From Anaerolineae bacterium (GTDB lineage: Bacteria > Chloroflexota > Anaerolineae > Aggregatilineales > Phototrophicaceae), in contig JAJECX010000001.1 in NCBI GenBank assembly GCA_022821805.1, forward strand, positions 248,001-312,000: 64,000 nt of DNA, written 5' to 3'. The translations under genes were made by a program, and so were the position numbers. How positions within the stretch are numbered: position 1 is the stretch's first letter; each line of letters begins with the position of its first letter. Shown here in pieces: positions 1-64,000 of the stretch. The notes under the pieces are model-generated. The model saw nothing but the letters and a program-made list of their open reading frames with translations. It did no database searches and was not told the origin of the DNA.

Positions 1-136
1 AATCTGCCGATCCAAAAGCGTATACTGGCGTCAATGAGGATACGCGGCTACGGCTGTTGCAGTTTCGGCGGCGTTTTCGTCATGCTCGAATATTTGAACA
101 GCGCGCAAGCTCTAAACCGAAGGGTTCAGAGGGAAT

Positions 137-1252
137 ATGCCATCAGCCCCCGACTTAAATGATTACAAGCCATCAGCGGACTTGGCCAAGGCGGCGACGA
201 TGCCGGCTCGCTGGTACATTGAACCTGAGTTTCTGACCTTGGAAGCGGAGAAGATTTTCTACCGGACCTGGCAGCCGGTCGCGCGGCTGGAAGACGTGGC
301 GCGGATCGGCGACTTCTATACCTGCGAAGTCCTTGATCAGCCGCTGGTCATCGTGCGGAATCGCGAGGACGAATTGCGCGCCTTTTATAATGTCTGCCCG
401 CATCGAGCGGCAGTCGTGGCGCATGGTCGCGGCAATCGGCTTAGCTTGCAATGCAAGTATCACGGCTGGACTTACGACCTGAACGGCAAGCTGCTGCGCG
501 CGCCCGAATTTGAAGGCGTGAAGAATTGGAACGCGGACGAAGTCTGTCTGCAATCGGTGCTTGTGGAAGCCTGGGGACCATGGATCTTTGTCAACCTCGA
601 ACCGACTGCCAAGCCGCTGTCCGCGACCTATGGCGCCATCGCGGAGGAAATCGCAGCCGCCGGATTCAACCTAGACCAGATGCGCTTAATTGAACGTCGA
701 GATTACCTGATTGATTGCAATTGGAAAGTGTACGTGGACAACTACTTGGAGGGATATCATTTGCCGATCGCTCATCCGGGCTTGTTCCGTGAGTTGGACT
801 ACGATCAGTATCGAGTGGAGACCCACCGCCACTATTCGAAGCAGTACGCGCCGATTCGCGATGTGGAGCCGGGCGATGCCCGTGACCGACGGTATGTGCG
901 CAGCGGCGAAGCGGAAGAAGACGCGCTCTATTATTGGATCTTCCCGAATGTAATGCTGAACGTTTACCTGGACAACAGCTCAATCAATATCATTATTCCT
1001 GTAGGGCACGACAAGACGCTGACGATATTCGAATGGTATTTCGAAGCGCCCGGAACAGGCGCGGGATGGGAAAGCATGCAGCAAATCATCGCCTTCAGCG
1101 ATGAAATTCAGCAAGAAGACATCGAATTATGTGAGTGGGTGCAGCGGGGACTTCGCTCGAAAGCCTATGACCGCGGTCGCTTTTCCGTGCTGCGCGAAAA
1201 CGGCGTGCATCACTTTCAATCCTTGGTTCACGAGTTTCTCACGCGGGATTAA
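137..1252 (+). CDS. Rieske 2Fe-2S aromatic-ring-hydroxylating oxygenase, alpha subunit
   Basis: The 371-residue protein has the two-domain layout of ring-hydroxylating oxygenase large subunits. The N-terminal Rieske domain shows CPH (Cys87, His89) and CKYH (Cys106, His109), the four ligands of the 2Fe-2S cluster. The C-terminal domain has DNYLEGYHLPIAH (Asp201, His208, His213), which supplies the two His ligands and the bridging Asp of the mononuclear iron site; an acidic QQED motif near the C-terminus is the likely third ligand. The family hydroxylates or demethylates aromatic and quaternary-amine substrates in the cytoplasm using a separate reductase, and none is encoded nearby. The start has a GAGGG ribosome site a few bases upstream. 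The substrate cannot be told from sequence. The stop codon abuts that of the convergent gene. Confidence 0.93.
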   Translation: MPSAPDLNDYKPSADLAKAATMPARWYIEPEFLTLEAEKIFYRTWQPVARLEDVARIGDFYTCEVLDQPLVIVRNREDELRAFYNVCPHRAAVVAHGRGNRLSLQCKYHGWTYDLNGKLLRAPEFEGVKNWNADEVCLQSVLVEAWGPWIFVNLEPTAKPLSATYGAIAEEIAAAGFNLDQMRLIERRDYLIDCNWKVYVDNYLEGYHLPIAHPGLFRELDYDQYRVETHRHYSKQYAPIRDVEPGDARDRRYVRSGEAEEDALYYWIFPNVMLNVYLDNSSINIIIPVGHDKTLTIFEWYFEAPGTGAGWESMQQIIAFSDEIQQEDIELCEWVQRGLRSKAYDRGRFSVLRENGVHHFQSLVHEFLTRD

Positions 1253-2248
1253 TCACGCTTGGTTGCGCGCTGGCGCTTTGGAGGCGAAAGCCATGGCTGG
1301 CGATGCCCCCAGGGCTACCAGCCCGATCGTGCCCCAAACGGCGTAACAAAAAACGTTGATGCCGTGCAGCAGAAATCCGAGAGCGAGCGCGTCGGCATCG
1401 CTCATGCCGACCAGTTGCCCGGTCGCTAGAATAGCGAGCTCAAAAGGACCGAGCGCGGCAACGCTGACCGGAAACGCAATGCTCAGCGCAGTCAGCGCGA
1501 TGCCTAAAGTCACGCTGATCTGGTAATCCACCTCAATGCCAAGCGCAAGATGCGAGAAGTAAAATGCAGCCATCGCGGTGCCCCAGGCGAGCGCCGTCCA
1601 AATCGCTGTGTTTGCCAGTGTGCGCAGGTACGTGAGTGGGCGCAAGCCATCCAGCAAGTGCTCGAGCATAGTTCGGAGCGGCAGCCTCTTGAGGGGCGGG
1701 GCGGCTTTCAGTATCGCGTTCAGCAGACCATGCGCAGCATCCGGCGCATGCGCGAAAGCGAGCAGGATGAGAAATCCGACCAGGGCGAGGGCGCCGAACA
1801 AGGCAGCCTTTTCCGTGATGTCGGCCGGGACCGACGGCAATTGGCTCACCGCGAAAGCGATCACCAGGACTACAACCAGCAGATCGATCAGGCGTTCTAC
1901 CACGATGCTGGCGCCCGATACAACCAGTGGCACGCCCCGCCTAGTCGCGAGGATGCCTCGCGCGACCTCGCCAAGACGAAAGGGCAGTTGATTGCCGAGA
2001 AACATTACGTTGACCATATGGAACGATTCCACAACGGAAATGCGACGATCAAGGAGCAGCCACCAGCGAATGCCTCGCGTGAGCAATGCCAATGTCGCGA
2101 ATAGCAGCGCAATCAGCAGGAAAGCCGGGTCGGCGCTGCGCAAGCTGTTGATTACATCGCTTACCGGTACTGCTCTTAGAACCAGGGCGAGCGATATCGC
2201 GCTGGCGACTATACTGGCGAGAATGAAAAGAATTCGTTTCGCCGTCAT
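1253..2248 (-). CDS. Lysylphosphatidylglycerol-synthase-TM / UPF0104 family membrane protein
   Basis: This 331-residue integral membrane protein has about eight hydrophobic segments and the UPF0104 signature: an early TRGIRWWLLL, then FLGNQLPFRLGEVARG near residues 88-103. The family covers the flippase-like domain of MprF and stand-alone proteins next to lipid or glycan genes; most members lack the soluble aminoacyltransferase domain, as here. It sits in the cytoplasmic membrane and may move or modify lipids, but no neighbour identifies a substrate. The reading frame ends directly against the convergent oxygenase gene with no spacer. Confidence 0.85.
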   Translation of the reverse strand: MTAKRILFILASIVASAISLALVLRAVPVSDVINSLRSADPAFLLIALLFATLALLTRGIRWWLLLDRRISVVESFHMVNVMFLGNQLPFRLGEVARGILATRRGVPLVVSGASIVVERLIDLLVVVLVIAFAVSQLPSVPADITEKAALFGALALVGFLILLAFAHAPDAAHGLLNAILKAAPPLKRLPLRTMLEHLLDGLRPLTYLRTLANTAIWTALAWGTAMAAFYFSHLALGIEVDYQISVTLGIALTALSIAFPVSVAALGPFELAILATGQLVGMSDADALALGFLLHGINVFCYAVWGTIGLVALGASPAMAFASKAPARNQA

Positions 2249-2328
2249 GAATTAGCTGCCCCTATGTCCCCTGGGCATCTGGCAGGAAGCTCGCTTGTTC
2301 CATGTGATCTGCGGATCTCGATCACGAA

Positions 2329-3984
2329 TTAGGGCGCCTCGATAAGAATAATTGGTTCGCCGCCAATCGCGCTGCTGCGGTTGCTCTCGAGGTCGGGAAA
2401 GCTGTAGTCGCTCGCTGGCTTGAGCGCAAGCGTGTAACCGCCATTGGAGGCAAGTATCGTCATTGTTTCGCCATTCATGAAATGCAGAACTGCGGATTTG
2501 CCCTGTGCCTTCAGTGTATATGAATGCGCAGCTTTTGTATTATTCCAAAGTGCGACGATACGCTCCCCGCTGGTTCGCTGGAAAACGGCGGAGGTGACGG
2601 CATCGTTGAGCCCATGCAGGCTGACAGGCGCGAATGGTTGCCTTCCAAACACCTCAGCCAGAAGACGAAAAGCCTGCGCGACCGGACGCGGCGTATTGGC
2701 ATGAGGATGGTGGCTGAAACAGTGGGAACCGCGCTCATTGCGATAGATGCCGAAGGCGTCGCCGAAGCAGGCCCCGTTGGCGCAAAGCTCGCCATTATTC
2801 GGCGGAAAATCGGTGCCAGCCGGATAATTGCCGCAGTCATCGTAAAGTTGATGATAAAAGACTACTTCTACGCCTTTTGCCCAGGCGAATGAAGCGCTCA
2901 TAATGAGAAAATGCGCCTGCTGCTGCGCGGTCGCCAGTCGGTTACGCTGTTCCGGGCTGAAAGCCCAGACCGGTCCCGGATAATCATCCCATACAGAAAC
3001 GCCGGTTTCGTTGACCCAGACCGGGCGTGTCAAGCGGTACGATTTCAGTGTGTCCTGGACCACTTTTGCCAGCCAGCCGCTGCGCCAGGGATCGTCATAA
3101 CTGTGAACTGCTATTACATCGAAGAACCAGCTGTAACGGTCCTTCAGCGGATCTACCTGAATCTGACGCAGCACCTGTCTAAGGAAGCCTTGGTCTTGGG
3201 CATAGAGTAAACCGCCGAAAATGACGCGCGCATCGGGATCGACCGTCTTGATCACAATCGCCGCGACTTTGAGCAGCCGCGCGTATATTTGGCTGCCTGC
3301 GTTCCAGAATTGCGACACATCGGGCTCGTTCCAGACTTCCCAGGCGCGGATTCCAGCGTCGGCGCCGAAATCATTGTGCTGTGCCAACACGCCGCCTGGC
3401 ATATAGCGCATTACCGCATAATGCACGAATTGAGCCCAAGGATTGTCCAAATTTATAGCTATGTCCGGTCCGCCGTTATCCGAGCCGTCGGCGAAGATGG
3501 GCTGGAACAAATTGGCAATACTGTGCCCGTCATGCCAGAAGGCGGGCCGGCCCAAGAGTATGGCGTTGGTCCGAAGGCCGTGGCGAATATCGGTCGCGAG
3601 CAGTCGATCATAAGCTGACCAGTCATAACGCCCCGGCTGCGTCTCAACGCGGTCCCAATACAGGGGCCAGCGAGTCCAGCCGGATCCGAGGATCAAGGCA
3701 TTGCGGTAGCGCACGGCGCCCATATTGTTGTCAACGAATCCTACGAAAGTGATGCCCAGCCGGTCAGCGCGGATATAATCATCGGGGTCGATGAGTTCGC
3801 CCGGCGCCGTAGTTGGCGCAATCGGCACCTGCGCGCTCGACAGATTGCCGAAAAGAAGTAGCGCGACGAAGAAAAGCAGCGCAACACCAGGGTGGCCTTT
3901 AATCACGGACAAGTGATAATTGTCAGCGCAACGCTGCCGCGGCGTTGCGGAATCACGCTGGCTGGTTCTGATGGGGACCTTCAC
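2329..3984 (-). CDS. Secreted glycoside hydrolase of clan GH-A type (GH39-like)
   Basis: A 551-residue protein with an N-terminal hydrophobic signal (about residues 33-52) followed by a TIM-barrel glycosidase. The clan GH-A catalytic pair is visible: WEVWNEPD carries the acid/base Glu and VWVNETG the nucleophile Glu. A GRPAFWHDG segment and a C-terminal beta-rich region fit a GH39-like enzyme acting on plant or exopolysaccharide beta-glycosides outside the cytoplasm. The long frame starts at a GTG with no clear ribosome site; a second GTG about 26 codons later (position 3906) would give a more normal signal peptide length. The substrate is not determinable. Confidence 0.8.
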   Translation of the reverse strand: MKVPIRTSQRDSATPRQRCADNYHLSVIKGHPGVALLFFVALLLFGNLSSAQVPIAPTTAPGELIDPDDYIRADRLGITFVGFVDNNMGAVRYRNALILGSGWTRWPLYWDRVETQPGRYDWSAYDRLLATDIRHGLRTNAILLGRPAFWHDGHSIANLFQPIFADGSDNGGPDIAINLDNPWAQFVHYAVMRYMPGGVLAQHNDFGADAGIRAWEVWNEPDVSQFWNAGSQIYARLLKVAAIVIKTVDPDARVIFGGLLYAQDQGFLRQVLRQIQVDPLKDRYSWFFDVIAVHSYDDPWRSGWLAKVVQDTLKSYRLTRPVWVNETGVSVWDDYPGPVWAFSPEQRNRLATAQQQAHFLIMSASFAWAKGVEVVFYHQLYDDCGNYPAGTDFPPNNGELCANGACFGDAFGIYRNERGSHCFSHHPHANTPRPVAQAFRLLAEVFGRQPFAPVSLHGLNDAVTSAVFQRTSGERIVALWNNTKAAHSYTLKAQGKSAVLHFMNGETMTILASNGGYTLALKPASDYSFPDLESNRSSAIGGEPIILIEAP

Positions 3985-4061
3985 ATTCTAAGACCGGTTT
4001 CCAAACATCGTTTCGATTATAGTCTTGAGGGGCAAATCCAACAGCGCCAATGACGTTCAGA

Positions 4062-4090
4062 TTGACGCGCCCATACACCAAGGCTATACT
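4062..4090 (+). promoter_or_regulatory. Sigma70-type promoter for the Trm112-like gene
   Basis: TTGACG (4062-4067) and TATACT (4085-4090) are separated by exactly 17 bases and lie 38 bases before the start codon of the small downstream gene. Both boxes are one base from consensus. The primary sigma factor gene in this window encodes a protein of the matching class. Confidence 0.7.
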
Positions 4091-4128
4091 GCATTTCAGG
4101 CTTTGACAGCAGGGGAGAGGGTAAGGAA

Positions 4129-4368
4129 ATGGCTGTCGTATCCGACGAACTGATGGAGATTCTTCGCTGTCCGGTGGCGGTGCATTATACGAACAAAGGC
4201 GATGACCCGGGCCGTCTGCGGCTGGTGCAGGACTGTTGGCTCGTTTGCGATGACAGCGGCTACAAATATCCGATACGAGACGGAATCCCAGTGATGCTGG
4301 TTGATGAGGGCGAGAAGTGGAAGAACACCGCTGAAGATGACTTGCCAATCCCCCCGCCCGAAGAATAG
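4129..4368 (+). CDS. Trm112-like (UPF0434/YcaR family) protein
   Basis: A 79-residue protein matching the small Trm112p-like fold: MEILRCP near the start, then a central WLVCDDSGYKYPIRDGIPVML typical of YcaR/UPF0434 proteins. In eukaryotes and archaea Trm112 activates methyltransferases; the bacterial members are usually small zinc-ribbon-like proteins of unknown partner. Here two Cys (in RCP and VCD) remain rather than a full set of four, so zinc binding is uncertain. It has its own promoter and ends in front of a bidirectional terminator shared with clpB. Confidence 0.82.
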   Translation: MAVVSDELMEILRCPVAVHYTNKGDDPGRLRLVQDCWLVCDDSGYKYPIRDGIPVMLVDEGEKWKNTAEDDLPIPPPEE

Positions 4369-4372
4369 GAAA

Positions 4373-4390
4373 GGGGCGTGCTGCCGCCCC
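4373..4390. terminator. Bidirectional hairpin between Trm112-like gene and clpB
   Basis: A perfect 6-bp GC stem (GGGGCG at 4373-4378 with CGCCCC at 4385-4390) and a 6-base loop lie in the 49-bp gap between two convergent genes. On the minus strand the stem is followed by TTTCC, so it fits best as the clpB terminator, though it can serve both. Confidence 0.6.
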
Positions 4391-4417
4391 CAAATCATGC
4401 TCTCCTGTTGTCGCGGT

Positions 4418-7030
4418 TTACGCAGCGGCCGTTTCGAACTGCTGTGAACGGAATGAAAGCCGACTGCCGCCCATATCGACATCAACCCAGACGCGATCGC
4501 CCTCGTCAATACTTCCCTCAAGAATCGCCATAGCCAGCGGATCCTGTAAGCCTCGTTGAATCGCGCGCTTTAGGGGCCTGGCGCCAAAAACCGGATCCCA
4601 ACCTGCATCTGCCAGCATATCCTTAGCGGCCGCGCTCAACTCGATTGTGATTCGCCGCTCAGCGAGTATGTCCTCCAACCGTTCGAGTTGTAAATCGACG
4701 ATGCGCTCAATATGCTCGCGCGTCAGGCTGTGGAAGATGATGACTTCGTCCAGCCGGTTCAGGAACTCAGGCCGGAAGTGGCGGTCCAATTCGCTCATGA
4801 TCGTTTTGCGCTGTGCGTCGCGATCGCCATCTGCGCCCATCCGCTTGATCAATGCGCTGCCTACATTGCTCGTCATGATGATGACGCAGTTCGAGAAGTT
4901 GACCGTGCGCCCCTGCCCATCGGTCAGGCGTCCGTCGTCAAAGACCTGCAGAAAGACATTGAATACATCGGGATGCGCTTTTTCGATTTCATCAAAGAGA
5001 AGCACGCTGTATGGGCGCCGGCGAACGGCTTCGGTCAACTGACCGCCTTCTTCGTAGCCCACGTATCCCGGCGGCGCGCCTATCAAGCGGGCGATGCTGT
5101 GCTTTTCACCGTACTCGCTCATGTCGATGCGCACCATCGCGCTGTCATCATCAAAGAGAAACTGCGCCAGCGAGCGCGCCATCTCCGTCTTGCCGACTCC
5201 TGTCGGACCCAGGAAGAGAAAGGTTCCCACCGGTCGATTTGGATCCTGCAAGCCGGCTCGGCTGCGTCGGACGGCGGCCGATACCGCTTTAACCGCGTCA
5301 TCCTGTCCGACGACTCGCTCGTGCAAGCGCGCCTCCATGTGGAGCAGCTTTTCGATTTCACCTTCCAGCATGCGCGCAACCGGAATGCCGGTCCAGCGGC
5401 TAACGATGGTGGCGATTTCGTCCGCATCCACCTCTTCTTTGAGCATCAGCGAACCGTTCTGGCGCATTTCATCCATGGTCGCCTCACGGGCGCCCAGCGA
5501 CTTTTCCAGCTCCGGCAGGACGCCGTAGCGCAGGCGCGCCGCCTCTTCCAGGTTGCCTTCGCGCTCGGCGCGCTCCAGTTGAATGCGCGCTTCGTCCAGC
5601 TCGGCCTTGATGCCCGACATCGCCTGAATCGCGTCCTTTTCGTGCCGCCACGCTGTCAGCAGGCTATTGAGTTCTTCCTGCGCATCGGCCAATTCCAGCT
5701 CCAAATCTTTCAAGCGGATTTTGGAATCATCATCTTTTTCCTTGTTGAGCGCGGCGCGTTCGATCTCCAACTGCATGATCTGCCGCTCTCGTTGGTCCAG
5801 TTCAATCGGTTTGCTGTCAATTTCCATCTTGAGGTGAGCGGCCGCCTCGTCGATCAGGTCGATGGCTTTGTCCGGCAGCTGCCGATCGGGCAGATAGCGA
5901 TGGCTGAGCGCAGCGGCGGCGATGACCGCGCCGTCTTGAATCCGCACGCCATGATGCAGCTCATAGCGCTCTTTCAGTCCGCGCAGAATGCTGATCGTAT
6001 TTTCAACCGTCGGCTCATCGACGAAAATTGGCTGGAAGCGTCGTTCGAGCGCGGCGTCCTTTTCGATGTGCTGGCGATACTCATCCAGCGTTGTGGCGCC
6101 AATCATGCGCAGCTCGCCCCGCGCCAGCATCGGCTTGAGCATATTGCCCGCATCCATTGAACCTTCCGCGCGCCCGGCGCCGACGATATTGTGCAACTCG
6201 TCAATGAAAAGGATGATCTCGCCATCGCTCTCGGCGATTTCTTTCAGTACCGCTTGCAGGCGCTCTTCAAATTCGCCGCGGAATTTGCTGCCAGCGACCA
6301 GGGCGGCCAGGTCCAGCGCGATGATGGTCTTGTCTTTCAAGCCATCGGGCACATCTCCGTTGACGAGACGCTGCGCCAGCCCTTCCGCGATCGCGGTCTT
6401 GCCAACGCCTGCCTCGCCGATCAGCACCGGATTGTTCTTGGTTCGGCGGCTAATGACATGAATCACGCGCCGAATCTCTTCGTCGCGCCCGATAACCGGA
6501 TCGAGCCGACCCTGACGCGCATCAGCCGTCAGGTCTCGCCCGAACTTGGCCAGACTGTTATAGGTCGATTCCGGGTCTTGGCTCGTGACGCGCTGATTGC
6601 CGCGGATCGATTGCAGCGCCTGCATGATGTCGTCGTATTCTATGCTGCTGCGCTGCAGGATGCCGCTTGTTTCACCGTCCTTTGCCAGCGCCAACAGCAA
6701 ATGCTCGGTGCTGGTGTACTCATCGCGTATTTTCTTGGCTTCGTTTTCCGCTGCGCTGAAAACCTGCACCGCCGAGCGCCCGACGCCAATGGCTGAATTG
6801 GGCTGACTGGCGCGCGGCAAGTGGTCCAGCGCTCTTATCAACTCGGCATGAATGGCAGCAGTCTGCGCGCCAATCTTCTGGATGATGCGCGGAACCAAGC
6901 CTTCGTCTTGCTCCAGCAGGCTCAGGAAAATGTGCGCCGGCTCTATTGCTGAGTGATGGCGCTCGCCAGCGAGGCTCTGCGCTTTAAGGACGGCGCTTTG
7001 CGCTTTGTTGGTGTAACGGCTGAAGTCCAT
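4418..7030 (-). CDS. clpB: ATP-dependent disaggregase chaperone ClpB
   Basis: The 870-residue product is full length for ClpB/Hsp104. It has the Clp N-domain (about 1-145), AAA1 with Walker A GEAGVGKT and Walker [11 protein letters not shown], a long coiled-coil middle domain (about 400-525) that separates ClpB from ClpC/ClpA, and AAA2 with Walker A GPTGVGKT and Walker [14 protein letters not shown]. It rescues aggregated protein with DnaK in the cytoplasm. No IGF/IGL ClpP-binding loop is evident, as expected for a disaggregase. A strong AAAGGAGG ribosome site precedes the ATG. I did not find a CIRCE operator in the 106-bp upstream gap. Confidence 0.98.
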
Positions 7031-7136
7031 GGGTCCTCCTTTATAGCAAAGTTGACAACATCATTGTCCGACAGCCTTGTCAGAAGAGTGTCAGAGGACT
7101 GTAAACGCTGTGTAATCGTTGTTCAGGGGAGGCGGA

Positions 7137-8084
7137 TTATCGTTGGCTGGAGCGCAGAATCGTTCCGGCGCCGCGGATACTGAAGCTGTCGAAGCAGGCT
7201 GGGATCAAGCCCGTTTCGCCCAGGGAAAGCTCGATCGCTTCATGTCCAGGGACCTCCACCAGGCATATTCCGGCAATGCAGGTCAGCGATTGAAAGCGTC
7301 CGTTTGTCTCGATAGCGAACCCTCGCTCCGTGAGTTCATGGCGCCAGGCGCGGAAGTATTCGCAGTTGACGAGCAGATCGTTCTTAGGCTGCTGCACTCG
7401 CGGGAGTGACTCTAGGTTGGCCACTTGAAGGCCCTTGTCGATATGCAGTTCGCGCGGTTGCCCATCCAGCCCCAACCGGCCCCAGTCATAAAGACGGTAG
7501 GTGACATCGCTCGATTGCTGAATCTCGTAGATCAATAGTCCAGGTCCGAGCGCGTGAATGGTGTTCGCCGGGATGAAAAGTACATCGCCCGCTTTGACCT
7601 CGACATAGACCAATAACTCTGCCAGCCGATTGCGGCGGATCGCCTCCGCCATTCCTTCTCGTGTCATCCCGGTCCGCAGGCCAATGACCAATTTGGCGCC
7701 TGCCTCCGCATGCAGCACAACCCAGGCTTCGGATTTCCCGCGCGGATCGCCTTCCAGTTGCCGCGCTTGTTCGTCGTTGGGATGCGCCTGAATCGAAAGC
7801 CATTCCGTCGCGTCGATGAGTTTTGCGAGCAATGGGAAGCCATCTTCCGGATCGTTGCCGCTGCCGAGAAGCTCCGCGCCCAATTCCTGCGCCAAATCGC
7901 CAAGGCATGTTCCCCGCAGCGGACCATTGGCGATGGTTGCTGTGTCGTGCAGTTCCCAGGATTCGCCGTAGAGTTCTGAGCTTGGCAAGAGTTTTCCCAT
8001 CAGTGTATTCAACCGGCGGCCGCCCCATATCTTTGTATGCAGAGTAGGGCGTAACTTCAGCGGGTAGAGGGCGTTTGCGGACAA
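7137..8084 (-). CDS. manA: Class I mannose-6-phosphate isomerase
   Basis: At 315 residues this is the short Bacillus-type ManA, which interconverts fructose-6-phosphate and mannose-6-phosphate for GDP-mannose and glycan synthesis. The zinc site residues are visible in SIQAHPND (Gln, His), GKSEAW (Glu) and IPANTIHALGPG (His), with the arginine-containing YRLYDWGR near residue 215. The N-terminus LRPTLHTKIWGGRRL is typical. Translation most likely starts at TTG (8084), which has GGAG upstream. It is a single gene between clpB and a divergent membrane protein gene. Confidence 0.93.
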   Translation of the reverse strand: MSANALYPLKLRPTLHTKIWGGRRLNTLMGKLLPSSELYGESWELHDTATIANGPLRGTCLGDLAQELGAELLGSGNDPEDGFPLLAKLIDATEWLSIQAHPNDEQARQLEGDPRGKSEAWVVLHAEAGAKLVIGLRTGMTREGMAEAIRRNRLAELLVYVEVKAGDVLFIPANTIHALGPGLLIYEIQQSSDVTYRLYDWGRLGLDGQPRELHIDKGLQVANLESLPRVQQPKNDLLVNCEYFRAWRHELTERGFAIETNGRFQSLTCIAGICLVEVPGHEAIELSLGETGLIPACFDSFSIRGAGTILRSSQR

Positions 8085-8149
8085 GGTGGAACTCCGTGAT
8101 CACGTCTTAATCGCAGTGACTTCGATGATTATATGTCATTAATTGGATA

Positions 8150-8158
8150 TGCTATAAT
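8150..8158 (+). promoter_or_regulatory. Extended -10 promoter for the coiled-coil membrane protein gene
   Basis: TGCTATAAT is a perfect extended -10 element (TG at 8150-8151, TATAAT at 8153-8158) about 75 bases before the next start codon. No good -35 is seen, which is usual for extended -10 promoters. Confidence 0.55.
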
Positions 8159-8232
8159 GACCGAGACTCAACGATGGTTGACTGTCCGAGATTTTCGCAT
8201 TTGTCTCCGATTCGCATCCTCGAGATGGCTTG

Positions 8233-9609
8233 ATGATTGAGAAGCCAAGTCCACAAGATTATTTGGATGATTTACACGCAATCGGCGTTACGCAGCTGTT
8301 TCAGCCGCATCTAACTACACGCGACCGCGCCGCCGGCCTTCGACGCGTGCGCCAGGAACTCGGCCGTATGCGTACCGAGTTGACGCTTCATCGAGATTCA
8401 CTCAACCATGAGGGCGAGGGGCTTAATGCGGAGGAACCCAGGCGCCGCGCCGCTCCCTTTAATCTCTTGCTGCTGCTGCATGAACAATTGGTAGAAGAGG
8501 TTGGCGATCTGGAGCGGAGCCTCAGCACGGGCAAGCCGATGCCCTACAGCTTTGATTTCGGACGATTTATCTTCGGTAACGACGAGACCGGCGAATGGTT
8601 TGTGGGCAGTCAGGAGCAGTATGACGATTGGCTGCGGATTCAGCAGTTTAAGCAGCGGCTTGACGCCTTGCGACTTAAGGGGCAGCCGGCGCGGGAGCAA
8701 ATGATCGGCATACGCAGCGAATTGGAAGCGCTCACAGCCAAACATGAAAAGACGCAGTCGAAGATTGACAGCCGGAAAAAGCGCGCCTTTGTACTGCGGC
8801 GAATCGGGATGCTGGCAGTTTTGCTCGCCGCGAGCGGAACCATAGGTGTCTATTATTGGAACACGCAGCGAGACTTCAGCCTGGTTGCCTTGGGGCTGAC
8901 CGTCGTCTGCGCGCTGTTGATACCCATCGTCATCGCCAATTGGAAGGATCCGCGCACCCGCACTGCGCGCAAACAGCGCAAGCTGGCAGAGCAGATCCTT
9001 GAACTCAAGCAGGAAGGTCTTCAGCATCGTCAGAGTTATCAACCGCTTGAGTTGCAGGTCAAGGCGCTGGAAGTCCACTACAACAGAATGATGGACACCT
9101 GGGAGGCGGCGCGGTTAGTCAAGAATCGCCTCGATGACTTCATTGAAGAGGGACAGCCGCTGCGGGAACGGGTGGAGAGCATACGCGCCGAATTGGATGA
9201 ACTGCGTCAGCAGCGCGACAAGTTGCTGCGGAAACTGGAAAAACGGCAAAAGCGCGGGGCCTTTGCGCGGCGAATGTTCCTGCATGTGATGCTGGTATTG
9301 GCGAGCGGCGCGGTTGGATTCTATCTGCAATACACCGGCGAGATCGATTATGGCTCGGTCATGTATGGCTTGGGCGCATTTTGTATTTTGTTGGTGCCTT
9401 TGGCCTACATAGACTGGAAGAATCGCGATTACAAGCTCGAATCCAAGCTGCGCCAGATTGAAACGCGGATGCTTCAGCTACAGACAGAAGGCAAGCAGGT
9501 GATGAAGCGCTATCATCCAATCGAACTGCAAATCAAGACGCTTATCGCGCAGTATAAGCGCACTCGCGCTGGCATTACCAGTATTCATGAATCGCCGGCC
9601 GTAGCTTAA
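8233..9609 (+). CDS. Internally duplicated coiled-coil / four-TM membrane protein, function unknown
   Basis: The 458-residue protein is not recognised. After a unique N-terminal part (about 1-135) there are two homologous units, about 137-288 and 290-441. Each has a charged helix with GQPxRExxxxIRxEL, a coiled coil, two transmembrane segments (about 192-210 and 217-236; 348-366 and 375-393), a W-K-D/N-R turn, a second coiled coil and a closing Y-Q/H-P-L/I-E-L-Q motif. It is thus an inner-membrane protein with four membrane spans and long cytoplasmic coiled coils. A TTG precedes the chosen ATG by one codon. The stop overlaps the convergent dehydrogenase gene by four bases. Confidence 0.75.
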   Translation: MIEKPSPQDYLDDLHAIGVTQLFQPHLTTRDRAAGLRRVRQELGRMRTELTLHRDSLNHEGEGLNAEEPRRRAAPFNLLLLLHEQLVEEVGDLERSLSTGKPMPYSFDFGRFIFGNDETGEWFVGSQEQYDDWLRIQQFKQRLDALRLKGQPAREQMIGIRSELEALTAKHEKTQSKIDSRKKRAFVLRRIGMLAVLLAASGTIGVYYWNTQRDFSLVALGLTVVCALLIPIVIANWKDPRTRTARKQRKLAEQILELKQEGLQHRQSYQPLELQVKALEVHYNRMMDTWEAARLVKNRLDDFIEEGQPLRERVESIRAELDELRQQRDKLLRKLEKRQKRGAFARRMFLHVMLVLASGAVGFYLQYTGEIDYGSVMYGLGAFCILLVPLAYIDWKNRDYKLESKLRQIETRMLQLQTEGKQVMKRYHPIELQIKTLIAQYKRTRAGITSIHESPAVA

Positions 9610-10862
9610 TCGCTCGCCGGATCGAATCGATAAATCTTACCCCCATAGTCGAGGACATAGATTTCGCCCGCTTCGTCTTCGCCAAAACCGGTGATTCCTA
9701 TGCCCTCTTTTTTGAGAAACTCGATCACTCTCCATTTCTTGTCGGCGCTATCGCGCCATGATGCCCAGATACGCGCGCTGCAAAAATCACCGAACAAATA
9801 GACCGCTTGTAAGTCGACAATCTTCTCGCCGCGATACACATATCCACCATTTACCGCGCAACCGTGATTATGGCCATACACAAAAAATGGCGGTACATAG
9901 TTCGGCGCCTCCTCGCCTGAAAAATTGTCATTTCCCTCCCAATAGTTCCAGCCGTAGTTCTCTCCGCCGAGACTGTCCGCGGGTTGGAAATTGACCTCTT
10001 CCCATGCTCGTGATCCGACATCTCCGAGATACATATCGCCAGTTAAGCGGTCGAAACTGAAGCGCCACGGATTACGTAATCCGTATGACCAGATCTCGTC
10101 AAGCGCCGCGGATTCCTCAACAAATGGATTGTCCGGCGGGATCGCGTAAGGCGTCGCGCTATCAACATCAATGCGAAGGATCGATCCCAACAGTAGTTGC
10201 CGGTTTTGTCCCGCGCCCAGCAGGTCTTTCTTGGTTCCACCATCTCCCACTCCGATGTACAGGTAACCGTCGGGACCAAACGCCAGGTGTCCCCCGTTGT
10301 GACTTTTGGTTGGTTGCTCAACATGCAGAATCAACTGTCTGCTACCCACCTGCGCCAAGTCTGGATTGTCAGCTGAAACTTGTAAGCGCTCAATAATTGT
10401 GTTGCCATGACCAGGTCTTCGGTCGGTGTAATTGATGAAGAAACTGCCGTTGGAGGGGTAATCCGGGTGGAAGGCCAAGCCTAGGAGTCCCTGCTCGCTC
10501 ACCTTTGGTCCAAACGGTTCTTCAGATATCAAATCTGAGACATCTAGGAACGGCGCATCCAATCGAACGCCATCCTTCATGATCCAGATCTTTCCGGTCT
10601 GCTCGACAATGAAAAGGCGTCCTGAATTGTCGCCGGCGTGCGTCAGCAATAGTGGACGAAAAAAGTCATCCGCAATAAGCGTCAATTGTATTTCAGAGGC
10701 TGAAGGCGCCGACGCGCGTGTGATCATGACCGGTGTCTTTTCTGCTTGCACCGTCTCACAGCCCGCAAAAGTCATTGATCCCAGCAGAAATGTAACTCCG
10801 AAGAAGCAAATACGTATCTTCACAGAAGATGTCAGCAAGATACGTCGCGTAAAATCTTTCAT
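9606..10862 (-). CDS. PQQ-dependent sugar dehydrogenase (GSDH family), copy 1
   Basis: The 418-residue protein has a signal sequence ending in a lipobox-like FAGC (about residue 34), so it is probably a lipoprotein on the outer face of the membrane. The body is the six-bladed glucose/sorbosone dehydrogenase propeller: GLLGLAFHPDYP, HNGGHLAFGPDGYLYIGVGDGG, YGLRNPWRFSFDR, GENYGWNYWEG and a final FGEDEAGEIYVLDYGGKI. Family members oxidise aldoses or sorbosone using PQQ, although many bacterial members have no tested activity. It is a tandem paralogue of the gene upstream. Confidence 0.88.
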   Translation of the reverse strand: MKDFTRRILLTSSVKIRICFFGVTFLLGSMTFAGCETVQAEKTPVMITRASAPSASEIQLTLIADDFFRPLLLTHAGDNSGRLFIVEQTGKIWIMKDGVRLDAPFLDVSDLISEEPFGPKVSEQGLLGLAFHPDYPSNGSFFINYTDRRPGHGNTIIERLQVSADNPDLAQVGSRQLILHVEQPTKSHNGGHLAFGPDGYLYIGVGDGGTKKDLLGAGQNRQLLLGSILRIDVDSATPYAIPPDNPFVEESAALDEIWSYGLRNPWRFSFDRLTGDMYLGDVGSRAWEEVNFQPADSLGGENYGWNYWEGNDNFSGEEAPNYVPPFFVYGHNHGCAVNGGYVYRGEKIVDLQAVYLFGDFCSARIWASWRDSADKKWRVIEFLKKEGIGITGFGEDEAGEIYVLDYGGKIYRFDPASD

Positions 10863-10953
10863 ATCAATTCCTTATGCTCATGGAACGCGATCCTTTAGCA
10901 TGCATCGGCTTTCGCAACATATTCACCGGTCACGCGACTCATGAAGTTTAAAC

Positions 10954-12141
10954 CTATACGGCCGGCTCGAATCGATAAATCTTACCCCCATAATCGATGA
11001 CGTAGATTTCGCCCGCTTCGTCCTCGCCAAAGCTGCTGATGGGTAAGACCGTCTTCATGAGTTCGTCGGCATGCCAATTCAATTCGTGATCCCGCCAGGC
11101 GCCCCAGATTCTGCCGCTGCACCAGTCGCCGAAGAGATAGACCGCCTCCAGCTCGGCGATGGCTTCACCGCGGTAAATGTTGCCTCCGGTGACTGAGCAG
11201 CCGAAGGAATGACTGTATTCGTAGATCGGCGGGACATGGTTCGGCGCGTTGCCGCCGGCGAAGATATGCTTGCCTTCCCAGACGTTCCAACCGTAGTTTT
11301 CGCCGCCGGCGCTATCTGCCGGTTGAAAGTTGATCTCTTCCCATTGGTTCTGTCCTACATCTGCCATGTACATGTCGCCGGTCGCGCGGTCAAAGCTGAA
11401 GCGCCAGACGTTGCGCAAGCCATAAGCCCAGATCTCAGCGCGCGCCGACGCATCGCCAACGAAGGGGTTATCGGGCGGGATCGCGTAGGGCGCAGCGCCA
11501 TCGATATCGATACGCAATAGCGAGCCCAGAAGCAGCTGCCGATTCTGTCCCGCGCCCAGCGGGTCGTTCGCCGAGCCGCCATCGCCGAGCGCAATGTAGA
11601 GATAGCCGTCCGGACCGAATTCGATGTGGCCGCCGTTATGGTTGGCGTAGGGCTGCGAAAGCTGAAAGAGGATTTCTCCGCTGGAAGCGTCGGCGCGCTC
11701 TGGATTATCGAAATCTACGCGGTAGCGCGCCACGACGGTACCGCCTTGGAGATCGGTATAATTGATGAAGAAGGCGCCGTTGGTCGGGAAGTCCGGGTGG
11801 AAGGCCAATCCCAACAGCCCCTGCTCGGAGAACGACTGGGTCACCGCTCCCGGCGAAATCAAAGCCCCGATATCTAAGAAAGGCTGTTCAAGGAGGAGTC
11901 CGTCTTTCAGGATCCAGATCTTGCCAACTTGTTCAACGAGGAAGATTCGATCGGAGCCATCGGCGGCATGCGTCACATACAGCGGCCGCGTAAAGCCGCT
12001 GGCGACCGGCGCCAATTTTATAGCAGCGGGGTCGGGTCCGCGGTCGCGCGAGATGACGACGCCCGACGCCTCGTCTTGCGCGCGCCCCAGCGCAATTGGG
12101 ATGGCGACTATTATCAAGAGCGCGATGCGTATGGCTTTCAC
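10954..12141 (-). CDS. PQQ-dependent sugar dehydrogenase (GSDH family), copy 2
   Basis: A 395-residue secreted beta-propeller protein, closely related to the next gene downstream; the same blade motifs occur in the same order (HNGGHIEFGPDGYLYIALGDGG, YGLRNVWRFSFDR, GENYGWNVWEG, FGEDEAGEIYVIDYGGKI). It has an ordinary cleavable signal peptide (about 1-21) with no lipobox Cys, unlike copy 1, so the two probably differ in anchoring. Translation starts at GTG after a strong AAGGAGGAG site. It lies only 27 bases after the NACHT gene on the same strand and may be reached by read-through from that operon, although its function appears unrelated. Confidence 0.88.
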   Translation of the reverse strand: MKAIRIALLIIVAIPIALGRAQDEASGVVISRDRGPDPAAIKLAPVASGFTRPLYVTHAADGSDRIFLVEQVGKIWILKDGLLLEQPFLDIGALISPGAVTQSFSEQGLLGLAFHPDFPTNGAFFINYTDLQGGTVVARYRVDFDNPERADASSGEILFQLSQPYANHNGGHIEFGPDGYLYIALGDGGSANDPLGAGQNRQLLLGSLLRIDIDGAAPYAIPPDNPFVGDASARAEIWAYGLRNVWRFSFDRATGDMYMADVGQNQWEEINFQPADSAGGENYGWNVWEGKHIFAGGNAPNHVPPIYEYSHSFGCSVTGGNIYRGEAIAELEAVYLFGDWCSGRIWGAWRDHELNWHADELMKTVLPISSFGEDEAGEIYVIDYGGKIYRFEPAV

Positions 12142-12168
12142 AACTCCTCCTTGCGCCGACTTCCGCTT

Positions 12169-14577
12169 CTAGGCGCGAGACGCTTGGCTGCGCGCGATCA
12201 GCGAAAGCACGGCGTAGTTATTGGCGCGTTCCGGCGCGTCGATTCGCTCGTCGCCATGGATATGACGCAAACAGCGCGCCAGATGAGTCTCGATGATGAG
12301 CTGGCTGCGCGTGCGCGACTTCAACCAGCTTTCGCCCCAAATCTCGGCCGCCACGCTGATGCAATGCAGTACCTGTTCCGCAAGCGGACCGTTGAGCCGG
12401 GTCGGCAGCAACTCGTCGATAAGCTGCCAGCGCATATCTTGCCACTTGCCGGCCGCGATAATGGCGCCGGCAAAAAGCACGACATTTCGCCAGCGGGCGT
12501 AGTCATGGCAGAGCAGGGCGACGATATTTTCGGGAAAGGTCCAGCCTTCAGCGCTTGCGGGACGCAATTCGGGAGGCATGCGGCATTCGTCGTAGAATTC
12601 GATCAGGGCGCTTGCAGCCAGATACTCCTGAATCGTGAGATGGGGAAAGCGGTACAGGTTGGGCGCGTCCGACACCAGGATGCCGTTGCGCGTCGCCAGG
12701 TATTCCAGGACGTCTTCAATGCCCGCGCCCAGTCCGCTACCCAGCGATTGCTGCTCGATCAGTTTGTCGAGCAGGCGCGCGCGCTGGATGATGGTGGGGT
12801 AGCGCTGATAAGTTTGCTGCTCCGAATGCAATTCAAAGGCGATCAGCTTCAGCGCCGCTCGCATCCGATCCAGGTCGATATTGGCCAGCTTTTCGTGCAG
12901 CTTGTCGGCCGGTGACGGGATATTCCAACGGTCCAGCAGTTCCACCGTGTGTTCATAGAGCTCGGCGCGTTTGTCGGGCAACTGCTTGTAATCTTCATGG
13001 ATCAGCGTCAGCAATGCCAGCATCAGCGGCTGGCGCGCGAGCGGCCAAAGCGCTCGGTTTTCGCGGATAGCTTTGTTCAGATCGGCTGCCATCAACGCGC
13101 CTTGCTTGGCGGCGACGGCGCGCCCCCCGAGGACGCTGGGGCGGGTCTCGGCGACATTGGCGTACCAGCGCTCGATATAAGTCTTTACTTGCTTCCAGGT
13201 GAAAGGCGCAAGTTCGGCCGAGGCGAAGCGTTCAGAAAGGCGCCAGCGCGAGTCATGCCGGTAGGCGTAGGTGCGGCTGGTGACGATGACGCGGCAATTG
13301 GGAAAACGGTCGACCCAGTTCTCGATAATCCGCTGCAGGATGACGCGATCGCGCTCTTCGTACACTTCGTCCAGTCCATCGAGGACGATCAAGCTGCCGT
13401 GCGTTGGCACATCGGTTTGCGTCAAATAGGCTTCCAAATGCGGCGCCAGATTGCCGGTAGCGGACTGCACATAATTCAGCAGGGGCTCGGATGTGGCGGC
13501 GCTGAGCGACTTTGGAAACAGTTCCGGCGAATTGGCGAAATCGCGCAGGCTCACATAGATTGGCAGGATCGGTCCGTGGATCCAGGACGCGCCCAGCATC
13601 TCCAGTCCTTTGACCTTGTCTTGCCGCTCCGCGCGCGGATCACAAGCGTAAGCGAGGGCGCTGACGATGAAACGGCAGAGCGAGCTCTTGCCCGTGCCGG
13701 CGGCGCCGGTGATGACGATCAGCGGATGCGCTGAGATGACTTCAAGCACGGACTCGCGCACGTATCCCATATCCCGTTCAATCGCCTGGAAACGACGCGC
13801 GTTCAACTCTTCGTCGCTGACGGCGTGGAATTGGCGCTGGTCGGTCCAAATGTCGACCGGCGTATACAGCTGATGCAGCATGGCCGGCGTATGATGTTGC
13901 GAGGCGGGGTGAATCGTAGTCGTCGGGATATTCCACTCGGAGCGCACCGCCGCCAGGTAGGCTTTTAGCGCCGACTTGTTGCCGTGATAATGTTCGGCGA
14001 CGATATTGACATCTTGCCCGGCGAAGATCACATGACCGCCGGCGGAAATGCTGCCAGCCTGGACGCGCACCGCCGATGGATAGTCGCGCTGCTCGCGCAT
14101 CGTCTCCAGTAGATTGCGCGCGAATTGGATCGCTTGCCGCCCCTGATTGGCTGAACCATCCAGCCCGCCGGTGGCGACGATCAGCCAGTCCAAGCCGATC
14201 AATTCTTCTGTGTCGAGCTTTTCGGGAACGAGGTCGTTTCTCGCCAGGTCCTCCGCGCTGCGCGAATAATTGCGATCGCGGTAGATTTCGGTCATGCGCT
14301 TGCTCAATGCCTCGCAATAGCGATACTTCTTTAGCAGGCGCCGCAGCAGCGTCAGCTTGCTCGTCGGATTCGGCATGACGGGGACGAATACCATCATGAC
14401 CAGCTTCTGATAAGGCGAATCCAGCGCGGCGCTATCGGCTTGCCGTTTCAAGTTCGCCCAATTTGACTGCACGAATTTGCGCCAGGCGGCCGGCGATGTG
14501 ATCATCATTTGGCTGGGCGCCGCGCGCGCCTTGGCGGTGATCGCGTTGGCTGGCGACGGTGGTATCTGACGATTCAT
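12169..14577 (-). CDS. NACHT-family STAND NTPase with GHV-FAG-D adaptor element
   Basis: The 802-residue protein has a central NACHT ATPase: Walker A GAAGTGKSS (about 291-299), Walker B IVLDGLDEVYEE (about 396-407) with the NACHT double acidic pattern, and sensor VIVTSR (about 429-434). A helical region follows with FPHLTIQEYLAA, a hallmark of NACHT C-terminal modules, and an alpha-helical tail. The N-terminal 180 residues are unrecognised. Residues 181-189 (GHVIFAGQD) match a motif in the small protein encoded two positions upstream. NACHT ATPases oligomerise on sensing a trigger, and several bacterial ones are anti-phage. It is the last clear member of the TIR operon. The ATG overlaps a possible 42-codon ORF by four bases. 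Confidence 0.9.
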   Translation of the reverse strand: MNRQIPPSPANAITAKARAAPSQMMITSPAAWRKFVQSNWANLKRQADSAALDSPYQKLVMMVFVPVMPNPTSKLTLLRRLLKKYRYCEALSKRMTEIYRDRNYSRSAEDLARNDLVPEKLDTEELIGLDWLIVATGGLDGSANQGRQAIQFARNLLETMREQRDYPSAVRVQAGSISAGGHVIFAGQDVNIVAEHYHGNKSALKAYLAAVRSEWNIPTTTIHPASQHHTPAMLHQLYTPVDIWTDQRQFHAVSDEELNARRFQAIERDMGYVRESVLEVISAHPLIVITGAAGTGKSSLCRFIVSALAYACDPRAERQDKVKGLEMLGASWIHGPILPIYVSLRDFANSPELFPKSLSAATSEPLLNYVQSATGNLAPHLEAYLTQTDVPTHGSLIVLDGLDEVYEERDRVILQRIIENWVDRFPNCRVIVTSRTYAYRHDSRWRLSERFASAELAPFTWKQVKTYIERWYANVAETRPSVLGGRAVAAKQGALMAADLNKAIRENRALWPLARQPLMLALLTLIHEDYKQLPDKRAELYEHTVELLDRWNIPSPADKLHEKLANIDLDRMRAALKLIAFELHSEQQTYQRYPTIIQRARLLDKLIEQQSLGSGLGAGIEDVLEYLATRNGILVSDAPNLYRFPHLTIQEYLAASALIEFYDECRMPPELRPASAEGWTFPENIVALLCHDYARWRNVVLFAGAIIAAGKWQDMRWQLIDELLPTRLNGPLAEQVLHCISVAAEIWGESWLKSRTRSQLIIETHLARCLRHIHGDERIDAPERANNYAVLSLIARSQASRA

Positions 14578-14702
14578 GCTTTAGGCTCAAGTCTGATGAC
14601 CGGTTGACGGAAACTCGCACGCGCATTGATACGCGGCGACGGACGCTTGCGCGAGCGGTACGCGCGGGCTTGGCGACCCATTGTTTGGCGATTGCGACCC
14701 AT
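14574..14702 (-). CDS. Possible 42-residue Arg-rich peptide between the small protein and NACHT genes
   Basis: This frame begins five bases after the stop of the preceding gene and ends in ATGA, overlapping the NACHT start codon, so it fills the 130-bp gap exactly. The predicted product has 11 Arg and 2 Lys in 42 residues (MGRNRQTMGRQARAYRSRKR at the N-terminus), strongly basic. The layout fits translational coupling. Against it, no good ribosome site is visible and GC-rich DNA yields chance Arg-rich frames. No similarity is recognised. Confidence 0.35.
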   Translation of the reverse strand: MGRNRQTMGRQARAYRSRKRPSPRINARASFRQPVIRLEPKA

Positions 14703-14707
14703 CGCGG

Positions 14708-15226
14708 TCAGATTTTCTTTGCCGCTCGTTGACCGGAAAGCGCCTCCTGGAAATTGATGGCGACTTCCCCGACGCTGGCGAGAATGGCGCCAACCAGCGG
14801 CTGATCAAACAGCGTCAGCGCGGCGGCGGTCAAGGCGGGCGAAAAACGGAGCAAGGACTTTGCCGCCCGCATCAGAATTCGCGGATTGGGTTTCTTGCTC
14901 GAGGTGAGCTGCGCCTCGACCGTTTGCAGGTCGTGCATGGCCGCTTCCTGGTTTTCCGCTTTCAAGTTGTCTTTTTGGATCGTGTCTTCAACATTGCGAA
15001 TGCACTGCAGCATCATGTCGAATTCTTGCGGCGTCGTTTCCACGCCGCCGACAGTGACGGTTTGGTTCGTATGTTGCGCGACATCGCCGCCGGTCTGTAC
15101 TTTCACCTGGCCATCGCGGCCCGCGAAAACTACGTGCCCGGTCACTGACAAATGATCAATGTCAATATTGATATGGGCTGGCTTCGACAATTTGTGATTA
15201 CGGCTGTTACCGCTCGAATCCATCAT
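14708..15226 (-). CDS. Small two-part protein with GHV-FAG-D element and hydrophobic C-terminal helix; unknown
   Basis: About 172 residues from ATG 15226, which has GAAGGGACAGGA upstream; an in-frame TTG at 15283 overlapping the previous stop would add 19 residues. The N-terminal third is beta-strand and polar, with GHVVFAGRD, the same motif found in the NACHT protein, followed by GGDVAQHTNQTVTVGG. Such G-D-V repeats are common as short linker or assembly elements in bacterial STAND and TIR proteins. A charged helical middle follows, then a hydrophobic stretch (FSPALTAAALTLF, PLVGAILASVGEVAI) that could insert in membrane. No enzymatic motif is visible. It may be an adaptor or effector of the operon; this is inference. 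Confidence 0.65.
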   Translation of the reverse strand: MMDSSGNSRNHKLSKPAHINIDIDHLSVTGHVVFAGRDGQVKVQTGGDVAQHTNQTVTVGGVETTPQEFDMMLQCIRNVEDTIQKDNLKAENQEAAMHDLQTVEAQLTSSKKPNPRILMRAAKSLLRFSPALTAAALTLFDQPLVGAILASVGEVAINFQEALSGQRAAKKI

Positions 15227-15279
15227 TCCTGTCCCTTCGTCTCCATGGCTGCGATGCGCTGCTGAGCGATCGGCGCCGT

Positions 15280-17025
15280 TCAAGTCAATCCGACCAGCCG
15301 AATGCCGATCGATGAATAGCGTACGCGCGGGTCAAGATAATATCGGAACGACGTCTGCGCGCGGTCACAGGGGCTGACGTAGCTGCCGCCAGCGACGGCG
15401 CGGCGGAAGTCACGGCCCGTTTCGGCCGCTGCGGCCGTATCCAGCGTCCATTCCCAAACATTGCCCGCCATATCGTATACGCCGTAGGGGCTTGCGCCCT
15501 TCTGATAACGATCCACTGGCGTTGTCGCCTTGAGCCCGGTCTCGAGCGTGTTGCAGTTCTCCTCATTGTATTCGTCGCCCCAGGGAAAATAGCGGTCGTC
15601 GTCGCCTTTTGCCGCGCGCTGCCATTGGGCGATGGTCGGCAAGGTGATCTTCATCCCCAGCATATTTGCCAGCCATTTGGCGAAAGCCATCGCCTCGTAC
15701 CAGTTTACGTTTTCTCGCGGTAGGGCGTCGCCGCTGAAGCCCGATTCCGCCGTTCCCTTCCGCAAATTGAACCAGCGCAGAGCCTGTTCAGTAAAGTCCC
15801 ACCAGCGTGGATTGCGATAGCCATCGGCAGCGCTCGCGAAGATGGCGAACTGCGCGTTGGTCACAGGGAACTTGCTCATGACAAAATTGTCGACCTGCTC
15901 AGTTTTCTCGCCGAAGTCTTCATCGGCGCCCACGATGCTGGAAATGGTGACGGTTCCGTGAGGAATGTCACACCATTGTAGCATAGGCAGCACTTCGCTA
16001 AAGCCGAGCGAGTCGTCATTGCCGCCGCGCCGGTTGCCATTTTCGATTGCGTCCGCTTGCGCCGCTTGAGGCGAAACAGTGGATGGGAGCAGCTGCTGCG
16101 TTTGTCGTCTGCTGACGATTTGACTGCTCGCTGTAATTGCTCTCGGTTGGCCTACTTGCTGCGTGGGCGCATCAACGCGTCGAGACGCTGTTTGTCGATT
16201 TCCGCCTCCAGGACTGACTGAATTTCGCTGCCCCGGTCCAGTAGGCACGCGTACTGATTGATTCGACTCGCAAAGTCGATGCAAGCTCTGGGGATCATAA
16301 TCGCCGAATTCCTGCCTGAACTCAGCCAAGGCTTCACAAGCCAAATCGCGCGTGCTTTCAAAGGCGAAAAGCGCCACAATATGCTGGTATTCGCGCTGCG
16401 CTTCCCGGCTGTCGCTGCGCTCGGCCACTGCGCTTTCGGCGATTCGCAGCAGCTTGTCCAGCGGCACAAATCGTGATTGATAGCCGCTTGCTTTCGCTTG
16501 TTTCAGCAGCAGGATCGCGTTGTCGTAATCGCCTTTTTCCAGCGCGCGCACGGCATTGCTGATCAACTCAGCCGGGTTGGCAATCGACGCGGGGCTGCTT
16601 TCCGCGGCGTCCCTCGTGACCGACAGCGTCGGCGCCTTGGCATTGCGCTGCCGCTCCACCAGCAGAATCGCATTCAGCAACTGCGCGATGTTCTCCACGG
16701 TCAAATTGTCGCAGAGGTCGACGTATTGCCATTCTGTCATATTTTCGGGCAGTACCGTTTCGCGATTGATCAGCACCGGAATGACATCGCGCTGCAGCCG
16801 CAGGGCGATCTCCAATTCACGGCGGCAGTATAGCGAGGCCACCGAATCCGGCGAGAGCAGATAGATGAAGACTTCGCACCAGTCGAGGCGGCGCAAAATC
16901 TCCTTCCACCAGTCTTGTCCGGCATAAAGGCGTTGGTCATACCAGACATCGTGCGCGTGCAAGGTCTCAATAATGCGGATGCAATAGGGTTTGTCGACGC
17001 GGGCGTAACTGACGAAGATCTTCAT
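15280..17025 (-). CDS. TIR domain protein with C-terminal FGE-sulfatase (SUMF1)/C-lectin-like domain
   Basis: 581 residues in three parts. A TIR_2 domain (about 1-125) opens with MKIFVSYARVDKPYC and carries the SxxYCRRELE motif with the Glu that is catalytic in NAD-cleaving TIRs. A Gln/Ser-rich helical linker follows (about 130-335). The rest (about 345-581) is a formylglycine-generating-enzyme-type domain with FPVTNAQF, LPTIAQWQRAAKGDD, YFPWGDEYNEENCNT, GVYDMAGNVWEWTLD and final GIRLV. The paired catalytic Cys of true FGE are not in place after GGSY, so this is probably a ligand-binding lectin-like fold rather than a sulfatase-maturing enzyme. It overlaps the upstream gene by ATGA, so the two are translationally coupled. 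Confidence 0.9.
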   Translation of the reverse strand: MKIFVSYARVDKPYCIRIIETLHAHDVWYDQRLYAGQDWWKEILRRLDWCEVFIYLLSPDSVASLYCRRELEIALRLQRDVIPVLINRETVLPENMTEWQYVDLCDNLTVENIAQLLNAILLVERQRNAKAPTLSVTRDAAESSPASIANPAELISNAVRALEKGDYDNAILLLKQAKASGYQSRFVPLDKLLRIAESAVAERSDSREAQREYQHIVALFAFESTRDLACEALAEFRQEFGDYDPQSLHRLCESNQSVRVPTGPGQRNSVSPGGGNRQTASRRVDAPTQQVGQPRAITASSQIVSRRQTQQLLPSTVSPQAAQADAIENGNRRGGNDDSLGFSEVLPMLQWCDIPHGTVTISSIVGADEDFGEKTEQVDNFVMSKFPVTNAQFAIFASAADGYRNPRWWDFTEQALRWFNLRKGTAESGFSGDALPRENVNWYEAMAFAKWLANMLGMKITLPTIAQWQRAAKGDDDRYFPWGDEYNEENCNTLETGLKATTPVDRYQKGASPYGVYDMAGNVWEWTLDTAAAAETGRDFRRAVAGGSYVSPCDRAQTSFRYYLDPRVRYSSIGIRLVGLT

Positions 17026-20000
17026 ACGCCGGTCCGATTTTCCGCATGAGCGAAGGAATCGAGAAGCGCCAGGCTCTCGTCGCTGCCGATCCTGCGCAAA
17101 GTCTTCAGGGCGAGGTCATGCAGAGATTCGTTTTCCCATGATGGTTTGCCGTGGTCGTTGAGAAGCTGCTTCAAGATGGGCAGGTCAGTCTCGTTCATTT
17201 TTGGCGCCAATTGCTCCATGGCAAAATGACGCAAGTGGACGCTGCTGTCGCTGAGCGCAAGTTCAAGATAGGGGCGCGCGCTTTCTGCGCCAAGCTGAAG
17301 GATGGCATTAAGGGCGGCGAAGCGCACAAACTCATCGGCATCGCGCTTCAGCGTCGTTGCGAGCGCCGGCATCACTTGCGGATCCCCCATTTTGCCCAGG
17401 GCTTCCGCCGCCGACTCGCGGACGGCTTTGCGGGAACTGCGCAGAAGCGGCGAAACTCTGGCTGCCAGCCCGGCTGCGCCAAGCTCGGCCAGGGCGCGCA
17501 CAACGGCGACCTGCACGATCCAACTCGGATCGTCGACGCGTTCGCTCAAAGGGGCGATCGCCGCCGGGTCGCCAAGCGTCGCCAGCGCCTCAGCCGCCGC
17601 CCAGCGCACGCTCCAGTTGTCGTCGTTCAGCGCGCCGCAGAGCAATCTTACGATCTGGGGATTATCCGTCCCGCGCAGGTGTCGGGCGAACTTGCGCAAG
17701 AACTTTGCCGCTTTCTGCGTACGGCCCCAATCGTCATCGCGCAGCACCTTTAGCGTTCGGATGATCTTTTCTTCGTCGCTGAAACCCGGAGAAGCGCCGT
17801 CGCTTCCCAGCGCGGATCTTGCGCCCGGCGTCGAATTCGCGCTGTCGCCTTCCATCACCGATGCTTCGATTTCATCCACCGCTTTGCGCGCCAGTTGCCC
17901 AATCGTCGCGCCCTGATTCGCTGGCGTTCGTTCATCATTCAGCAATTGGCTTAGCCAAGCGACAGCCGGCCGATGGCGCGCGTGCCCAAGCAAGTCGATC
18001 GCTGCCGCGACCGTCATCGGATTAGCGCTGTCGAGCAAGTCGAAAAGCGCGTCGCAATCCACTGATGGCTGCCTTTTGAGCAGTTCAGTAACGGCAGCGA
18101 CAATCGCATTGTCGGGATCGGCCAGAGCCGCTAGGGTAGCTTTCCGCGCCGATTCTTCGTTTTCGAAGCCAGCCAAGAATTCATAAGCAGCCAATCGGAC
18201 TGCAACGTCTCCATCATGCGCCGCTTCCAATAAGACTGGCAGGGCCTGAGCCGCCGGGTAGTCGGCCAGGCTCTCCAGCGCGAGGCGGCGCTGTTCTGGA
18301 TTCGCCTGGCGCAACTGATGCAAAAGCTCCGCCGGAAGCGTGTCCTCGGGAGCTGCCGCCGCCTGCGCCATGATGTCGTCGAAGAGCGGCTGGCCGAAAA
18401 GCAGCGCCTCGATATTGCTGCCGGCGGCAATCGTGGGCTCTGGCGGATCACGCAGGACCTGGCTGATATCTCCCAGCAGAAGCTCAAAGCCCTCGCGGTT
18501 AGGCAGGTGCTTGATCGACCCGGCGATACGAGCGCGCAGTTCGCCAGCATTGGGCTCGGCGAGTATCGCGCTCGCAAGCGACTCGGGCAAGTCCACTCTT
18601 TCCGCGGCGATTTGCGCCAAGCCGATGGCGATATCCGTCTCATTCGTGGCGACGACGATTTCGTAGAACTCCGGACTCAGCGTCAGCCGTCGTTGGTCGG
18701 ACAGGGCAAGCAGTCGGCTGGTCACCAAGCGTTTGCGCTTTGCCAGCGCACTGATGACATGAAAGCTATGCTCCGGCTGATCTTGCGACCAGCGCAGCAC
18801 ACGGACCAATATTTCCGAGTAGGCGTATTTCATCAATGCGAGCGCGATCTCGTCATGGTCGCTGCGCGTGCTGTCTTCGAGACAATGCAGCAAGAGAATC
18901 GCAGTTGGCAGGTGCTTAATCTCACCGAGCATCCAGAGGGCGTTTCGGCGGATATTCTCCTCTTGGTGATCGGAAAGCTTCACCAGATACGCGAGCGCAA
19001 GCGGCAATCTGTAAGGTTGCAATAACTCGCTAACCAAGGCGGGCTGCCCGCGGTCGATTTCCGCGACCAGTCCGATGAAATCAAGGGGCAGTTCAAGCGG
19101 CAAAGCGCGGACTTCCAGCCAGAGCCACAACTGCTGCGGATTGTTGCATCGGCTCATTTGGGCGATTAACAGTTGAGCTGTTTGGCCGGCATTGGGCAAT
19201 TCGGCGATGGCGCCGCGAAATGATTCAGTCGCTGCCGGGTTCTGCGCGCAAAGTTCCACCAGTTGCGCAAGCAATGATTCGTGTAGAGCCGTACTTAAGT
19301 CTGGGTACCTATTTAAGCACATCACGGCGATGAAGGGATCGATTTTCGCGATCTCTTCTACGACGCGGGCGCGGCTCGATTCGGGCAGCCCGTGCACCAA
19401 GACCAGCGCCAGATTGTCCCATTTCTTCGGAATTCGTCCTCGTCCCTCGGCGAACTCTGGTCGCGTCAAATACTTGCTCAAACCGTCGCTCTTGAGGCGC
19501 TCGGCCGCCAGATACCACTGAAACATTTCGCAGTGGAAGCGCAGCAGCGCGCCCGTTTCGCCCAGGATACCGAGTACAAGCGCCCGATCGATAACGCGCG
19601 GATCTGTAGACTGGCTGATGGCGGAATCTCGTGATAGGAAGCGGTGATTGTCCTGCAGCATCATCGACCAGGCTAGCTGCTGCAACCCAGCCAGCAACTG
19701 CTTTGCGTCGAGGCCGTCACCGGCATCCGCTGCCTGTTGGCGCCGCAAGGCAATGATGGCGGGCATCGGATTTGCCTGCCACTGATTGAAAGCCAGTGCC
19801 CGGTCTGCTGAAAGCAGTTCCACGCCAATAGACAGATCGTCCAGTTGACTGCCGGCGATGAGGGCATACTTCTGTTTCAGGATCTGCCGGAAGCTATTCT
19901 GCTGTTCCAGCGTAAGCCAACTGCTGACGAAACTTTGCGCCCGTCTCGCGCTGGTCCCGTTTATTCGCGCAGTCGGCAATTCCGGTTCTGAGCTCCTGCC

Positions 20001-20987
20001 GCCGGCTGACAAGACGATGAAGCGTTGACCAGGACTGGCATCAATCCACTGAGACAGCTCAGCGACCCGCGCTGGCTGGGCGCGGACGAAATCGCTCCAA
20101 TTGTCCAGCACCAGCATTGTCTCGCGCTGGTCCAGCCAGTGCTGCCAATAGGTGAGCAGGGGCCATTGCGATTCGACAAATCCGCTGAGCGATCGATGGT
20201 CGCTGGTCCACTGCGCCAGGTCCAGCCAGATCGGTACCGCGGCGCCGCCATCACGCATAGCATCGTGCGCCTGTTGCAGCGCAAGCAGCCGCGCGAAACA
20301 TGTTTTGCCGCTGCCGGTGTCGCCTTGAATGATGAATCGCGGCTCTGCTTGCGACCATTCGAGGAGATTATCAACGGGCAACTCCTTGCCCGCTTTTTTG
20401 CCGATAAAGTCCCAGTCCGTCAGCATGCTCGGCTGAAACATTCGCGGACGCAATTCGGCGATGTTCTGCGCGTTGGTATTGCGCAGTGATGCCCAGGAAG
20501 TAGGCATTTTTGCCAGCGCAAGCTCAATGTCTTGTATGAGCTTGCGCAAATGATCGAGCCGCTCACCGGTCTCAGCCACCGCCTCGGACTGCGGGACCTG
20601 GCTCAAGAGATTCTCCACGCTGAGATCGTTGGGGTCGTCAAACCAGCGGCGAAAATCAATCCAGTCGCTGAAGGTGAATTCGGCGATCATCTCGGTAGAG
20701 AAATCGCGCGGGATGACCGCGGTAATGGCTAGGTCACGCTGCTGAAAATACTCGAATTCAGCGCGACAATAAGGTGACTCAAGGTAGTCATCGGTCACGA
20801 TCGCAATGACGCCGGTCGCTTGCGTACGCGCCTGGCGAATCATCGCGTTCCAGTCTTCCGTCAGGTCAATCTCCAGGCGATCGAGCCAGACATTGCGATA
20901 GTAGCGAATCAACAGGTTCGCAAGCTGAAAGGCGCTGGCGCAATCCATGTTGTGGTAGGAAAGATAAATCAAGCTCTCGTTGATCAC
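17022..20987 (-). CDS. TIR - STAND-like ATPase - HEAT-repeat protein
   Basis: About 1321 residues from GTG 20987, which has GAGG just upstream; the longer in-frame ATG at 21110 adds 41 residues without homology-like character. Order: TIR domain (about 5-115) with SPYCRAEFE containing the conserved Glu; a helical linker; an ATPase with Walker A GDTGSGKT (about 222-229) and a divergent Walker B MLVLDNWSDF; a long helical part; and C-terminal HEAT/PBS-lyase-like repeats (for example VRWAAAEALATLGDP, VRESAAEALGKMGDP). This is the layout of an NLR-like sensor: repeat region for recognition, ATPase for assembly, TIR for output. It is the first gene of the operon. Confidence 0.9.
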   Translation of the reverse strand: MINESLIYLSYHNMDCASAFQLANLLIRYYRNVWLDRLEIDLTEDWNAMIRQARTQATGVIAIVTDDYLESPYCRAEFEYFQQRDLAITAVIPRDFSTEMIAEFTFSDWIDFRRWFDDPNDLSVENLLSQVPQSEAVAETGERLDHLRKLIQDIELALAKMPTSWASLRNTNAQNIAELRPRMFQPSMLTDWDFIGKKAGKELPVDNLLEWSQAEPRFIIQGDTGSGKTCFARLLALQQAHDAMRDGGAAVPIWLDLAQWTSDHRSLSGFVESQWPLLTYWQHWLDQRETMLVLDNWSDFVRAQPARVAELSQWIDASPGQRFIVLSAGGRSSEPELPTARINGTSARRAQSFVSSWLTLEQQNSFRQILKQKYALIAGSQLDDLSIGVELLSADRALAFNQWQANPMPAIIALRRQQAADAGDGLDAKQLLAGLQQLAWSMMLQDNHRFLSRDSAISQSTDPRVIDRALVLGILGETGALLRFHCEMFQWYLAAERLKSDGLSKYLTRPEFAEGRGRIPKKWDNLALVLVHGLPESSRARVVEEIAKIDPFIAVMCLNRYPDLSTALHESLLAQLVELCAQNPAATESFRGAIAELPNAGQTAQLLIAQMSRCNNPQQLWLWLEVRALPLELPLDFIGLVAEIDRGQPALVSELLQPYRLPLALAYLVKLSDHQEENIRRNALWMLGEIKHLPTAILLLHCLEDSTRSDHDEIALALMKYAYSEILVRVLRWSQDQPEHSFHVISALAKRKRLVTSRLLALSDQRRLTLSPEFYEIVVATNETDIAIGLAQIAAERVDLPESLASAILAEPNAGELRARIAGSIKHLPNREGFELLLGDISQVLRDPPEPTIAAGSNIEALLFGQPLFDDIMAQAAAAPEDTLPAELLHQLRQANPEQRRLALESLADYPAAQALPVLLEAAHDGDVAVRLAAYEFLAGFENEESARKATLAALADPDNAIVAAVTELLKRQPSVDCDALFDLLDSANPMTVAAAIDLLGHARHRPAVAWLSQLLNDERTPANQGATIGQLARKAVDEIEASVMEGDSANSTPGARSALGSDGASPGFSDEEKIIRTLKVLRDDDWGRTQKAAKFLRKFARHLRGTDNPQIVRLLCGALNDDNWSVRWAAAEALATLGDPAAIAPLSERVDDPSWIVQVAVVRALAELGAAGLAARVSPLLRSSRKAVRESAAEALGKMGDPQVMPALATTLKRDADEFVRFAALNAILQLGAESARPYLELALSDSSVHLRHFAMEQLAPKMNETDLPILKQLLNDHGKPSWENESLHDLALKTLRRIGSDESLALLDSFAHAENRTGV

Positions 20988-21026
20988 AGAACCTCGTGGC
21001 GACCGGCGTTTCAATGCGCAAAGACA

Positions 21027-21032
21027 ATTATA
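21027..21032 (-). promoter_or_regulatory. Possible -10 box of the TIR/NACHT operon
   Basis: A perfect TATAAT on the minus strand, about 40 bases before the chosen GTG start of the TIR-ATPase-HEAT gene. The nearest -35-like hexamer (TTGATA) is spaced about 20 bases, longer than ideal, so the call is tentative. The 175-bp gap is shared with the divergent exporter gene. Confidence 0.4.
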
Positions 21033-21162
21033 CTCTTGGGTCGATGGCGAGATATCAAATATGACAGCCAATCTGATTGGGCTGAAGGCAGCGCAGGCTG
21101 TCGCAGGCAATCAGCATCGGCTAAGATGCGTGTTTGGAATTCGTGTGTCTGGCAAGGCGAAG

Positions 21163-22083
21163 ATGTCAAATGCGGCGGTTCTGCGCGGCGCCATTTATGG
21201 CATTACGGCGGCGGTCATCTGGGGCGGCATGTATGTCGTTTCCGATGTGACGCTCATGGTGGTGCCGCCCTTTACGCTGCTGACTCTGCGAATCGTCTTG
21301 GCGCTGATCGCGTTATTTCCTCTGAATCGGGCGCGCGGTCACGCCGCGCCAGCAAAGCGGACAAAAGCGACCTTGCTAGGCGTCGGCGCCGTCGGATTGG
21401 GGATCAGCCTGGGCGCCCAGTTTGTGGGCACCGACCTTTCGACGGCGATGAACGGCGCTCTCGTAACCAGCGCTTCGCCAGCCTTCGTCGTCCTCTTTGC
21501 TCTGATCCTGCTGCGCGAAAAACTAACCATTCTGCGGCTGTTTAGCATTGTCCTGGCAAGCGTAGGCGTACTGGCGATTCTGGATCCGACAGCCAGCGAT
21601 TTCGGCTCGGACACCTTCGTTGGCGATATCTTCCTCGCGATATCTGCGCTTACCTGGGGCTTGTATTCGGTATTGGCGCGGCGCGTCACCATGAATCATT
21701 CTTTGCCGACGCTGACGGTGACCGTTTACGTCTTGCTGGGCGGCTTGCTGCTGTCGATTCCCGCCAGCGCGCTCGAATTATCGCAGCGTCCGATCGGCGA
21801 GATCAATGCCGGCGTCGTCTTTGGCGTTCTCTATCTAGGCTTGGCTTCAACCGCTTTCGCGCTGCTGCTGTGGAATCGCGCCTTCGCCCTCGTTCCTGCG
21901 ACGCTGGCTTCGCTTTTTTTCTTCGCTCAGCCGCTTTCTGGCGCTATTTTTGCGGCACTCCTGCTGAGCCAGGAAATGACACTTGCGTTGTGGATCGGCG
22001 GCGCCCTCATCGCGGCCGCGGTGCTGCTCTCGCTTTTTCATGTACCGCAGGATGCGCCCATCAAGCCGAAAGCAGGCGCCTAG
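21163..22083 (+). CDS. EamA/DMT-family transporter
   Basis: From ATG 21163 the product is 306 residues with about ten membrane spans in two EamA repeats, the usual size of drug/metabolite exporters of the RhaT/YdcZ group. The start is chosen because the longer open frame to 20980 adds 61 residues that would overlap the divergent gene and lack hydrophobic character. ITAAVIWGGMYVVSDVTL opens the first repeat. Such carriers export amino acids, nucleotides or drugs; the substrate is unknown. Its 3' end overlaps the convergent kinase gene by 23 bases. Confidence 0.88.
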   Translation: MSNAAVLRGAIYGITAAVIWGGMYVVSDVTLMVVPPFTLLTLRIVLALIALFPLNRARGHAAPAKRTKATLLGVGAVGLGISLGAQFVGTDLSTAMNGALVTSASPAFVVLFALILLREKLTILRLFSIVLASVGVLAILDPTASDFGSDTFVGDIFLAISALTWGLYSVLARRVTMNHSLPTLTVTVYVLLGGLLLSIPASALELSQRPIGEINAGVVFGVLYLGLASTAFALLLWNRAFALVPATLASLFFFAQPLSGAIFAALLLSQEMTLALWIGGALIAAAVLLSLFHVPQDAPIKPKAGA

Positions 22084-23206
22084 CTTCCCGCGCCATTTTC
22101 AGCAGCCGAAAGCGGCGGACATCGGCGAAAAGTCGGGCGATTTCCTGGAGGCTCGTCGTACGATGCGTTCGAATTAGCGATTCGTGCTTGCCTGGGTCGT
22201 TCAGCAGTTCGAGATCCTGCTTGACGCCAGCCAGCCCGCGCAAGACCATGCCGCAGGTATAGCCAATCCGCGCCAGCTTCGCATCGCCGGTCCAGCCGGC
22301 TTGACGCAGGCCTTCAATGTAAGCAGCGAATACCGCCTTGTCCAGTTCGTCTGCGTATTTGGCCGAGAAGCCTTCATAGTAAAGGCTGACTGCAACGAGG
22401 CAGACCAGCTCTTCGCCAATCCCACCGATAGAAGCGAGCGCCCAATCAAGCAGCGCCACGTCATCGTTGCGGCGCAGAATGTTTCTCTGAAAGGCATCTG
22501 TGTGGCAAAACGCGCGCGGCAGCGCCGCCAAAGCCTCTTGAAAAAGCAAGCGATCATGCCAGATCTCGGCGATCTCATCTTTGGCCTCCAGTGGCAGCGC
22601 CGCCCGCGCCAGCGGACATTCCAGCAGACGATCCAAGTCATGAAACGTAGGCGCAAGCGCCGGCACGATCGCGCTATGCCAATTCGTTGTTAGCCAGTTG
22701 AAGTCGGGCAGTGGCTTAGCCGTCAGCCAAGCGCCGTTGAAACGACCGAGGCGCTTGGCGATGTCGCCAAAATCGGCAAGTGTCCACTCTCCCTTGTCGT
22801 TTTCGATATCCCCCATCCAGATCCAACAGGAGTCGCCGAAATCTTGCAAGTCGAAGATTCGCGGCGTCGAAAAGGAGTTGGCGGGCAGATCAGCCAGGAG
22901 GCCCGATCGATAGATTTCGTATTCGCGCTTCCAGAAATAGGGCGAGCGCGCGTCTTCGCCTTTGCGTTCATAAAGGATCTTGAGGATGAGCGAGCAGGCG
23001 TTTCCGGCGGTGGTTTGGATCTTGAACCGGTAAAGCGAGGTGCCGCCGACGGCGCTTCCGAAGCCGCCATGCACTGGCTCAACATCCCAGGTGGCGACAT
23101 TCACTCCGGCATCGCCGGCAGCGATGCGCGCTAAACGTGTAAGGCAGGATGCAGTGAGAGAAGCCAGCCTCTGCGAACTGTTGCTGAGGTCAGGAGGCGA
23201 CGTCAC
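22061..23206 (-). CDS. APH/choline-kinase-fold small-molecule phosphotransferase
   Basis: A 381-residue protein with the aminoglycoside phosphotransferase-type catalytic loop FCHTDAFQRNIL (the His-x-Asp and Asn of the HxDxxxxN motif) and the metal-binding VALLDWALASIG (DxW motif). These kinases phosphorylate aminoglycosides, choline, homoserine or sugars; nothing here defines the acceptor, and resistance should not be assumed. It begins five bases after livF on the same strand, from GTG with a poor ribosome site, so it is probably the last gene of the liv operon and may act on an imported compound. Confidence 0.8.
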   Translation of the reverse strand: MTSPPDLSNSSQRLASLTASCLTRLARIAAGDAGVNVATWDVEPVHGGFGSAVGGTSLYRFKIQTTAGNACSLILKILYERKGEDARSPYFWKREYEIYRSGLLADLPANSFSTPRIFDLQDFGDSCWIWMGDIENDKGEWTLADFGDIAKRLGRFNGAWLTAKPLPDFNWLTTNWHSAIVPALAPTFHDLDRLLECPLARAALPLEAKDEIAEIWHDRLLFQEALAALPRAFCHTDAFQRNILRRNDDVALLDWALASIGGIGEELVCLVAVSLYYEGFSAKYADELDKAVFAAYIEGLRQAGWTGDAKLARIGYTCGMVLRGLAGVKQDLELLNDPGKHESLIRTHRTTSLQEIARLFADVRRFRLLKMAREARRLLSA

Positions 23207-23211
23207 GAGGT

Positions 23212-23922
23212 CTAGTCGATGCCGAGGTAGGTCTTTTGCACGGTTTCATTCTGCTGCAGATTGGCGGCTGTGTCACTGATTGCGACCTCGCCGCTCTGCA
23301 ATACGTAGCCACGATCGGCGATCTGCAGCGCCATGTGCGCGTTCTGCTCAACCAGCAAAATGGTGACGCCTTCGCTAGCGATGCGCTGAACGGTTTCGAA
23401 GACGCCATCGACCAGCACCGGCGCCAAACCCATTGAAGGCTCATCGAGCAGCAGCAAACGCGGCTTCGACATCAAGGCACGGGCGATCGCCAGCATCTGC
23501 TGCTCCCCGCCGCTTAAGGTGCCAGCGAATTGTTTCTTGCGTTCTTCCAAACGGGGGAAAAGCGAATAGGCGTTCTTGAGATCATCCTTTATGTCTCCGT
23601 CGCGCCGGACGTAGGCGCCCATGTCGAGATTCTCTTCGACGGTCAGTTTGGCGAATACACCGCGCCCCTCGGGCACCATCGAGATGCCTTTGGCCACCAG
23701 CAGATCAGCTCTTGTAGAGGAGATGTCTTCTCCCTCATAAATGACAGCGCCCTCGCGCGGCTCCATCAATCCGGATATCGTGCGTAGCGTTGTCGTTTTG
23801 CCAGCGCCATTGGCGCCGATCAGCGCGATGATTTCGCCACTATCGACTTCAAACGATACGCCCTTCAGCGCATGGATGTTGCCGTAATAGGTGTGAATTT
23901 CGCTGACTTCCAAGAGCGCCAT
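23212..23922 (-). CDS. livF: Branched-chain amino acid ABC transporter ATPase LivF
   Basis: The 236-residue product has Walker A GANGAGKTT, signature LSGGEQQM and Walker B LLLLDEPSMGLAP; the SMGLAP ending of Walker B is characteristic of LivF rather than LivG. The start MALLEVSEIHTYYG at 23922 gives the family's normal length; the open frame reaches 24105 but the extra 61 residues are unrelated and overlap livG. It energises import by the LivHM channel. It lies 19 bases downstream of livG. Confidence 0.95.
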   Translation of the reverse strand: MALLEVSEIHTYYGNIHALKGVSFEVDSGEIIALIGANGAGKTTTLRTISGLMEPREGAVIYEGEDISSTRADLLVAKGISMVPEGRGVFAKLTVEENLDMGAYVRRDGDIKDDLKNAYSLFPRLEERKKQFAGTLSGGEQQMLAIARALMSKPRLLLLDEPSMGLAPVLVDGVFETVQRIASEGVTILLVEQNAHMALQIADRGYVLQSGEVAISDTAANLQQNETVQKTYLGID

Positions 23923-23941
23923 CGCGGTATTCCGTGCCCGG

Positions 23942-24754
23942 CTAGTTTTCCAAGGTCGCCGCCGCCGCGCCGCGACCCAGATAAGCTTCAATGACATCGG
24001 GATTGGTTTGAATATCGGCTGGCAAACCTTCGGCGATTTTGCGGCCGTAGTCCAATACCGTAATATGTTCCGAGATATCCATGACGACCCGCATATCGTG
24101 CTCAATCAGGACGATGGTAATCCCGATTTCATCGCGAAGGCGGCGGATGAAGTCGGTCGTTTCGATCGTCTCCCGCGGGTTCATGCCGGCGGTCGGTTCA
24201 TCAAGCAGGATGAGCTTCGGCTGGCTGGCAAGCGCGCGGCCGATTTCAAGGCGTCGCTGATCGCCGTAAGACAGATTCATGGAAAGCATGTCGCCCTTGC
24301 CCTCCAACCCGACAAAATGGAGCAACTCACGGGCTCGGTCTTCCGTGAGCTCATCTTCCTGCCGCGTCGACGGCAAGCCCAAAATGGCGCCGATCCAGGA
24401 AGACTGCAAGTGCGGCTCCTGACCAACCATGATATTTTCGATCGCCGACATATTGTTGAAAAGCCGGATATTCTGGTAGGTGCGCGAGATGCCGGCTCGC
24501 GCGATCTGATCGGGCGAGCGCCCATCGATTCGCGCGCCGTCAAACAAGATTTCGCCATCGTCAATCTCATAAAAGCCAGTGATGCAATTGAAGAAAGTGG
24601 TTTTGCCAGCGCCGTTCGGACCGATGATGCTGGCGATGGCGCCCGCGGGAATATAGAAATCCAAGCTGTCGACGGCGACCAAACCCTCGAAGCGCTTGGT
24701 CATGTCCTTTGCTTCGAGAATTCTGTGCTGACTCGACTTGCCTGTTTCCGCCAT
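23942..24754 (-). CDS. livG: Branched-chain amino acid ABC transporter ATPase LivG
   Basis: 270 residues with Walker A GPNGAGKTTFFNCITGFY, signature LSYGDQRRLEI and Walker B LILLDEPTAGMNP, followed by the LivG-specific IGITIVLIEHDMRVVM and a C-terminal YLG. The signature carries YGD instead of SGG, which is normal for LivG. It pairs with LivF. The gene lies 21 bases after livM. Confidence 0.95.
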   Translation of the reverse strand: MAETGKSSQHRILEAKDMTKRFEGLVAVDSLDFYIPAGAIASIIGPNGAGKTTFFNCITGFYEIDDGEILFDGARIDGRSPDQIARAGISRTYQNIRLFNNMSAIENIMVGQEPHLQSSWIGAILGLPSTRQEDELTEDRARELLHFVGLEGKGDMLSMNLSYGDQRRLEIGRALASQPKLILLDEPTAGMNPRETIETTDFIRRLRDEIGITIVLIEHDMRVVMDISEHITVLDYGRKIAEGLPADIQTNPDVIEAYLGRGAAAATLEN

Positions 24755-24775
24755 GTACGCGTCTGTCCTCTCTCG

Positions 24776-26650
24776 TTATTCCGCCCCAGCCAGCTTGGGT
24801 TTGACGCCCGTTCTGACTTCATGCGTCACGATCTTCGACGGGATCAAGCCCTGCGGGCGCTTGATCATCATGAGGATGAGCAAAGCGCCATACAATAAGA
24901 AGCGGAATTCGGAGAACTCGCGCAACAACTCTGGCATGCCGATCAGCACAATTGCGCCGACGACGATGCCCGGATTGCTGGCAATGCCGCCGACGATGAT
25001 CAGGCTTAAGACATTGATCGAGATAAAGACGGTGAAACTGTTGGGGAAAACCGTGCCTACTTTGGCTGCGAAGATGGCGCCGGCTACCCCGCCGGTGGCC
25101 GCGCTCAAGGTAAAGGCGAGCAGCTTGGCGCGTGCCGTATCGATGCCCATGGCGGTCGCTACATCCTCATCTTCGCGAATTGCCATCCACTGCCGGCCAG
25201 TTCGGGAATTGTTCAAACGTATTGAAACAAACAGACAGACTAGACTTGCCACAAGAACAATATAATAAAGCTGTTCCGGATTCTTGAGCTCGGCGCCGAG
25301 GAGTATCGGTTTCGGGATCGCTTGAACGCCTTGCGCGCCGCCAATCAAGGGCTTGAGCCAGTCGGAAATCGCCAGTTTGCCGATAATCTCTCCAAAGCCC
25401 AGCGTGGCGATTGCCAGGTAATCGCCGCGCATTCGCAGCACGGGAACGGCGAAGATGAACCCGGCAAACATGGCTGCCAGCAAGGCGAGTGGGATGACCA
25501 TCCAAAAGGTAAAGGTCCCTTTGAAGAGCCCCAGCGGTCCGATAGAGGTCAGTACCGCCAATATGTAAGCGCCGACCGCATAGTTGGTCACATAGCCGAG
25601 ATCGAGCAAGCCCGCCAGCCCGATAGCGATATTCAAGCCCAGTCCCATCAAGACGAAGATGCCGATGGTCACCGCCACATCGCTGAGCGTCCGGCCGATG
25701 AGCCAAGGCAGCGCGAGCATGAAGACAACGAAAATCACCAACCCGATGATATTCAGCGAACGCCGCTGCGAAACATTGATACTGTGGAAACTCTCGCGCG
25801 CCTGGCGGCCAAACATCGCCCAAAGGAAACCGGCGACGGTGCTGATGATGAACAGGGCGAGCGCCGCGTTTTGACGCAAGGTATCGCGGCGGAAGATCTC
25901 TTTCAGCGTGTCGCGGTCGATATTTTCTTGCAAGATAAGACGTACCGTCTCCCCGAACGCGCCGACCAGCACGGTCACGCCTAATCCATAAATCAGCGCG
26001 CGGCGAGGCAAGTTGGGCATCAGGTACAGGATGGATCCGGCGAAACCGGCGACGACTGAAATGAGACTGAATGCGCCTATGCCTCGCGCCAAATCCTTTC
26101 GATTATCGAAGGTGACGACGTCGACCCATTCGCGATTGATGTTTACCAGCACCGAACGCAGGTCGCCCTTGATCTCAAATATCAGCGCGAATGAAAAGGT
26201 GACGATGCCTACGAGGACGGCGACAACCAGCCAGACCGCGATCGCCATCTGCGTCTCGCTGCCAGCGCGATGCAATCGCCAGGCGAAGATCGACGCCGCT
26301 GCAAAAGGAATGAGTCGCAAGGTCAGATCAAGCAGAAAGCGAAACTCATCCGAGTTGAAAAGAAGCAGGATAACCGACGGCGCCGCCGTCATAATGCCGA
26401 TTGTGATGCCGCCAATAAGCAGGACGGGCGAGTCTTCACCAAGGGCTCGCAACTTGCCCGCGGCGTAATAGCCGGTGACAAAGGGCGCAATTATCAGAAG
26501 CAGCTGCCCCAGGCTGATGAACCGGTCGACCACTTCGCGTTCGTGAAAGGCGGCGATCATGCCAACGGCGCCGGTGAACAAGATGAAAGCGCCGGAAAGG
26601 GACCCCAATAAGAGAATGGTCTTGGCGGTCTGCGATCGCAACAGGTCCAC
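24776..26650 (-). CDS. livM: LivM-type permease with a long N-terminal membrane extension
   Basis: 624 residues, well above the 300-430 usual for LivM. The C-terminal half (about 300-615) is a standard LivM permease: LGLNIAIGLAGLLDLGYV, MRGDYLAIATLGFGEI, the EAA-like region RTGRQWMAIREDEDVATAMG, and KRPQGLIPSKI at the end. The first 300 residues hold about seven extra hydrophobic segments (from ILLLGSLSGAFILF to LFIISTVAGFLWAMF) that I do not recognise. Translation starts at GTG with an AGGAGG site eight bases upstream. It forms the channel with LivH, encoded 11 bases before it. Confidence 0.9.
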   Translation of the reverse strand: MDLLRSQTAKTILLLGSLSGAFILFTGAVGMIAAFHEREVVDRFISLGQLLLIIAPFVTGYYAAGKLRALGEDSPVLLIGGITIGIMTAAPSVILLLFNSDEFRFLLDLTLRLIPFAAASIFAWRLHRAGSETQMAIAVWLVVAVLVGIVTFSFALIFEIKGDLRSVLVNINREWVDVVTFDNRKDLARGIGAFSLISVVAGFAGSILYLMPNLPRRALIYGLGVTVLVGAFGETVRLILQENIDRDTLKEIFRRDTLRQNAALALFIISTVAGFLWAMFGRQARESFHSINVSQRRSLNIIGLVIFVVFMLALPWLIGRTLSDVAVTIGIFVLMGLGLNIAIGLAGLLDLGYVTNYAVGAYILAVLTSIGPLGLFKGTFTFWMVIPLALLAAMFAGFIFAVPVLRMRGDYLAIATLGFGEIIGKLAISDWLKPLIGGAQGVQAIPKPILLGAELKNPEQLYYIVLVASLVCLFVSIRLNNSRTGRQWMAIREDEDVATAMGIDTARAKLLAFTLSAATGGVAGAIFAAKVGTVFPNSFTVFISINVLSLIIVGGIASNPGIVVGAIVLIGMPELLREFSEFRFLLYGALLILMMIKRPQGLIPSKIVTHEVRTGVKPKLAGAE

Positions 26651-26661
26651 GCGCGAGCCTC

Positions 26662-27726
26662 CTAGGCTTTCTTCTCAGCCAGGCGTTCGCCAAGGATGCC
26701 TTGCGGGCGGAAGATCAGCACGAGCACCAACATGGTGAAGGCGATGACGTCCTTGAGCTGGTTCGCGCCCGGGATCCCCAGCCCAGCGAGGACCAGGTTC
26801 GGTCCAATAGCTTCAATCACGCCAAGGAAAAGACCGCCGAGCATCGCGCCCGGGATGTTGCCAATGCCGCCGAGTACTGCGGCCGTGAAGGCTTTGATGC
26901 CGGGGATGAAACCCATGAAGAAATTGACGCCTTGCGGCCTAAACATGCCATTGATCACGCCGGCCGACCCAGCCAGAAAGCCGCCGACGCCGAAGGTGAA
27001 CATGATAACCCAATCAATGTCGATGCCCATCAAGCGGGCAACTTCCTTGTTCTCCGAGACTGCTCGCATCGCCTTGCCGATTCGCGTGCGCTCCACCAGC
27101 CAATATAGACCGAGCATCAGAACAAGCGCCGAACAGAAAACGAAGATTTGCACAATCGGAATATTGATGCCGCCGACCGAAATGACGCCCTGCAGAATCT
27201 GCACTTGCGGATAGGCTTTGAAGCCCGAGCCATAAAGACCGCGAAAGGTGTATTGCAGGAAGAATGAGGCGCCGATTGCGGTTATCAGCGGCACCAGCCG
27301 GGGGCTGCCGCGAAGCGGACGATAAGCGACGCGTTCCAGCAGGATCGCCACCGTCATCGACACCAGACCGGCAAATATGATCATCAGCAGAATCGACAAC
27401 AAGGGCTGTTCATTGAGAAAACCGGTACGATTCAATGCTTCGGCGAAAAACACAGTAGTAAACGCGCCCGCCATGAATACTTCACCGTGCGCGAAGTTGA
27501 TCATGAGCAGGATGCCGTATACCAGCGTGTAGCCGAGGGCGATCAAGGCGTAGATGCTGCCCTGAGACAATCCGGCGGCAAAGAGATTGACCCACTGGGC
27601 AAGCGAAATGCGCCCGGACGACAGGGTGTTCCAGGCGCCGATGACCACGCCAAGCACGATCAGGACGCGCAGCACATCAATTGTGAAGTCGACCCAGGAA
27701 AATTCGTCAGTCTTCCACTTGAACAT
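26662..27726 (-). CDS. livH: Branched-chain amino acid ABC transporter permease LivH
   Basis: 354 residues, with a membrane-spanning N-terminal extension of about 45 residues before the classical LivH start (GLSQGSIYALIALGYTLVYGILLMINFAHGE, partial motif YTLVYGILLMINFAHGE). The central ENKEVARLMGIDID and the C-terminal FRPQGILGE are diagnostic. It pairs with LivM in the inner membrane to import branched-chain amino acids or related short organic solutes such as amides or urea; members of this class vary in substrate. Confidence 0.95.
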   Translation of the reverse strand: MFKWKTDEFSWVDFTIDVLRVLIVLGVVIGAWNTLSSGRISLAQWVNLFAAGLSQGSIYALIALGYTLVYGILLMINFAHGEVFMAGAFTTVFFAEALNRTGFLNEQPLLSILLMIIFAGLVSMTVAILLERVAYRPLRGSPRLVPLITAIGASFFLQYTFRGLYGSGFKAYPQVQILQGVISVGGINIPIVQIFVFCSALVLMLGLYWLVERTRIGKAMRAVSENKEVARLMGIDIDWVIMFTFGVGGFLAGSAGVINGMFRPQGVNFFMGFIPGIKAFTAAVLGGIGNIPGAMLGGLFLGVIEAIGPNLVLAGLGIPGANQLKDVIAFTMLVLVLIFRPQGILGERLAEKKA

Positions 27727-27805
27727 AGGCTCAACCGTCAGGTTTCTTCGTCAAAAGCAAAATGCGCTGTTGGATTCTCAAAGCCTGCCCGTCGTCAATT
27801 ATAGA

Positions 27806-29071
27806 CTACTCAAATGTGTCCACTGAGAAATTCCAGGCGAGCGGCGGCGGCCAGTTGTCGTCGAAAACCTCCGCTTCGGTGATAACAAACACAGCAAGCG
27901 CGGCGCCGGGCGAACAGTCGCCAGCAAAGGGGGAATCTTCGCGACAGGTCAATTGACCGGTCAAGCCCGGATAATCTTCCGTGGCGGCAACTGCATCGCG
28001 AATCGCTTGCCTGCCGAACATGACGCTGCCATCATCGCTGACAATGGCGACCGCCTCCAAAGCCTCTAGGAGCAGGTTGGTGGCATCATAGGCATGGGCA
28101 TGGTAGCCGCTCGGCGGGTCGCTGCCATATTCTTCAACCCATTGTTCGAGCACCTTCTCGTAGGCATCGCCGCTGACCAGCGGCCCCGATACATAAATGC
28201 CTACAGCCGCTTCCCCCGTATTTTCAGGGAAACTGGAAGAGAAACTGGCCGCTCCGCCAATAATGATCGTGTTTTCCAAACCGGCGATATGCGTCATTTG
28301 AGCGGCGAAAAAGTTGGACTCCGGCTCGAACAACGGCACATATATGACATCGGGTTGATGCACAGCGATCTCGGTGAGAATCGATGACATGTCCGTGTCG
28401 CCTTTATTGACAGCGCCTTCAAATACTACATCGCCTTCGAGCTCGGCAAAGGTGTCGGCAACCGCTCGCGACAGGCCCTCCGTATAGGGGTCGCCGTCGT
28501 GAACCGTCGCCAAAGTTTCCGCCTCCAGCGCGTGCATAGCAAATTGAGCGAGACGCATTCCCTCAATTAGTCCGTTCTGACTGGTGCGGAAGTAGCCCGG
28601 CAAATGCGAGCCGCCCGCTGCAATGTCGCTATTGGTCAAGCTGGGCGATGTATTTGATGGGGCAATCATCACCAGTCCTGATTCACTGATGATTGGTATC
28701 GCGCCTTGGGCGGCGCTGGAACAGTTCGTGCCGATAGCGCCGACGACCGTCGGATCCGCCGCCAATCGCTGAGCCGCGACTTGTCCGCCTTCCGCCGTGC
28801 ACAAGCTGTCTTCCAGCACCAGTTCAATCTCGTGATCCAGCAGCGAGTATTCACGCGCGAGCAAGGCGAGCTCAATCCCGCCCAAGGTATCTTCGCCTAG
28901 GTAATTGATCGCGCCGGATACCACCAGCATCGCGCCCACTACAATGGGATCGTCGGGCTCAACCTCGACGCAGCCCAAGGGGTCGTCGCAGGACGCTGCC
29001 GCGTACACTGGAAGAAGGAAAACGAAAACAAGGCTTGCCGCGCCAACGAGACTAGCTAGGAATCTGAACAC
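27806..29071 (-). CDS. LivJ/LivK-type periplasmic-binding protein, copy 1
   Basis: 421 residues with a signal peptide (about 1-26) and a Peripla_BP_6 fold: DPIVVGAMLVVSG near the mature N-terminus, GTNCSSAAQGAIPIISESG and IAPSNTSPSLTN in the first lobe, FRTSQNGLIEG, then YHAHAYDATNLLLEAL. It captures the solute and delivers it to LivHM. Starts at GTG after AGGA. It is a diverged tandem paralogue of the next gene upstream; both have the same Cys-containing N-terminal CDDPLGCVEV/CMDELGCVEV. Confidence 0.92.
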   Translation of the reverse strand: MFRFLASLVGAASLVFVFLLPVYAAASCDDPLGCVEVEPDDPIVVGAMLVVSGAINYLGEDTLGGIELALLAREYSLLDHEIELVLEDSLCTAEGGQVAAQRLAADPTVVGAIGTNCSSAAQGAIPIISESGLVMIAPSNTSPSLTNSDIAAGGSHLPGYFRTSQNGLIEGMRLAQFAMHALEAETLATVHDGDPYTEGLSRAVADTFAELEGDVVFEGAVNKGDTDMSSILTEIAVHQPDVIYVPLFEPESNFFAAQMTHIAGLENTIIIGGAASFSSSFPENTGEAAVGIYVSGPLVSGDAYEKVLEQWVEEYGSDPPSGYHAHAYDATNLLLEALEAVAIVSDDGSVMFGRQAIRDAVAATEDYPGLTGQLTCREDSPFAGDCSPGAALAVFVITEAEVFDDNWPPPLAWNFSVDTFE

Positions 29072-29194
29072 GTGATTACATTCCTGTGTGCCTGGACATT
29101 TGTCAACTAACGGCGCGAATAGTGCCAGAAAAAGTCATAGTCTTCAATTGGATTGCTGAATTTCGCTTTGCGCTTTGCGCTTAACCATAAGCTA

Positions 29195-29231
29195 AAGACA
29201 AGCCAGACACAGAATCGCTCTGGCTTGTCTT
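29195..29231 (-). terminator. Hairpin terminator or attenuator between the two binding-protein genes
   Basis: A 13-bp perfect stem (29195-29207 with 29219-29231) and an 11-base loop, located 32 bases after the stop of the upstream binding-protein gene on its strand; TCTTT follows the stem. It probably ends part of the transcripts so that the first binding protein is made in excess over the permease genes, as is common in liv operons. Confidence 0.6.
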
Positions 29232-29262
29232 CACGCAATCCCGATGCATCAGGTTGCGGTTT

Positions 29263-30540
29263 CTACATGTCGTCAGCCATTGTCATGGAAAGATCCCAGA
29301 CAATTGGCGGCGGCCATGCGCCTTCGTCGACCTGAGCTTCTCCAAGTTCAAACACGGCCAGGGCGGTGCCAGTCGCGCAGTCACCCATGTATAGCGGCGC
29401 CTCTTGGCAGGTTAGCGTACCGGTCAAGCCGGCGTAGTCTTCTACCGCTGCCATCGCATCGCGCAGCGCTTGGCGGCCGATGATCAGCGTGCCATCGTCC
29501 ATTTCCTCAGCGACGGCTTCAATGGCGTCCAACAGCAGATTGGTCCCGTCATAAGCATGAGCGTGGAAGCCACTGGGTGGCGAATCGGTGCCGCCTGGCT
29601 GTTCCTCCGCCCATAACGTGAGAAATTCTTGATATGCATCGCCCGCAACGTGCGGTCCGGTCATCAAGACGCCTACGGCTGCTTGCCCGATGTTCGGGGC
29701 GAAGTCGGCGTTAAAGCTGCCATCGGCGGTCATCATCCTCACGTTTTCCAAGCCCGGCGTGTTGGCTGCTTGCGAAACCAGGAATTCGGACTCGGGCGTG
29801 AATACCGGCAGGTAGACGAGATCGGGACCGCTGGCGGCGATTTCGGTGAGAATCGCGCTCATATCGGTATCGCCCTTGCTGACCGCGCCCTGGAAGACTA
29901 CATCGCCGTTAAGCCCGGCAAATTCATTTGCCATCACCACAGCGAGACCCTCCGTGTATGGATCGCCATCGTGGACTGTTGCGACGGCGCCGGCCATCAG
30001 CACCTCAACAGCGAATTTTGCGCCCATTGCGCCCTGGAACAGGTCGTTGTGAGCCGTGCGGAAGTAACCTGGATAATAGGTTCCGCCTTCATCGGCGTTG
30101 TCGTTAGTCAAGCTTGGCGACGTATTTGAGGAGGAAATCATCAGCATGCCCGCTTCGCTGATGATTGGCATAGCGCCCTGCGCCGCGCCGGAGCAGGTCG
30201 TGCCGATCACGCCAGCGATGGATTCGTCAGCGGCGACGCGCTGAGCGGCGGCTTGACCGCCTTCGGCTGCGCAGTAGCTGTCCTCTTCAACTAATTCTAT
30301 GTCCCGGCCAAGCAGCATGCCGTCGCGCCCAAGGATGGCGAGTTCTATGCCGCCGAGTGTATCCGCGCCGTAGAATGAAGCGGGACCGGACATTGCGAGA
30401 ATGGAGGCGATGACAATCGGATCATCGGGCGCCACCTCGACACAGCCCAGCTCGTCCATGCAATGCGAATCGGCGAGCGCAGGGGCGCTTAAGCCAAGCA
30501 ACATGCACAAGACAGTGAGTACGAGGAATAACCGTTTCAT
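29263..30540 (-). CDS. LivJ/LivK-type periplasmic-binding protein, copy 2
   Basis: 425 residues, with a clear signal peptide (about 1-23, ending ALADS) and the same Peripla_BP_6 motifs as copy 1: DPIVIASILAMSGPASFYG, GTTCSGAAQGAMPIISEAG, SSSNTSPSLTN, YHAHAYDGTNLLLDAI-type segment. As first gene of the liv operon with its own promoter and a strong hairpin after it, it is likely the most abundant component. The two copies are clearly related but differ along the cleft, so they may widen substrate range. Confidence 0.93.
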   Translation of the reverse strand: MKRLFLVLTVLCMLLGLSAPALADSHCMDELGCVEVAPDDPIVIASILAMSGPASFYGADTLGGIELAILGRDGMLLGRDIELVEEDSYCAAEGGQAAAQRVAADESIAGVIGTTCSGAAQGAMPIISEAGMLMISSSNTSPSLTNDNADEGGTYYPGYFRTAHNDLFQGAMGAKFAVEVLMAGAVATVHDGDPYTEGLAVVMANEFAGLNGDVVFQGAVSKGDTDMSAILTEIAASGPDLVYLPVFTPESEFLVSQAANTPGLENVRMMTADGSFNADFAPNIGQAAVGVLMTGPHVAGDAYQEFLTLWAEEQPGGTDSPPSGFHAHAYDGTNLLLDAIEAVAEEMDDGTLIIGRQALRDAMAAVEDYAGLTGTLTCQEAPLYMGDCATGTALAVFELGEAQVDEGAWPPPIVWDLSMTMADDM

Positions 30541-30940
30541 TGTTCTTTATCTCCCACTATATTGGACGGTATCGCGATTGCGATTAATACAATTATAAGC
30601 GGATTTTCCCCATTTGTATAATTGCGCCTACGCAAGTCTAAGACGTTTGAGCATACATGATGAAGAAGTACGGCATTGAGGCGGATCCGCGATTCGTCGG
30701 CTCGTTTCGCTCTACCGCGCCTGTGGCAAAATGCTTTACTGTTAACGAAACGAGGCAAGCGCGGAGGGGCGCGCAGAATCTGACCGCCGAGACAGCCCTA
30801 GGGGACGGGGATATGTCGATGCATGCGCATTCGACCTTCTCGTCAAAGCGAACGGTTCTACGATGTTGCCGCCCATCATGTACAATCGCTTTTGCGGAAG
30901 GTAGTCTTCCGCTTTGTCGACCAATCGGAATCATCCTGGC
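30541..30940. other. 400-bp divergent intergenic region
   Basis: No convincing gene is present; the open frames here lack family features. It holds the liv promoter on the minus strand (30592-30620) and, close to the plus-strand glycosyltransferase gene, a 7-bp hairpin GCGGAAG/CTTCCGC (30894-30912, 5-base loop) followed by TTTG. TACAAT (30881-30886) is a weak -10 candidate for the glycosyltransferase. Confidence 0.5.
30592..30620 (-). promoter_or_regulatory. Promoter of the liv operon
   Basis: Read on the minus strand: TATACA (30620-30615), 17-base spacer, TATAAT (30597-30592), about 50 bases before the ATG of the first binding protein. The -10 is perfect and the -35 matches four of six positions. 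Confidence 0.65.
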
Positions 30941-32128
30941 ATGAAGTTGCTTGTCGTAGTTTCATCGCTCGATTTGCGGCAGCCTTTCAGCGCGACTCCC
31001 GCCTGGTGGCAGCTTCTGAAGGGACTGTACGAATTGGGTGCGGAAGTCATCGCCACGCCTTATCAAGGCGCGCCGGTAGAAAGCTTGTGGTGGCGCGCTG
31101 AGGCGAATCCGGCTCGCTGGCAGGGTGATGCCTTTAAGTCGCTTCGCGGTCTCGCGCGCGCATTGCTGTCTGCCCGGTCCGCGGAAAAAGCGAGCGATCG
31201 AGCGGTCGAGTCGATCGCCGACAAAGCGGTGCGGCAGGCGGCGAACACCCTTATCGCGCCATTGTGGCGGCGTCACCTCGAAAAGATTCTGATCCGCGAA
31301 TCCGATGTGGACGCGATTCTCATTCTGACCGTGCCGCTGAACCACCTGCGTGGCGTACCCAGGTATATTTCGCGCAAGTTCGATATTCCGATCTTCTATT
31401 TTGACGGCGATGCGCCCGCCAGCCTTCCCAACATGCATGGATTTGCATCTGGCTTCCGCATTTATCAAGGCGCCGACCTAAGCGAATATACCGCTTTCAT
31501 CAGCAACAGCAGCGGCGGCGGGGCGATGCTGCGGCAGCTCGGCGCGGAGCGCGTCCATACCGTCTGGTATGGCGCTGACCCGGATGTGTTCGCGCCGGTA
31601 TCGGTGGGGGCACAGGATATCGATGTACTCTTCTATGGCCACGGACGCGAGTACCGTTCTGAATGGATCGACCAGATGATCACTGCGCCTTCAAAGGCAT
31701 TGTCAGGTACGCGTTTTGCCGTCCGCGGCGCCAATCTGGGGAACTTGGGAGCGGCCGAGCAGTTGCCTTACCTCAGTTTCAGCAAGCTGCGCGAGTATGT
31801 CTGTCGCAGCAAGGTCAATCTGTGCATCACGCGCGGGGCGCATGCGAGCGTCCATGCCTCCTCGTCTTCCCGTCCCTTTGAGTTGGGCGCCTTGGGCGCC
31901 TGCATCGTAGCCAATCCCTACTTGGGGATTGAAGAATGGTTCGAACCAGAGGTGGAGTTGATCGTGGTGAACTCGGCCGCTGAGGCGATTGAGCGATATC
32001 AGCATCTGCTCGGCAACGACAAGGAACGTCTGGCAATTGGGCGAGCCGCCAGACAGCGCGTCTTGAAACAGCACACCTTCCGCCATCGCGCGGCCGAGCT
32101 GTTGGACCTCATCCAACAGTATATTTGA
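30941..32128 (+). CDS. CgeB-like glycosyltransferase
   Basis: 395 residues from ATG 30941 (MKLLVVVSSLDLRQPFSATP). The N-terminal half is Rossmann-like with FYFDGDAPASLPN. The C-terminal half matches the Glyco_trans_1_2/CgeB type: HTVWYGADPDVFAP, DVLFYGHGREYR, RPFELGALGACIVANPYLGIEEWFEPE, and a final helix with ERLAIGRAARQRVLKQHTFRHRAAELL. These GT-B enzymes transfer sugars in cell-surface or spore-coat glycan synthesis. Donor and acceptor are not known. Confidence 0.78.
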   Translation: MKLLVVVSSLDLRQPFSATPAWWQLLKGLYELGAEVIATPYQGAPVESLWWRAEANPARWQGDAFKSLRGLARALLSARSAEKASDRAVESIADKAVRQAANTLIAPLWRRHLEKILIRESDVDAILILTVPLNHLRGVPRYISRKFDIPIFYFDGDAPASLPNMHGFASGFRIYQGADLSEYTAFISNSSGGGAMLRQLGAERVHTVWYGADPDVFAPVSVGAQDIDVLFYGHGREYRSEWIDQMITAPSKALSGTRFAVRGANLGNLGAAEQLPYLSFSKLREYVCRSKVNLCITRGAHASVHASSSSRPFELGALGACIVANPYLGIEEWFEPEVELIVVNSAAEAIERYQHLLGNDKERLAIGRAARQRVLKQHTFRHRAAELLDLIQQYI

Positions 32129-32192
32129 CCTTTGGTCGGGACCGCGTGTAAATTGTCATTGATTTTCTCGAAGCTGAATGGGAGAAACTGCC

Positions 32193-33026
32193 GTGCCCTT
32201 TGACCTGGGTAAAGCAAGAAACTTTGTCTATCAGAATGGTACGCTCTTGGAGCGGGCGCTTTTCGCCTGGCTCTTTGACGGCGGCTGTCTGGAGCGCTTG
32301 TGGCGGATTATTCTCTGTTACAAGAATCCAGACGGCGGCTTTGGCCACGGTTTGGAACATGATTTGAAGGCGCCACAGTCAAATCCACTGGCGCTGGAAT
32401 ACCTGCTCGGTGTGATGAAGCACAGCGGGATGCCAGCAGGCTCGATTCTTGATGGCGCAGCTGATTGGGTGGAAGGGCAGATGGATGAGCGCGGCGACCT
32501 GCGCAACCCGCCCGAAACGCGTGATTTTCCGCTCGCGCCCTGGTGGCAGGAAATGGGCGGCCAGACAATGCCCGATTCCATCGTCGGCAACCTCATACAC
32601 TTTGGCTGCGCTACGCCCACATTGATCGAAAAGGCAAAGAACTGGACGCTGAATCACTATTCGCCGGAGAATATCAAGGAAAACAAATGGCTCTTTATGG
32701 CTTATCACACCTACGACTTCTTCTTCGCAGTTGATGACTTGCCAAACCTCGCCGACTTCCAACAGGCGACTGTGGACAATATCGTGGCTTGCGCGATCGC
32801 CGCGCCGGAAAATCAGGTTGATTCGCTCTTCGCCTTCGCGCCGACCCCCGACTCGATGATTGCGGGCGCGCTGCCCGATGGTCTGCTGGATCGCTTTCTC
32901 AATTTGCTTTCTGACGGGCAGCAAGACGAGGGACATTGGCTGGATCAGCATAATCTCCCGCAATGGTATCCGATTACGACCATCAATGTTTTGCTGGCTT
33001 TGAAGCGACACGGTCGCTGGAGTTGA
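32193..33026 (+). CDS. Alpha/alpha-toroid (terpenoid-cyclase-like) protein, function unknown
   Basis: A 277-residue protein from GTG 32193, chosen because GGAGAA sits seven bases before it; an ATG at 32178 would add five residues. It has helical repeats of the prenyltransferase/squalene-cyclase toroid type, including the QW-like YKNPDGGFGHGLE. The acidic DxDD motif of a cyclase is absent, so it is unlikely to be a terpene synthase. Similar stand-alone proteins are widely annotated as hypothetical. Confidence 0.6.
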   Translation: MPFDLGKARNFVYQNGTLLERALFAWLFDGGCLERLWRIILCYKNPDGGFGHGLEHDLKAPQSNPLALEYLLGVMKHSGMPAGSILDGAADWVEGQMDERGDLRNPPETRDFPLAPWWQEMGGQTMPDSIVGNLIHFGCATPTLIEKAKNWTLNHYSPENIKENKWLFMAYHTYDFFFAVDDLPNLADFQQATVDNIVACAIAAPENQVDSLFAFAPTPDSMIAGALPDGLLDRFLNLLSDGQQDEGHWLDQHNLPQWYPITTINVLLALKRHGRWS

Positions 33027-33107
33027 TGGCGGCGCGAATCGAAAATCTTTTAATGCCCTGTGGTATACTCGCGCCGAGTAATTGCGCGGCCAATCGGGTA
33101 AGGCGCG

Positions 33108-33929
33108 ATGGCGATTGATTACATCATCGAGTGGGACTGCATCCCCAAACGCGAATTGACCGCGGACGGCATCCGCGAGCGCTTGAAGGAGCGCGCGCGC
33201 GCCCACGAGGTGATTCAGTGGTTTCGCGCCGCCGGTGATTCGCGGGCGCCAGCGCAAATGGGCTTTGAGTTCAGTCACAGCACGCCTGGTGAGCCCGGCG
33301 ACAAACAGCTAATCGTCGTGCAGGACTTGCTCGACCACGCTGCGGTGCTTGACGACTACGCGGAGCATTGCGCGTCCTGCCCGGCGAATCGCAGCGGACA
33401 GCCCTTTGGCTGCATGGGATTCATTCAGTATCCGATCACGGCGCAGGCTGAAACCTGGCTGCTTGAGCGTCTGCCAGTGCCGGATGAGCCGCTGGTATGG
33501 CTTCTGCTGAAGCAGGGAATCCAGCGGCTGGGTTATGACGGAGCTTCTGTCAGGGAACTGCGCGAAGCCGATGGCGTCGTCGATGCCGCTGAGCGCGCCT
33601 ATTTCGAATTGCCGAACGCGCCTGTGCGCCGCCTCGGCGAACTGCGCGTATCAGGCGATCAGGCGCTCGAAATGATCTTCGGCGTTGGCGAGCGCATCAT
33701 ACCCAATCACGCCGGCATCCTGCTGCTGTTTTTGGGCGCCATTGATCGTGACCTGGAAGCGCAGGAGATACAGGAAATCTCGTCCTTTGTCGATGACATA
33801 CGCGAGCGATTCGCCTTCGAGATGACCGCCAGCGCCGATGCCGACAATTGCATCCAAGAATTGCTATCATTCTTCCGCGCTTTGCACCTCGCCTGGAAGC
33901 TCAACGTCTCGCTTTTTGTGGACGCCTGA
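33108..33929 (+). CDS. Unrecognised protein with a Cys cluster, next to AhpD-like selenoprotein
   Basis: 273 residues, cytoplasmic by appearance, with no recognised family. The most distinctive segment is C-x2-C-PAN-x7-C (Cys88, Cys91, Cys102), which could bind a metal or act in thiol chemistry. The N-terminus MAIDYIIEWDCIPKREL and several acidic helices are otherwise plain. It ends 21 bases before the AhpD-like selenoprotein gene on the same strand, so the two are probably cotranscribed. A TATACT box lies near 33063. Confidence 0.6.
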   Translation: MAIDYIIEWDCIPKRELTADGIRERLKERARAHEVIQWFRAAGDSRAPAQMGFEFSHSTPGEPGDKQLIVVQDLLDHAAVLDDYAEHCASCPANRSGQPFGCMGFIQYPITAQAETWLLERLPVPDEPLVWLLLKQGIQRLGYDGASVRELREADGVVDAAERAYFELPNAPVRRLGELRVSGDQALEMIFGVGERIIPNHAGILLLFLGAIDRDLEAQEIQEISSFVDDIRERFAFEMTASADADNCIQELLSFFRALHLAWKLNVSLFVDA

Positions 33930-33950
33930 TTGGCGGGTTAGACAGCCGCG

Positions 33951-34538
33951 ATGAATACGATGCGTAAACCGGTAGCCTGGATCGAAACCGTGCCCGAAGC
34001 CGAGGCGACGGGCGAGATCAAGCGAGCCTATCGCCGCGCTGCTGACGCCAATAGCGGCCAGGTCGATCACATCATGAAGATCCACAGCCTGCATCCGGCA
34101 TCCCTCGTCGATCACATGCATCTCTACAAGACCTTGATGTACGGCGAATCGCCCCTGACGCGGATACAGCGCGAGATGATCGGCGTCGTGGTATCCGCCA
34201 TCAATCGCTGCGAATACTGACTGAAGCATCATGCGCGCAACCTCCGTCAGTTGACTGGAGATCGGGAAATCACCGCCTGCATCGAGGCTGACTACCGCGA
34301 CGCCGAGCTAACGGCGGCCGACAGAGCGATGCTGGACTATTCCGCCAAGTTGACGCGGGAGCCTTGGGAAATGACCGAGGACGATCTGCGACTGCTGCGC
34401 GCTCGCGGATTCAGCGATCGGGGGATACTGGATATTGTGCAGGTTGTCGCTTATTACGCTTACGTCAATCGGATCGCCGACGGCTTGGGCGTCTCGCTGG
34501 AGAGCTATTGGGCGGAAGGGAAAGAGGACTACGACTAG
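33951..34538 (+). CDS. AhpD-like peroxidase-related selenoprotein, in-frame TGA = Sec90
   Basis: Read through the TGA at 34218-34220, the frame gives 195 residues, the normal size of AhpD-like peroxidase-related enzymes. The TGA falls exactly on the second residue of the redox motif: NRC-E-Y-U-LKHH, where the family has CxxC followed by HH, giving Cys87 and Sec90. Coding continues uninterrupted after it with family-typical LTAADRAMLDY, DRGILDIVQVVAYYAYVNR and LGVSLE. A hairpin with G in its loop lies about 29 bases past the TGA. Function: thiol/selenol peroxide reduction, possibly with the thioredoxin-like protein downstream. The alternative, a nonsense-mutated pseudogene, is less likely. Confidence 0.85.
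34242..34260 (+). promoter_or_regulatory. Bacterial SECIS-like hairpin in the AhpD-like gene
   Basis: CTCC (34242-34245) pairs with GGAG (34257-34260), then G-T-C (34246-34248) with G-A-C (34253-34255), with one bulged T (34256) and apical loop AGTT (34249-34252). Loop G at the second position and loop distance of about 29 bases after the TGA match the bacterial SECIS pattern (16-37 bases, G among the first two loop bases). A bulged U is also a feature of the E. coli fdhF element, there on the other arm. Confidence 0.7.
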
Positions 34539-34540
34539 CC

Positions 34541-34681
34541 TTAGCCCCCGCGCGCAGCGAAGGCGAGCAGAACGAGCACGGTCAATATGATGCCGATGGC
34601 GGCGACCGCGTAGAACTTGGCGAATAGCTTGCGGGCATCGGAGCCCTCGCGGAAAATATCGGCTAGTTTCAAGCGAAACAC
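34541..34681 (-). CDS. Possible 46-residue single-span membrane protein
   Basis: From GTG 34681 the frame encodes a short amphipathic N-terminus (FRLKLADIFREGSDARKLFAK) and one strong membrane helix (AVAAIGIILTVLVLLAFA) ending in ARGG. A longer frame to ATG 34726 adds 15 unremarkable residues. The hydrophobic helix followed by basic residues is typical of small bacterial membrane peptides. It is convergent with the AhpD-like gene, two bases from its stop. No family is recognised and it may be spurious. Confidence 0.4.
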   Translation of the reverse strand: MFRLKLADIFREGSDARKLFAKFYAVAAIGIILTVLVLLAFAARGG

Positions 34682-34804
34682 CTGCGAATGTGATTCCGAT
34701 ATGTTATACCAGTAGCATAGCCGCATTCTGTCGCTCTATCAACGTGTTACGATACGACAGACCAGAAATGACCATGATCAGCGAACGCAAGGGCAAATGA
34801 ATTC

Positions 34805-36250
34805 ATGTCCGTCATCGCGAAAGACTACAACGGTTTCATTGCGGTCTTGAAGCGCGACTGCGCCACCTGTCGGCTGATTGAGCCCGCCATTCTCGAGTTG
34901 ACTCGCGCGACCCAACTGCAAGTTCACTCGCAGGATGATCCTTCATTCCCCGAAAGCGTCGCCGATGTAATCGACGAGCGCGAATTAGAATTGTCCTATC
35001 GCCTCGACATTGAAGTTGTGCCCACGCTGATCCGCGTTCACGACGGTAAAGAAGCGGCGCGGCTGACCGGTTGGCAGCGCGATGAATGGCGCCAACTGAC
35101 AAATCTGCCGGCGCTCGGCGCCAACCTGCCGGAATTCAGCCCCGGTTGCGGATCAAAATCGGTGGAACCAGGCATGCCCGAGAGGCTGGCTTTCAAGTTT
35201 GGCGAAACCCAGCTTCAGGCGAGGCGGGTAGAGGTGGCATCGCAGCAAGACAAATACGAGCAGATGTACGAACGTGGCTGGTCGGATGGCTTGCCGGTTG
35301 TGCCGCCGACTGAGCAGCGGGTGCTGAAAATGCTAGCGGGAACGACAAGATCGCCCGCCGAAATCATCGGCGTCGTCCCGCCGGACAATGTGCCCTGCAC
35401 CATTGAGAAGGTCGCGATCAACGCGGTCATGGCTGGCTGCAAGCCGGAGTATTTGCCGGTTGTGCTGGCGGCGGTGGAAGCGGCTTGCCTTGATGAATTC
35501 TGCATGCACGGAGTGCTGGCGACCACCTACTTTTCTGGTCCGATCGTCATCGTCAATGGACCCATCGCCGAAAAGATCGGTATGAATTGGGGACATAACG
35601 TCTTGGGGCAGGGCAATCGCGCCAATTCCACCATCGGTCGCGCGTTGCAATTGGTGATCCGCAATGTCGGCGGCGGAAGACCGGGCGGCGTCGACCGCGC
35701 CACGTTGGGGCAGCCGGGCAAAGTCGGCTTCTGCTTCGCCGAGCGCGAGCGCGATTCCTATTGGGAGTCGTTAGCTGTCGAACGCGGCTTCAGCGTGGAT
35801 GAATCCACGGCGACGCTTTTTGCTGGCGGCGGCGTGCACCCCTCCGGCGATCAGAAATCACGGCGGCCCGAATCGCTGACGCGCAGTTTGGCGTTGACTC
35901 TGCGAACGGTCCGCCACGGTAAAATTTACGGCGCGACTGATGCATTGCTTGTCGTCTCGCCGGAGAATATGCGCGTATTTCGCGATGCCGGCTGGTCCAA
36001 AGCGCGCTTTCGCCATGCGCTTGATGCGGCGTTGACGGTTGAAGGACACGATGTGATTGCCGGCGCTGACGGCGTCGACGAGGGCATGCCGGCGCATCTG
36101 GCGCAGAAACGCTTGTCCAAGTTTCGTCCGGGAGGCTTGCTAATCGTACACGCCGGCGGCGGCGCGGGCATGTGGTCGGCGGTCATCACCGGCTGGGCGG
36201 GCAGCGGACCCAAAGGCAGCGTCCCAGTAACCGTCGCAATCAAATCGTAA
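34805..36250 (+). CDS. Thioredoxin-like CxxC domain fused to a UGSC-associated C-terminal domain
   Basis: 481 residues. The first 100 form a thioredoxin-like fold: FIAVLKRDCATCRLIEP carries the CxxC (Cys19, Cys22) and VVPTLIRVHDGKEAARLTGW contains the cis-Pro segment. From about 155 onward there is a second domain that I know only as a conserved, uncharacterised region found near UGSC-type (seleno)protein genes: GLPVVPPTEQRVLKML, GVVPPDNVPCTIEKVA, GGGRPGGVDRATLGQPGK and a Gly-rich AGGGAGMWSAVITGW near the end. It probably passes electrons to, or works with, the selenoprotein encoded next. The start is the only plausible ATG; a good ribosome site is not evident. Confidence 0.7.
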   Translation: MSVIAKDYNGFIAVLKRDCATCRLIEPAILELTRATQLQVHSQDDPSFPESVADVIDERELELSYRLDIEVVPTLIRVHDGKEAARLTGWQRDEWRQLTNLPALGANLPEFSPGCGSKSVEPGMPERLAFKFGETQLQARRVEVASQQDKYEQMYERGWSDGLPVVPPTEQRVLKMLAGTTRSPAEIIGVVPPDNVPCTIEKVAINAVMAGCKPEYLPVVLAAVEAACLDEFCMHGVLATTYFSGPIVIVNGPIAEKIGMNWGHNVLGQGNRANSTIGRALQLVIRNVGGGRPGGVDRATLGQPGKVGFCFAERERDSYWESLAVERGFSVDESTATLFAGGGVHPSGDQKSRRPESLTRSLALTLRTVRHGKIYGATDALLVVSPENMRVFRDAGWSKARFRHALDAALTVEGHDVIAGADGVDEGMPAHLAQKRLSKFRPGGLLIVHAGGGAGMWSAVITGWAGSGPKGSVPVTVAIKS

Positions 36251-36336
36251 TAAATGTGGGAAGAAAATGGATTCAAGACTGTTACGGCTAAAACTGCAAA
36301 CAGAATGAGAATTCTTACACTTGTGGAAAGTTGTAG

Positions 36337-36378
36337 GGGCGAGAGGCGGTTAGTGTCTACGCTACCCTTGTCTCGCCC
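36337..36378 (+). other. Structured hairpin upstream of the UGSC selenoprotein gene
   Basis: An 8-bp outer stem GGGCGAGA (36337-36344) / TCTCGCCC (36371-36378) encloses a second 7-bp stem (about 36348-36355 with 36360-36366, one bulge, loop TCTA). It lies about 90 bases past the thioredoxin-like gene and 70 before the next ATG. It may be a terminator or a 5' leader structure. A TGCTATAGA extended -10-like box follows at 36384-36392, which favours terminator plus new promoter. Confidence 0.45.
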
Positions 36379-36448
36379 GCCCTTGCTATAGATTTTCAGT
36401 CACTGATCGCAAGTCGAGTTTAGTTCAAATGCGAATGAGGAGAATAAC

Positions 36449-36964
36449 ATGTCTTCACTTTTAGATCCAACGAGCGAATTGCAGCCGGTGCGGCGGGACG
36501 CGCTTCCGCGCCCACGCTCTTTAAGCGACAAGCGCGTCGCCTTGCTCGACATATCGAAACCGCGCGGCGATGTCTTCCTCGATCATCTGGAGGCGCGGCT
36601 GGGCGAAATGGGCGTCGACTCGCGACGCTATAGCAAGCCCACCTTCACGCGGGTGGCGCCGGTTGACCTCAAGCATCAAATCGTTAGCGAGTGCGACGTT
36701 GTCATTGAGGCGCTCGCCGATTGAGGGTCATGCACGTCGTGCAGTGTGCACGACATCACTGACCTCGAATCTCGCGGGATTCCCGGAATGTTCGTCGCCT
36801 CAGACGAATTTGTCGAAGCGGCCGCGGCGCAGGGTAAGTCCTTGGGCTTTGATCCAGCCGTTTGTTATGTGCCGCATCCGATTCAAGACCGCACCGATGC
36901 TGAGATTCGCGCGCTGGCTGATGCCGCCTTTGAGGAGATTCTCTCGCAGATCGTAGCGCCCTAG
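36449..36964 (+). CDS. UGSC-family selenoprotein, in-frame TGA = Sec92
   Basis: Reading through TGA 36722-36724 gives 171 residues with the motif ALAD-U-GSCTSCSVHD, the defining U-G-S-C signature of the UGSC (seleno)protein family (Sec92, Cys95, Cys98). Non-seleno homologues carry Cys at the U position. Upstream: VALLDISKPRGDVFLDHLE; downstream: GIPGMFVASDEFVEAA and FDPAVCYVPHPIQD, both family-typical. A GAGGAGAA ribosome site precedes the ATG. A perfect 8-bp hairpin follows the TGA at the expected distance. The family's reaction is not established; a thiol/selenol redox role is likely given the thioredoxin-like neighbour. Confidence 0.9.
36736..36754 (+). promoter_or_regulatory. Bacterial SECIS hairpin in the UGSC gene
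   Basis: A perfect 8-bp stem GTCGTGCA (36736-36743) / TGCACGAC (36747-36754) with loop GTG (36744-36746). The loop begins with G and lies about 20 bases after the TGA, within the 16-37 base window for bacterial SECIS elements that recruit SelB. Confidence 0.8.
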
Positions 36965-36973
36965 CGCAGACGG

Positions 36974-38215
36974 CTAGTTGTAGCGGCTGATGACTACGGC
37001 GGTATTGTGGCCGCCGAAGCCAAAGGAATTGCTGAGAACGTGGTCGATCTCTTTGGCAACGCCGAAATTGGGCGTGTAGTCGAGATCGCAATCGGGATCG
37101 GGACTGTCCAGGTTAATCGTTGGCGGTATGAAGTTGTCTTGCATCGCCTTCACCGAAAACACCGCTTCCGCCGCCGCTGTCGCGCCCAGGATATGCCCGG
37201 TCATGGACTTCGTTGAACTGATCGGAATATTGTAGGCTTCTTCTGCCAGCGCCTGTTTGATGGCCAGGGTTTCGCTCTTGTCGTTGAGTTGGGTGGCGGT
37301 TCCATGCGCATTGATATAACTGATTTCGCAAGCGCTGATCTTCGCTTCGCGCAGGGCGCGCCGCATCGCCTCGGCCGCATCGACGCCGTCGGGATTGGGC
37401 GCGGTGACATGAAAGGCGTCGGATGTATGGCCGTAGCCGGTTAGCTCGGCATGGATTGGCGCGCCCCGCGCCAGCGCGTGATCCAGGTCTTCAAGGATGA
37501 GCAGGGCGGCGCCTTCTGCGGCGACGAAACCGTCGCGGGTGGCGTCAAAGGGGCGTGAAGCTTTTTCCGGGACATCTTCGGTATTCGTCAGCACTTTCAT
37601 GTTGTTGAAGCCGCTGATCACCATCGGCATGATGCAGGCTTCGCTGCCGCCGGCGACCATGACATTGGCGCGCCCCATGCGGATCAGGTCGGCGGCATCG
37701 CCCAGGGAATTGTTGCTCGTTGCGCAGGCCGCCGTGATATTGTAATTGGGACCTTTTAGCCCGAAGTGCATTGATACGCGTGAACTGATGCCATCATGCA
37801 GCAGCGCGGGCACAATTACCGGGCTGACGCCGCGATGTCCCTTCGCCTCAAAACCTTTCAGCGCCTGGACGACGGTGACGATTCCGCCGATGCCGGAGCC
37901 AACGACCACGCCAACATCGTATTTGTTCTCATCGGTAATTTCGATGCCGGCATCGTTCAAGGCTTCTTCGGCGGCGACCAAAGCCAGCATCTGCGCGCGA
38001 TCCATCCGCCGCATCTCGCGTCTGCCGAAGCGCCCCGCCAGGTCAATGTCCTTGACTTCGCCCGCCACCCGATTTTCAACAAGTTCGGCGTCAAAGAGCG
38101 TAATCCAGTCAATGCCAGATTTGCCCGCGCGGATATTCGCCCAGGAATCGTCCACATTATTGCCAACCGGGCTGACCAGTCCCATCCCAGTGATTGCGAT
38201 TCGCTTTCCCGCCAT
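36974..38215 (-). CDS. fabF: Beta-ketoacyl-[acyl-carrier-protein] synthase II
   Basis: 413 residues, the normal FabF length. The Cys-His-His triad is visible in TAACATSNNS (active-site Cys), INAHGTATQLND (His) and TKSMTGHILGA (His, following the conserved Lys). GFGGHN near the C-terminus is the usual closing loop. It elongates acyl-ACP in fatty acid synthesis in the cytoplasm. It is not in a fab cluster here. The convergent UGSC gene ends nine bases away. Confidence 0.97.
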   Translation of the reverse strand: MAGKRIAITGMGLVSPVGNNVDDSWANIRAGKSGIDWITLFDAELVENRVAGEVKDIDLAGRFGRREMRRMDRAQMLALVAAEEALNDAGIEITDENKYDVGVVVGSGIGGIVTVVQALKGFEAKGHRGVSPVIVPALLHDGISSRVSMHFGLKGPNYNITAACATSNNSLGDAADLIRMGRANVMVAGGSEACIMPMVISGFNNMKVLTNTEDVPEKASRPFDATRDGFVAAEGAALLILEDLDHALARGAPIHAELTGYGHTSDAFHVTAPNPDGVDAAEAMRRALREAKISACEISYINAHGTATQLNDKSETLAIKQALAEEAYNIPISSTKSMTGHILGATAAAEAVFSVKAMQDNFIPPTINLDSPDPDCDLDYTPNFGVAKEIDHVLSNSFGFGGHNTAVVISRYN

Positions 38216-38318
38216 CTACGCACTTTCTCTTGTCGCCGAGCTTTGCTCAGAGAGTTAACGATTACTTTACAAGATTATAATACGAATTGATGGTACATTT
38301 CATCTGCGTATTCCGCAA

Positions 38319-38651
38319 TTAGCGCTCGAACTGCGCGAGTTCATCAAGCAGCGCCGCCTTGATTTCGGGCGGTATCTGATTGTATGGCAGCCCAAGCAGC
38401 GCGCCCTGCAGCGCCCAGAGCATCGTCAAGCTGGCGGGATAATGCTGGCGCAAGCGCCGGTATGCCTCGACCGCGCCTAACTCTGCGATTTGTTCCCGCG
38501 ACCTTATGCCCGCTTCACGCAGCCGCGCAGCCGATTTCGGTCCGATGTTCTTCAACTTCGTCAGTTCGTCGCGCTTGTTTGGCGCCACGGCGGCGTTCCA
38601 AGATCTTCGGCTAATCAGCGGATTCGGGATTCTCGCGATCGGGTCCGGCAA
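38319..38651 (-). CDS. TfoX C-terminal domain protein
   Basis: 110 residues containing the TfoX_C helix-hairpin-helix-like domain: LKNIGPKSAARLREAGI, LGAVEAYRRLRQ, LTMLWALQGALLGLPY. In proteobacteria full TfoX/Sxy controls competence genes; stand-alone C-terminal domains are common and their role is unknown. The ATG at 38651 would overlap the upstream M16 gene by 41 bases; a GTG at 38588 is an alternative start that leaves the domain whole. The window also encodes a ComEA-like protein, but a competence link is only suggestive. Confidence 0.78.
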   Translation of the reverse strand: MPDPIARIPNPLISRRSWNAAVAPNKRDELTKLKNIGPKSAARLREAGIRSREQIAELGAVEAYRRLRQHYPASLTMLWALQGALLGLPYNQIPPEIKAALLDELAQFER

Positions 38652-39912
38652 CAGCGACGACCATCCGCTCGGACCGCAGATAACGCTGAGCGGCGCGCAG
38701 CAAGTCCTCTTTTGTGATGCGGTAAATCAGTTCGTCGTAATTTGCCAGGTAATCGAGACCCAGCTTGAAGCTTTCCATGCTGTGGATATGGGATGCGATG
38801 CCTTCATTGCTCTCCAGGCGCAAGGGCATCCGACCGGTGAAGTAACTTTGATTGTCAGCCAGATCTTCGTCTGAGACGACTTCGCTCCTAAGCCGCTTGA
38901 TCTCTTCGAGGATGGATGCGACCGCAAGTTCGACGTTTTCCGGATTGACGCCGGCGCTAACGGTCCAGGGATCGGGTCCGTGTCCGCCGCCAAGCCGACT
39001 GAAGGCGTAATACGCCAAGCCCTTCTCCTCGCGCACGCTCTTGCCGATCCGTCCCATCATGCCAAACACGCCCAGCACGCTGTTGGCCAGCTGCGCGGCA
39101 AGATAGTCATCGGCTTTGCGCGCCGGTCCGATGAGGCCCATGCAGATATCAGACTGCGTCTTGCCGGGCACGAAAACAACCGGGCGCAGATCGTCCGAGC
39201 AGGTATCCGGCGCCGCCGCCTGACGTACCGCCGGCTGCGCGGGATTCCGCCAATCGCCAAAGCTTTCGGTCGCCAGCTTGATCGCATCAGCCGAATCAAC
39301 CGCGCCGACGATCACCAAAATCATGCCGCGCGGTCCAAAATGCGCCGCGTGAAAAGATATCAGGTCATCGACGCTAATCTTGGCAATAGACTCTTCGTCG
39401 CCGTAGGTTCCATAGTGATAGGGATGCGCAGCCGGATAAAGCGCCTCCCGCATCGCCTTTGCCGCGCGATAGCGGGTGTCAAAGCTGCTGTACTGGAGCC
39501 AGGTCAGGCGTTCGCCGCGCAAGCGTTCCACGTGCTCGGCCGGGAAGATCGGATTTCGCAGCGCCTCAGCCGCTACATTTAGCAGCAGGCTCAGGTCTTC
39601 CGCCAGCGCTTTGCCGGACAAACCGGCCTTGTGGATATGCCCGCGAAAGCCGAGATCGGCGCCGATATCTTCCAACGCGCCGTGGATCGCGTCAAAGTCG
39701 CGCTCGCTTGTGCCCGTCATCAAAGCGCCGGCCGCCAAAGAGGCGAGCCCGCTTTTGTCGGGCGATTCGTAGATGCTGCCGGCGTGGAGCGAGCCCATCA
39801 GATTGACCGACTGCACCGCCGGATTCTCATAAACGAGCAGCGTGATGCCGTTGTCGAGTTCGGCGCGCGCGATATTGCTGGAATTGGGGATGCTCGCTTG
39901 TTGACCAGTCAT
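38611..39912 (-). CDS. M16 peptidase family protein lacking the zinc site
   Basis: 433 residues with the M16 fold (GSLHAGSIYESPDKSGLASLAAGALMTGT in the region where HxxEH should stand; SGLASLAA replaces it), so it is probably catalytically inactive. C-terminal REEKGLAYYAFSRL is the R/Y-type substrate motif supplied by the non-catalytic partner in bacterial two-subunit M16 peptidases. It overlaps the catalytic gene upstream by four bases (ATGA) and would form a heterodimer with it. Confidence 0.9.
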   Translation of the reverse strand: MTGQQASIPNSSNIARAELDNGITLLVYENPAVQSVNLMGSLHAGSIYESPDKSGLASLAAGALMTGTSERDFDAIHGALEDIGADLGFRGHIHKAGLSGKALAEDLSLLLNVAAEALRNPIFPAEHVERLRGERLTWLQYSSFDTRYRAAKAMREALYPAAHPYHYGTYGDEESIAKISVDDLISFHAAHFGPRGMILVIVGAVDSADAIKLATESFGDWRNPAQPAVRQAAAPDTCSDDLRPVVFVPGKTQSDICMGLIGPARKADDYLAAQLANSVLGVFGMMGRIGKSVREEKGLAYYAFSRLGGGHGPDPWTVSAGVNPENVELAVASILEEIKRLRSEVVSDEDLADNQSYFTGRMPLRLESNEGIASHIHSMESFKLGLDYLANYDELIYRITKEDLLRAAQRYLRSERMVVAVAGPDRENPESAD

Positions 39913-41183
39913 GCCGGCGCCTCCTCTTCCGGATCGGTCGGCTTCAAAATGCCAACCACCCGATTCTTCGGCGCCAGATACCGATTGGCGACCTCCAGCA
40001 CGTCATCCGCCGACACCGCCATCAGCCGCTCGGAATAGCGGTCAAACCAATGCACATCGCCCAGAATGAATGATTGCGCCAGCCCATAGGCTTGCTCGGT
40101 GACGCTTTCCGCGCTGTAGGCGAAGGCGGCGCGCGTCTGCTTCCGCGCCTTTTCCAACTCGGCTTCGCTGACGCCATCCGCCTGCAAGCGGGCGATTTCG
40201 TCCAGCAGAACCGCTTCCGCTTCTTTCGGCTGACGGTCATCGCGCAAGGTGACGATGATGCTGTACAGGTAAGGATCCACCGTCGGCATGAGCCAGGCGC
40301 CGACGCCGGCTGCGATCTCGGTCTTGACCAGTGCCCGGTAGAGACGGCTCGTCTTATTGTCAGACGCGCCGCCCGAGCCGCTGAGTATCGCGTTCATGAT
40401 TTGCAGCTTGAACCAGTCTTCGTGATCCGCGGCCGGGGCGCGGTGGCAAAGCTCGAAAAACGCGGTCTTGCCCGGACGTTCGACCACGACGCGGCGTTCG
40501 CCACTTTGGGCTGGCTCCGGGCGGGCGAAAAGCTCCGGCGCCGCGCTTGCTTCGATGGAACCAAACAGCCGCTCGATCTTGGCGAGCATCTCATCGCTGT
40601 CAAAGGCGCCTACGGCGATGGCGGCCGCGTTCGCCGGGCTGTAATGCCGGCGATAGTGATTGAAGAGATCATCGCGCGTCATCCGGCGCAGATCGGTCTC
40701 ATCGCCGATGATTTCGTGATGATAGCCATGCACGCGGAAGGCGGCGCCGCGCACCTCTTCCTGCAGCCAGAAGGTCGGCTGATTTTCCGCCCCTTGCCGC
40801 TCGGAGATGATGACGGTCCGTTCGGACTCGGTTTCGTCGGGGTCGAAGAGCGCATTGGTCATGCGGTCGGCTTCCGCCTCCATCGCAATATCGATCTTGC
40901 CCGCGGGCAAGGTCTCGAAGTATTTGGTGGCGTCCATGGAGGTGAAGGCGTTCCACTGGCCGCCGGCGCGGTCGATTTCGCGGTCCAGCGCCCCGGCGGG
41001 GAAGCGCTCGGTACCCTTGAACATCATGTGCTCGACCCAATGGGAGATGCCGGTGAGCCCGGTCGGCTCGTTGCGGCTGCCCACGCGATAAGCCAGCCAC
41101 CAGCTGATGACCGGCGCGCTGTGAGCTTCGCGCAGGAGCACGGTGAGTCCGTTGGGGAGGGTGTGGTGGGTGAGGTTGGTCAA
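39909..41183 (-). CDS. M16 zinc metallopeptidase, catalytic subunit
   Basis: 424 residues. The inverted zinc motif HWVEH (HxxEH, near residue 47) and the third ligand Glu in ESERTVIISERQ about 75 residues later are intact. It degrades peptides in a clamshell chamber formed with the partner subunit encoded next. The initiation codon appears to be TTG at 41183. The typical opening TLPNGLTVLLREAHSAPV follows within ten residues. Confidence 0.92.
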   Translation of the reverse strand: MTNLTHHTLPNGLTVLLREAHSAPVISWWLAYRVGSRNEPTGLTGISHWVEHMMFKGTERFPAGALDREIDRAGGQWNAFTSMDATKYFETLPAGKIDIAMEAEADRMTNALFDPDETESERTVIISERQGAENQPTFWLQEEVRGAAFRVHGYHHEIIGDETDLRRMTRDDLFNHYRRHYSPANAAAIAVGAFDSDEMLAKIERLFGSIEASAAPELFARPEPAQSGERRVVVERPGKTAFFELCHRAPAADHEDWFKLQIMNAILSGSGGASDNKTSRLYRALVKTEIAAGVGAWLMPTVDPYLYSIIVTLRDDRQPKEAEAVLLDEIARLQADGVSEAELEKARKQTRAAFAYSAESVTEQAYGLAQSFILGDVHWFDRYSERLMAVSADDVLEVANRYLAPKNRVVGILKPTDPEEEAPA

Positions 41184-41260
41184 GTGTTTTGTATACCTAT
41201 GTTTGAAACGTAAGCGCGCATTATAGCACGGGCTGTTGCGCGCCAGAATGGACGATCTGC

Positions 41261-41289
41261 TTGCAAAGCCTGCTTCTAGAGACTATAGT
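41261..41289 (+). promoter_or_regulatory. Promoter of the DUF262/DUF1524 gene
   Basis: TTGCAA (41261-41266), 17-base spacer, TATAGT (41284-41289), 32 bases before the ATG. Four of six and five of six consensus matches. It suggests that the gene is expressed on its own. Confidence 0.6.
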
Positions 41290-41321
41290 ACTGCGGTTAT
41301 AAAGTCAGTAGGACTCATGCT

Positions 41322-43358
41322 ATGACCATGAAAGCTAACAACCATCCGATCAGTAAGGTACTTGGCGGCGAAGACTTACAGTACATGCTGCCGATATTCC
41401 AGCGAGAATACGCATGGGAGCAAGAAGAGTGGCAGACTCTGTGGGACGACATACTCGGAATCTACGGTGCAAGCAATGGATACGACCGTGAGCACTTCTT
41501 GGGCTCGCTTGTCGTCATAGAAGAAGACAGCAAGAAAACACTCTTTCACACTTATACGCTTGTCGATGGTCAGCAGCGATTGACGTCAATCTCTGTGCTG
41601 CTGTGCGCATTGCGAGACTTACTTGATGAGGGCGATAGATTAAGACGAAAGATAAACAGGTATCTGCTTAATGACGATGTGCTTGACGACTTGCGCTTCA
41701 AGATTCTACCGACGGTGAAATATGATGATCGAAAAACATATTCTGCTATGCTCGATGGCACCCTAGTCGAGGGTTCGCGCTCCAGAATTGTCGATGCCTA
41801 TCCGTTTTTCAAAGCGAAAGTGCAAGAGGTCTTAGACGCCAGACGGTTCGAGCCCGAACGCTTGTTCAATTGCCTAATGAGTTCGCTGTACATTGTGCTA
41901 ATCGAATTGGATCGCACGGATAAACCTTACAGGGTATTCGAAAGCCTTAACCATAGAGGTCGGCGGCTTACTCAAGCCGATTTAGTGCGCAACTACATTG
42001 CTATGCGCCTACCCCCACATCGGCAGCAAACGATATTTGACCGCCAATGGTCGAAAATTGAGGACAAGCTCTCAGACCGGCGCGAAACTGCTCGCATTCC
42101 TGAATTTACAGCATTTCTGCGTCATTATATTGCCTTACAGCTTGGCTACTTGCCGCGCGTTGATCAGGTCTACAATCGCTTCCGCGACCGAGTTGAAGAC
42201 GGCAATTTAAGCGATGACGATTTTGAGTCGGAGATACAAAAACTCAATCGCTCCGCATCGCATTATAACAAACTGCTGCGCCCGGAGAATGAAAATGCGC
42301 CATGTGTCAATAAGCAACTCAAACGCTTGAACATCTTAGACGCTACCACCGCATTTCCACTGCTTTTGCACTTCTACGAAATGTACACTCTTTGCGAATT
42401 AGACGAATGCGAATTCCTTAAGATTCTTAGGGCAATTGAAAACTATCTTGTTCGCCGACTCTTGGCGGGGGAGCCAGCGAATTACCTAAACTCTATGTTC
42501 ACTTCGCTCGCTAACGAATTAAAGAGCAAGAATGAGAAAAGCGCAGCATCGTTAGAAGCGGCCCTGGGTAACCGCAACTATCCATCCGATAACCGGCTGC
42601 GACAAAGGTTGCTGTGGAATCGACTATACAGCACCAACAAATCGCGAAGGATTGTATTTGTATTCGAGGCGCTAAGCCGGCACATAAATCCAGAAGTGAA
42701 ACTGGCCTTGCAAGGTACTGTTGAGCATATCATGCCGCAGAGGTTGAGCGACGAGTGGAAAGCGTATCTTGGCGATGATTGGCAGGGAATACAGCGCGAT
42801 CATCTGCAATTGATAGGTAATCTCACCATCGTCTCACAACCTTGGAATTCCAAACTTTCCAATTCGTCATTTGAATTGAAACGCGAACAACTGGTGAAGC
42901 AAGGTCTACCACTTAACACCTGCTATTTTGGCGCTGCTGCACAAGACTGGGGACCTGCTGCGATTAGACGGCGCACGAACTTTCTGGCTGACACGATTGT
43001 GGAGGTCTGGCCCGCCTTTACCGAGCCTCCTCGGACCGAAGGAGTCAAAGGCACAACTCCCTATACATTGAAAATACATGACCATGAGATTTCGGTTCAA
43101 ACTTGGCGCGGAATGGTATTACAAATGGTGAATACGCTCCATGACATTAAGTTGCTTACAGATAAAGAGAGAGCACTGCGCGAATTCGAATGGTGGATGA
43201 TTGATGAACCAGTGGGGCAGAATCATCGCTACAAACAGTCATCCGCTGGTTGGTGGATACAACAAAACCTATCTGCCGAAAACGCCGTGCAATTCTGCGG
43301 CATTTTGGCGCAATACTGCGGCTTAAGCGACGACGAATGGAGTTTTAAATACGAATAA
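41322..43358 (+). CDS. DUF262/DUF1524 (GmrSD-like) nuclease, candidate anti-phage restriction factor
   Basis: 678 residues. The N-terminal DUF262 domain shows LPIFQREYAWEQEEW and LVDGQQRLTSISVLL (about 81-95), the ParB-like NTPase/nuclease motif DGQQR. The C-terminal DUF1524 HNH-type nuclease shows VEHIMPQ (His469) and IGNLTIV, WNSKLSN. Beyond it lies about 110 residues (from PYTLKIHDHE) not recognised. GmrSD enzymes cut DNA containing modified cytosines (type IV restriction), and related proteins act on other phage DNA. The gene is visibly more AT-rich than its neighbours, with many AAA/TTA-type codons, and stands alone with its own promoter, so it was probably acquired. Confidence 0.88.
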   Translation: MTMKANNHPISKVLGGEDLQYMLPIFQREYAWEQEEWQTLWDDILGIYGASNGYDREHFLGSLVVIEEDSKKTLFHTYTLVDGQQRLTSISVLLCALRDLLDEGDRLRRKINRYLLNDDVLDDLRFKILPTVKYDDRKTYSAMLDGTLVEGSRSRIVDAYPFFKAKVQEVLDARRFEPERLFNCLMSSLYIVLIELDRTDKPYRVFESLNHRGRRLTQADLVRNYIAMRLPPHRQQTIFDRQWSKIEDKLSDRRETARIPEFTAFLRHYIALQLGYLPRVDQVYNRFRDRVEDGNLSDDDFESEIQKLNRSASHYNKLLRPENENAPCVNKQLKRLNILDATTAFPLLLHFYEMYTLCELDECEFLKILRAIENYLVRRLLAGEPANYLNSMFTSLANELKSKNEKSAASLEAALGNRNYPSDNRLRQRLLWNRLYSTNKSRRIVFVFEALSRHINPEVKLALQGTVEHIMPQRLSDEWKAYLGDDWQGIQRDHLQLIGNLTIVSQPWNSKLSNSSFELKREQLVKQGLPLNTCYFGAAAQDWGPAAIRRRTNFLADTIVEVWPAFTEPPRTEGVKGTTPYTLKIHDHEISVQTWRGMVLQMVNTLHDIKLLTDKERALREFEWWMIDEPVGQNHRYKQSSAGWWIQQNLSAENAVQFCGILAQYCGLSDDEWSFKYE

Positions 43359-43361
43359 CCC

Positions 43362-44345
43362 TCACCCCCTTATCTTCCGCTCCAACACCATCCCCGCCGC
43401 ATCCAAGCCCGCCACCCACTCGCCAACCGCCTCCACCGCCCGATGCATCCCCAGCGTCGCCCGCGCCTGACCCAGGCTCGTCATACGCACGATGTAGGCC
43501 CCCGCCTCCGCCCGCGGCGCCAGCATGATCATCGTATGCTGCTCGATGGTCGGCTCTTCCACCACCACCTCAAACACGGCGACATCCCGCTTCGCATCAG
43601 CGTAGGCATGAATTATCGCCACATGAACATCGCCCAGCTTCCGCCGCGTGGCTTGGAAGCGATCAACAATCTCGGCGGCGCGGAGGGGCGAATGCAAGAA
43701 AAGATGCGGCATTTCCAATTCCTCGATAAGGGGCGGGTGGACAACCGGCTCGTCATTCCGATGATATACGAAGAAATGCCCGCGCCGCCCTTCGCGATAC
43801 CCTTTGCGCTCATATTTTGTGCGAAAACGATCCGTCCGGCTATTCACCCATGGCGAATCAAACTGATTGCTCAGCCCCGGCGTCTTGGCGAAGATACCGT
43901 GCGCCATCTCGGCGTATTCGCGGATATCGGTGGCGAGCAAGAGGCGACCGGTCGCCGTCAGCCGGCTCGTCAGCAGGTCAACGGTTTCGCGCTTGATGAA
44001 GCGGCGGCGATGATGCTTCTTCTTGAACCAGGGATCGGGATAATTGATGTGAAATTCGCGTACCGACTCCGGCGCGAAAAGATGCGCCAATGCCGTCTCG
44101 CCGCGCGAATGGATCGGGCGCGCGTTGTCCAAGCCAAGCGCTTCAATCTTCGCCTCCGCTTTGTCCATCGACTGGCTGGAGATCTCCAGGCCGATGATAT
44201 TGCAGTCGGGGCGCGTCTGCGCCAGGTGAATCAGAAAATCGCCGTTGCCGAAGCCGATCTCAACGATCAGCGGCTGCACGCGGGGAAACAGCCGCTCTTG
44301 CCGCAGCGGCCAGTCAAGCGTGAGGATGTTGAGCTTTCGCAGCAT
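43362..44345 (-). CDS. trmB: tRNA (guanine-N7-)-methyltransferase with C-terminal extension
   Basis: The first 205 residues are a standard TrmB: VEIGFGNGDFLIHLAQ (SAM binding), IGLEIS, NYPDPWFKKKHHRRR (tRNA binding and catalysis) and TDIREYAEMA. It methylates G46 of tRNA. The full length of 327 is about 100 residues over the usual bacterial size; the extension begins near ERKGYREGRRGHFFVYHR and is not recognised. The convergent nuclease gene ends three bases away. Confidence 0.93.
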   Translation of the reverse strand: MLRKLNILTLDWPLRQERLFPRVQPLIVEIGFGNGDFLIHLAQTRPDCNIIGLEISSQSMDKAEAKIEALGLDNARPIHSRGETALAHLFAPESVREFHINYPDPWFKKKHHRRRFIKRETVDLLTSRLTATGRLLLATDIREYAEMAHGIFAKTPGLSNQFDSPWVNSRTDRFRTKYERKGYREGRRGHFFVYHRNDEPVVHPPLIEELEMPHLFLHSPLRAAEIVDRFQATRRKLGDVHVAIIHAYADAKRDVAVFEVVVEEPTIEQHTMIMLAPRAEAGAYIVRMTSLGQARATLGMHRAVEAVGEWVAGLDAAGMVLERKIRG

Positions 44346-44376
44346 AATAAAGGGTTGAAGCGCTTCACTGCCCGCC

Positions 44377-45633
44377 CTAGCTTGCCGGGGAGGGGCTTGG
44401 GGGCGGGGTGGACTTCTGTCTCAGCGTCTCCGGCACGAAGAAGAGGAAGATGCTGGAGGCGGCCAATCCCGATGCGGCGATCACCCAAATAGCCGAGCTA
44501 AGGACGAGCAAGTCGGCCACCACGCCGACCACCAGCGGCGCGCCCGTATGCCCCATATCGCCAATCAGCCGCCAGACGCCTAGGAATTCGCCCCGCGAGC
44601 GCGACGGCGAGAGGTCCGCGCCCAAGGTCATCATCGAACCGGAGCCGAGCCCATTGCCGATGCCGATCAACACCGCGGCAAAAAGCAAGCTGGTGTAACT
44701 GGTGGCGAATGGGACAAGCGCCATGCCCAGCGCCTGAATGCCGAAACAAGGTACGATGGCGAACTTGCGCCCAACGCGATCCATCAGCCAGCCGGCGACC
44801 ACGAACAAGCTGAAGTCGACCGCCACCGAGATGCTGACGATCAGTCCGATTTGGTCGACCGCCAGCCCGAGGACTTCGGCGGCGAATAGCGGAATGACGA
44901 TCGTGCGCCCGGCGCGGATCATCTGCCCGAAGATCTGCGCCGTGCCCGCGGAAGCGAGGATGCGATAATTGGATGTCAAGACCGACCGTATGTGTAAATC
45001 ATGCCCGTCAGCGGCGCTGCTCTTGCGTTTTTCCCGCTTGCCATTGAGCGTAAACAAGGCGACCAGTATCAAGCCCACGGCGGTGACCAAGCCAACGCAA
45101 ATGAATACCGCGCGCAGACCCAACATGCCGGCGGCGATTCCCCCGATCGCCGGACCGATGAATCCGCCGAGGCGATGCGTGCCGCCGTACATCGAAATCG
45201 CTTTGCCGCGCTGATCCAATCCCACCTCGTTGGTCACATAAACGTGGGCGGAAACCGTGTACATGGAGCGTCCGAAGCCGGCAAAGAGGCGCAGAAGGAG
45301 CACGATCCAGATGGATGGCGCGAAGAATAGCAGGAAGACGGACAGCGCTTTCACCAGGATCCCCATCATCATGACTTGCTTGTTGCCCAAACGGCGCTGA
45401 AGCATGCCCGTGGGAACATCGGCGATCAATGTGCCGATGCCTTCGCCGGCCAGCACCAAGCCAATCAATCCGTAACTAATGTTGAAGTCGACCGCATAAA
45501 GCGGCAGGATCGGCGCCAACAATCCTTGCCCTAGCGTGACCATTAGAGCGGGCAAATAGAATGACAGTATCAGGGCGCGCAATCCGCGCGACCGTTCTCT
45601 GGATTTATCGGCTTTTGTATTTCCCGAAGGCAT
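44377..45633 (-). CDS. Major facilitator superfamily transporter
   Basis: From ATG 45633 the product is 418 residues with about 12 membrane spans. GEGIGTLIADVPTGMLQRRLG is the MFS motif A region between spans 2 and 3, and GWLMDRVGRKFAIVP its repeat in the second half. A much longer open frame reaches 46098, but that part overlaps the aminotransferase gene and reads as non-protein. It probably exports a drug or metabolite. It follows the aminotransferase gene on the same strand by 38 bases. Confidence 0.9.
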   Translation of the reverse strand: MPSGNTKADKSRERSRGLRALILSFYLPALMVTLGQGLLAPILPLYAVDFNISYGLIGLVLAGEGIGTLIADVPTGMLQRRLGNKQVMMMGILVKALSVFLLFFAPSIWIVLLLRLFAGFGRSMYTVSAHVYVTNEVGLDQRGKAISMYGGTHRLGGFIGPAIGGIAAGMLGLRAVFICVGLVTAVGLILVALFTLNGKREKRKSSAADGHDLHIRSVLTSNYRILASAGTAQIFGQMIRAGRTIVIPLFAAEVLGLAVDQIGLIVSISVAVDFSLFVVAGWLMDRVGRKFAIVPCFGIQALGMALVPFATSYTSLLFAAVLIGIGNGLGSGSMMTLGADLSPSRSRGEFLGVWRLIGDMGHTGAPLVVGVVADLLVLSSAIWVIAASGLAASSIFLFFVPETLRQKSTPPPSPSPAS

Positions 45634-45671
45634 TGTCCAAGTGTAGCGGCAATTGAATGAAAATGAAGCCT

Positions 45672-46868
45672 TTAGACGGGCTTGAAGTCGCGTATGACAG
45701 CGCCTAACGTGGCGATCGCCTTTCTTATCGCCTCTTCGTCTGATCGCGTGAAATTCAGACGCATGGTCGCCAGCCCTTCTTCCGGGTTGATGTAGAAGTA
45801 TTTGCCGGGCACAAAGGCGACTTTCCGCTCGACCGCCTGCCAATAGATCTGCTCGGCATCGACGCCTTTTGGTCCCTCCACCCAGACGAACATGCCGCCG
45901 TCCGGTTGCGTCCAGCGATAATCGGCGGGCATGTATTGGTCCATCGCGGCAAGCATCGCTTCCAACCGCGGACCATAAAGCTCGATGATCTTCGGTACCT
46001 GTTCGTATATGGTTCCGCTGCAGATGTATTCGGTCGCCAGCGCCTGAGCATAGGTATTGCTGTGCAGATCCGCCCCCTGTTTTGCCGTGTACAGCCATTC
46101 ATGTATGACCGCTGGCGCGACGCAAAAACCCAGCCGCAATCCGGGCGCGAACACTTTGGAAACGGTACTCGCGTAGACCGTGTTTTCCGGCGCGAAGGTA
46201 TAAAACGGCGGCACGGTTTCGCCACGATAGCGCAGATCGCTGTAGGGGTCGTCTTCAATGACCAGCGCGCCATGCCGCTGGACGATTTCCGCGACATGAC
46301 GGCGGCGCGATGCGCTGAGCGTCCGCCCAGTTGGGTTTTGAAAAGTCGTCACCAGGTAGATGAATTTGATCTTTTGACGATCGAGCGTTTCTTCCAGCGC
46401 ATCTGGGAGGATGCCTGCGTCGTCGGTGGCGATGCTGACGTAATTCGGTTCGTAGGCGCTGAAAGCGGAAATGGCGCCGAGGTAGCTGGGCGATTCCAGG
46501 GCGACGGTATCGCCCGGCGTAATCAGTACTTTTCCCAGCGTATCGAGCACGCTCTGCGACCCATTGAAGACCAAAATCTTATCGGCGCTGACCGTGATTT
46601 CTTTCGCCTTCAAATAACCGACGAGCGCCTCGCGAAATGGTGTGAAGCCCTCGGTCATGTCATATTGCAGCGTGGCCGCGCCATAGCGATCGAGCACTGT
46701 TTCATTGAGGCGATAGAGCTCTTCAAGCGGGAAGGTCTCCGGCGCCGGGATGCCGCCCGCCAGCGATATCATGCCCGGTTGAGATACGACTTTCAGTATT
46801 TCGCGAATCTGGTTTCGGCGCATGCTGTACGTGCGCTGACTGAGAAAGTCCTGGAAGTTTGTCGTCAC
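45672..46868 (-). CDS. PLP-dependent aminotransferase (fold type I, 2-aminoadipate/aromatic type)
   Basis: 398 residues like LysN/Aro8/MocR-type aminotransferases: SLAGGIPAPETFP at the N-terminus, NGSQSVLDTLGKV, YLVTTFQNPTGRT and STVSKVFAPGLRLGF with the PLP-binding Lys. No GntR-like DNA-binding domain is present, so this is an enzyme rather than a regulator. Likely substrates are 2-aminoadipate, branched-chain or aromatic amino acids with 2-oxoglutarate. Confidence 0.92.
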   Translation of the reverse strand: MTTNFQDFLSQRTYSMRRNQIREILKVVSQPGMISLAGGIPAPETFPLEELYRLNETVLDRYGAATLQYDMTEGFTPFREALVGYLKAKEITVSADKILVFNGSQSVLDTLGKVLITPGDTVALESPSYLGAISAFSAYEPNYVSIATDDAGILPDALEETLDRQKIKFIYLVTTFQNPTGRTLSASRRRHVAEIVQRHGALVIEDDPYSDLRYRGETVPPFYTFAPENTVYASTVSKVFAPGLRLGFCVAPAVIHEWLYTAKQGADLHSNTYAQALATEYICSGTIYEQVPKIIELYGPRLEAMLAAMDQYMPADYRWTQPDGGMFVWVEGPKGVDAEQIYWQAVERKVAFVPGKYFYINPEEGLATMRLNFTRSDEEAIRKAIATLGAVIRDFKPV

Positions 46869-46948
46869 TACGTCGTCACCCCATACGAAAAAAGCCGACC
46901 AGCCGCATAGCTCGGTCCGCTCACGAATCTTATATTAGCGATTGTAGG

Positions 46949-48118
46949 CTACGCCAGGTAGTCGCGCAAATTATGCGCCAACTGAGGATGACGAAGCCGC
47001 CGCAGCGCTTCCTTTTCCAACTGCCGAATGCGCTCGCGGCTCAGTCCAAACTTATTGGCGATCTCTTCCAGCGTATGCGGCTCGCCGCCGCCCAGCCCAA
47101 AGCGCAGCCGCAGAATATGACTCTGGCGCGGCGTCAACTCGGCGAGCACTTCTTCAATCGTCTCTTCCAGCAGATTCTGTGTGGCGGAATCCACCGGGCT
47201 GATCGTCTCCTGGTCTTCAATGAAGTCGCCAAACTCGCTGTCGCCATCGTCGCCCACGGGCCGCTCCAGCGCGATCGCGTGCTGGCTGGCATCCATCATC
47301 GCGCGCACGGCGTCAGCCGCCACCTCCATTGCCGAGGCGATTTCTTCCGCGGTTGGACGGCGACCCAAGGTTTGCTCGAGGTCTTGCGCGGCGCGGTACA
47401 TCTGGCGAATGCGCTCGGTCATGTGCAAGGGAATACGAATCGTGCGGGTCTTCTGCGCCAGGGCGCGCGTAATGGCTTGCCTTATCCACCAAGTCGCGTA
47501 GGTGCTGAAGCGATTGCCGCGCGAATAGTCGTATTTGTCAACGGCGCGCATCAGTCCGACATTGCCCTCCTGGATGAGGTCGGGGAAGGGCAAGCCCTGC
47601 CCCATGTAGCGCTTGGCGATACTCACCACGAGGCGCGTATTTGCTCGGCCGAGGTGCTCGCGCGCGCACTGGCCGTCAAAGACGAGCCGGCGCAAATGAC
47701 GCCGCCAACGATCGCTTTTCTGCAATACGTCGGGGTTATCCAAGCGAATGCGGGCTTTGAATCCGCGCTCAATTCGTTTAGCCAGATCAATCTCGTCGGC
47801 GGCTGTCAACAACGGCTCTTGCGCCATTTGCCGAAAATAAAGTCCGACGGGATCGTCGGACGAAATGGCGCTTATGTCCGCTACCGAGCGGTTTTGCAGG
47901 AGGTCTCGGTTCTCGTATTCCTGCTCAATGAACTCGGCGACGTCCTTTGTTTGGGCAGTTTCCGGCTCCTTTCGGAGCTCGATCCCGAGTTCTTCCAATT
48001 CAAACAGGAGGTTTCGCAAGGCGACCCGGTCTTCGCCGTCATCATCGAGTGCTTCTACGATTTGTTCAAAAGTTACATAACCACGTTTTTCAGCAAGCTC
48101 TACAAGTGTCTGGATCAC
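46949..48118 (-). CDS. sigA: Primary RNA polymerase sigma factor (SigA/RpoD)
   Basis: 389 residues with all sigma70 regions: 1.1 (VELAEKRGYVTFEQIVEAL), 1.2 (DPVGLYFRQMAQEPLL), 2 (NTRLVVSIAKRYMGQGLPFPDLIQEGNVGLM, partly NVGLMRAVDKYDYSRG and FSTYATWWIRQAITRA), 3, and 4.2 helix-turn-helix (LEEIANKFGLSRERIRQLE). The region 1.1 remnant and exact 2.4 sequence mark the housekeeping factor; it directs RNA polymerase to TTGACA/TATAAT promoters like those found in this window. It appears to start at GTG with GAGG upstream. Confidence 0.95.
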   Translation of the reverse strand: MIQTLVELAEKRGYVTFEQIVEALDDDGEDRVALRNLLFELEELGIELRKEPETAQTKDVAEFIEQEYENRDLLQNRSVADISAISSDDPVGLYFRQMAQEPLLTAADEIDLAKRIERGFKARIRLDNPDVLQKSDRWRRHLRRLVFDGQCAREHLGRANTRLVVSIAKRYMGQGLPFPDLIQEGNVGLMRAVDKYDYSRGNRFSTYATWWIRQAITRALAQKTRTIRIPLHMTERIRQMYRAAQDLEQTLGRRPTAEEIASAMEVAADAVRAMMDASQHAIALERPVGDDGDSEFGDFIEDQETISPVDSATQNLLEETIEEVLAELTPRQSHILRLRFGLGGGEPHTLEEIANKFGLSRERIRQLEKEALRRLRHPQLAHNLRDYLA

Positions 48119-48421
48119 TTTTAGACCTCTACTTGTTCGGTGAATAAGCTTAATTCTTATATTGGGCCGCGAAGCAAATGGTCTTTGGTGAATCTATTTT
48201 GGGCGAACTGGTAGGCAAATGTCAACTGACAAAATCTACCAAAAATTTGATGGTTTGGAGTCTATGTTTTCGCCGAATCCGGCGGCGCCTCGGAACGCCC
48301 AGATCCCGAACTCCGTCGCGAAAGTTTCGTATCGCGCCGGCTGATACTCTCGGCGGTCTTCAAACCGCCTCCGACAACAACTCCCGCCGGCATGTAGAGG
48401 ATTTCGGATAAGCGCGGACAG
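48119..48421. other. 303-bp gap upstream of the sigma factor gene
   Basis: No gene is evident. A 6-bp hairpin GGCGGT (48352-48357) / ACCGCC (48364-48369) has no T tract. The stretch nearest the sigma factor gene is AT-rich (about 48120-48265) and probably holds its promoter, but I cannot fix the boxes. Confidence 0.45.
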
Positions 48422-49669
48422 TTATCGACGAAGGATTCGGTTGACGATGCCAAACCAAAAAGGCGCGCCTTGCGCGGCCGCGATCACGGTGGCGGCGATG
48501 CCGAAGATTTTGGCGGCTAAAAGCCCCAGCCAGCCCTCTGGATTGTTCTGCGGGAAGTAATTCCAGAGATTGTTTGGATCGCTCAGCGCGTAGCTGCCTT
48601 CTGGGAGATCGCGCCAGGCTTCAAAAGACCAGCCGATGGGCAGGCTCAGGTCTTGAATATCTTGCAACTGGTAGGCGACAGACGCGCCGGTTTCGATCGC
48701 ATCTTCCAGAGAGCTCTCATCGTCTGATTGCGCCGCCCGAAATTCATCGTCAGCCTCGCTGCCATCCAACTGCGACTGTAATTCGCCGCTTTGAACCGCG
48801 TAATTGGCTTCGTTGCTGATGATTTCTCTCCGCGCCGGATCTTCCCATAGCGTCCGCGCGATGTGCAGGGTGTCTATGTTGAGCGCAAGCGCAAAGAAGA
48901 GCGCTACGACGATCGAAAGGTTTTTCATCTTGCCGGCGTAGGACGCGCTGGCGCGCTGCATCGAATTGTTGAACCAGCTTTCCAGGTTGCCGCGGGCAAC
49001 TTCCATGTTCTCGGCGCTGGCTATTACGGTCGAAAGCGCATTGCGCAAATTGGGATTCGATATCTGATGAATGCCAGCCATCAGCGATACATTCGTCGTC
49101 GGCTCCAAACCGAGCAGGCTGACTTCTTCGTCGATCTGATTGACAATTTCAGTCAGCGCGCTGCGATAACGGTGATCCTCCACGTAGCGCAGCGAATTGC
49201 GCAGTTCGCTCATGCCTTGGCCGCTGGTGACGATTCGATTGACCATCACGCGCAGTCCACGTCTTTCGGCGCCGGCTGGCATGCCGTCGATTACGTTCAG
49301 AAGCGCGCCGAAGAGCTGCTGGTCGGATTCGGCTTTGATCGTATTCAAGACGACATCGACGAAAGTATGCGGATCAATATAGTCGACCGAGCCGATGGAG
49401 CCATTCGCGATCGATTCGGCTTCGTCTCGCGAGATGCGCTGAGTTGGCGCTACCGGATCCGCTTTGACAAGCTGAATCAGCGGATGCGTGTATACTTTCG
49501 CCCGAATTACCGGGTCTTCGATAACAGTGTTTATCGTTCCTCGGAGCGTCTTCGCGCGCAATTTGGTCGCTCTGGCGATCAGCGAGTTGACCTCGGTCAC
49601 CACGATGCTCAAAAGGATGAACACGAAAATGATGCCAACCGCAACCTGAATTATGGCGGCCAAATGCAC
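48422..49669 (-). CDS. Membrane protein of unknown function
   Basis: 415 residues, not recognised. It has an N-terminal membrane span (AAIIQVAVGIIFVFILLSIVV, about 4-24), a central span (LSIVVALFFALALNIDTL, about 247-264) and a C-terminal span (LLAAKIFGIAATVIAAAQG, about 381-399), with a largely helical soluble region between the first two and an acidic segment (about 298-318) after the second. The GTG at 49669 lies too close to AGGGGA; a TTG two codons later has better spacing. It is co-directional with the SH3 protein gene upstream. Confidence 0.65.
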   Translation of the reverse strand: MHLAAIIQVAVGIIFVFILLSIVVTEVNSLIARATKLRAKTLRGTINTVIEDPVIRAKVYTHPLIQLVKADPVAPTQRISRDEAESIANGSIGSVDYIDPHTFVDVVLNTIKAESDQQLFGALLNVIDGMPAGAERRGLRVMVNRIVTSGQGMSELRNSLRYVEDHRYRSALTEIVNQIDEEVSLLGLEPTTNVSLMAGIHQISNPNLRNALSTVIASAENMEVARGNLESWFNNSMQRASASYAGKMKNLSIVVALFFALALNIDTLHIARTLWEDPARREIISNEANYAVQSGELQSQLDGSEADDEFRAAQSDDESSLEDAIETGASVAYQLQDIQDLSLPIGWSFEAWRDLPEGSYALSDPNNLWNYFPQNNPEGWLGLLAAKIFGIAATVIAAAQGAPFWFGIVNRILRR

Positions 49670-49749
49670 TCCCCTTCGCCGCTAGAGTTAGCGAACGCTA
49701 GACGGCGACATTTTGACGTCAGTATAGTCGATGCGGTCTTTACCGCAAG

Positions 49750-50373
49750 CTAAAGGCTGATGCTTGGGCGCGTGGGAGACGGAGTGAAAGTCGACCTGGG
49801 TGAAGGCTGCTGCGATCGTCTGGTCGCGGTTGCCGGCGCGTCGGTGGGTCGCGCTCTTGGCGTGAAGGTTTGTGTGGCCGTGGCTGTAGGGGAAGGCGTC
49901 GGCGTGATTGTCGCTGTGGGCGTAGGGTGGAGCGCATAAATGATTTCTCGGTGCATGTACACTTTGTCGATTCGACGCGTCAATGGATTATCGTCAATCA
50001 GGTACCACTCGGTGTTTGGAAGCGCGGCGATCACACAGACGGTTGCGCCCTGTTTCAGCGCGCCGAGTATTCGGCTGCCGGTGTCTGGCTCTTCGCGCAC
50101 GATTGCCTCGCGCACGCCCACGGCAAATTCTTGGCAGGGTGGTATCGGAGTGAAAGTGGGGAGCGGCGTCGGCGCGTTTACGGCGATTTCCTGATTCCGC
50201 ACCGCGGTGGCTGTATGACGCTCGATCGCCTGCTGCGTCGATTCAACGACAGTGACGCCGGTGGACATAAAGTTGCGCAAGCCAGCCCAAAGATAATAGA
50301 GTCCAAAAACGATGGCTATGCCAAGCAATATGACAAACCATGATGGGGGTCCTGACCGGCCGCCGTAACGCAT
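49750..50373 (-). CDS. Membrane-anchored SH3-domain protein with Pro/Thr-rich tail
   Basis: 207 residues from MRYGGRSGPPSW (50373). A single N-terminal span (WFVILLGIAIVFGLYYLW) is followed by a helical stalk, an SH3-like domain (about 75-150; VREEPDTGSRILGALKQGATVCVIA, in part) and a low-complexity tail rich in PTPTATITPTPSP-like repeats. Bacterial SH3 domains of this kind bind cell-wall or surface components; the Pro/Thr tail is common in Chloroflexota surface proteins. The function is unknown. Confidence 0.75.
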   Translation of the reverse strand: MRYGGRSGPPSWFVILLGIAIVFGLYYLWAGLRNFMSTGVTVVESTQQAIERHTATAVRNQEIAVNAPTPLPTFTPIPPCQEFAVGVREAIVREEPDTGSRILGALKQGATVCVIAALPNTEWYLIDDNPLTRRIDKVYMHREIIYALHPTPTATITPTPSPTATATQTFTPRARPTDAPATATRRSQQPSPRSTFTPSPTRPSISL

Positions 50374-50585
50374 GATATCCTCAATAAGCCGCTTGTCAGA
50401 TAAGATAATCGATAATCCGCGAGCGGCAAGCAATCGTCAGGCAAGCGTCGGGTTAGCGTATGCCAGCCACGTGTTTAGGGTGACCAAACCTGCCAACATC
50501 GCCCTAATCGCTAAGGCCGATTGCGCAGGCGCTTGCATTATTGGTGACTTGGAATAAGATTCGATGTCGCCTACAGGAGAATCCG

Positions 50586-51488
50586 ATGCGCATTCGCGTA
50601 TTTCCGCCGGCGCTTCTGGCCTTAAGCCTCGCAGCCTGGACCGTCTGCGCCCAGGATCAACCGCGAATGAGCCTGACCGTCTTCGCCGCGACCTCGTTAA
50701 CCGATGTCTTTGAAGAGATTCGAGACGCCTTCGTTAAGGTGAATCCCGATGTCGAGATCTTGCTGAACTTCGCCAGTTCGTCAACCTTGGCGGCGCAGAT
50801 AAACGCTGGGGCGCCGGCCGATATTTTCGCCAGCGCCAACGATCTGCAAATGGAGCATGCGGTCGACGCTGAACGAGTGAAAGAAGAAGACGTGGAGACC
50901 TTCGCTCATAACCGTCTCGCGCTGATCGTTCCCACCGATAACCCGGCAAAGGTCGAAACAGTTGAGAACTTATCGGAAGACGGGATCCTGCTGGTGTTGG
51001 CGGCGAAAGGGACGCCGATTCGCGCTTATACCGATGCGATGCTGTCGTCTTATGACGCAGAAAAGGGCGGAGACTTTCGCGCGCGCGTCATTGCCAATCT
51101 CGCATCCGAAGAGAGCAACGTACGCCAAGTGGTTGTCCGCGTTGCTTTGGGCGAGGCCGATGCCGGAGTTGTCTATCAGTCTGATGCGCTTGGCGCCGTC
51201 GCTGATCAAGTCAATACGATTCCCATTGCAGAGCGGCATAATCAATTGGCATCGTATCCGATTGCGCCACTTATTGACGCTGCTAGTCCTGGCTTGGCTG
51301 ATTCTTTCTTGCGTTTCGTCCGCTCGGAAGAGGCGCGGGTAATTCTTGCGGCCCACGGCTTCTGTTGGCCTGCTATACTAGGCGACGCTGAGCCAATGGA
51401 AGCGCCTCCCGAGCCGGCGGCAAAATCAGAAGACGGGGACGACGCGCCCGAGGTCGAGTGTGACGCAGCGACAAGTAAAGACGGATAA
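50586..51488 (+). CDS. modA: Molybdate ABC transporter substrate-binding protein
   Basis: 300 residues from ATG 50586, which follows CAGGAGAA. Signal peptide (about 1-22), then a ModA fold: LTVFAATSLTDVFEEI, NFASSSTLAAQINAGAPADIFASAN, and the C-terminal GEADAGVVYQSDA and FLRFVRSEEARVILAAHGF. These match the oxyanion-binding Ser residues of the family; molybdate or tungstate is the likely ligand. It overlaps modB by 29 bases. An upstream in-frame ATG (50541) lacks a ribosome site. Confidence 0.93.
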   Translation: MRIRVFPPALLALSLAAWTVCAQDQPRMSLTVFAATSLTDVFEEIRDAFVKVNPDVEILLNFASSSTLAAQINAGAPADIFASANDLQMEHAVDAERVKEEDVETFAHNRLALIVPTDNPAKVETVENLSEDGILLVLAAKGTPIRAYTDAMLSSYDAEKGGDFRARVIANLASEESNVRQVVVRVALGEADAGVVYQSDALGAVADQVNTIPIAERHNQLASYPIAPLIDAASPGLADSFLRFVRSEEARVILAAHGFCWPAILGDAEPMEAPPEPAAKSEDGDDAPEVECDAATSKDG

Positions 51489-52263
51489 ACTGCTCGCTTT
51501 TGCCATAAGCGCGTTTGCGTTTTTGCTGCTGGCGGCGCCCGTCATTGTGCTTCTGATCAACGGTGTCACTTCCCGCGCCTGGGAAGGATTGCCCGATTCG
51601 GCGACGATACTTTCCGCCGCGCTACTGAGTTTCATGTCCACCATCGCGGTTGTCTGTTTGGCTGCTGTTTTGGGAACGCCGCTCGCATTCGTACTCTCCC
51701 GCTATGAATTCAGGGGAAAGCGCCTGATCAGCCTGTTCATCGAATTGCCGATCGTGATGCCGCCGGCTGTTGCTGGACTGGCGCTGCTGCTCACATTTGG
51801 CCGGCGCGGCGCCATCGGTTCATTGCTGGCCGATGCGGGCATCGTGATTCCCTTTTCGATTGTGGCGGTCATTCTCGCCCAATTCTTCATCTCGGCGCCA
51901 TTTTATATCCGCTCGGCGCAAGTGGGCTTTTCCAGCATATCGGCAGAAGTTGAGGATGCCGCCCGCGTGGATGGCGCCTTCGGCTGGTTGATGTTCTGGC
52001 ATATCACGCTGCCAATCGCCTGGCGCGCGCTGATTTCCGGCATGATTCTCAGCTGGGCGCGCGCGCTAGGCGAATTCGGGGCGACCATTCTATTTGCCGG
52101 CAATCTGCAGGGAAAGACGCAGACGATGCCGCTGCTGGTCTACAGCATATTCGAGCGGGATATCAATGCCGCCATTTGGACTGGATTGATTTTGATTGTG
52201 CTCGCTTTGATCGCGCTATCATTGTCGCAATGGCTGGCTCGGGCGCAAGACAAGATGACGTAA
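51460..52263 (+). CDS. modB: Molybdate ABC transporter permease
   Basis: 267 residues with about six spans; the ABC permease EAA loop reads VEDAARVDGAFGWLMFWHITLP and ends in SWARALGEFGATILFAGN, typical of ModB/CysT permeases. It forms the channel used by ModA. No ATPase gene (modC) follows; the next gene is an ArsC-like protein. Confidence 0.92.
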   Translation: MTQRQVKTDKLLAFAISAFAFLLLAAPVIVLLINGVTSRAWEGLPDSATILSAALLSFMSTIAVVCLAAVLGTPLAFVLSRYEFRGKRLISLFIELPIVMPPAVAGLALLLTFGRRGAIGSLLADAGIVIPFSIVAVILAQFFISAPFYIRSAQVGFSSISAEVEDAARVDGAFGWLMFWHITLPIAWRALISGMILSWARALGEFGATILFAGNLQGKTQTMPLLVYSIFERDINAAIWTGLILIVLALIALSLSQWLARAQDKMT

Positions 52264-52314
52264 CCAGATTGCTGGCTCGTAAACGTACAATTTCTGGCAA
52301 AGGAGTAGCAGACC

Positions 52315-52746
52315 TTGTCCAAAAAGCTGCAAGTTCTCATCCTATGCACGGCGAATTCGGCACGCTCACAGATGGGCGAGGGATTACTGCGCCATCTAGC
52401 CGGCGACAAAGTTGATGTTTTCAGCGCCGGGCGCGCGCCATCAAGCGTCAATCCCTTTGCGCAGCGCGCCATGCGTGAACGGGGAATTGATATTTCGGGT
52501 CACAGTTCTGATCATCTCAATCAATATCTGGATCGCGAATTCGACTATGTTATAACCGTCTGTGACAGCGCCGCCGACAACTGCCCGCTATTCCCTGGAC
52601 GCGCCATGCGTATCCATTGGAGCTTTCCAGATCCCGCGGCTGTCAATGGTGACGATGACGACGTGCTGCAGTCCTTCGTTTCCGTCCGTGATGGCTTGGA
52701 GTTCAAGTTGCAAGAGTGGCTCAACAGCGAGAATCGGTTGAAATGA
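52315..52746 (+). CDS. arsC: Low-molecular-weight phosphatase-fold arsenate reductase (ArsC-like)
   Basis: 143 residues. The P-loop CTANSARSQMGEGLL begins near residue 11 and FSAGRAP follows, as in thioredoxin-linked ArsC and LMW protein tyrosine phosphatases. Thr in place of the phosphatase Gly, ITVCDSAADNCP with further Cys and WSFPDPAA all favour ArsC, which reduces arsenate to arsenite. Starts at TTG with AGGAG nine bases upstream. No ars regulator or arsenite pump is nearby. Confidence 0.85.
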   Translation: MSKKLQVLILCTANSARSQMGEGLLRHLAGDKVDVFSAGRAPSSVNPFAQRAMRERGIDISGHSSDHLNQYLDREFDYVITVCDSAADNCPLFPGRAMRIHWSFPDPAAVNGDDDDVLQSFVSVRDGLEFKLQEWLNSENRLK

Positions 52747-52857
52747 GGTTAACGAACTGAATCAAGGACTCGAGTCTATGTCCGAGTTTACCGAAGACCT
52801 GGCTCGTATGTCTGATATGCAGGCGTGCCAGCGACCCCGGAAAGAGCAGGAGATCAG

Positions 52858-53553
52858 ATGGTTGACACGAAATACTACAATTTGCAGACGGTGTTTGATG
52901 CGGAAGGCGGACCCGGCGTATTCGGCAAGCATGCCACGCAGTTGATGGCGATGCATCGCCGTATTAGCCGGATAAAGGCGCCGGTTGTATTGGAATGTGG
53001 TGTGGACAAGGGTTGGTCAGCCGGCGTGTTGGCGCACGCTGTCGAGCGCAATGGCGGGAGCTTGATTTCGCTGGACATTCGCGACTGTTCGGATGCCATA
53101 GAATCCGAATGCTGGACATTTCTGCAAATCGATGACACTGAACAAGAACGGATTCTGCAGGAAGCGCCGATCTTGAAAGAGGGTATTGATTTTATCTTCA
53201 TCGACAGCCTGCATTTCGCCAGGCATGTAAGGCGGCTGCTGGAGCTGTGGTATCCGTTAGTGCGCCAAGGAGGCTGGATCGCCTTTCATGATGTCGACCC
53301 CGGCCCCTACATGCGCGGCCAGCGCAAAGATTATGTTGAGAATGAGATCGTCTGGAGGTCAATTTGGCAGGTTGTCCTGGATTTCTTCTACGCAAACGAA
53401 GACGACCTGCTGTTGGAATACCATCTGGGCGACATGGGACTGGCGATAATGCAGAAACTTGCGCCAATGTCGCAGGCGCCAAATCCGCCACGCCGAATTC
53501 CGCCAAGGCGCGTTAGCTTGCGCTCTCTCGCTCGGCATTTGCTTAGACGTTGA
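52858..53553 (+). CDS. Class I SAM-dependent methyltransferase (Methyltransf_24 type)
   Basis: 231 residues from ATG 52858, which follows AGGAGATC. VLECGVDKGWSAGVLAHAV is the glycine-poor SAM loop of this class, LISLDIRDCSDAI the second motif, and IDFIFIDSLHFARHVRRLLELWYPLVRQGG, shortened here to FIFIDSLHFARHV, the Methyltransf_24 core with GGWIAFHDVDPG. Similar enzymes act on sugars or cephalosporin-like substrates. The target is unknown. Confidence 0.82.
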   Translation: MVDTKYYNLQTVFDAEGGPGVFGKHATQLMAMHRRISRIKAPVVLECGVDKGWSAGVLAHAVERNGGSLISLDIRDCSDAIESECWTFLQIDDTEQERILQEAPILKEGIDFIFIDSLHFARHVRRLLELWYPLVRQGGWIAFHDVDPGPYMRGQRKDYVENEIVWRSIWQVVLDFFYANEDDLLLEYHLGDMGLAIMQKLAPMSQAPNPPRRIPPRRVSLRSLARHLLRR

Positions 53554-53598
53554 TGAAATCAGTGTTCTGGCGGCATGACTTCTTAAACAAGCAGGCGA

Positions 53599-53617
53599 AG
53601 GCTTGGAGGAAAAGCCT
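53599..53617 (-). terminator. Weak hairpin after the TPR protein gene
   Basis: AGGCTT/AAGCCT (53599-53604 with 53612-53617) and a 7-base loop, just after the stop of the minus-strand TPR gene; TTTT runs through the loop side rather than after the stem. A weak terminator at best. Confidence 0.3.
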
Positions 53618-53627
53618 AGCCAGTGGC

Positions 53628-54809
53628 TCAAGAGCCTGGTCTAGGCTGTCTGCGCGCGAGCTGTTGCCGTGTGGTCTGCAAATTCCGCTGCGCCTCGACA
53701 GACGCTGGATTCAGATTCAGCGCTTGCTGAAAATCCTCTATCGCCTCGGTCAGCTTGCCTTGGTGATGCTTCGCAAGACCGCGGTTATAGAACGATTCAT
53801 GGCGGCTGGCGTCAAGCCTTACCGCATCTTCGAAACTAGCTAGCGCCGAGTCATAGTCTTTCAGCCGGTAACAGGCGGTTCCGTGCAGATTATGAAGCTC
53901 GGCGCTGGTCGGATGAAATTGCAGCGCCAGCGAGCAGTCGTCCCGCAGGCCCGCCCAATCGCCTTGCCGCGCCCGCGCCAGACCGCGCATCCGGTATGCC
54001 TTGTGTTGATTGGGCTCGAGGCGCAAGGCGGTTGTAAAATCGTTGACCGCTTTGTCCAATTCGGCGCGAGCATGATAACGCGCAGCGCCACGACTGTAAT
54101 ATGCTGGCGCGGAATCGGGGCGTTGCCGCAAAAGCGCGCTGAATGTTTCAATCGCTTCACGGTAATCCTTGTCCGCCAGTTGCTGTCTGCCGATGCGATA
54201 GAGGCTTTCTACATTATCCTCGAGCTTCGCTACCGGGCTGGCTTGGGTAAGCGCCTCCAAGCCTTCAATAAGGGACCAGAGCGTCCCCGGGTACGGCGTG
54301 AGGCTCGTCAGTTCGGCTATACCGAGCGCGCTGGATATTCCTGCGATTTCATCCAACTGCGGCGGAAAATAACCTTGCTGCACTTGCTCCTCCAGCACGA
54401 GCGGCTTGCCTTGAACGTCAATTACCATGCGCACGAAACAGCTCTCGTCGTCCTTTTCGGTCGCCGGGAACCGTTGAACGCCGGTTTTAAATCGAAATGG
54501 CGCCTCTATCGCTATGTCATAGCCATCGCCCTCAACGGTGAAAAAGGATCCGGCGAGGCGCACCGTTACTCGCTTTACGATACTCTTACGTGTCGATGAG
54601 AAGATCAGAAGCGCGCCGGCTGCGATCGCCGCGGCGAGCAATGCTGGCGATCGCCAGAAGGCGGCGCCCGACGAGAGTATGATGAGAAGGATTAGCAAAG
54701 GACGCAAATAGCGCCGAACGCGCCTGACCTGCGCGCGTCTGAAAAATCCCTCGATTACCGGGGCGTGATCAATTCCGTCACCCTGCATGAAAATATCGTT
54801 CGCTAGCAA
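53628..54809 (-). CDS. Membrane-anchored TPR protein
   Basis: About 390 residues. Two membrane segments (LRPLLILLIILSSGAAFW and ALLAAAIAAGALLIF, about 36-75) are followed by a small beta domain and then about five tetratricopeptide repeats (about 195-385), e.g. AYYSRGAARYHARAELDKAV, AYRMRGLARARQGDWAGL, SFYNRGLAKHHQGKLTEAI. The TPRs would scaffold partner proteins at the membrane. The start is uncertain: TTG 54809 or ATG 54788, neither with a clear ribosome site. Confidence 0.82.
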   Translation of the reverse strand: MLANDIFMQGDGIDHAPVIEGFFRRAQVRRVRRYLRPLLILLIILSSGAAFWRSPALLAAAIAAGALLIFSSTRKSIVKRVTVRLAGSFFTVEGDGYDIAIEAPFRFKTGVQRFPATEKDDESCFVRMVIDVQGKPLVLEEQVQQGYFPPQLDEIAGISSALGIAELTSLTPYPGTLWSLIEGLEALTQASPVAKLEDNVESLYRIGRQQLADKDYREAIETFSALLRQRPDSAPAYYSRGAARYHARAELDKAVNDFTTALRLEPNQHKAYRMRGLARARQGDWAGLRDDCSLALQFHPTSAELHNLHGTACYRLKDYDSALASFEDAVRLDASRHESFYNRGLAKHHQGKLTEAIEDFQQALNLNPASVEAQRNLQTTRQQLARRQPRPGS

Positions 54810-54891
54810 ACAACATTTATTCTAGTGCAAAGAGAGAATCAGACAACTGACATCAGCCGTCCGCAGCGGACCGATTACACGGCAAACGAAA

Positions 54892-54915
54892 GGGGCGGCA
54901 GTATCGCGCCGCCCC
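54892..54915 (-). terminator. Rho-independent terminator of icd
   Basis: An 8-bp all-GC stem (GGGGCGGC 54892-54899 with GCCGCCCC 54908-54915) and 8-base loop, followed on the minus strand by TTTCGTTTG, about 65 bases past the icd stop. Confidence 0.85.
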
Positions 54916-54981
54916 GAGGACTGTGAATGCGAGCTCTTGGCTTATGGAAATCCGACCTGTTGGAAGGCTAAGCCTTCCGTC

Positions 54982-56238
54982 TCAAACGGAGTCCATATTC
55001 TCAATGATGCGAGTGGCGAATTCGCTGGTCGGGACCTTGGTCGCATTCTCCATCTGTCGCGCGAAATCGTAAGTGACGTAGCGCTGATCGATAGTCTTTT
55101 CGTAGGCTTTGGTGATTAGCTCAGCCGCTTCAAACCAGTCCAGATGTTCCAGCATCATTACACCACTGAATAGCAGCGAACCCGGGTTGACCATGTCCTT
55201 ATTGGTGTATTTTGGCGCCGTGCCGTGAGTTGCCTCAAAGAGCGCGATCTCGTCACCGATATTGGCGCCGGGCGCAATGCCGACGCCTCCGACTTCGGCT
55301 GCAAGCGCGTCGCTGAGATAATCGCCATTTAGATTGGTCGTGGCGATCACGTCATGCTCGCGCGGTCTTAGCAGCATCTTCTGGAACATGATATCGGCGA
55401 TCGTATCCTGGATCAGAATCCTGCCGTTGGGCACGCTGCCATTGTGATTGGCGGCGACATCGTCCCATGAAATCGTATGCTCGGGGAATTCTTCGCGCGC
55501 CAGTTCGTAACCCCATTTCTGGAAGGCGCCTTCGGTGAATTTCTGGATATTGCCCTTATGCACCAGCGTGACGCTGCTGCGCCCGCGGTCGATCGCGTAT
55601 TGAATGGCAGCGCGGATCAGCCGTTTGCTGCCGAAGGGGCTGATCGGCTTTATCCCGAGTCCGGCATCGGGGAAGAAGTTGGTGGCGCCCAATTCGCATT
55701 TCAGGAATTCGGCCAGCTTCTTGTTCTCCGCGGTTCCCGATTCGAATTCAATGCCGGCGTAGGTGTCTTCCGTGTTCTCGCGGAAGATGACGACATCCAC
55801 ATCTTCGGGATGCTTCAGCGGGCTTGGCACGCCATTGTACCAGCGCACCGGTCTGACGCAGCTATACAGATCCAGCACCTGACGCAGCGTCACATTCAGG
55901 CTGCGGAAGCCGCCGCCGACCGGCGTGGTCAAGGGTCCCTTGATGCCGACTTTGTATTCGCGGAAGGCGTCAAATGTCTCCTCCGGCATGTAGTTTCCGT
56001 CATAAATACCCGCCGCTTTCTCACCGGCGTACACTTCCATCCAGGAGATTTGTCGCTTTCCGCCAAATGCCTTGTCCACCGCCGCGTCCCAAATTCGCTT
56101 GCTGGCGGTCATGATATCGTAACCGATGCCGTCCCCTTCAATGAAGAGAAGGATCGGATTGTCCGGCACCTGCATCTTGCCATTGCTGAAACTGATTTTT
56201 TCTCCCGAGCTTGACGCCGTGATCTTGTCGTATGCCAT
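54982..56238 (-). CDS. icd: NADP-dependent isocitrate dehydrogenase
   Basis: 418 residues, the E. coli Icd type. [11 protein letters not shown] opens the fold, [13 protein letters not shown] carries the substrate-binding Ser and Arg residues, and [21 protein letters not shown] is the metal and coenzyme region; the last part (ATHGTAPKY) favours NADP. It makes 2-oxoglutarate in the citric acid cycle. A strong terminator follows. Confidence 0.97.
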
Positions 56239-56387
56239 TCCGAACTGGCCCCCCTGTTCACTGGCTCAATTGATAATCGGCGCGATTATAGCATAATTCG
56301 GCCGCTGGCGAATTGGCGAAGTAGAATCTGTGGACTCCACTGACACTTGCCTTTTGCCGCTTGCTAATCATAATTGAATTGTAGAGA

Positions 56388-56714
56388 GTGTCATTACTGT
56401 TAATGATACTCCGCCGTCGTATGCATCTTGTGTGGCTTTGCGCCACGAATCGCGGTTATCGTGTTACTCAGAAGCTCTTTCACTTCGGGCGCAAGCTGGC
56501 AATCTTGTCCGGGGAGCTGCCCACGAGGCCGCGGACTTACGTCTCTCGAGTACCGGGTCGCGTCGTCGATTCGAAAGTCGATTGTGGCGCTACAGTCTTG
56601 ACCGGCGATGGCTTAATTCGACTTAAGTTTGTTCAGTTTGAAGGAGAGCCGGTGGTTAATACCGGCGAAATCCTGAAGTCACCTTCCCAAACTTTGGGCG
56701 AGCAGGAACGATGA
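56388..56714 (+). pseudogene. Remnant of a formyltransferase: C-terminal domain with a truncated or deleted catalytic domain
   Basis: The 108-codon frame ends with a recognisable formyltransferase C-terminal domain (Formyl_trans_C): RVPGRVVDSKVDCGATVLTGDGLIRL and KFVQFEGEPVVNTGEILKSP, in parts. Its first 45 residues (with CATNRGYRVTQKLF) may be the start of the original protein, so an internal deletion could have removed the catalytic domain with its HxSLLP/DAG-type motif. It overlaps the next gene by ATGA. As it stands it cannot be an active formyltransferase, but the domain may still be made. It belongs to a sugar-modification operon in which such an enzyme would make sense. Confidence 0.55.
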
Positions 56715-57658
56715 TGCCGGGCGTTTCCGTAGTCGTACCCGTGTACCGTAGCGAGAATAGCATTGGTTTGCTCGTCGACGAGTTGGCGCAAGAACTGCCC
56801 AAACTGACCGACAAGTTTGAAGTCATCCTGGTTGAAGACGACGGCGGCGACAACAGTTGGGCAGTGATTGAACAGCTGTCTGTCGAGCACAGCTTTGTTC
56901 GCGGATACAAGTTGATGAGAAATTTTGGCCAGCACAATGCGCTGCTTTGCGGTATCCGCGCCGCCAGGCATGAAATTACCGTAACGATCGATGATGATCT
57001 GCAGCACCCGAGCGCGCGCATCCAGGACTTGCTGCTTAAACTCGCTGAAGGCTACGATGTAGTGTATGGCTCGCCGACCAATGCGCAGCAAGGTATCCTG
57101 CGGAGTCTCGCTTCGGTCGCGACGAAGCTCGTATTGCAGCGCGCGATGGGCGCTCAAACCGCGCGCCATGTCAGCGCGTTTCGGGCCTTCCGCACCAGGC
57201 TGCGCGAATCGTTTTCTGACTATCGCGGACCTCTTGTCAATATTGATGTGCTGTTGACTTGGGGTACAACCAGATTTGTTGCAATCCCAATTGAGCACAG
57301 ACCGAGAACAATAGGCAATTCAACGTATACTGTTGGCAAGTTAGTCACGCACGCTTTTAACATGATCACCGGCTTTAGCACATTGCCGTTGCGTTTCGCC
57401 AACCTGCTTGGCTTGTTTTTGACAGTCTTCGGCACTTTGATCCTATTATACATTATATTGAGTCAGTTATTTGCCTTCCGGTTTGAGGTGCCTGGCTTCA
57501 CTTTTATTGCTTCGCTGATCGCGATCTTCGCTGGCGCTCAGCTTTTCGCCCTGGGCATAATTGGCGAATACCTTGCGCGAATGCACCTGAGGATTATGGA
57601 CCGTCCAGTTTACATTGTGCGACAGCGAACCAATGAAGCAGATGATGAAACCGCATGA
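56711..57658 (+). CDS. Polyprenyl-phosphate glycosyltransferase (GT2, ArnC/DPM1-like)
   Basis: 315 residues. The GT2 catalytic domain (about 1-225) shows VSVVVPVYRSENSI, EVILVEDDGGDNSW, and VTIDDDLQHP with the DxD-like metal motif; two C-terminal spans (LPLRFANLLGLFLTVFGTLILL and FIASLIAIFAGAQLFALGIIG) anchor it. The arrangement is that of ArnC/GtrB/DPM1 enzymes that move a sugar from a nucleotide to undecaprenyl phosphate at the inner membrane. With WecE and the GNAT protein it probably handles an amino-deoxy sugar. It overlaps both neighbours by four bases. Confidence 0.9.
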   Translation: MMPGVSVVVPVYRSENSIGLLVDELAQELPKLTDKFEVILVEDDGGDNSWAVIEQLSVEHSFVRGYKLMRNFGQHNALLCGIRAARHEITVTIDDDLQHPSARIQDLLLKLAEGYDVVYGSPTNAQQGILRSLASVATKLVLQRAMGAQTARHVSAFRAFRTRLRESFSDYRGPLVNIDVLLTWGTTRFVAIPIEHRPRTIGNSTYTVGKLVTHAFNMITGFSTLPLRFANLLGLFLTVFGTLILLYIILSQLFAFRFEVPGFTFIASLIAIFAGAQLFALGIIGEYLARMHLRIMDRPVYIVRQRTNEADDETA

Positions 57659-58395
57659 CCAGCGCCCTGATAAAGTGCCTTTCTTGGGATTCGTCTCATT
57701 TCGACTTTCGAATTGCCAGAGCCAGGTTGCGGCGTCTTGATATTGACGCTTATCGCGACCTGGAGGCGGCCTGCCGCGATCAAGACATTGAATGCCTGTA
57801 TTTTCTCGCCGACGCCGCTGACCAGTCCACTATCGCAATACTGTTGGCAGGCGGCTTCGATTTTGTCGACATTCGTATTACATTCGCTGGTCACACTGGC
57901 GAAATTCCGAGGATTTCGCCAGCGGGCGGTGTAAGTTATCGAATTGGATCAGAAGGTGATCTTGATGCATTGCTGCCGATTGCGGGAAACAGCTTTACGC
58001 AGTCTCGATTTCATGTGGATCGGCGATTTGGAAGCGGCAAAGCTTCTTATATGTATCAGATCTGGTTGGAAAAGAGCCTGACTACAGATTATGCCGATAC
58101 CGTTGTAGTCGCCGAGATGGCGGGACAACCGGTGGGATTCGTAACCTGTCATCTGCAAGAGACGGGCGAAGCCAACATCGGCTTGGTTGGCGTTGCGGAT
58201 TCGGCGCGCGGAATGGGCTGCGCAAGCGGTATGCTCGGCCGCGCAGCGGACTGGCTGTCTGCGCGGGGAATAGTAGTTCTCAATGTTGTTACGCAAGGGA
58301 GAAACCTGTCGGCGCAGCGGCTCTACCAACGTTGCGGCTTGGTTACGCGATCGGTCGAACTGTGGTTTCACAAGTGGTTTCAGCAACCTGGTTGA
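57655..58395 (+). CDS. GNAT acetyltransferase, probably dTDP-4-amino-4,6-dideoxygalactose N-acetyltransferase (WecD-like)
   Basis: 246 residues with a unique N-terminal half and a GNAT fold (about 100-245) carrying VGFVTCHLQ, the acetyl-CoA loop GVADSARGMGCASGML and a closing LYQRCGLV. The length and its position between an ArnC-like transferase and wecE match WecD/RffC, which acetylates the Fuc4N made by WecE. Overlap by ATGA with the preceding gene supports co-translation. WecD identity is inferred from context. Confidence 0.75.
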   Translation: MTSALIKCLSWDSSHFDFRIARARLRRLDIDAYRDLEAACRDQDIECLYFLADAADQSTIAILLAGGFDFVDIRITFAGHTGEIPRISPAGGVSYRIGSEGDLDALLPIAGNSFTQSRFHVDRRFGSGKASYMYQIWLEKSLTTDYADTVVVAEMAGQPVGFVTCHLQETGEANIGLVGVADSARGMGCASGMLGRAADWLSARGIVVLNVVTQGRNLSAQRLYQRCGLVTRSVELWFHKWFQQPG

Positions 58396-58431
58396 ACGCC
58401 GAAAACCGCCTTCTCAAAGGAGCAACTCCCA

Positions 58432-59577
58432 ATGAGCCGATACCGCATTCCATTTAATAAGCCGGCCTGCCTCGGTCACGAAATGGAATACGTAAGTAAA
58501 AGTCTTGCGACTCAGCACATATCCGGCGATGGCGAATACAGCAAGAGATGTCACAGTTTTCTGGAAGACTCGCTTGGAGTACGCAAAGCGCTGCTTACGA
58601 CTTCTTGCACGCACGGGCTGGAAATGGCGGCGCTTCTTCTTCAGATTCGACCCGGTGACGAAGTCATCGTTCCCTCATTCACCTTTGTCTCGAGCGTCAA
58701 CGCCTTTGCTTTGCGCGGCGCCAAACCGGTCTTCGCTGATATCCGCCCGGACACGCTGAACCTCGACGAGCGACAGTTGCCGGCGCTGATAACCGAGAAA
58801 ACGCGCGCGATCGTCTTGGTTCACTACGCCGGCGTGGCTTGCGAAATGGATGTCATCATGTCTCTCGCTCGCGAGCGCAACATCGCTGTCGTTGAGGACA
58901 ACGCGCATGGTCTCTTTGCGCGCTACAAAGATCGCAATCTCGGCACATTTGGCGAACTCGCCACGTTGAGTTTTCACGAGACTAAAAATTTCACCTGTGG
59001 CGAGGGCGGCGCCCTGCTCATCAACGATATCGGTTTGCTTGAACGCGCTGAGATCATCCGCGAAAAAGGCACCAACCGCAGCCGTTTCTTCCGCGGTCAA
59101 GTCGATAAATACACCTGGGTCGATCTTGGGTCCAGCTATTTGCCCTCGGATATGCTGGCGGCTTTTTTGCTGGCTCAGTTTGAATGCGCCAGCGAAATCC
59201 AGGCGCGCCGACGGGAAATCTGGCTTCGCTATGATTTGCGCCTGCGCGATTGGGCTGCCCTCAACCAAGTGCAATTGCCTACCGTTCCGGACTACGTGGA
59301 ACAATCATATCACTTGTACTATTTGATTCTTCCGTCCGTAAACGTGCGCAGCGCGCTGATTCAAGATCTCAAACAGCGGGGGATCCTGAGCGTTTTTCAC
59401 TATCAGCCCTTGCACTTGTCGACAATGGGGCTGGGCTTCGGCGGCCAACTCGGTGACTGCCCGGTCACAGAAGATCTTGCGGACAGGCTCTTGCGGCTGC
59501 CATTCTATTACGCGCTGTCGCCTGCTGATCAGGATGAAGTGATTGCCGCTTTGCTTGCCTTCACAGAATGGCAATAG
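58432..59577 (+). CDS. wecE: dTDP-4-amino-4,6-dideoxygalactose transaminase
   Basis: 381 residues closely following E. coli WecE/RffA: IPFNKPACLGHEMEYV at the start, LLTTSCTHGLEMAALLLQI, FTFVSSVNAFALRGAKPVF, VHYAGVACEMDVIM, SFHETKNFTCGEGGALL with the PLP-binding Lys, REKGTNRSRFFRGQVDKYTW and FHYQPLHLS. It converts dTDP-4-keto-6-deoxyglucose to dTDP-Fuc4N for surface glycan. AGGAG precedes the ATG. It is the last gene of the operon that begins with the formyltransferase remnant. Confidence 0.93.
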   Translation: MSRYRIPFNKPACLGHEMEYVSKSLATQHISGDGEYSKRCHSFLEDSLGVRKALLTTSCTHGLEMAALLLQIRPGDEVIVPSFTFVSSVNAFALRGAKPVFADIRPDTLNLDERQLPALITEKTRAIVLVHYAGVACEMDVIMSLARERNIAVVEDNAHGLFARYKDRNLGTFGELATLSFHETKNFTCGEGGALLINDIGLLERAEIIREKGTNRSRFFRGQVDKYTWVDLGSSYLPSDMLAAFLLAQFECASEIQARRREIWLRYDLRLRDWAALNQVQLPTVPDYVEQSYHLYYLILPSVNVRSALIQDLKQRGILSVFHYQPLHLSTMGLGFGGQLGDCPVTEDLADRLLRLPFYYALSPADQDEVIAALLAFTEWQ

Positions 59578-59593
59578 TTTCAAGCGTCGCCTG

Positions 59594-59602
59594 TGCTATA
59601 CT
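59594..59602 (+). promoter_or_regulatory. Extended -10 promoter upstream of RNase J
   Basis: TGCTATACT (TG at 59594-59595, TATACT at 59597-59602) is a good extended -10 box in the 216-bp gap between wecE and RNase J. No clear -35. It would give a transcript with a leader of about 185 bases, in which I see no known riboswitch. Confidence 0.45.
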
Positions 59603-59793
59603 GCAAGAGTTGGTGAATTGTAAAAGCGTGGCTATTAGCACATTACGCGCTGGGTCAAGGCGCGATTGATTCAGTTCAGATTGTTCAAATTCGGAGTTGG
59701 TTCATTCGCAAATCCCCACAATACACCTTTCAAGTTTCCACAGCCTGTTTAAGCAACCGCTGACGGGCGTTTAGGCATTGGAGTTCACACCAA

Positions 59794-61452
59794 ATGGCAA
59801 GAAAACCCAAATTCAAGATCACGCCGATCGGCGGCTTAGGCGAGATCGGCAAAAACATGACCTTGTTCGAACGGAACGGGGAAGGCTTCCTGATTGATTG
59901 CGGCATCATGTTCCCGGCCAACGACATGCACGGCGTCGACTACATCATTCCTGACTACCGTTGGCTGGAAGAGCGTGAAGATATTCGGCTGCACGGAGTT
60001 GCCTTCACGCATGGTCACGAAGACCATATCGGCGCCGTACAACATGTCGTCAGATCTTTTCCTGGCATTCCCTTGTACGCGACCCCGCTGACTACGGGTT
60101 TGCTGCAAGTCAAGCTCAAGAACGCGCGACTGCTCAAATCTACCAAAATTCACACTTTTGACGCCGGCGACACCATCAAGATCGGTCCCTTCAAGCTGGA
60201 GAGCTTTCACGTTTGTCATAGCATCCCCAATTGCGTCGGCTATGGCATTGAGACGCCATACGGCATGATCGTGCACACTGGCGACTACAAATTCGACAAT
60301 ACGCCGGTACATGGTCGCAAGACTGATTATGCCAAACTGGCCGGTTTCGCGCAGCGCGGCGTCGTGCTCTTGATGGCTGATAGCACGAATGCCGACCGCG
60401 CGGGCTGGACGCAGTCCGAAGCCGTTATTGATGGCGCGCTCGACAAGGTGTTTCGCGCGGCAAAAGGGCGGATCATGGTGGCCACTTTCGCCTCGCTTGT
60501 GTCGCGCGTGCAGCAGGTGGTCAACGCGGCGCGCAACCACAAGCGAAAAGTCTGCATAACCGGCTACACCATGTCCGAATACGCCAAGATCGCGCGCAAG
60601 CTCGGTTACCTCGATGTCGAAGACGACATGCTGGTCAGCATCGGACAGGCGCAAGCGATGCCGCCGCGCAAGGTCGTCTTTATGGTCACCGGGTCGCAAG
60701 GCGAACCATCGGCTGTCTTGGGCAAATTGGCAGCTGGACGGCACCGTCAACTGGATGTTCGCGACGGCGATACGATAATCCTGTCGTCGCATCCGATACC
60801 GGGAAACGAAGAAATGGTTTACCGCACGATCAATCGTCTTATCGAGCGCGGCGCTGATGTGGTCTACGATCCGATCGAAGCAGTGCATGTTTCCGGGCAC
60901 GCCTGCCAGGAAGAAATGCGCTTGATGCTCAATCTAACGCAGCCCAAGTATCTGATGCCGGTTCACGGAGAAACCAGGCACTTGCACTTGCACGCCAAGT
61001 TGTCGGCGGACAATGGCGTGCCAGCCGAGAATGTGGTAATGGTTGAAAACGGCGTCACGGTAGAACTGGGCTCGGGCGGCATAAGCATTGGCGAACGCCA
61101 ACCCGGCGGTTACGTATTCGTCGATGGCAGCGGAGTCGGCGATGTGGGGCGGGCTGTAATCCGTGACCGCGAAATCCTGGCGCAAGACGGATTCGTCTTG
61201 GTCAGCGTAAACGTAGACCAGCGAAGTGGCAAGCTGATTGATGAACCGCGTATTGTTTCGCGCGGTTTCGTCTACCTGAAAGACGCGGAAGACTTCCTTG
61301 ATCAGATAAGGGACAATATCACCGATGTGGTCAATCGCAGCCGCAACCTCAATGGCAACCGTCGGAACTTGGTCGAAGAGAGCCTGGGCAAGCTGATCTA
61401 TAACGAAACCAAACGCCGCCCGATGATTTTCAGCATTGTCAACGAGGTTTAG
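59794..61452 (+). CDS. rnj: Ribonuclease J
   Basis: 552 residues, normal for RNase J. The metallo-beta-lactamase core has THGHEDH (two-metal site), HTGDYKFD and the beta-CASP motifs ADSTNADR, GSQGEPSAVL, and SSHPIPGNE; VSGHACQEEM and PVHGETRHL follow. A C-terminal domain (about 450-552) mediates dimerisation. It acts as a 5'-exo- and endonuclease in mRNA decay and rRNA maturation. GGAG lies ten bases before the ATG. Confidence 0.96.
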   Translation: MARKPKFKITPIGGLGEIGKNMTLFERNGEGFLIDCGIMFPANDMHGVDYIIPDYRWLEEREDIRLHGVAFTHGHEDHIGAVQHVVRSFPGIPLYATPLTTGLLQVKLKNARLLKSTKIHTFDAGDTIKIGPFKLESFHVCHSIPNCVGYGIETPYGMIVHTGDYKFDNTPVHGRKTDYAKLAGFAQRGVVLLMADSTNADRAGWTQSEAVIDGALDKVFRAAKGRIMVATFASLVSRVQQVVNAARNHKRKVCITGYTMSEYAKIARKLGYLDVEDDMLVSIGQAQAMPPRKVVFMVTGSQGEPSAVLGKLAAGRHRQLDVRDGDTIILSSHPIPGNEEMVYRTINRLIERGADVVYDPIEAVHVSGHACQEEMRLMLNLTQPKYLMPVHGETRHLHLHAKLSADNGVPAENVVMVENGVTVELGSGGISIGERQPGGYVFVDGSGVGDVGRAVIRDREILAQDGFVLVSVNVDQRSGKLIDEPRIVSRGFVYLKDAEDFLDQIRDNITDVVNRSRNLNGNRRNLVEESLGKLIYNETKRRPMIFSIVNEV

Positions 61453-61453
61453 A

Positions 61454-61476
61454 CGAAAAGCGCTCCGACGCTTTCG
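61454..61476 (+). terminator. Possible hairpin after RNase J
   Basis: CGAAAAGCG pairs with CGCTTTCG with one bulged A and loop CTCCGA (61463-61468), just past the RNase J stop. There is no T tract after it, so termination is uncertain. Confidence 0.3.
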
Positions 61477-61560
61477 CCATGTCTTTCAGGCGAACGGATC
61501 GCCCGCGACCGGACATGGTTTAGTCCGGCTTCAGCGAATCCGCAGGGAAAGGAATTTCAC

Positions 61561-62313
61561 TTGAGGGGCAAAACGGTCATCCGGGCAAGTCATGTTACGC
61601 GGAATCTCAAGCTCGGCACGCATATCGTGCATGCGCTGCGCGGCGTAGATTTGGCGATCTACGCTAATGAAATGGTGGGCATAATCGGACCTTCCGGCAG
61701 TGGCAAGAGCACGCTGCTTGGGATCATTGGTGGCTTGGACAGCCCTACGGACGGCAAAATCGAAATCGACGGCATCGACATAACTACCATGAATGAAGGG
61801 CAGCTCACTGACATTCGCAATCAGAAGATTGGCTTTGTCTTTCAGTTCTTCAACCTGATACCGACGCTTACAGCGCTGGAAAACGTCGCGCTGCCGATCG
61901 AGTTCGCCCAGATACGCCGACACAAACCCTTCGATCGCGCCAAAGAGTTGCTTGACATGTTGGGGCTGGGCGGCCGCTTTCATCACCGGCCTAGCGAATT
62001 AAGCGGTGGGCAGCAGCAGCGAGTCGCCATTGCGCGCGCGTTGGCGAATGACCCGCCAATACTGCTAGCTGACGAGCCGACTGGCAATCTGGATTCGCAT
62101 TCCGGCGAGACGGTTTTGGCAGCGCTGAAGACAATACGCGACGAAAACGGAACGACCGTGGTCTTGGTCACACACGACCAGTCGCTGGCATCGCAGATGG
62201 ATCGCGTGCTCACACTGATTGACGGCCGGATTACGAATGGAATCGCGGATGAGCTCGCCCCAGAAAATGCGCCCCAAACAGCAACTGCCGCGGCAAGCTT
62301 GACTGGCTCGTAG
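61561..62313 (+). CDS. ABC transporter ATP-binding protein (LolD/MacB type)
   Basis: 250 residues with Walker A GPSGSGKSTLL, Q-loop FVFQFFNLIPTLTALENV, signature LSGGQQQRVAIARALA and Walker B ILLADEPTGNLD, the last characteristic of the MacB/LolD/FtsE group that works with FtsX-like permeases. No permease gene lies next to it. The start is most likely TTG 61561 with AGGA upstream; a short extra C-terminus (about 225-250) is unique. Confidence 0.88.
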   Translation: MRGKTVIRASHVTRNLKLGTHIVHALRGVDLAIYANEMVGIIGPSGSGKSTLLGIIGGLDSPTDGKIEIDGIDITTMNEGQLTDIRNQKIGFVFQFFNLIPTLTALENVALPIEFAQIRRHKPFDRAKELLDMLGLGGRFHHRPSELSGGQQQRVAIARALANDPPILLADEPTGNLDSHSGETVLAALKTIRDENGTTVVLVTHDQSLASQMDRVLTLIDGRITNGIADELAPENAPQTATAAASLTGS

Positions 62314-62339
62314 CGATTTTGCGTGCCGTATTGACACGT

Positions 62340-62345
62340 TATAAT
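62340..62345 (+). promoter_or_regulatory. -10 box upstream of the phosphoribosyltransferase gene
   Basis: A perfect TATAAT, 38 bases before the ATG, in the 70-bp gap. The only -35 candidate, TTTGCG at 62318-62323, is weak. Confidence 0.4.
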
Positions 62346-62383
62346 GGATTGCGCGAGCGTCCAATGATCTGCGAGGAAATCCC

Positions 62384-62941
62384 ATGGTTGACGAATTTCA
62401 CTCGGTAAAGGTTGCCGGCGTCAAACGCGAATTGCCGCTCATGGAGATCAAGCCGGGTGTCAAAATCGCTATCCTCAACATCCTGGGCGACTACGAATTT
62501 GTCAACGCGGCGAGCGCCGAACTAGCGCAACTGCTGGCGGACCGCGACATTGATGTGCTGGTTACTGCCGAGGCGAAGTCCATCCCGCTGGCGCACGCTC
62601 TCAGTTCGGAAATGCGGCTGCCGTACGTCGTCTTGCGCAAGACGCATAAACCCTACATGGGTGACGCGCTGCAGAGCGAAACCTTGAGCATCACTACCGG
62701 GCAGCCACAGACCTTATTCCTCGACGTCAAGGACCGAAAGCTGGTCGCGGGCCGGCGGATTGCCATTGTCGACGATGTGATTTCTACCGGGAGCACGCTG
62801 CAAGGCATGCGCCTAATCATGGACAAAGCGGGGGCAGATGTCGTTGCTGAGGCGGCGATTTTCACCGAAGGCGATCGCGCGCAATGGTACGATATCGTCG
62901 CCTTGGGTCACTTGCCCGTCTGGGTGGAAGATCAATCCTAA
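62384..62941 (+). CDS. Purine-type phosphoribosyltransferase (adenine PRT-like)
   Basis: 185 residues with the PRPP-binding loop IAIVDDVISTGSTLQ (about 127-141) and the type-I PRTase core, including DVLVTAEAKSIPLAHAL and LRKTHKPYMGD. It resembles Apt/Xpt-like proteins widely annotated as adenine phosphoribosyltransferase family; the base specificity is not clear, and it may act in purine salvage. GAGGAAATC precedes the ATG. Confidence 0.8.
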   Translation: MVDEFHSVKVAGVKRELPLMEIKPGVKIAILNILGDYEFVNAASAELAQLLADRDIDVLVTAEAKSIPLAHALSSEMRLPYVVLRKTHKPYMGDALQSETLSITTGQPQTLFLDVKDRKLVAGRRIAIVDDVISTGSTLQGMRLIMDKAGADVVAEAAIFTEGDRAQWYDIVALGHLPVWVEDQS

Positions 62942-63005
62942 GTATTCTCCGCGATTGTGATACAATTTTCGACAATTTCCTTTCAATTGTCGGAATTGTG
63001 TCGGT

Positions 63006-63587
63006 TTGTCATCAGCGCGCGGGTCATTTATCGTTTTTCTGATTCTCATCATTCTTATCTCGCTTAGCGGCGCGCTGCTTCTGTTTTCGCGTCCAGAGCC
63101 GATATCAATCACCATCAAGCCCCCACCGCCGACGGCAACCCCAATCCCGACGCCGACTCCGCGACCGATCTTGGTTTACGTGACTGGAGAAGTATCACGA
63201 CGAGGCACACAGCATTTTCTGCCATACGGCAGCCGTGTCTCCGATGCAGTGGCGGCCGCCGGCGGCTTTACCGAAGGGGCGAACAAAGAGCTGGTCAATC
63301 TGGCGGGCCTACTTCGCGACGGCGACCAGGTGCACGTTCCCAAAGTCAGGACGGACACTATAGACGGCGCTTTGCCGACCCCATCTGGCGAAGCGCTCGT
63401 CCGGATCAACTCCGCCACGCAGGCAGAACTGGAAACCCTGCCGCGCGTGGGAACGGCAATGGCTCTGCGCATTATCGAGTACCGGGAGCAGGTAGGTCCC
63501 TTCTCCACACTGGCTGATCTGGATCAGGTTTCTGGGATCGGTCCTTCGACCCTGGAAGCGCTCAAAGACCTGATTGTGTTTGACTAG
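63006..63587 (+). CDS. comEA: ComEA-like DNA-binding protein (SLBB + helix-hairpin-helix)
   Basis: 193 residues, probably from TTG 63006. One N-terminal span (IVFLILIILISLSGALLLF), a Pro/Thr-rich stalk (PPPTATPIPTPTPRP), an SLBB domain (about 55-115; VTGEVSRRGTQHFLP, AAGGFTEGANKELVN) and two helix-hairpin-helix motifs (about 132-193; INSATQAELETLPRVG, LADLDQVSGIGPSTLEAL). This is the layout of ComEA, which binds DNA outside the membrane during uptake. No comEC gene is in view. Its end overlaps the convergent ATPase gene by four bases. Confidence 0.9.
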   Translation: MSSARGSFIVFLILIILISLSGALLLFSRPEPISITIKPPPPTATPIPTPTPRPILVYVTGEVSRRGTQHFLPYGSRVSDAVAAAGGFTEGANKELVNLAGLLRDGDQVHVPKVRTDTIDGALPTPSGEALVRINSATQAELETLPRVGTAMALRIIEYREQVGPFSTLADLDQVSGIGPSTLEALKDLIVFD

Positions 63588-64000
63588 CGGATTCGATCGC
63601 CTGACTCGGCGTCGAAGAAGAGCGCGCGTGACCAATCCAACTGGCAATGCACGGTTTCGCCTGGCTGGAAACGCTCGCCCAATGGAACCTGAATTCTCCA
63701 GCGGCGCTTGCGCAGCCATACTTCAAGCAAAGCGTACTTTTCGGCGTAAAATGGGATCACGCGATCTATCGTCGCGGGAATGCCGCGTTCTTTGTCGCAG
63801 ACCGAAATATGTTCTGGGCGAAGCCCGACGATTACTTCGCTGCCATTGGGTCGATATTGCGGCAGGGCGGCGCGGCCCAAATAGCTGCCGTCCCACTCGC
63901 CATCGCTTACCCGTCCCCAAAAGGCATTAATGGTGGGCGTACCCAGGAATTCGGCGACAAAGAGACTGTCTGGATCGTCGTGCAGCTTATGGTAGGGACC
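63584..64000 (-). CDS. Sugar ABC transporter ATPase, C-terminal part (MalK/UgpC type), partial
   Basis: The frame is open to the window edge and gives the last 138 residues of a MalK/UgpC-like ATPase: DPDSLFVAEFLGTPTIN, where these proteins leave the nucleotide domain, then the OB/TOBE regulatory domain with VIVGLRPEHISV and a short final strand. The nucleotide-binding domain with the Walker motifs lies outside the window. Such proteins power uptake of oligosaccharides or glycerol-phosphate compounds. Confidence 0.85.
   Translation of the reverse strand, partial: GPYHKLHDDPDSLFVAEFLGTPTINAFWGRVSDGEWDGSYLGRAALPQYRPNGSEVIVGLRPEHISVCDKERGIPATIDRVIPFYAEKYALLEVWLRKRRWRIQVPLGERFQPGETVHCQLDWSRALFFDAESGDRIR

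Follow-up and report, generated by a model that had tools for sequence, protein, structure and literature searches.

A conserved AhpD-like gene of Chloroflexota with a predicted selenocysteine at its CxxC-type redox motif

Background

AhpD-like selenoproteins with a CxxU motif were described from the Sargasso Sea, where 27 sequences were reported (PMC1088965), and were also found in the GOS data (PMC2398784). A 2026 review counts the "AhpD-like protein, TIGR01926, CxxU" among the established families of selenoproteins (PMC13188914). An initial sequence-only reading of the DNA studied here had referred to such proteins in marine metagenomes. A restriction to marine data does not hold, however, as the listing in the review makes clear. 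The class is thus already known and the gene described below adds a well-supported member to it. Like the known TIGR01926 selenoproteins it combines the family model with CxxU, Sec at the position of the second Cys and a downstream hairpin of the bSECIS type. Unlike them it belongs to a conserved Chloroflexota set with two paralogs per genome and a hairpin sequence that is specific to the lineage.

The active site of the Cys-containing relatives has been mapped in two proteins. The relevant residues are Glu118, Cys130, His132 (in the place of a Tyr), Cys133 and His137 in AhpD of Mycobacterium tuberculosis (PMC3141380) and Glu74, Cys86, Tyr88, Cys89 and His93 in 2PRR (PMC4674687). The literature is divided on which of the two cysteines is the primary one. 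Cys133 of M. tuberculosis AhpD forms a mixed disulfide with its client AhpC, while in Burkholderia thailandensis the first Cys matters more (PMC6626918), and sestrins have retained the first Cys alone (PMC4674687).

The TGA-interrupted gene

The window, i.e. the whole stretch of 64,000 nt that was analysed, contains the following elements:

33951..34538, plus strand: AhpD-like (TIGR01926 peroxidase-related) predicted selenoprotein gene, 195 aa, Sec at residue 90
34209..34211, plus strand: codon of Cys87, the invariant first residue of the CxxU redox pair
34218..34220, plus strand: TGA codon predicted to be read as selenocysteine (U90 of R-C87-E-Y-U90-L-K-H-H94), TGA in 31 of 31 orthologs inspected

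The frame at 33951-34538 comprises 196 codons and is open save for the TGA at codon 90, just as the sequence-only reading had it. This TGA sits at the second Cys of a CxxC-x3-H motif (RCEY-U-LKHH). Under standard translation the gene breaks into two ORFs of 89 and 95 aa; with Sec inserted the product reads MNTMRKPVAWIETVPE...INRCEYULKHHARNLRQLTGD.... When the window was scanned by codon usage for in-frame TGA codons with at least 40 open codons on each side, this one ranked first among 161 candidates. Translation may start at the ATG at 33960 instead of 33951, since many orthologs align from residues 5-8 only.

On the computational evidence the product is almost certainly a selenoprotein. For the reading as a whole, namely an AhpD-fold selenol/thiol oxidoreductase of the TIGR01926 family in which UGA 90 would be translated as Sec, we estimate a probability of about 0.92.

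Family, fold and active site

The protein scored 154.5 bits against TIGR01926 (NCBIfam, peroxidase-related; cut-off 81.8), 48 bits against the Pfam CMD family PF02627 (cut-off 23) and 44 bits against the sestrin family PA26 (PF04636; cut-off 29). It also carries the CxxC-x3-H motif and the Glu and Tyr relay residues of TIGR01926, with which it is therefore classified. The AlphaFold model (pLDDT 95.1, pTM 0.90) showed the all-helical AhpD fold. In a Foldseek search of the PDB 6K40, 3C1L, 2PFX, 2OYO and 2PRR were the best matches (TM 0.83-0.87; about 0.87 for 6K40 and 0.86 for 2PRR), followed by Bmp8, AhpD proteins and sestrin 2. The five best matches, among them 2PRR (YP_296737.1), agree with the window protein in fold, length, CxxC-x3-H and the Glu and Tyr relay, but they are only 26-35% identical to it and their second redox position is Cys, not Sec.

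AhpD of M. tuberculosis shares the active-site helix pair with Cys130-x-x-Cys133-x3-His137 and Glu118 (PMC3141380). Its motif, however, is C-terminal rather than central and lacks Sec, and the window protein reached only 24.9 bits with the model of AhpD sensu stricto (TIGR00777), far below the cut-off of 191.95. Sestrins resemble the protein in the fold of the Sesn-A domain and in the first Cys, the Tyr and the His, but they are eukaryotic two-domain proteins without Sec, and human sestrin 2 has Leu for the second Cys. The AhpD-related (seleno)protein family CFYUT (NF041238, AhpD_rel_CFYUT) has both CxxU and the AhpD core; its model, however, spans 357 aa, and the window protein does not belong to it (59.6 bits, cut-off 175).

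Across 41 sequences there was no variation at C87, at the position of residue 90 or at H94, and very little at E75 and Y89. These five positions (E75, C87, Y89, U90 and H94) make up the active-site set, which was computed here, as were the recoded frame, the Sec machinery and the conservation treated below. In the mechanism that we propose, UGA codon 90 would be decoded by SelB and Sec-tRNA, guided by the hairpin that follows it at 28 nt. Once the all-helical protein has folded, C87 and U90 would be linked reversibly as a selenenyl sulfide, and E75 and H94 (with Y89) would relay protons. The low-pKa selenolate of U90, the counterpart of Cys133 in M. tuberculosis AhpD, might attack an alkyl hydroperoxide or an oxidised peroxiredoxin partner, whereupon C87 would resolve the intermediate. 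The reductant could be a thioredoxin-type or another donor.

The TGA had originally been assigned to the resolving Cys of the motif. Its location at the second Cys stands, but the term "resolving" is not established, because the equivalent Cys133 is the residue that attacks and cross-links the client AhpC (PMC6626918) whereas the first Cys matters more in B. thailandensis.

Family membership makes peroxide or peroxiredoxin-linked reduction the somewhat likelier job of the protein. The same fold hosts several activities, and a selenoprotein of this kind might instead serve some other partner as a disulfide oxidoreductase or, like Bmp8, act as a reductive dehalogenase. The debrominase Bmp8 is indeed among the structural matches (6OHI, E = 1.2e-6, TM 0.76), and no ahpC was seen beside the gene in the conserved neighbourhood. 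On the other hand, identity to Bmp8 is only 15-18%, the protein is closest in both sequence and structure to the five peroxidase-related proteins named above, and five of the five proton-relay positions of AhpD have been kept. We therefore consider a function apart from peroxides unlikely, if a serious alternative. A more specific version would make the protein a Se-dependent reductive dehalogenase or other non-peroxide reductase that employs the Bmp8 fold and uses Sec as deiodinases do, maybe tied to the UGSC protein described below; this seems quite improbable. A search of the literature at hand on selenoproteins of Chloroflexota and on debromination by Bmp8 yielded nothing useful.

Selenocysteine machinery and genetic code

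The interpretation of the gene as a selenoprotein gene presupposes a host that can insert Sec, and the sequence-only reading had named a lack of the Sec genes as a ground for refuting it. The source genome (4.41 Mb in 44 contigs) proved to encode all of them: tRNA-Sec (71.4 bits, anticodon TCA), selA (559 bits, cut-off 268), selB (359 bits, cut-off 242) and selD (382 bits). In SelD (G000:C27:20049-20984) a TGA interrupts the frame at the catalytic position (SCAGUASK), which makes SelD itself a selenoprotein.

Across genomes the association between selA and the form of the AhpD-like protein was weak, selA being present in 29 of 30 genomes with the Sec form and in 9 of 12 with the Cys form. One genome (G248) had a homolog with TGA while selA was not found; this MAG is incomplete (about 84%).

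A frame that stays open past a TGA would also be expected if UGA had another meaning here, either by reassignment (code 4 or 25) or by readthrough with insertion of Trp or Gly. However, 14 of the window's 44 long non-overlapping frames end in TGA as an ordinary stop, the gene directly upstream of the AhpD-like gene being one of them, and on this ground reassignment was rejected. Moreover, residue 90 is aligned with Cys, not with Trp or Gly, and tRNA-Sec, SelA, SelB and SelD are all at hand. Decoding of this UGA as anything but Sec is thus very improbable.

Conservation of the TGA and exchange with cysteine

Of the 34 genomes of the genus, the source genome included, 33 have the gene with exactly one in-frame TGA; the orthologs in the others are 71-91% identical to the window protein. 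The named relatives are MAGs of Chloroflexota/Anaerolineae from several projects. Where codon 90 was read directly it was TGA in 30 genomes of the genus and in one genome from another genus of the family, i.e. in every copy inspected, and in the 30 copies from the genus it was always followed directly by CTG. In ten orthologs the median dN/dS was 0.106 upstream and 0.115 downstream of the TGA, with dS near 1. As the ratio is equal on both sides, selection acts alike on the parts of the gene before and after the TGA. A frame that recurs with its TGA at an identical codon in 30 or more genomes of the genus, with a dN/dS of about 0.11 on either side, is far beyond chance.

Alignment to CxxC homologues, another of the checks proposed at the outset, showed Cys codons at the position of the TGA, as is typical of bacterial selenoproteins. 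A homolog from Latescibacterota (L059, 46% identical) has TGC there, and TGC or TGT was found in twelve further sequences (L069, L071-L076, L079, L083, L084, L086 and L102). Four changes between Sec and Cys are needed to explain their distribution on a 74-protein tree; gain and loss of Sec cannot be separated because the deep branches are weak.

Alternatively, a sequencing or assembly error could have produced the TGA, or the gene could be a pseudogene of a Cys protein, given that one base change yields TGC, that the source genome is in 44 contigs and that the named relatives are MAGs. But every inspected relative has TGA, among them 30 or more genomes that were assembled separately, and this rules out an assembly error. 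Together with the equal purifying selection on the two sides of the codon, the frozen hairpin codons (see below) and the complete Sec machinery, it leaves this explanation a negligible chance.

The genus thus offers well-supported AhpD-like selenoproteins as orthologs, together with a Sec paralog and Cys homologs for comparison, and is well suited to studies of what Sec contributes to the AhpD active site.

The predicted SECIS hairpin

34242..34260, plus strand: predicted bSECIS hairpin, CUCC/GGAG + GUC/GAC, loop AGUU at 34249-34252, bulged U at 34256

The bulged hairpin with G in its loop that had been noticed in the sequence was recovered as a stem of 7 bp, CUCC GUC [AGUU] GAC U GGAG. Its loop starts 28 nt after the TGA, so that the earlier figure of about 29 bases was off by one, and has G at position 2, followed by U. 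The bacterial SECIS model calls for G in loop position 1 or 2, in many cases with G or U after it, and for a distance of 16-37 nt between UGA and loop (PMC13188914). With its small apical loop, the placement of the G and the spacing the hairpin conforms to this model.

All 31 orthologs had CTC CGT CAG TTG as codons +8 to +11 after the TGA (L-R-Q-L). The synonymous diversity of these hairpin codons was 0, compared with a mean of 0.54 for 4- and 6-fold codons elsewhere in the gene. By contrast, the codon after them, which contributes the bulge with its third base, is free to vary (ACT, ACC, ACG). All seven pairs were held in 14 distinct aligned sequences, with one wobble variant; one stem pair was lost in each of three of the 31 orthologs (L043, L046 and L060). 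Since the stem is nearly invariant, no covariation was measurable.

Folding energy, on the other hand, was not significant within the window (z = +0.5), and 13 of 150 synonymous shuffles folded as well. A permissive search also gave hairpins in Cys homologs, but without a fixed place. Because energy does not discriminate, the case for the SECIS element rests on the frozen synonymous sites and the fixed position. An Rfam scan of 33900-37000 returned no relevant family; it gave no SECIS-type match for either of the two TGA codons in this region and is therefore little informative.

The position of the hairpin is not the same throughout the family. Whereas the loop lies 28 nt after the TGA in the clade of the window gene (L020-L049), it lies at 16-18 nt in several others (L061, L063-L065 and L067) and at 24 nt in paralogs such as the one described below (GACCUC-CGUGCC-GAGGUC). 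These different distances suggest that the SECIS element was re-formed in new registers between clades while the Sec codon stayed fixed. Hairpin position and sequence thus differ among clades of one family with the UGA unchanged.

Neighbourhood and further selenoproteins

33108..33929, plus strand: 273-aa protein without known family, ends 21 nt before the start of the AhpD-like gene
36449..36964, plus strand: UGSC-family selenoprotein gene, TGA at 36722-36724; NF041046 149 bits, cut-off 125

The order of the genes is kept in six named relatives (L051-L054, L056 and L057). On the 5' side of the AhpD-like gene lie a glycosyltransferase-like gene, a 282-aa gene and the 273-aa gene, and on the 3' side a short minus-strand ORF, a 481-aa ORF, the UGSC selenoprotein gene and another minus-strand ORF. 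On inspection of their sequences the outermost products look like a glycosyltransferase and a beta-ketoacyl synthase, respectively. The 273-aa gene is conserved in the genus in order and sequence (72-87%), with several invariant Cys residues, and is probably carried on one transcript with the AhpD-like gene. Structure prediction gave a pLDDT of 37 for this protein and the model was unusable.

The UGSC gene lies 2.2 kb downstream of the AhpD-like gene. It has a hairpin of its own, a perfect stem of 8 bp (GUCGUGCA-GUG-UGCACGAC) with the loop 19 nt after the TGA, which was identical in all eight genomes inspected. Owing to the minus-strand ORF between them, the two selenoprotein genes are probably on separate transcripts, and for this reason a functional link between them is a mere possibility.

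The intervening ORF of 61 aa (34541-34726, minus strand) has a hydrophobic C-terminus and is 70-92% conserved in relatives between the AhpD-like gene and the 481-aa gene; it probably encodes a real small membrane protein. The 481-aa protein (34805-36250) has CATC near its N-terminus and a weak match to thioredoxin (E = 0.005), the remainder being without a family. In the relatives examined its gene was always directly upstream of the UGSC gene.

The source genome contains two matches to the CMD family only, the window gene and a second AhpD-like selenoprotein gene (L089, G000:C22:7095-7658). Both are interrupted by TGA. The second protein is 39% identical to the first and has its TGA at the same codon.
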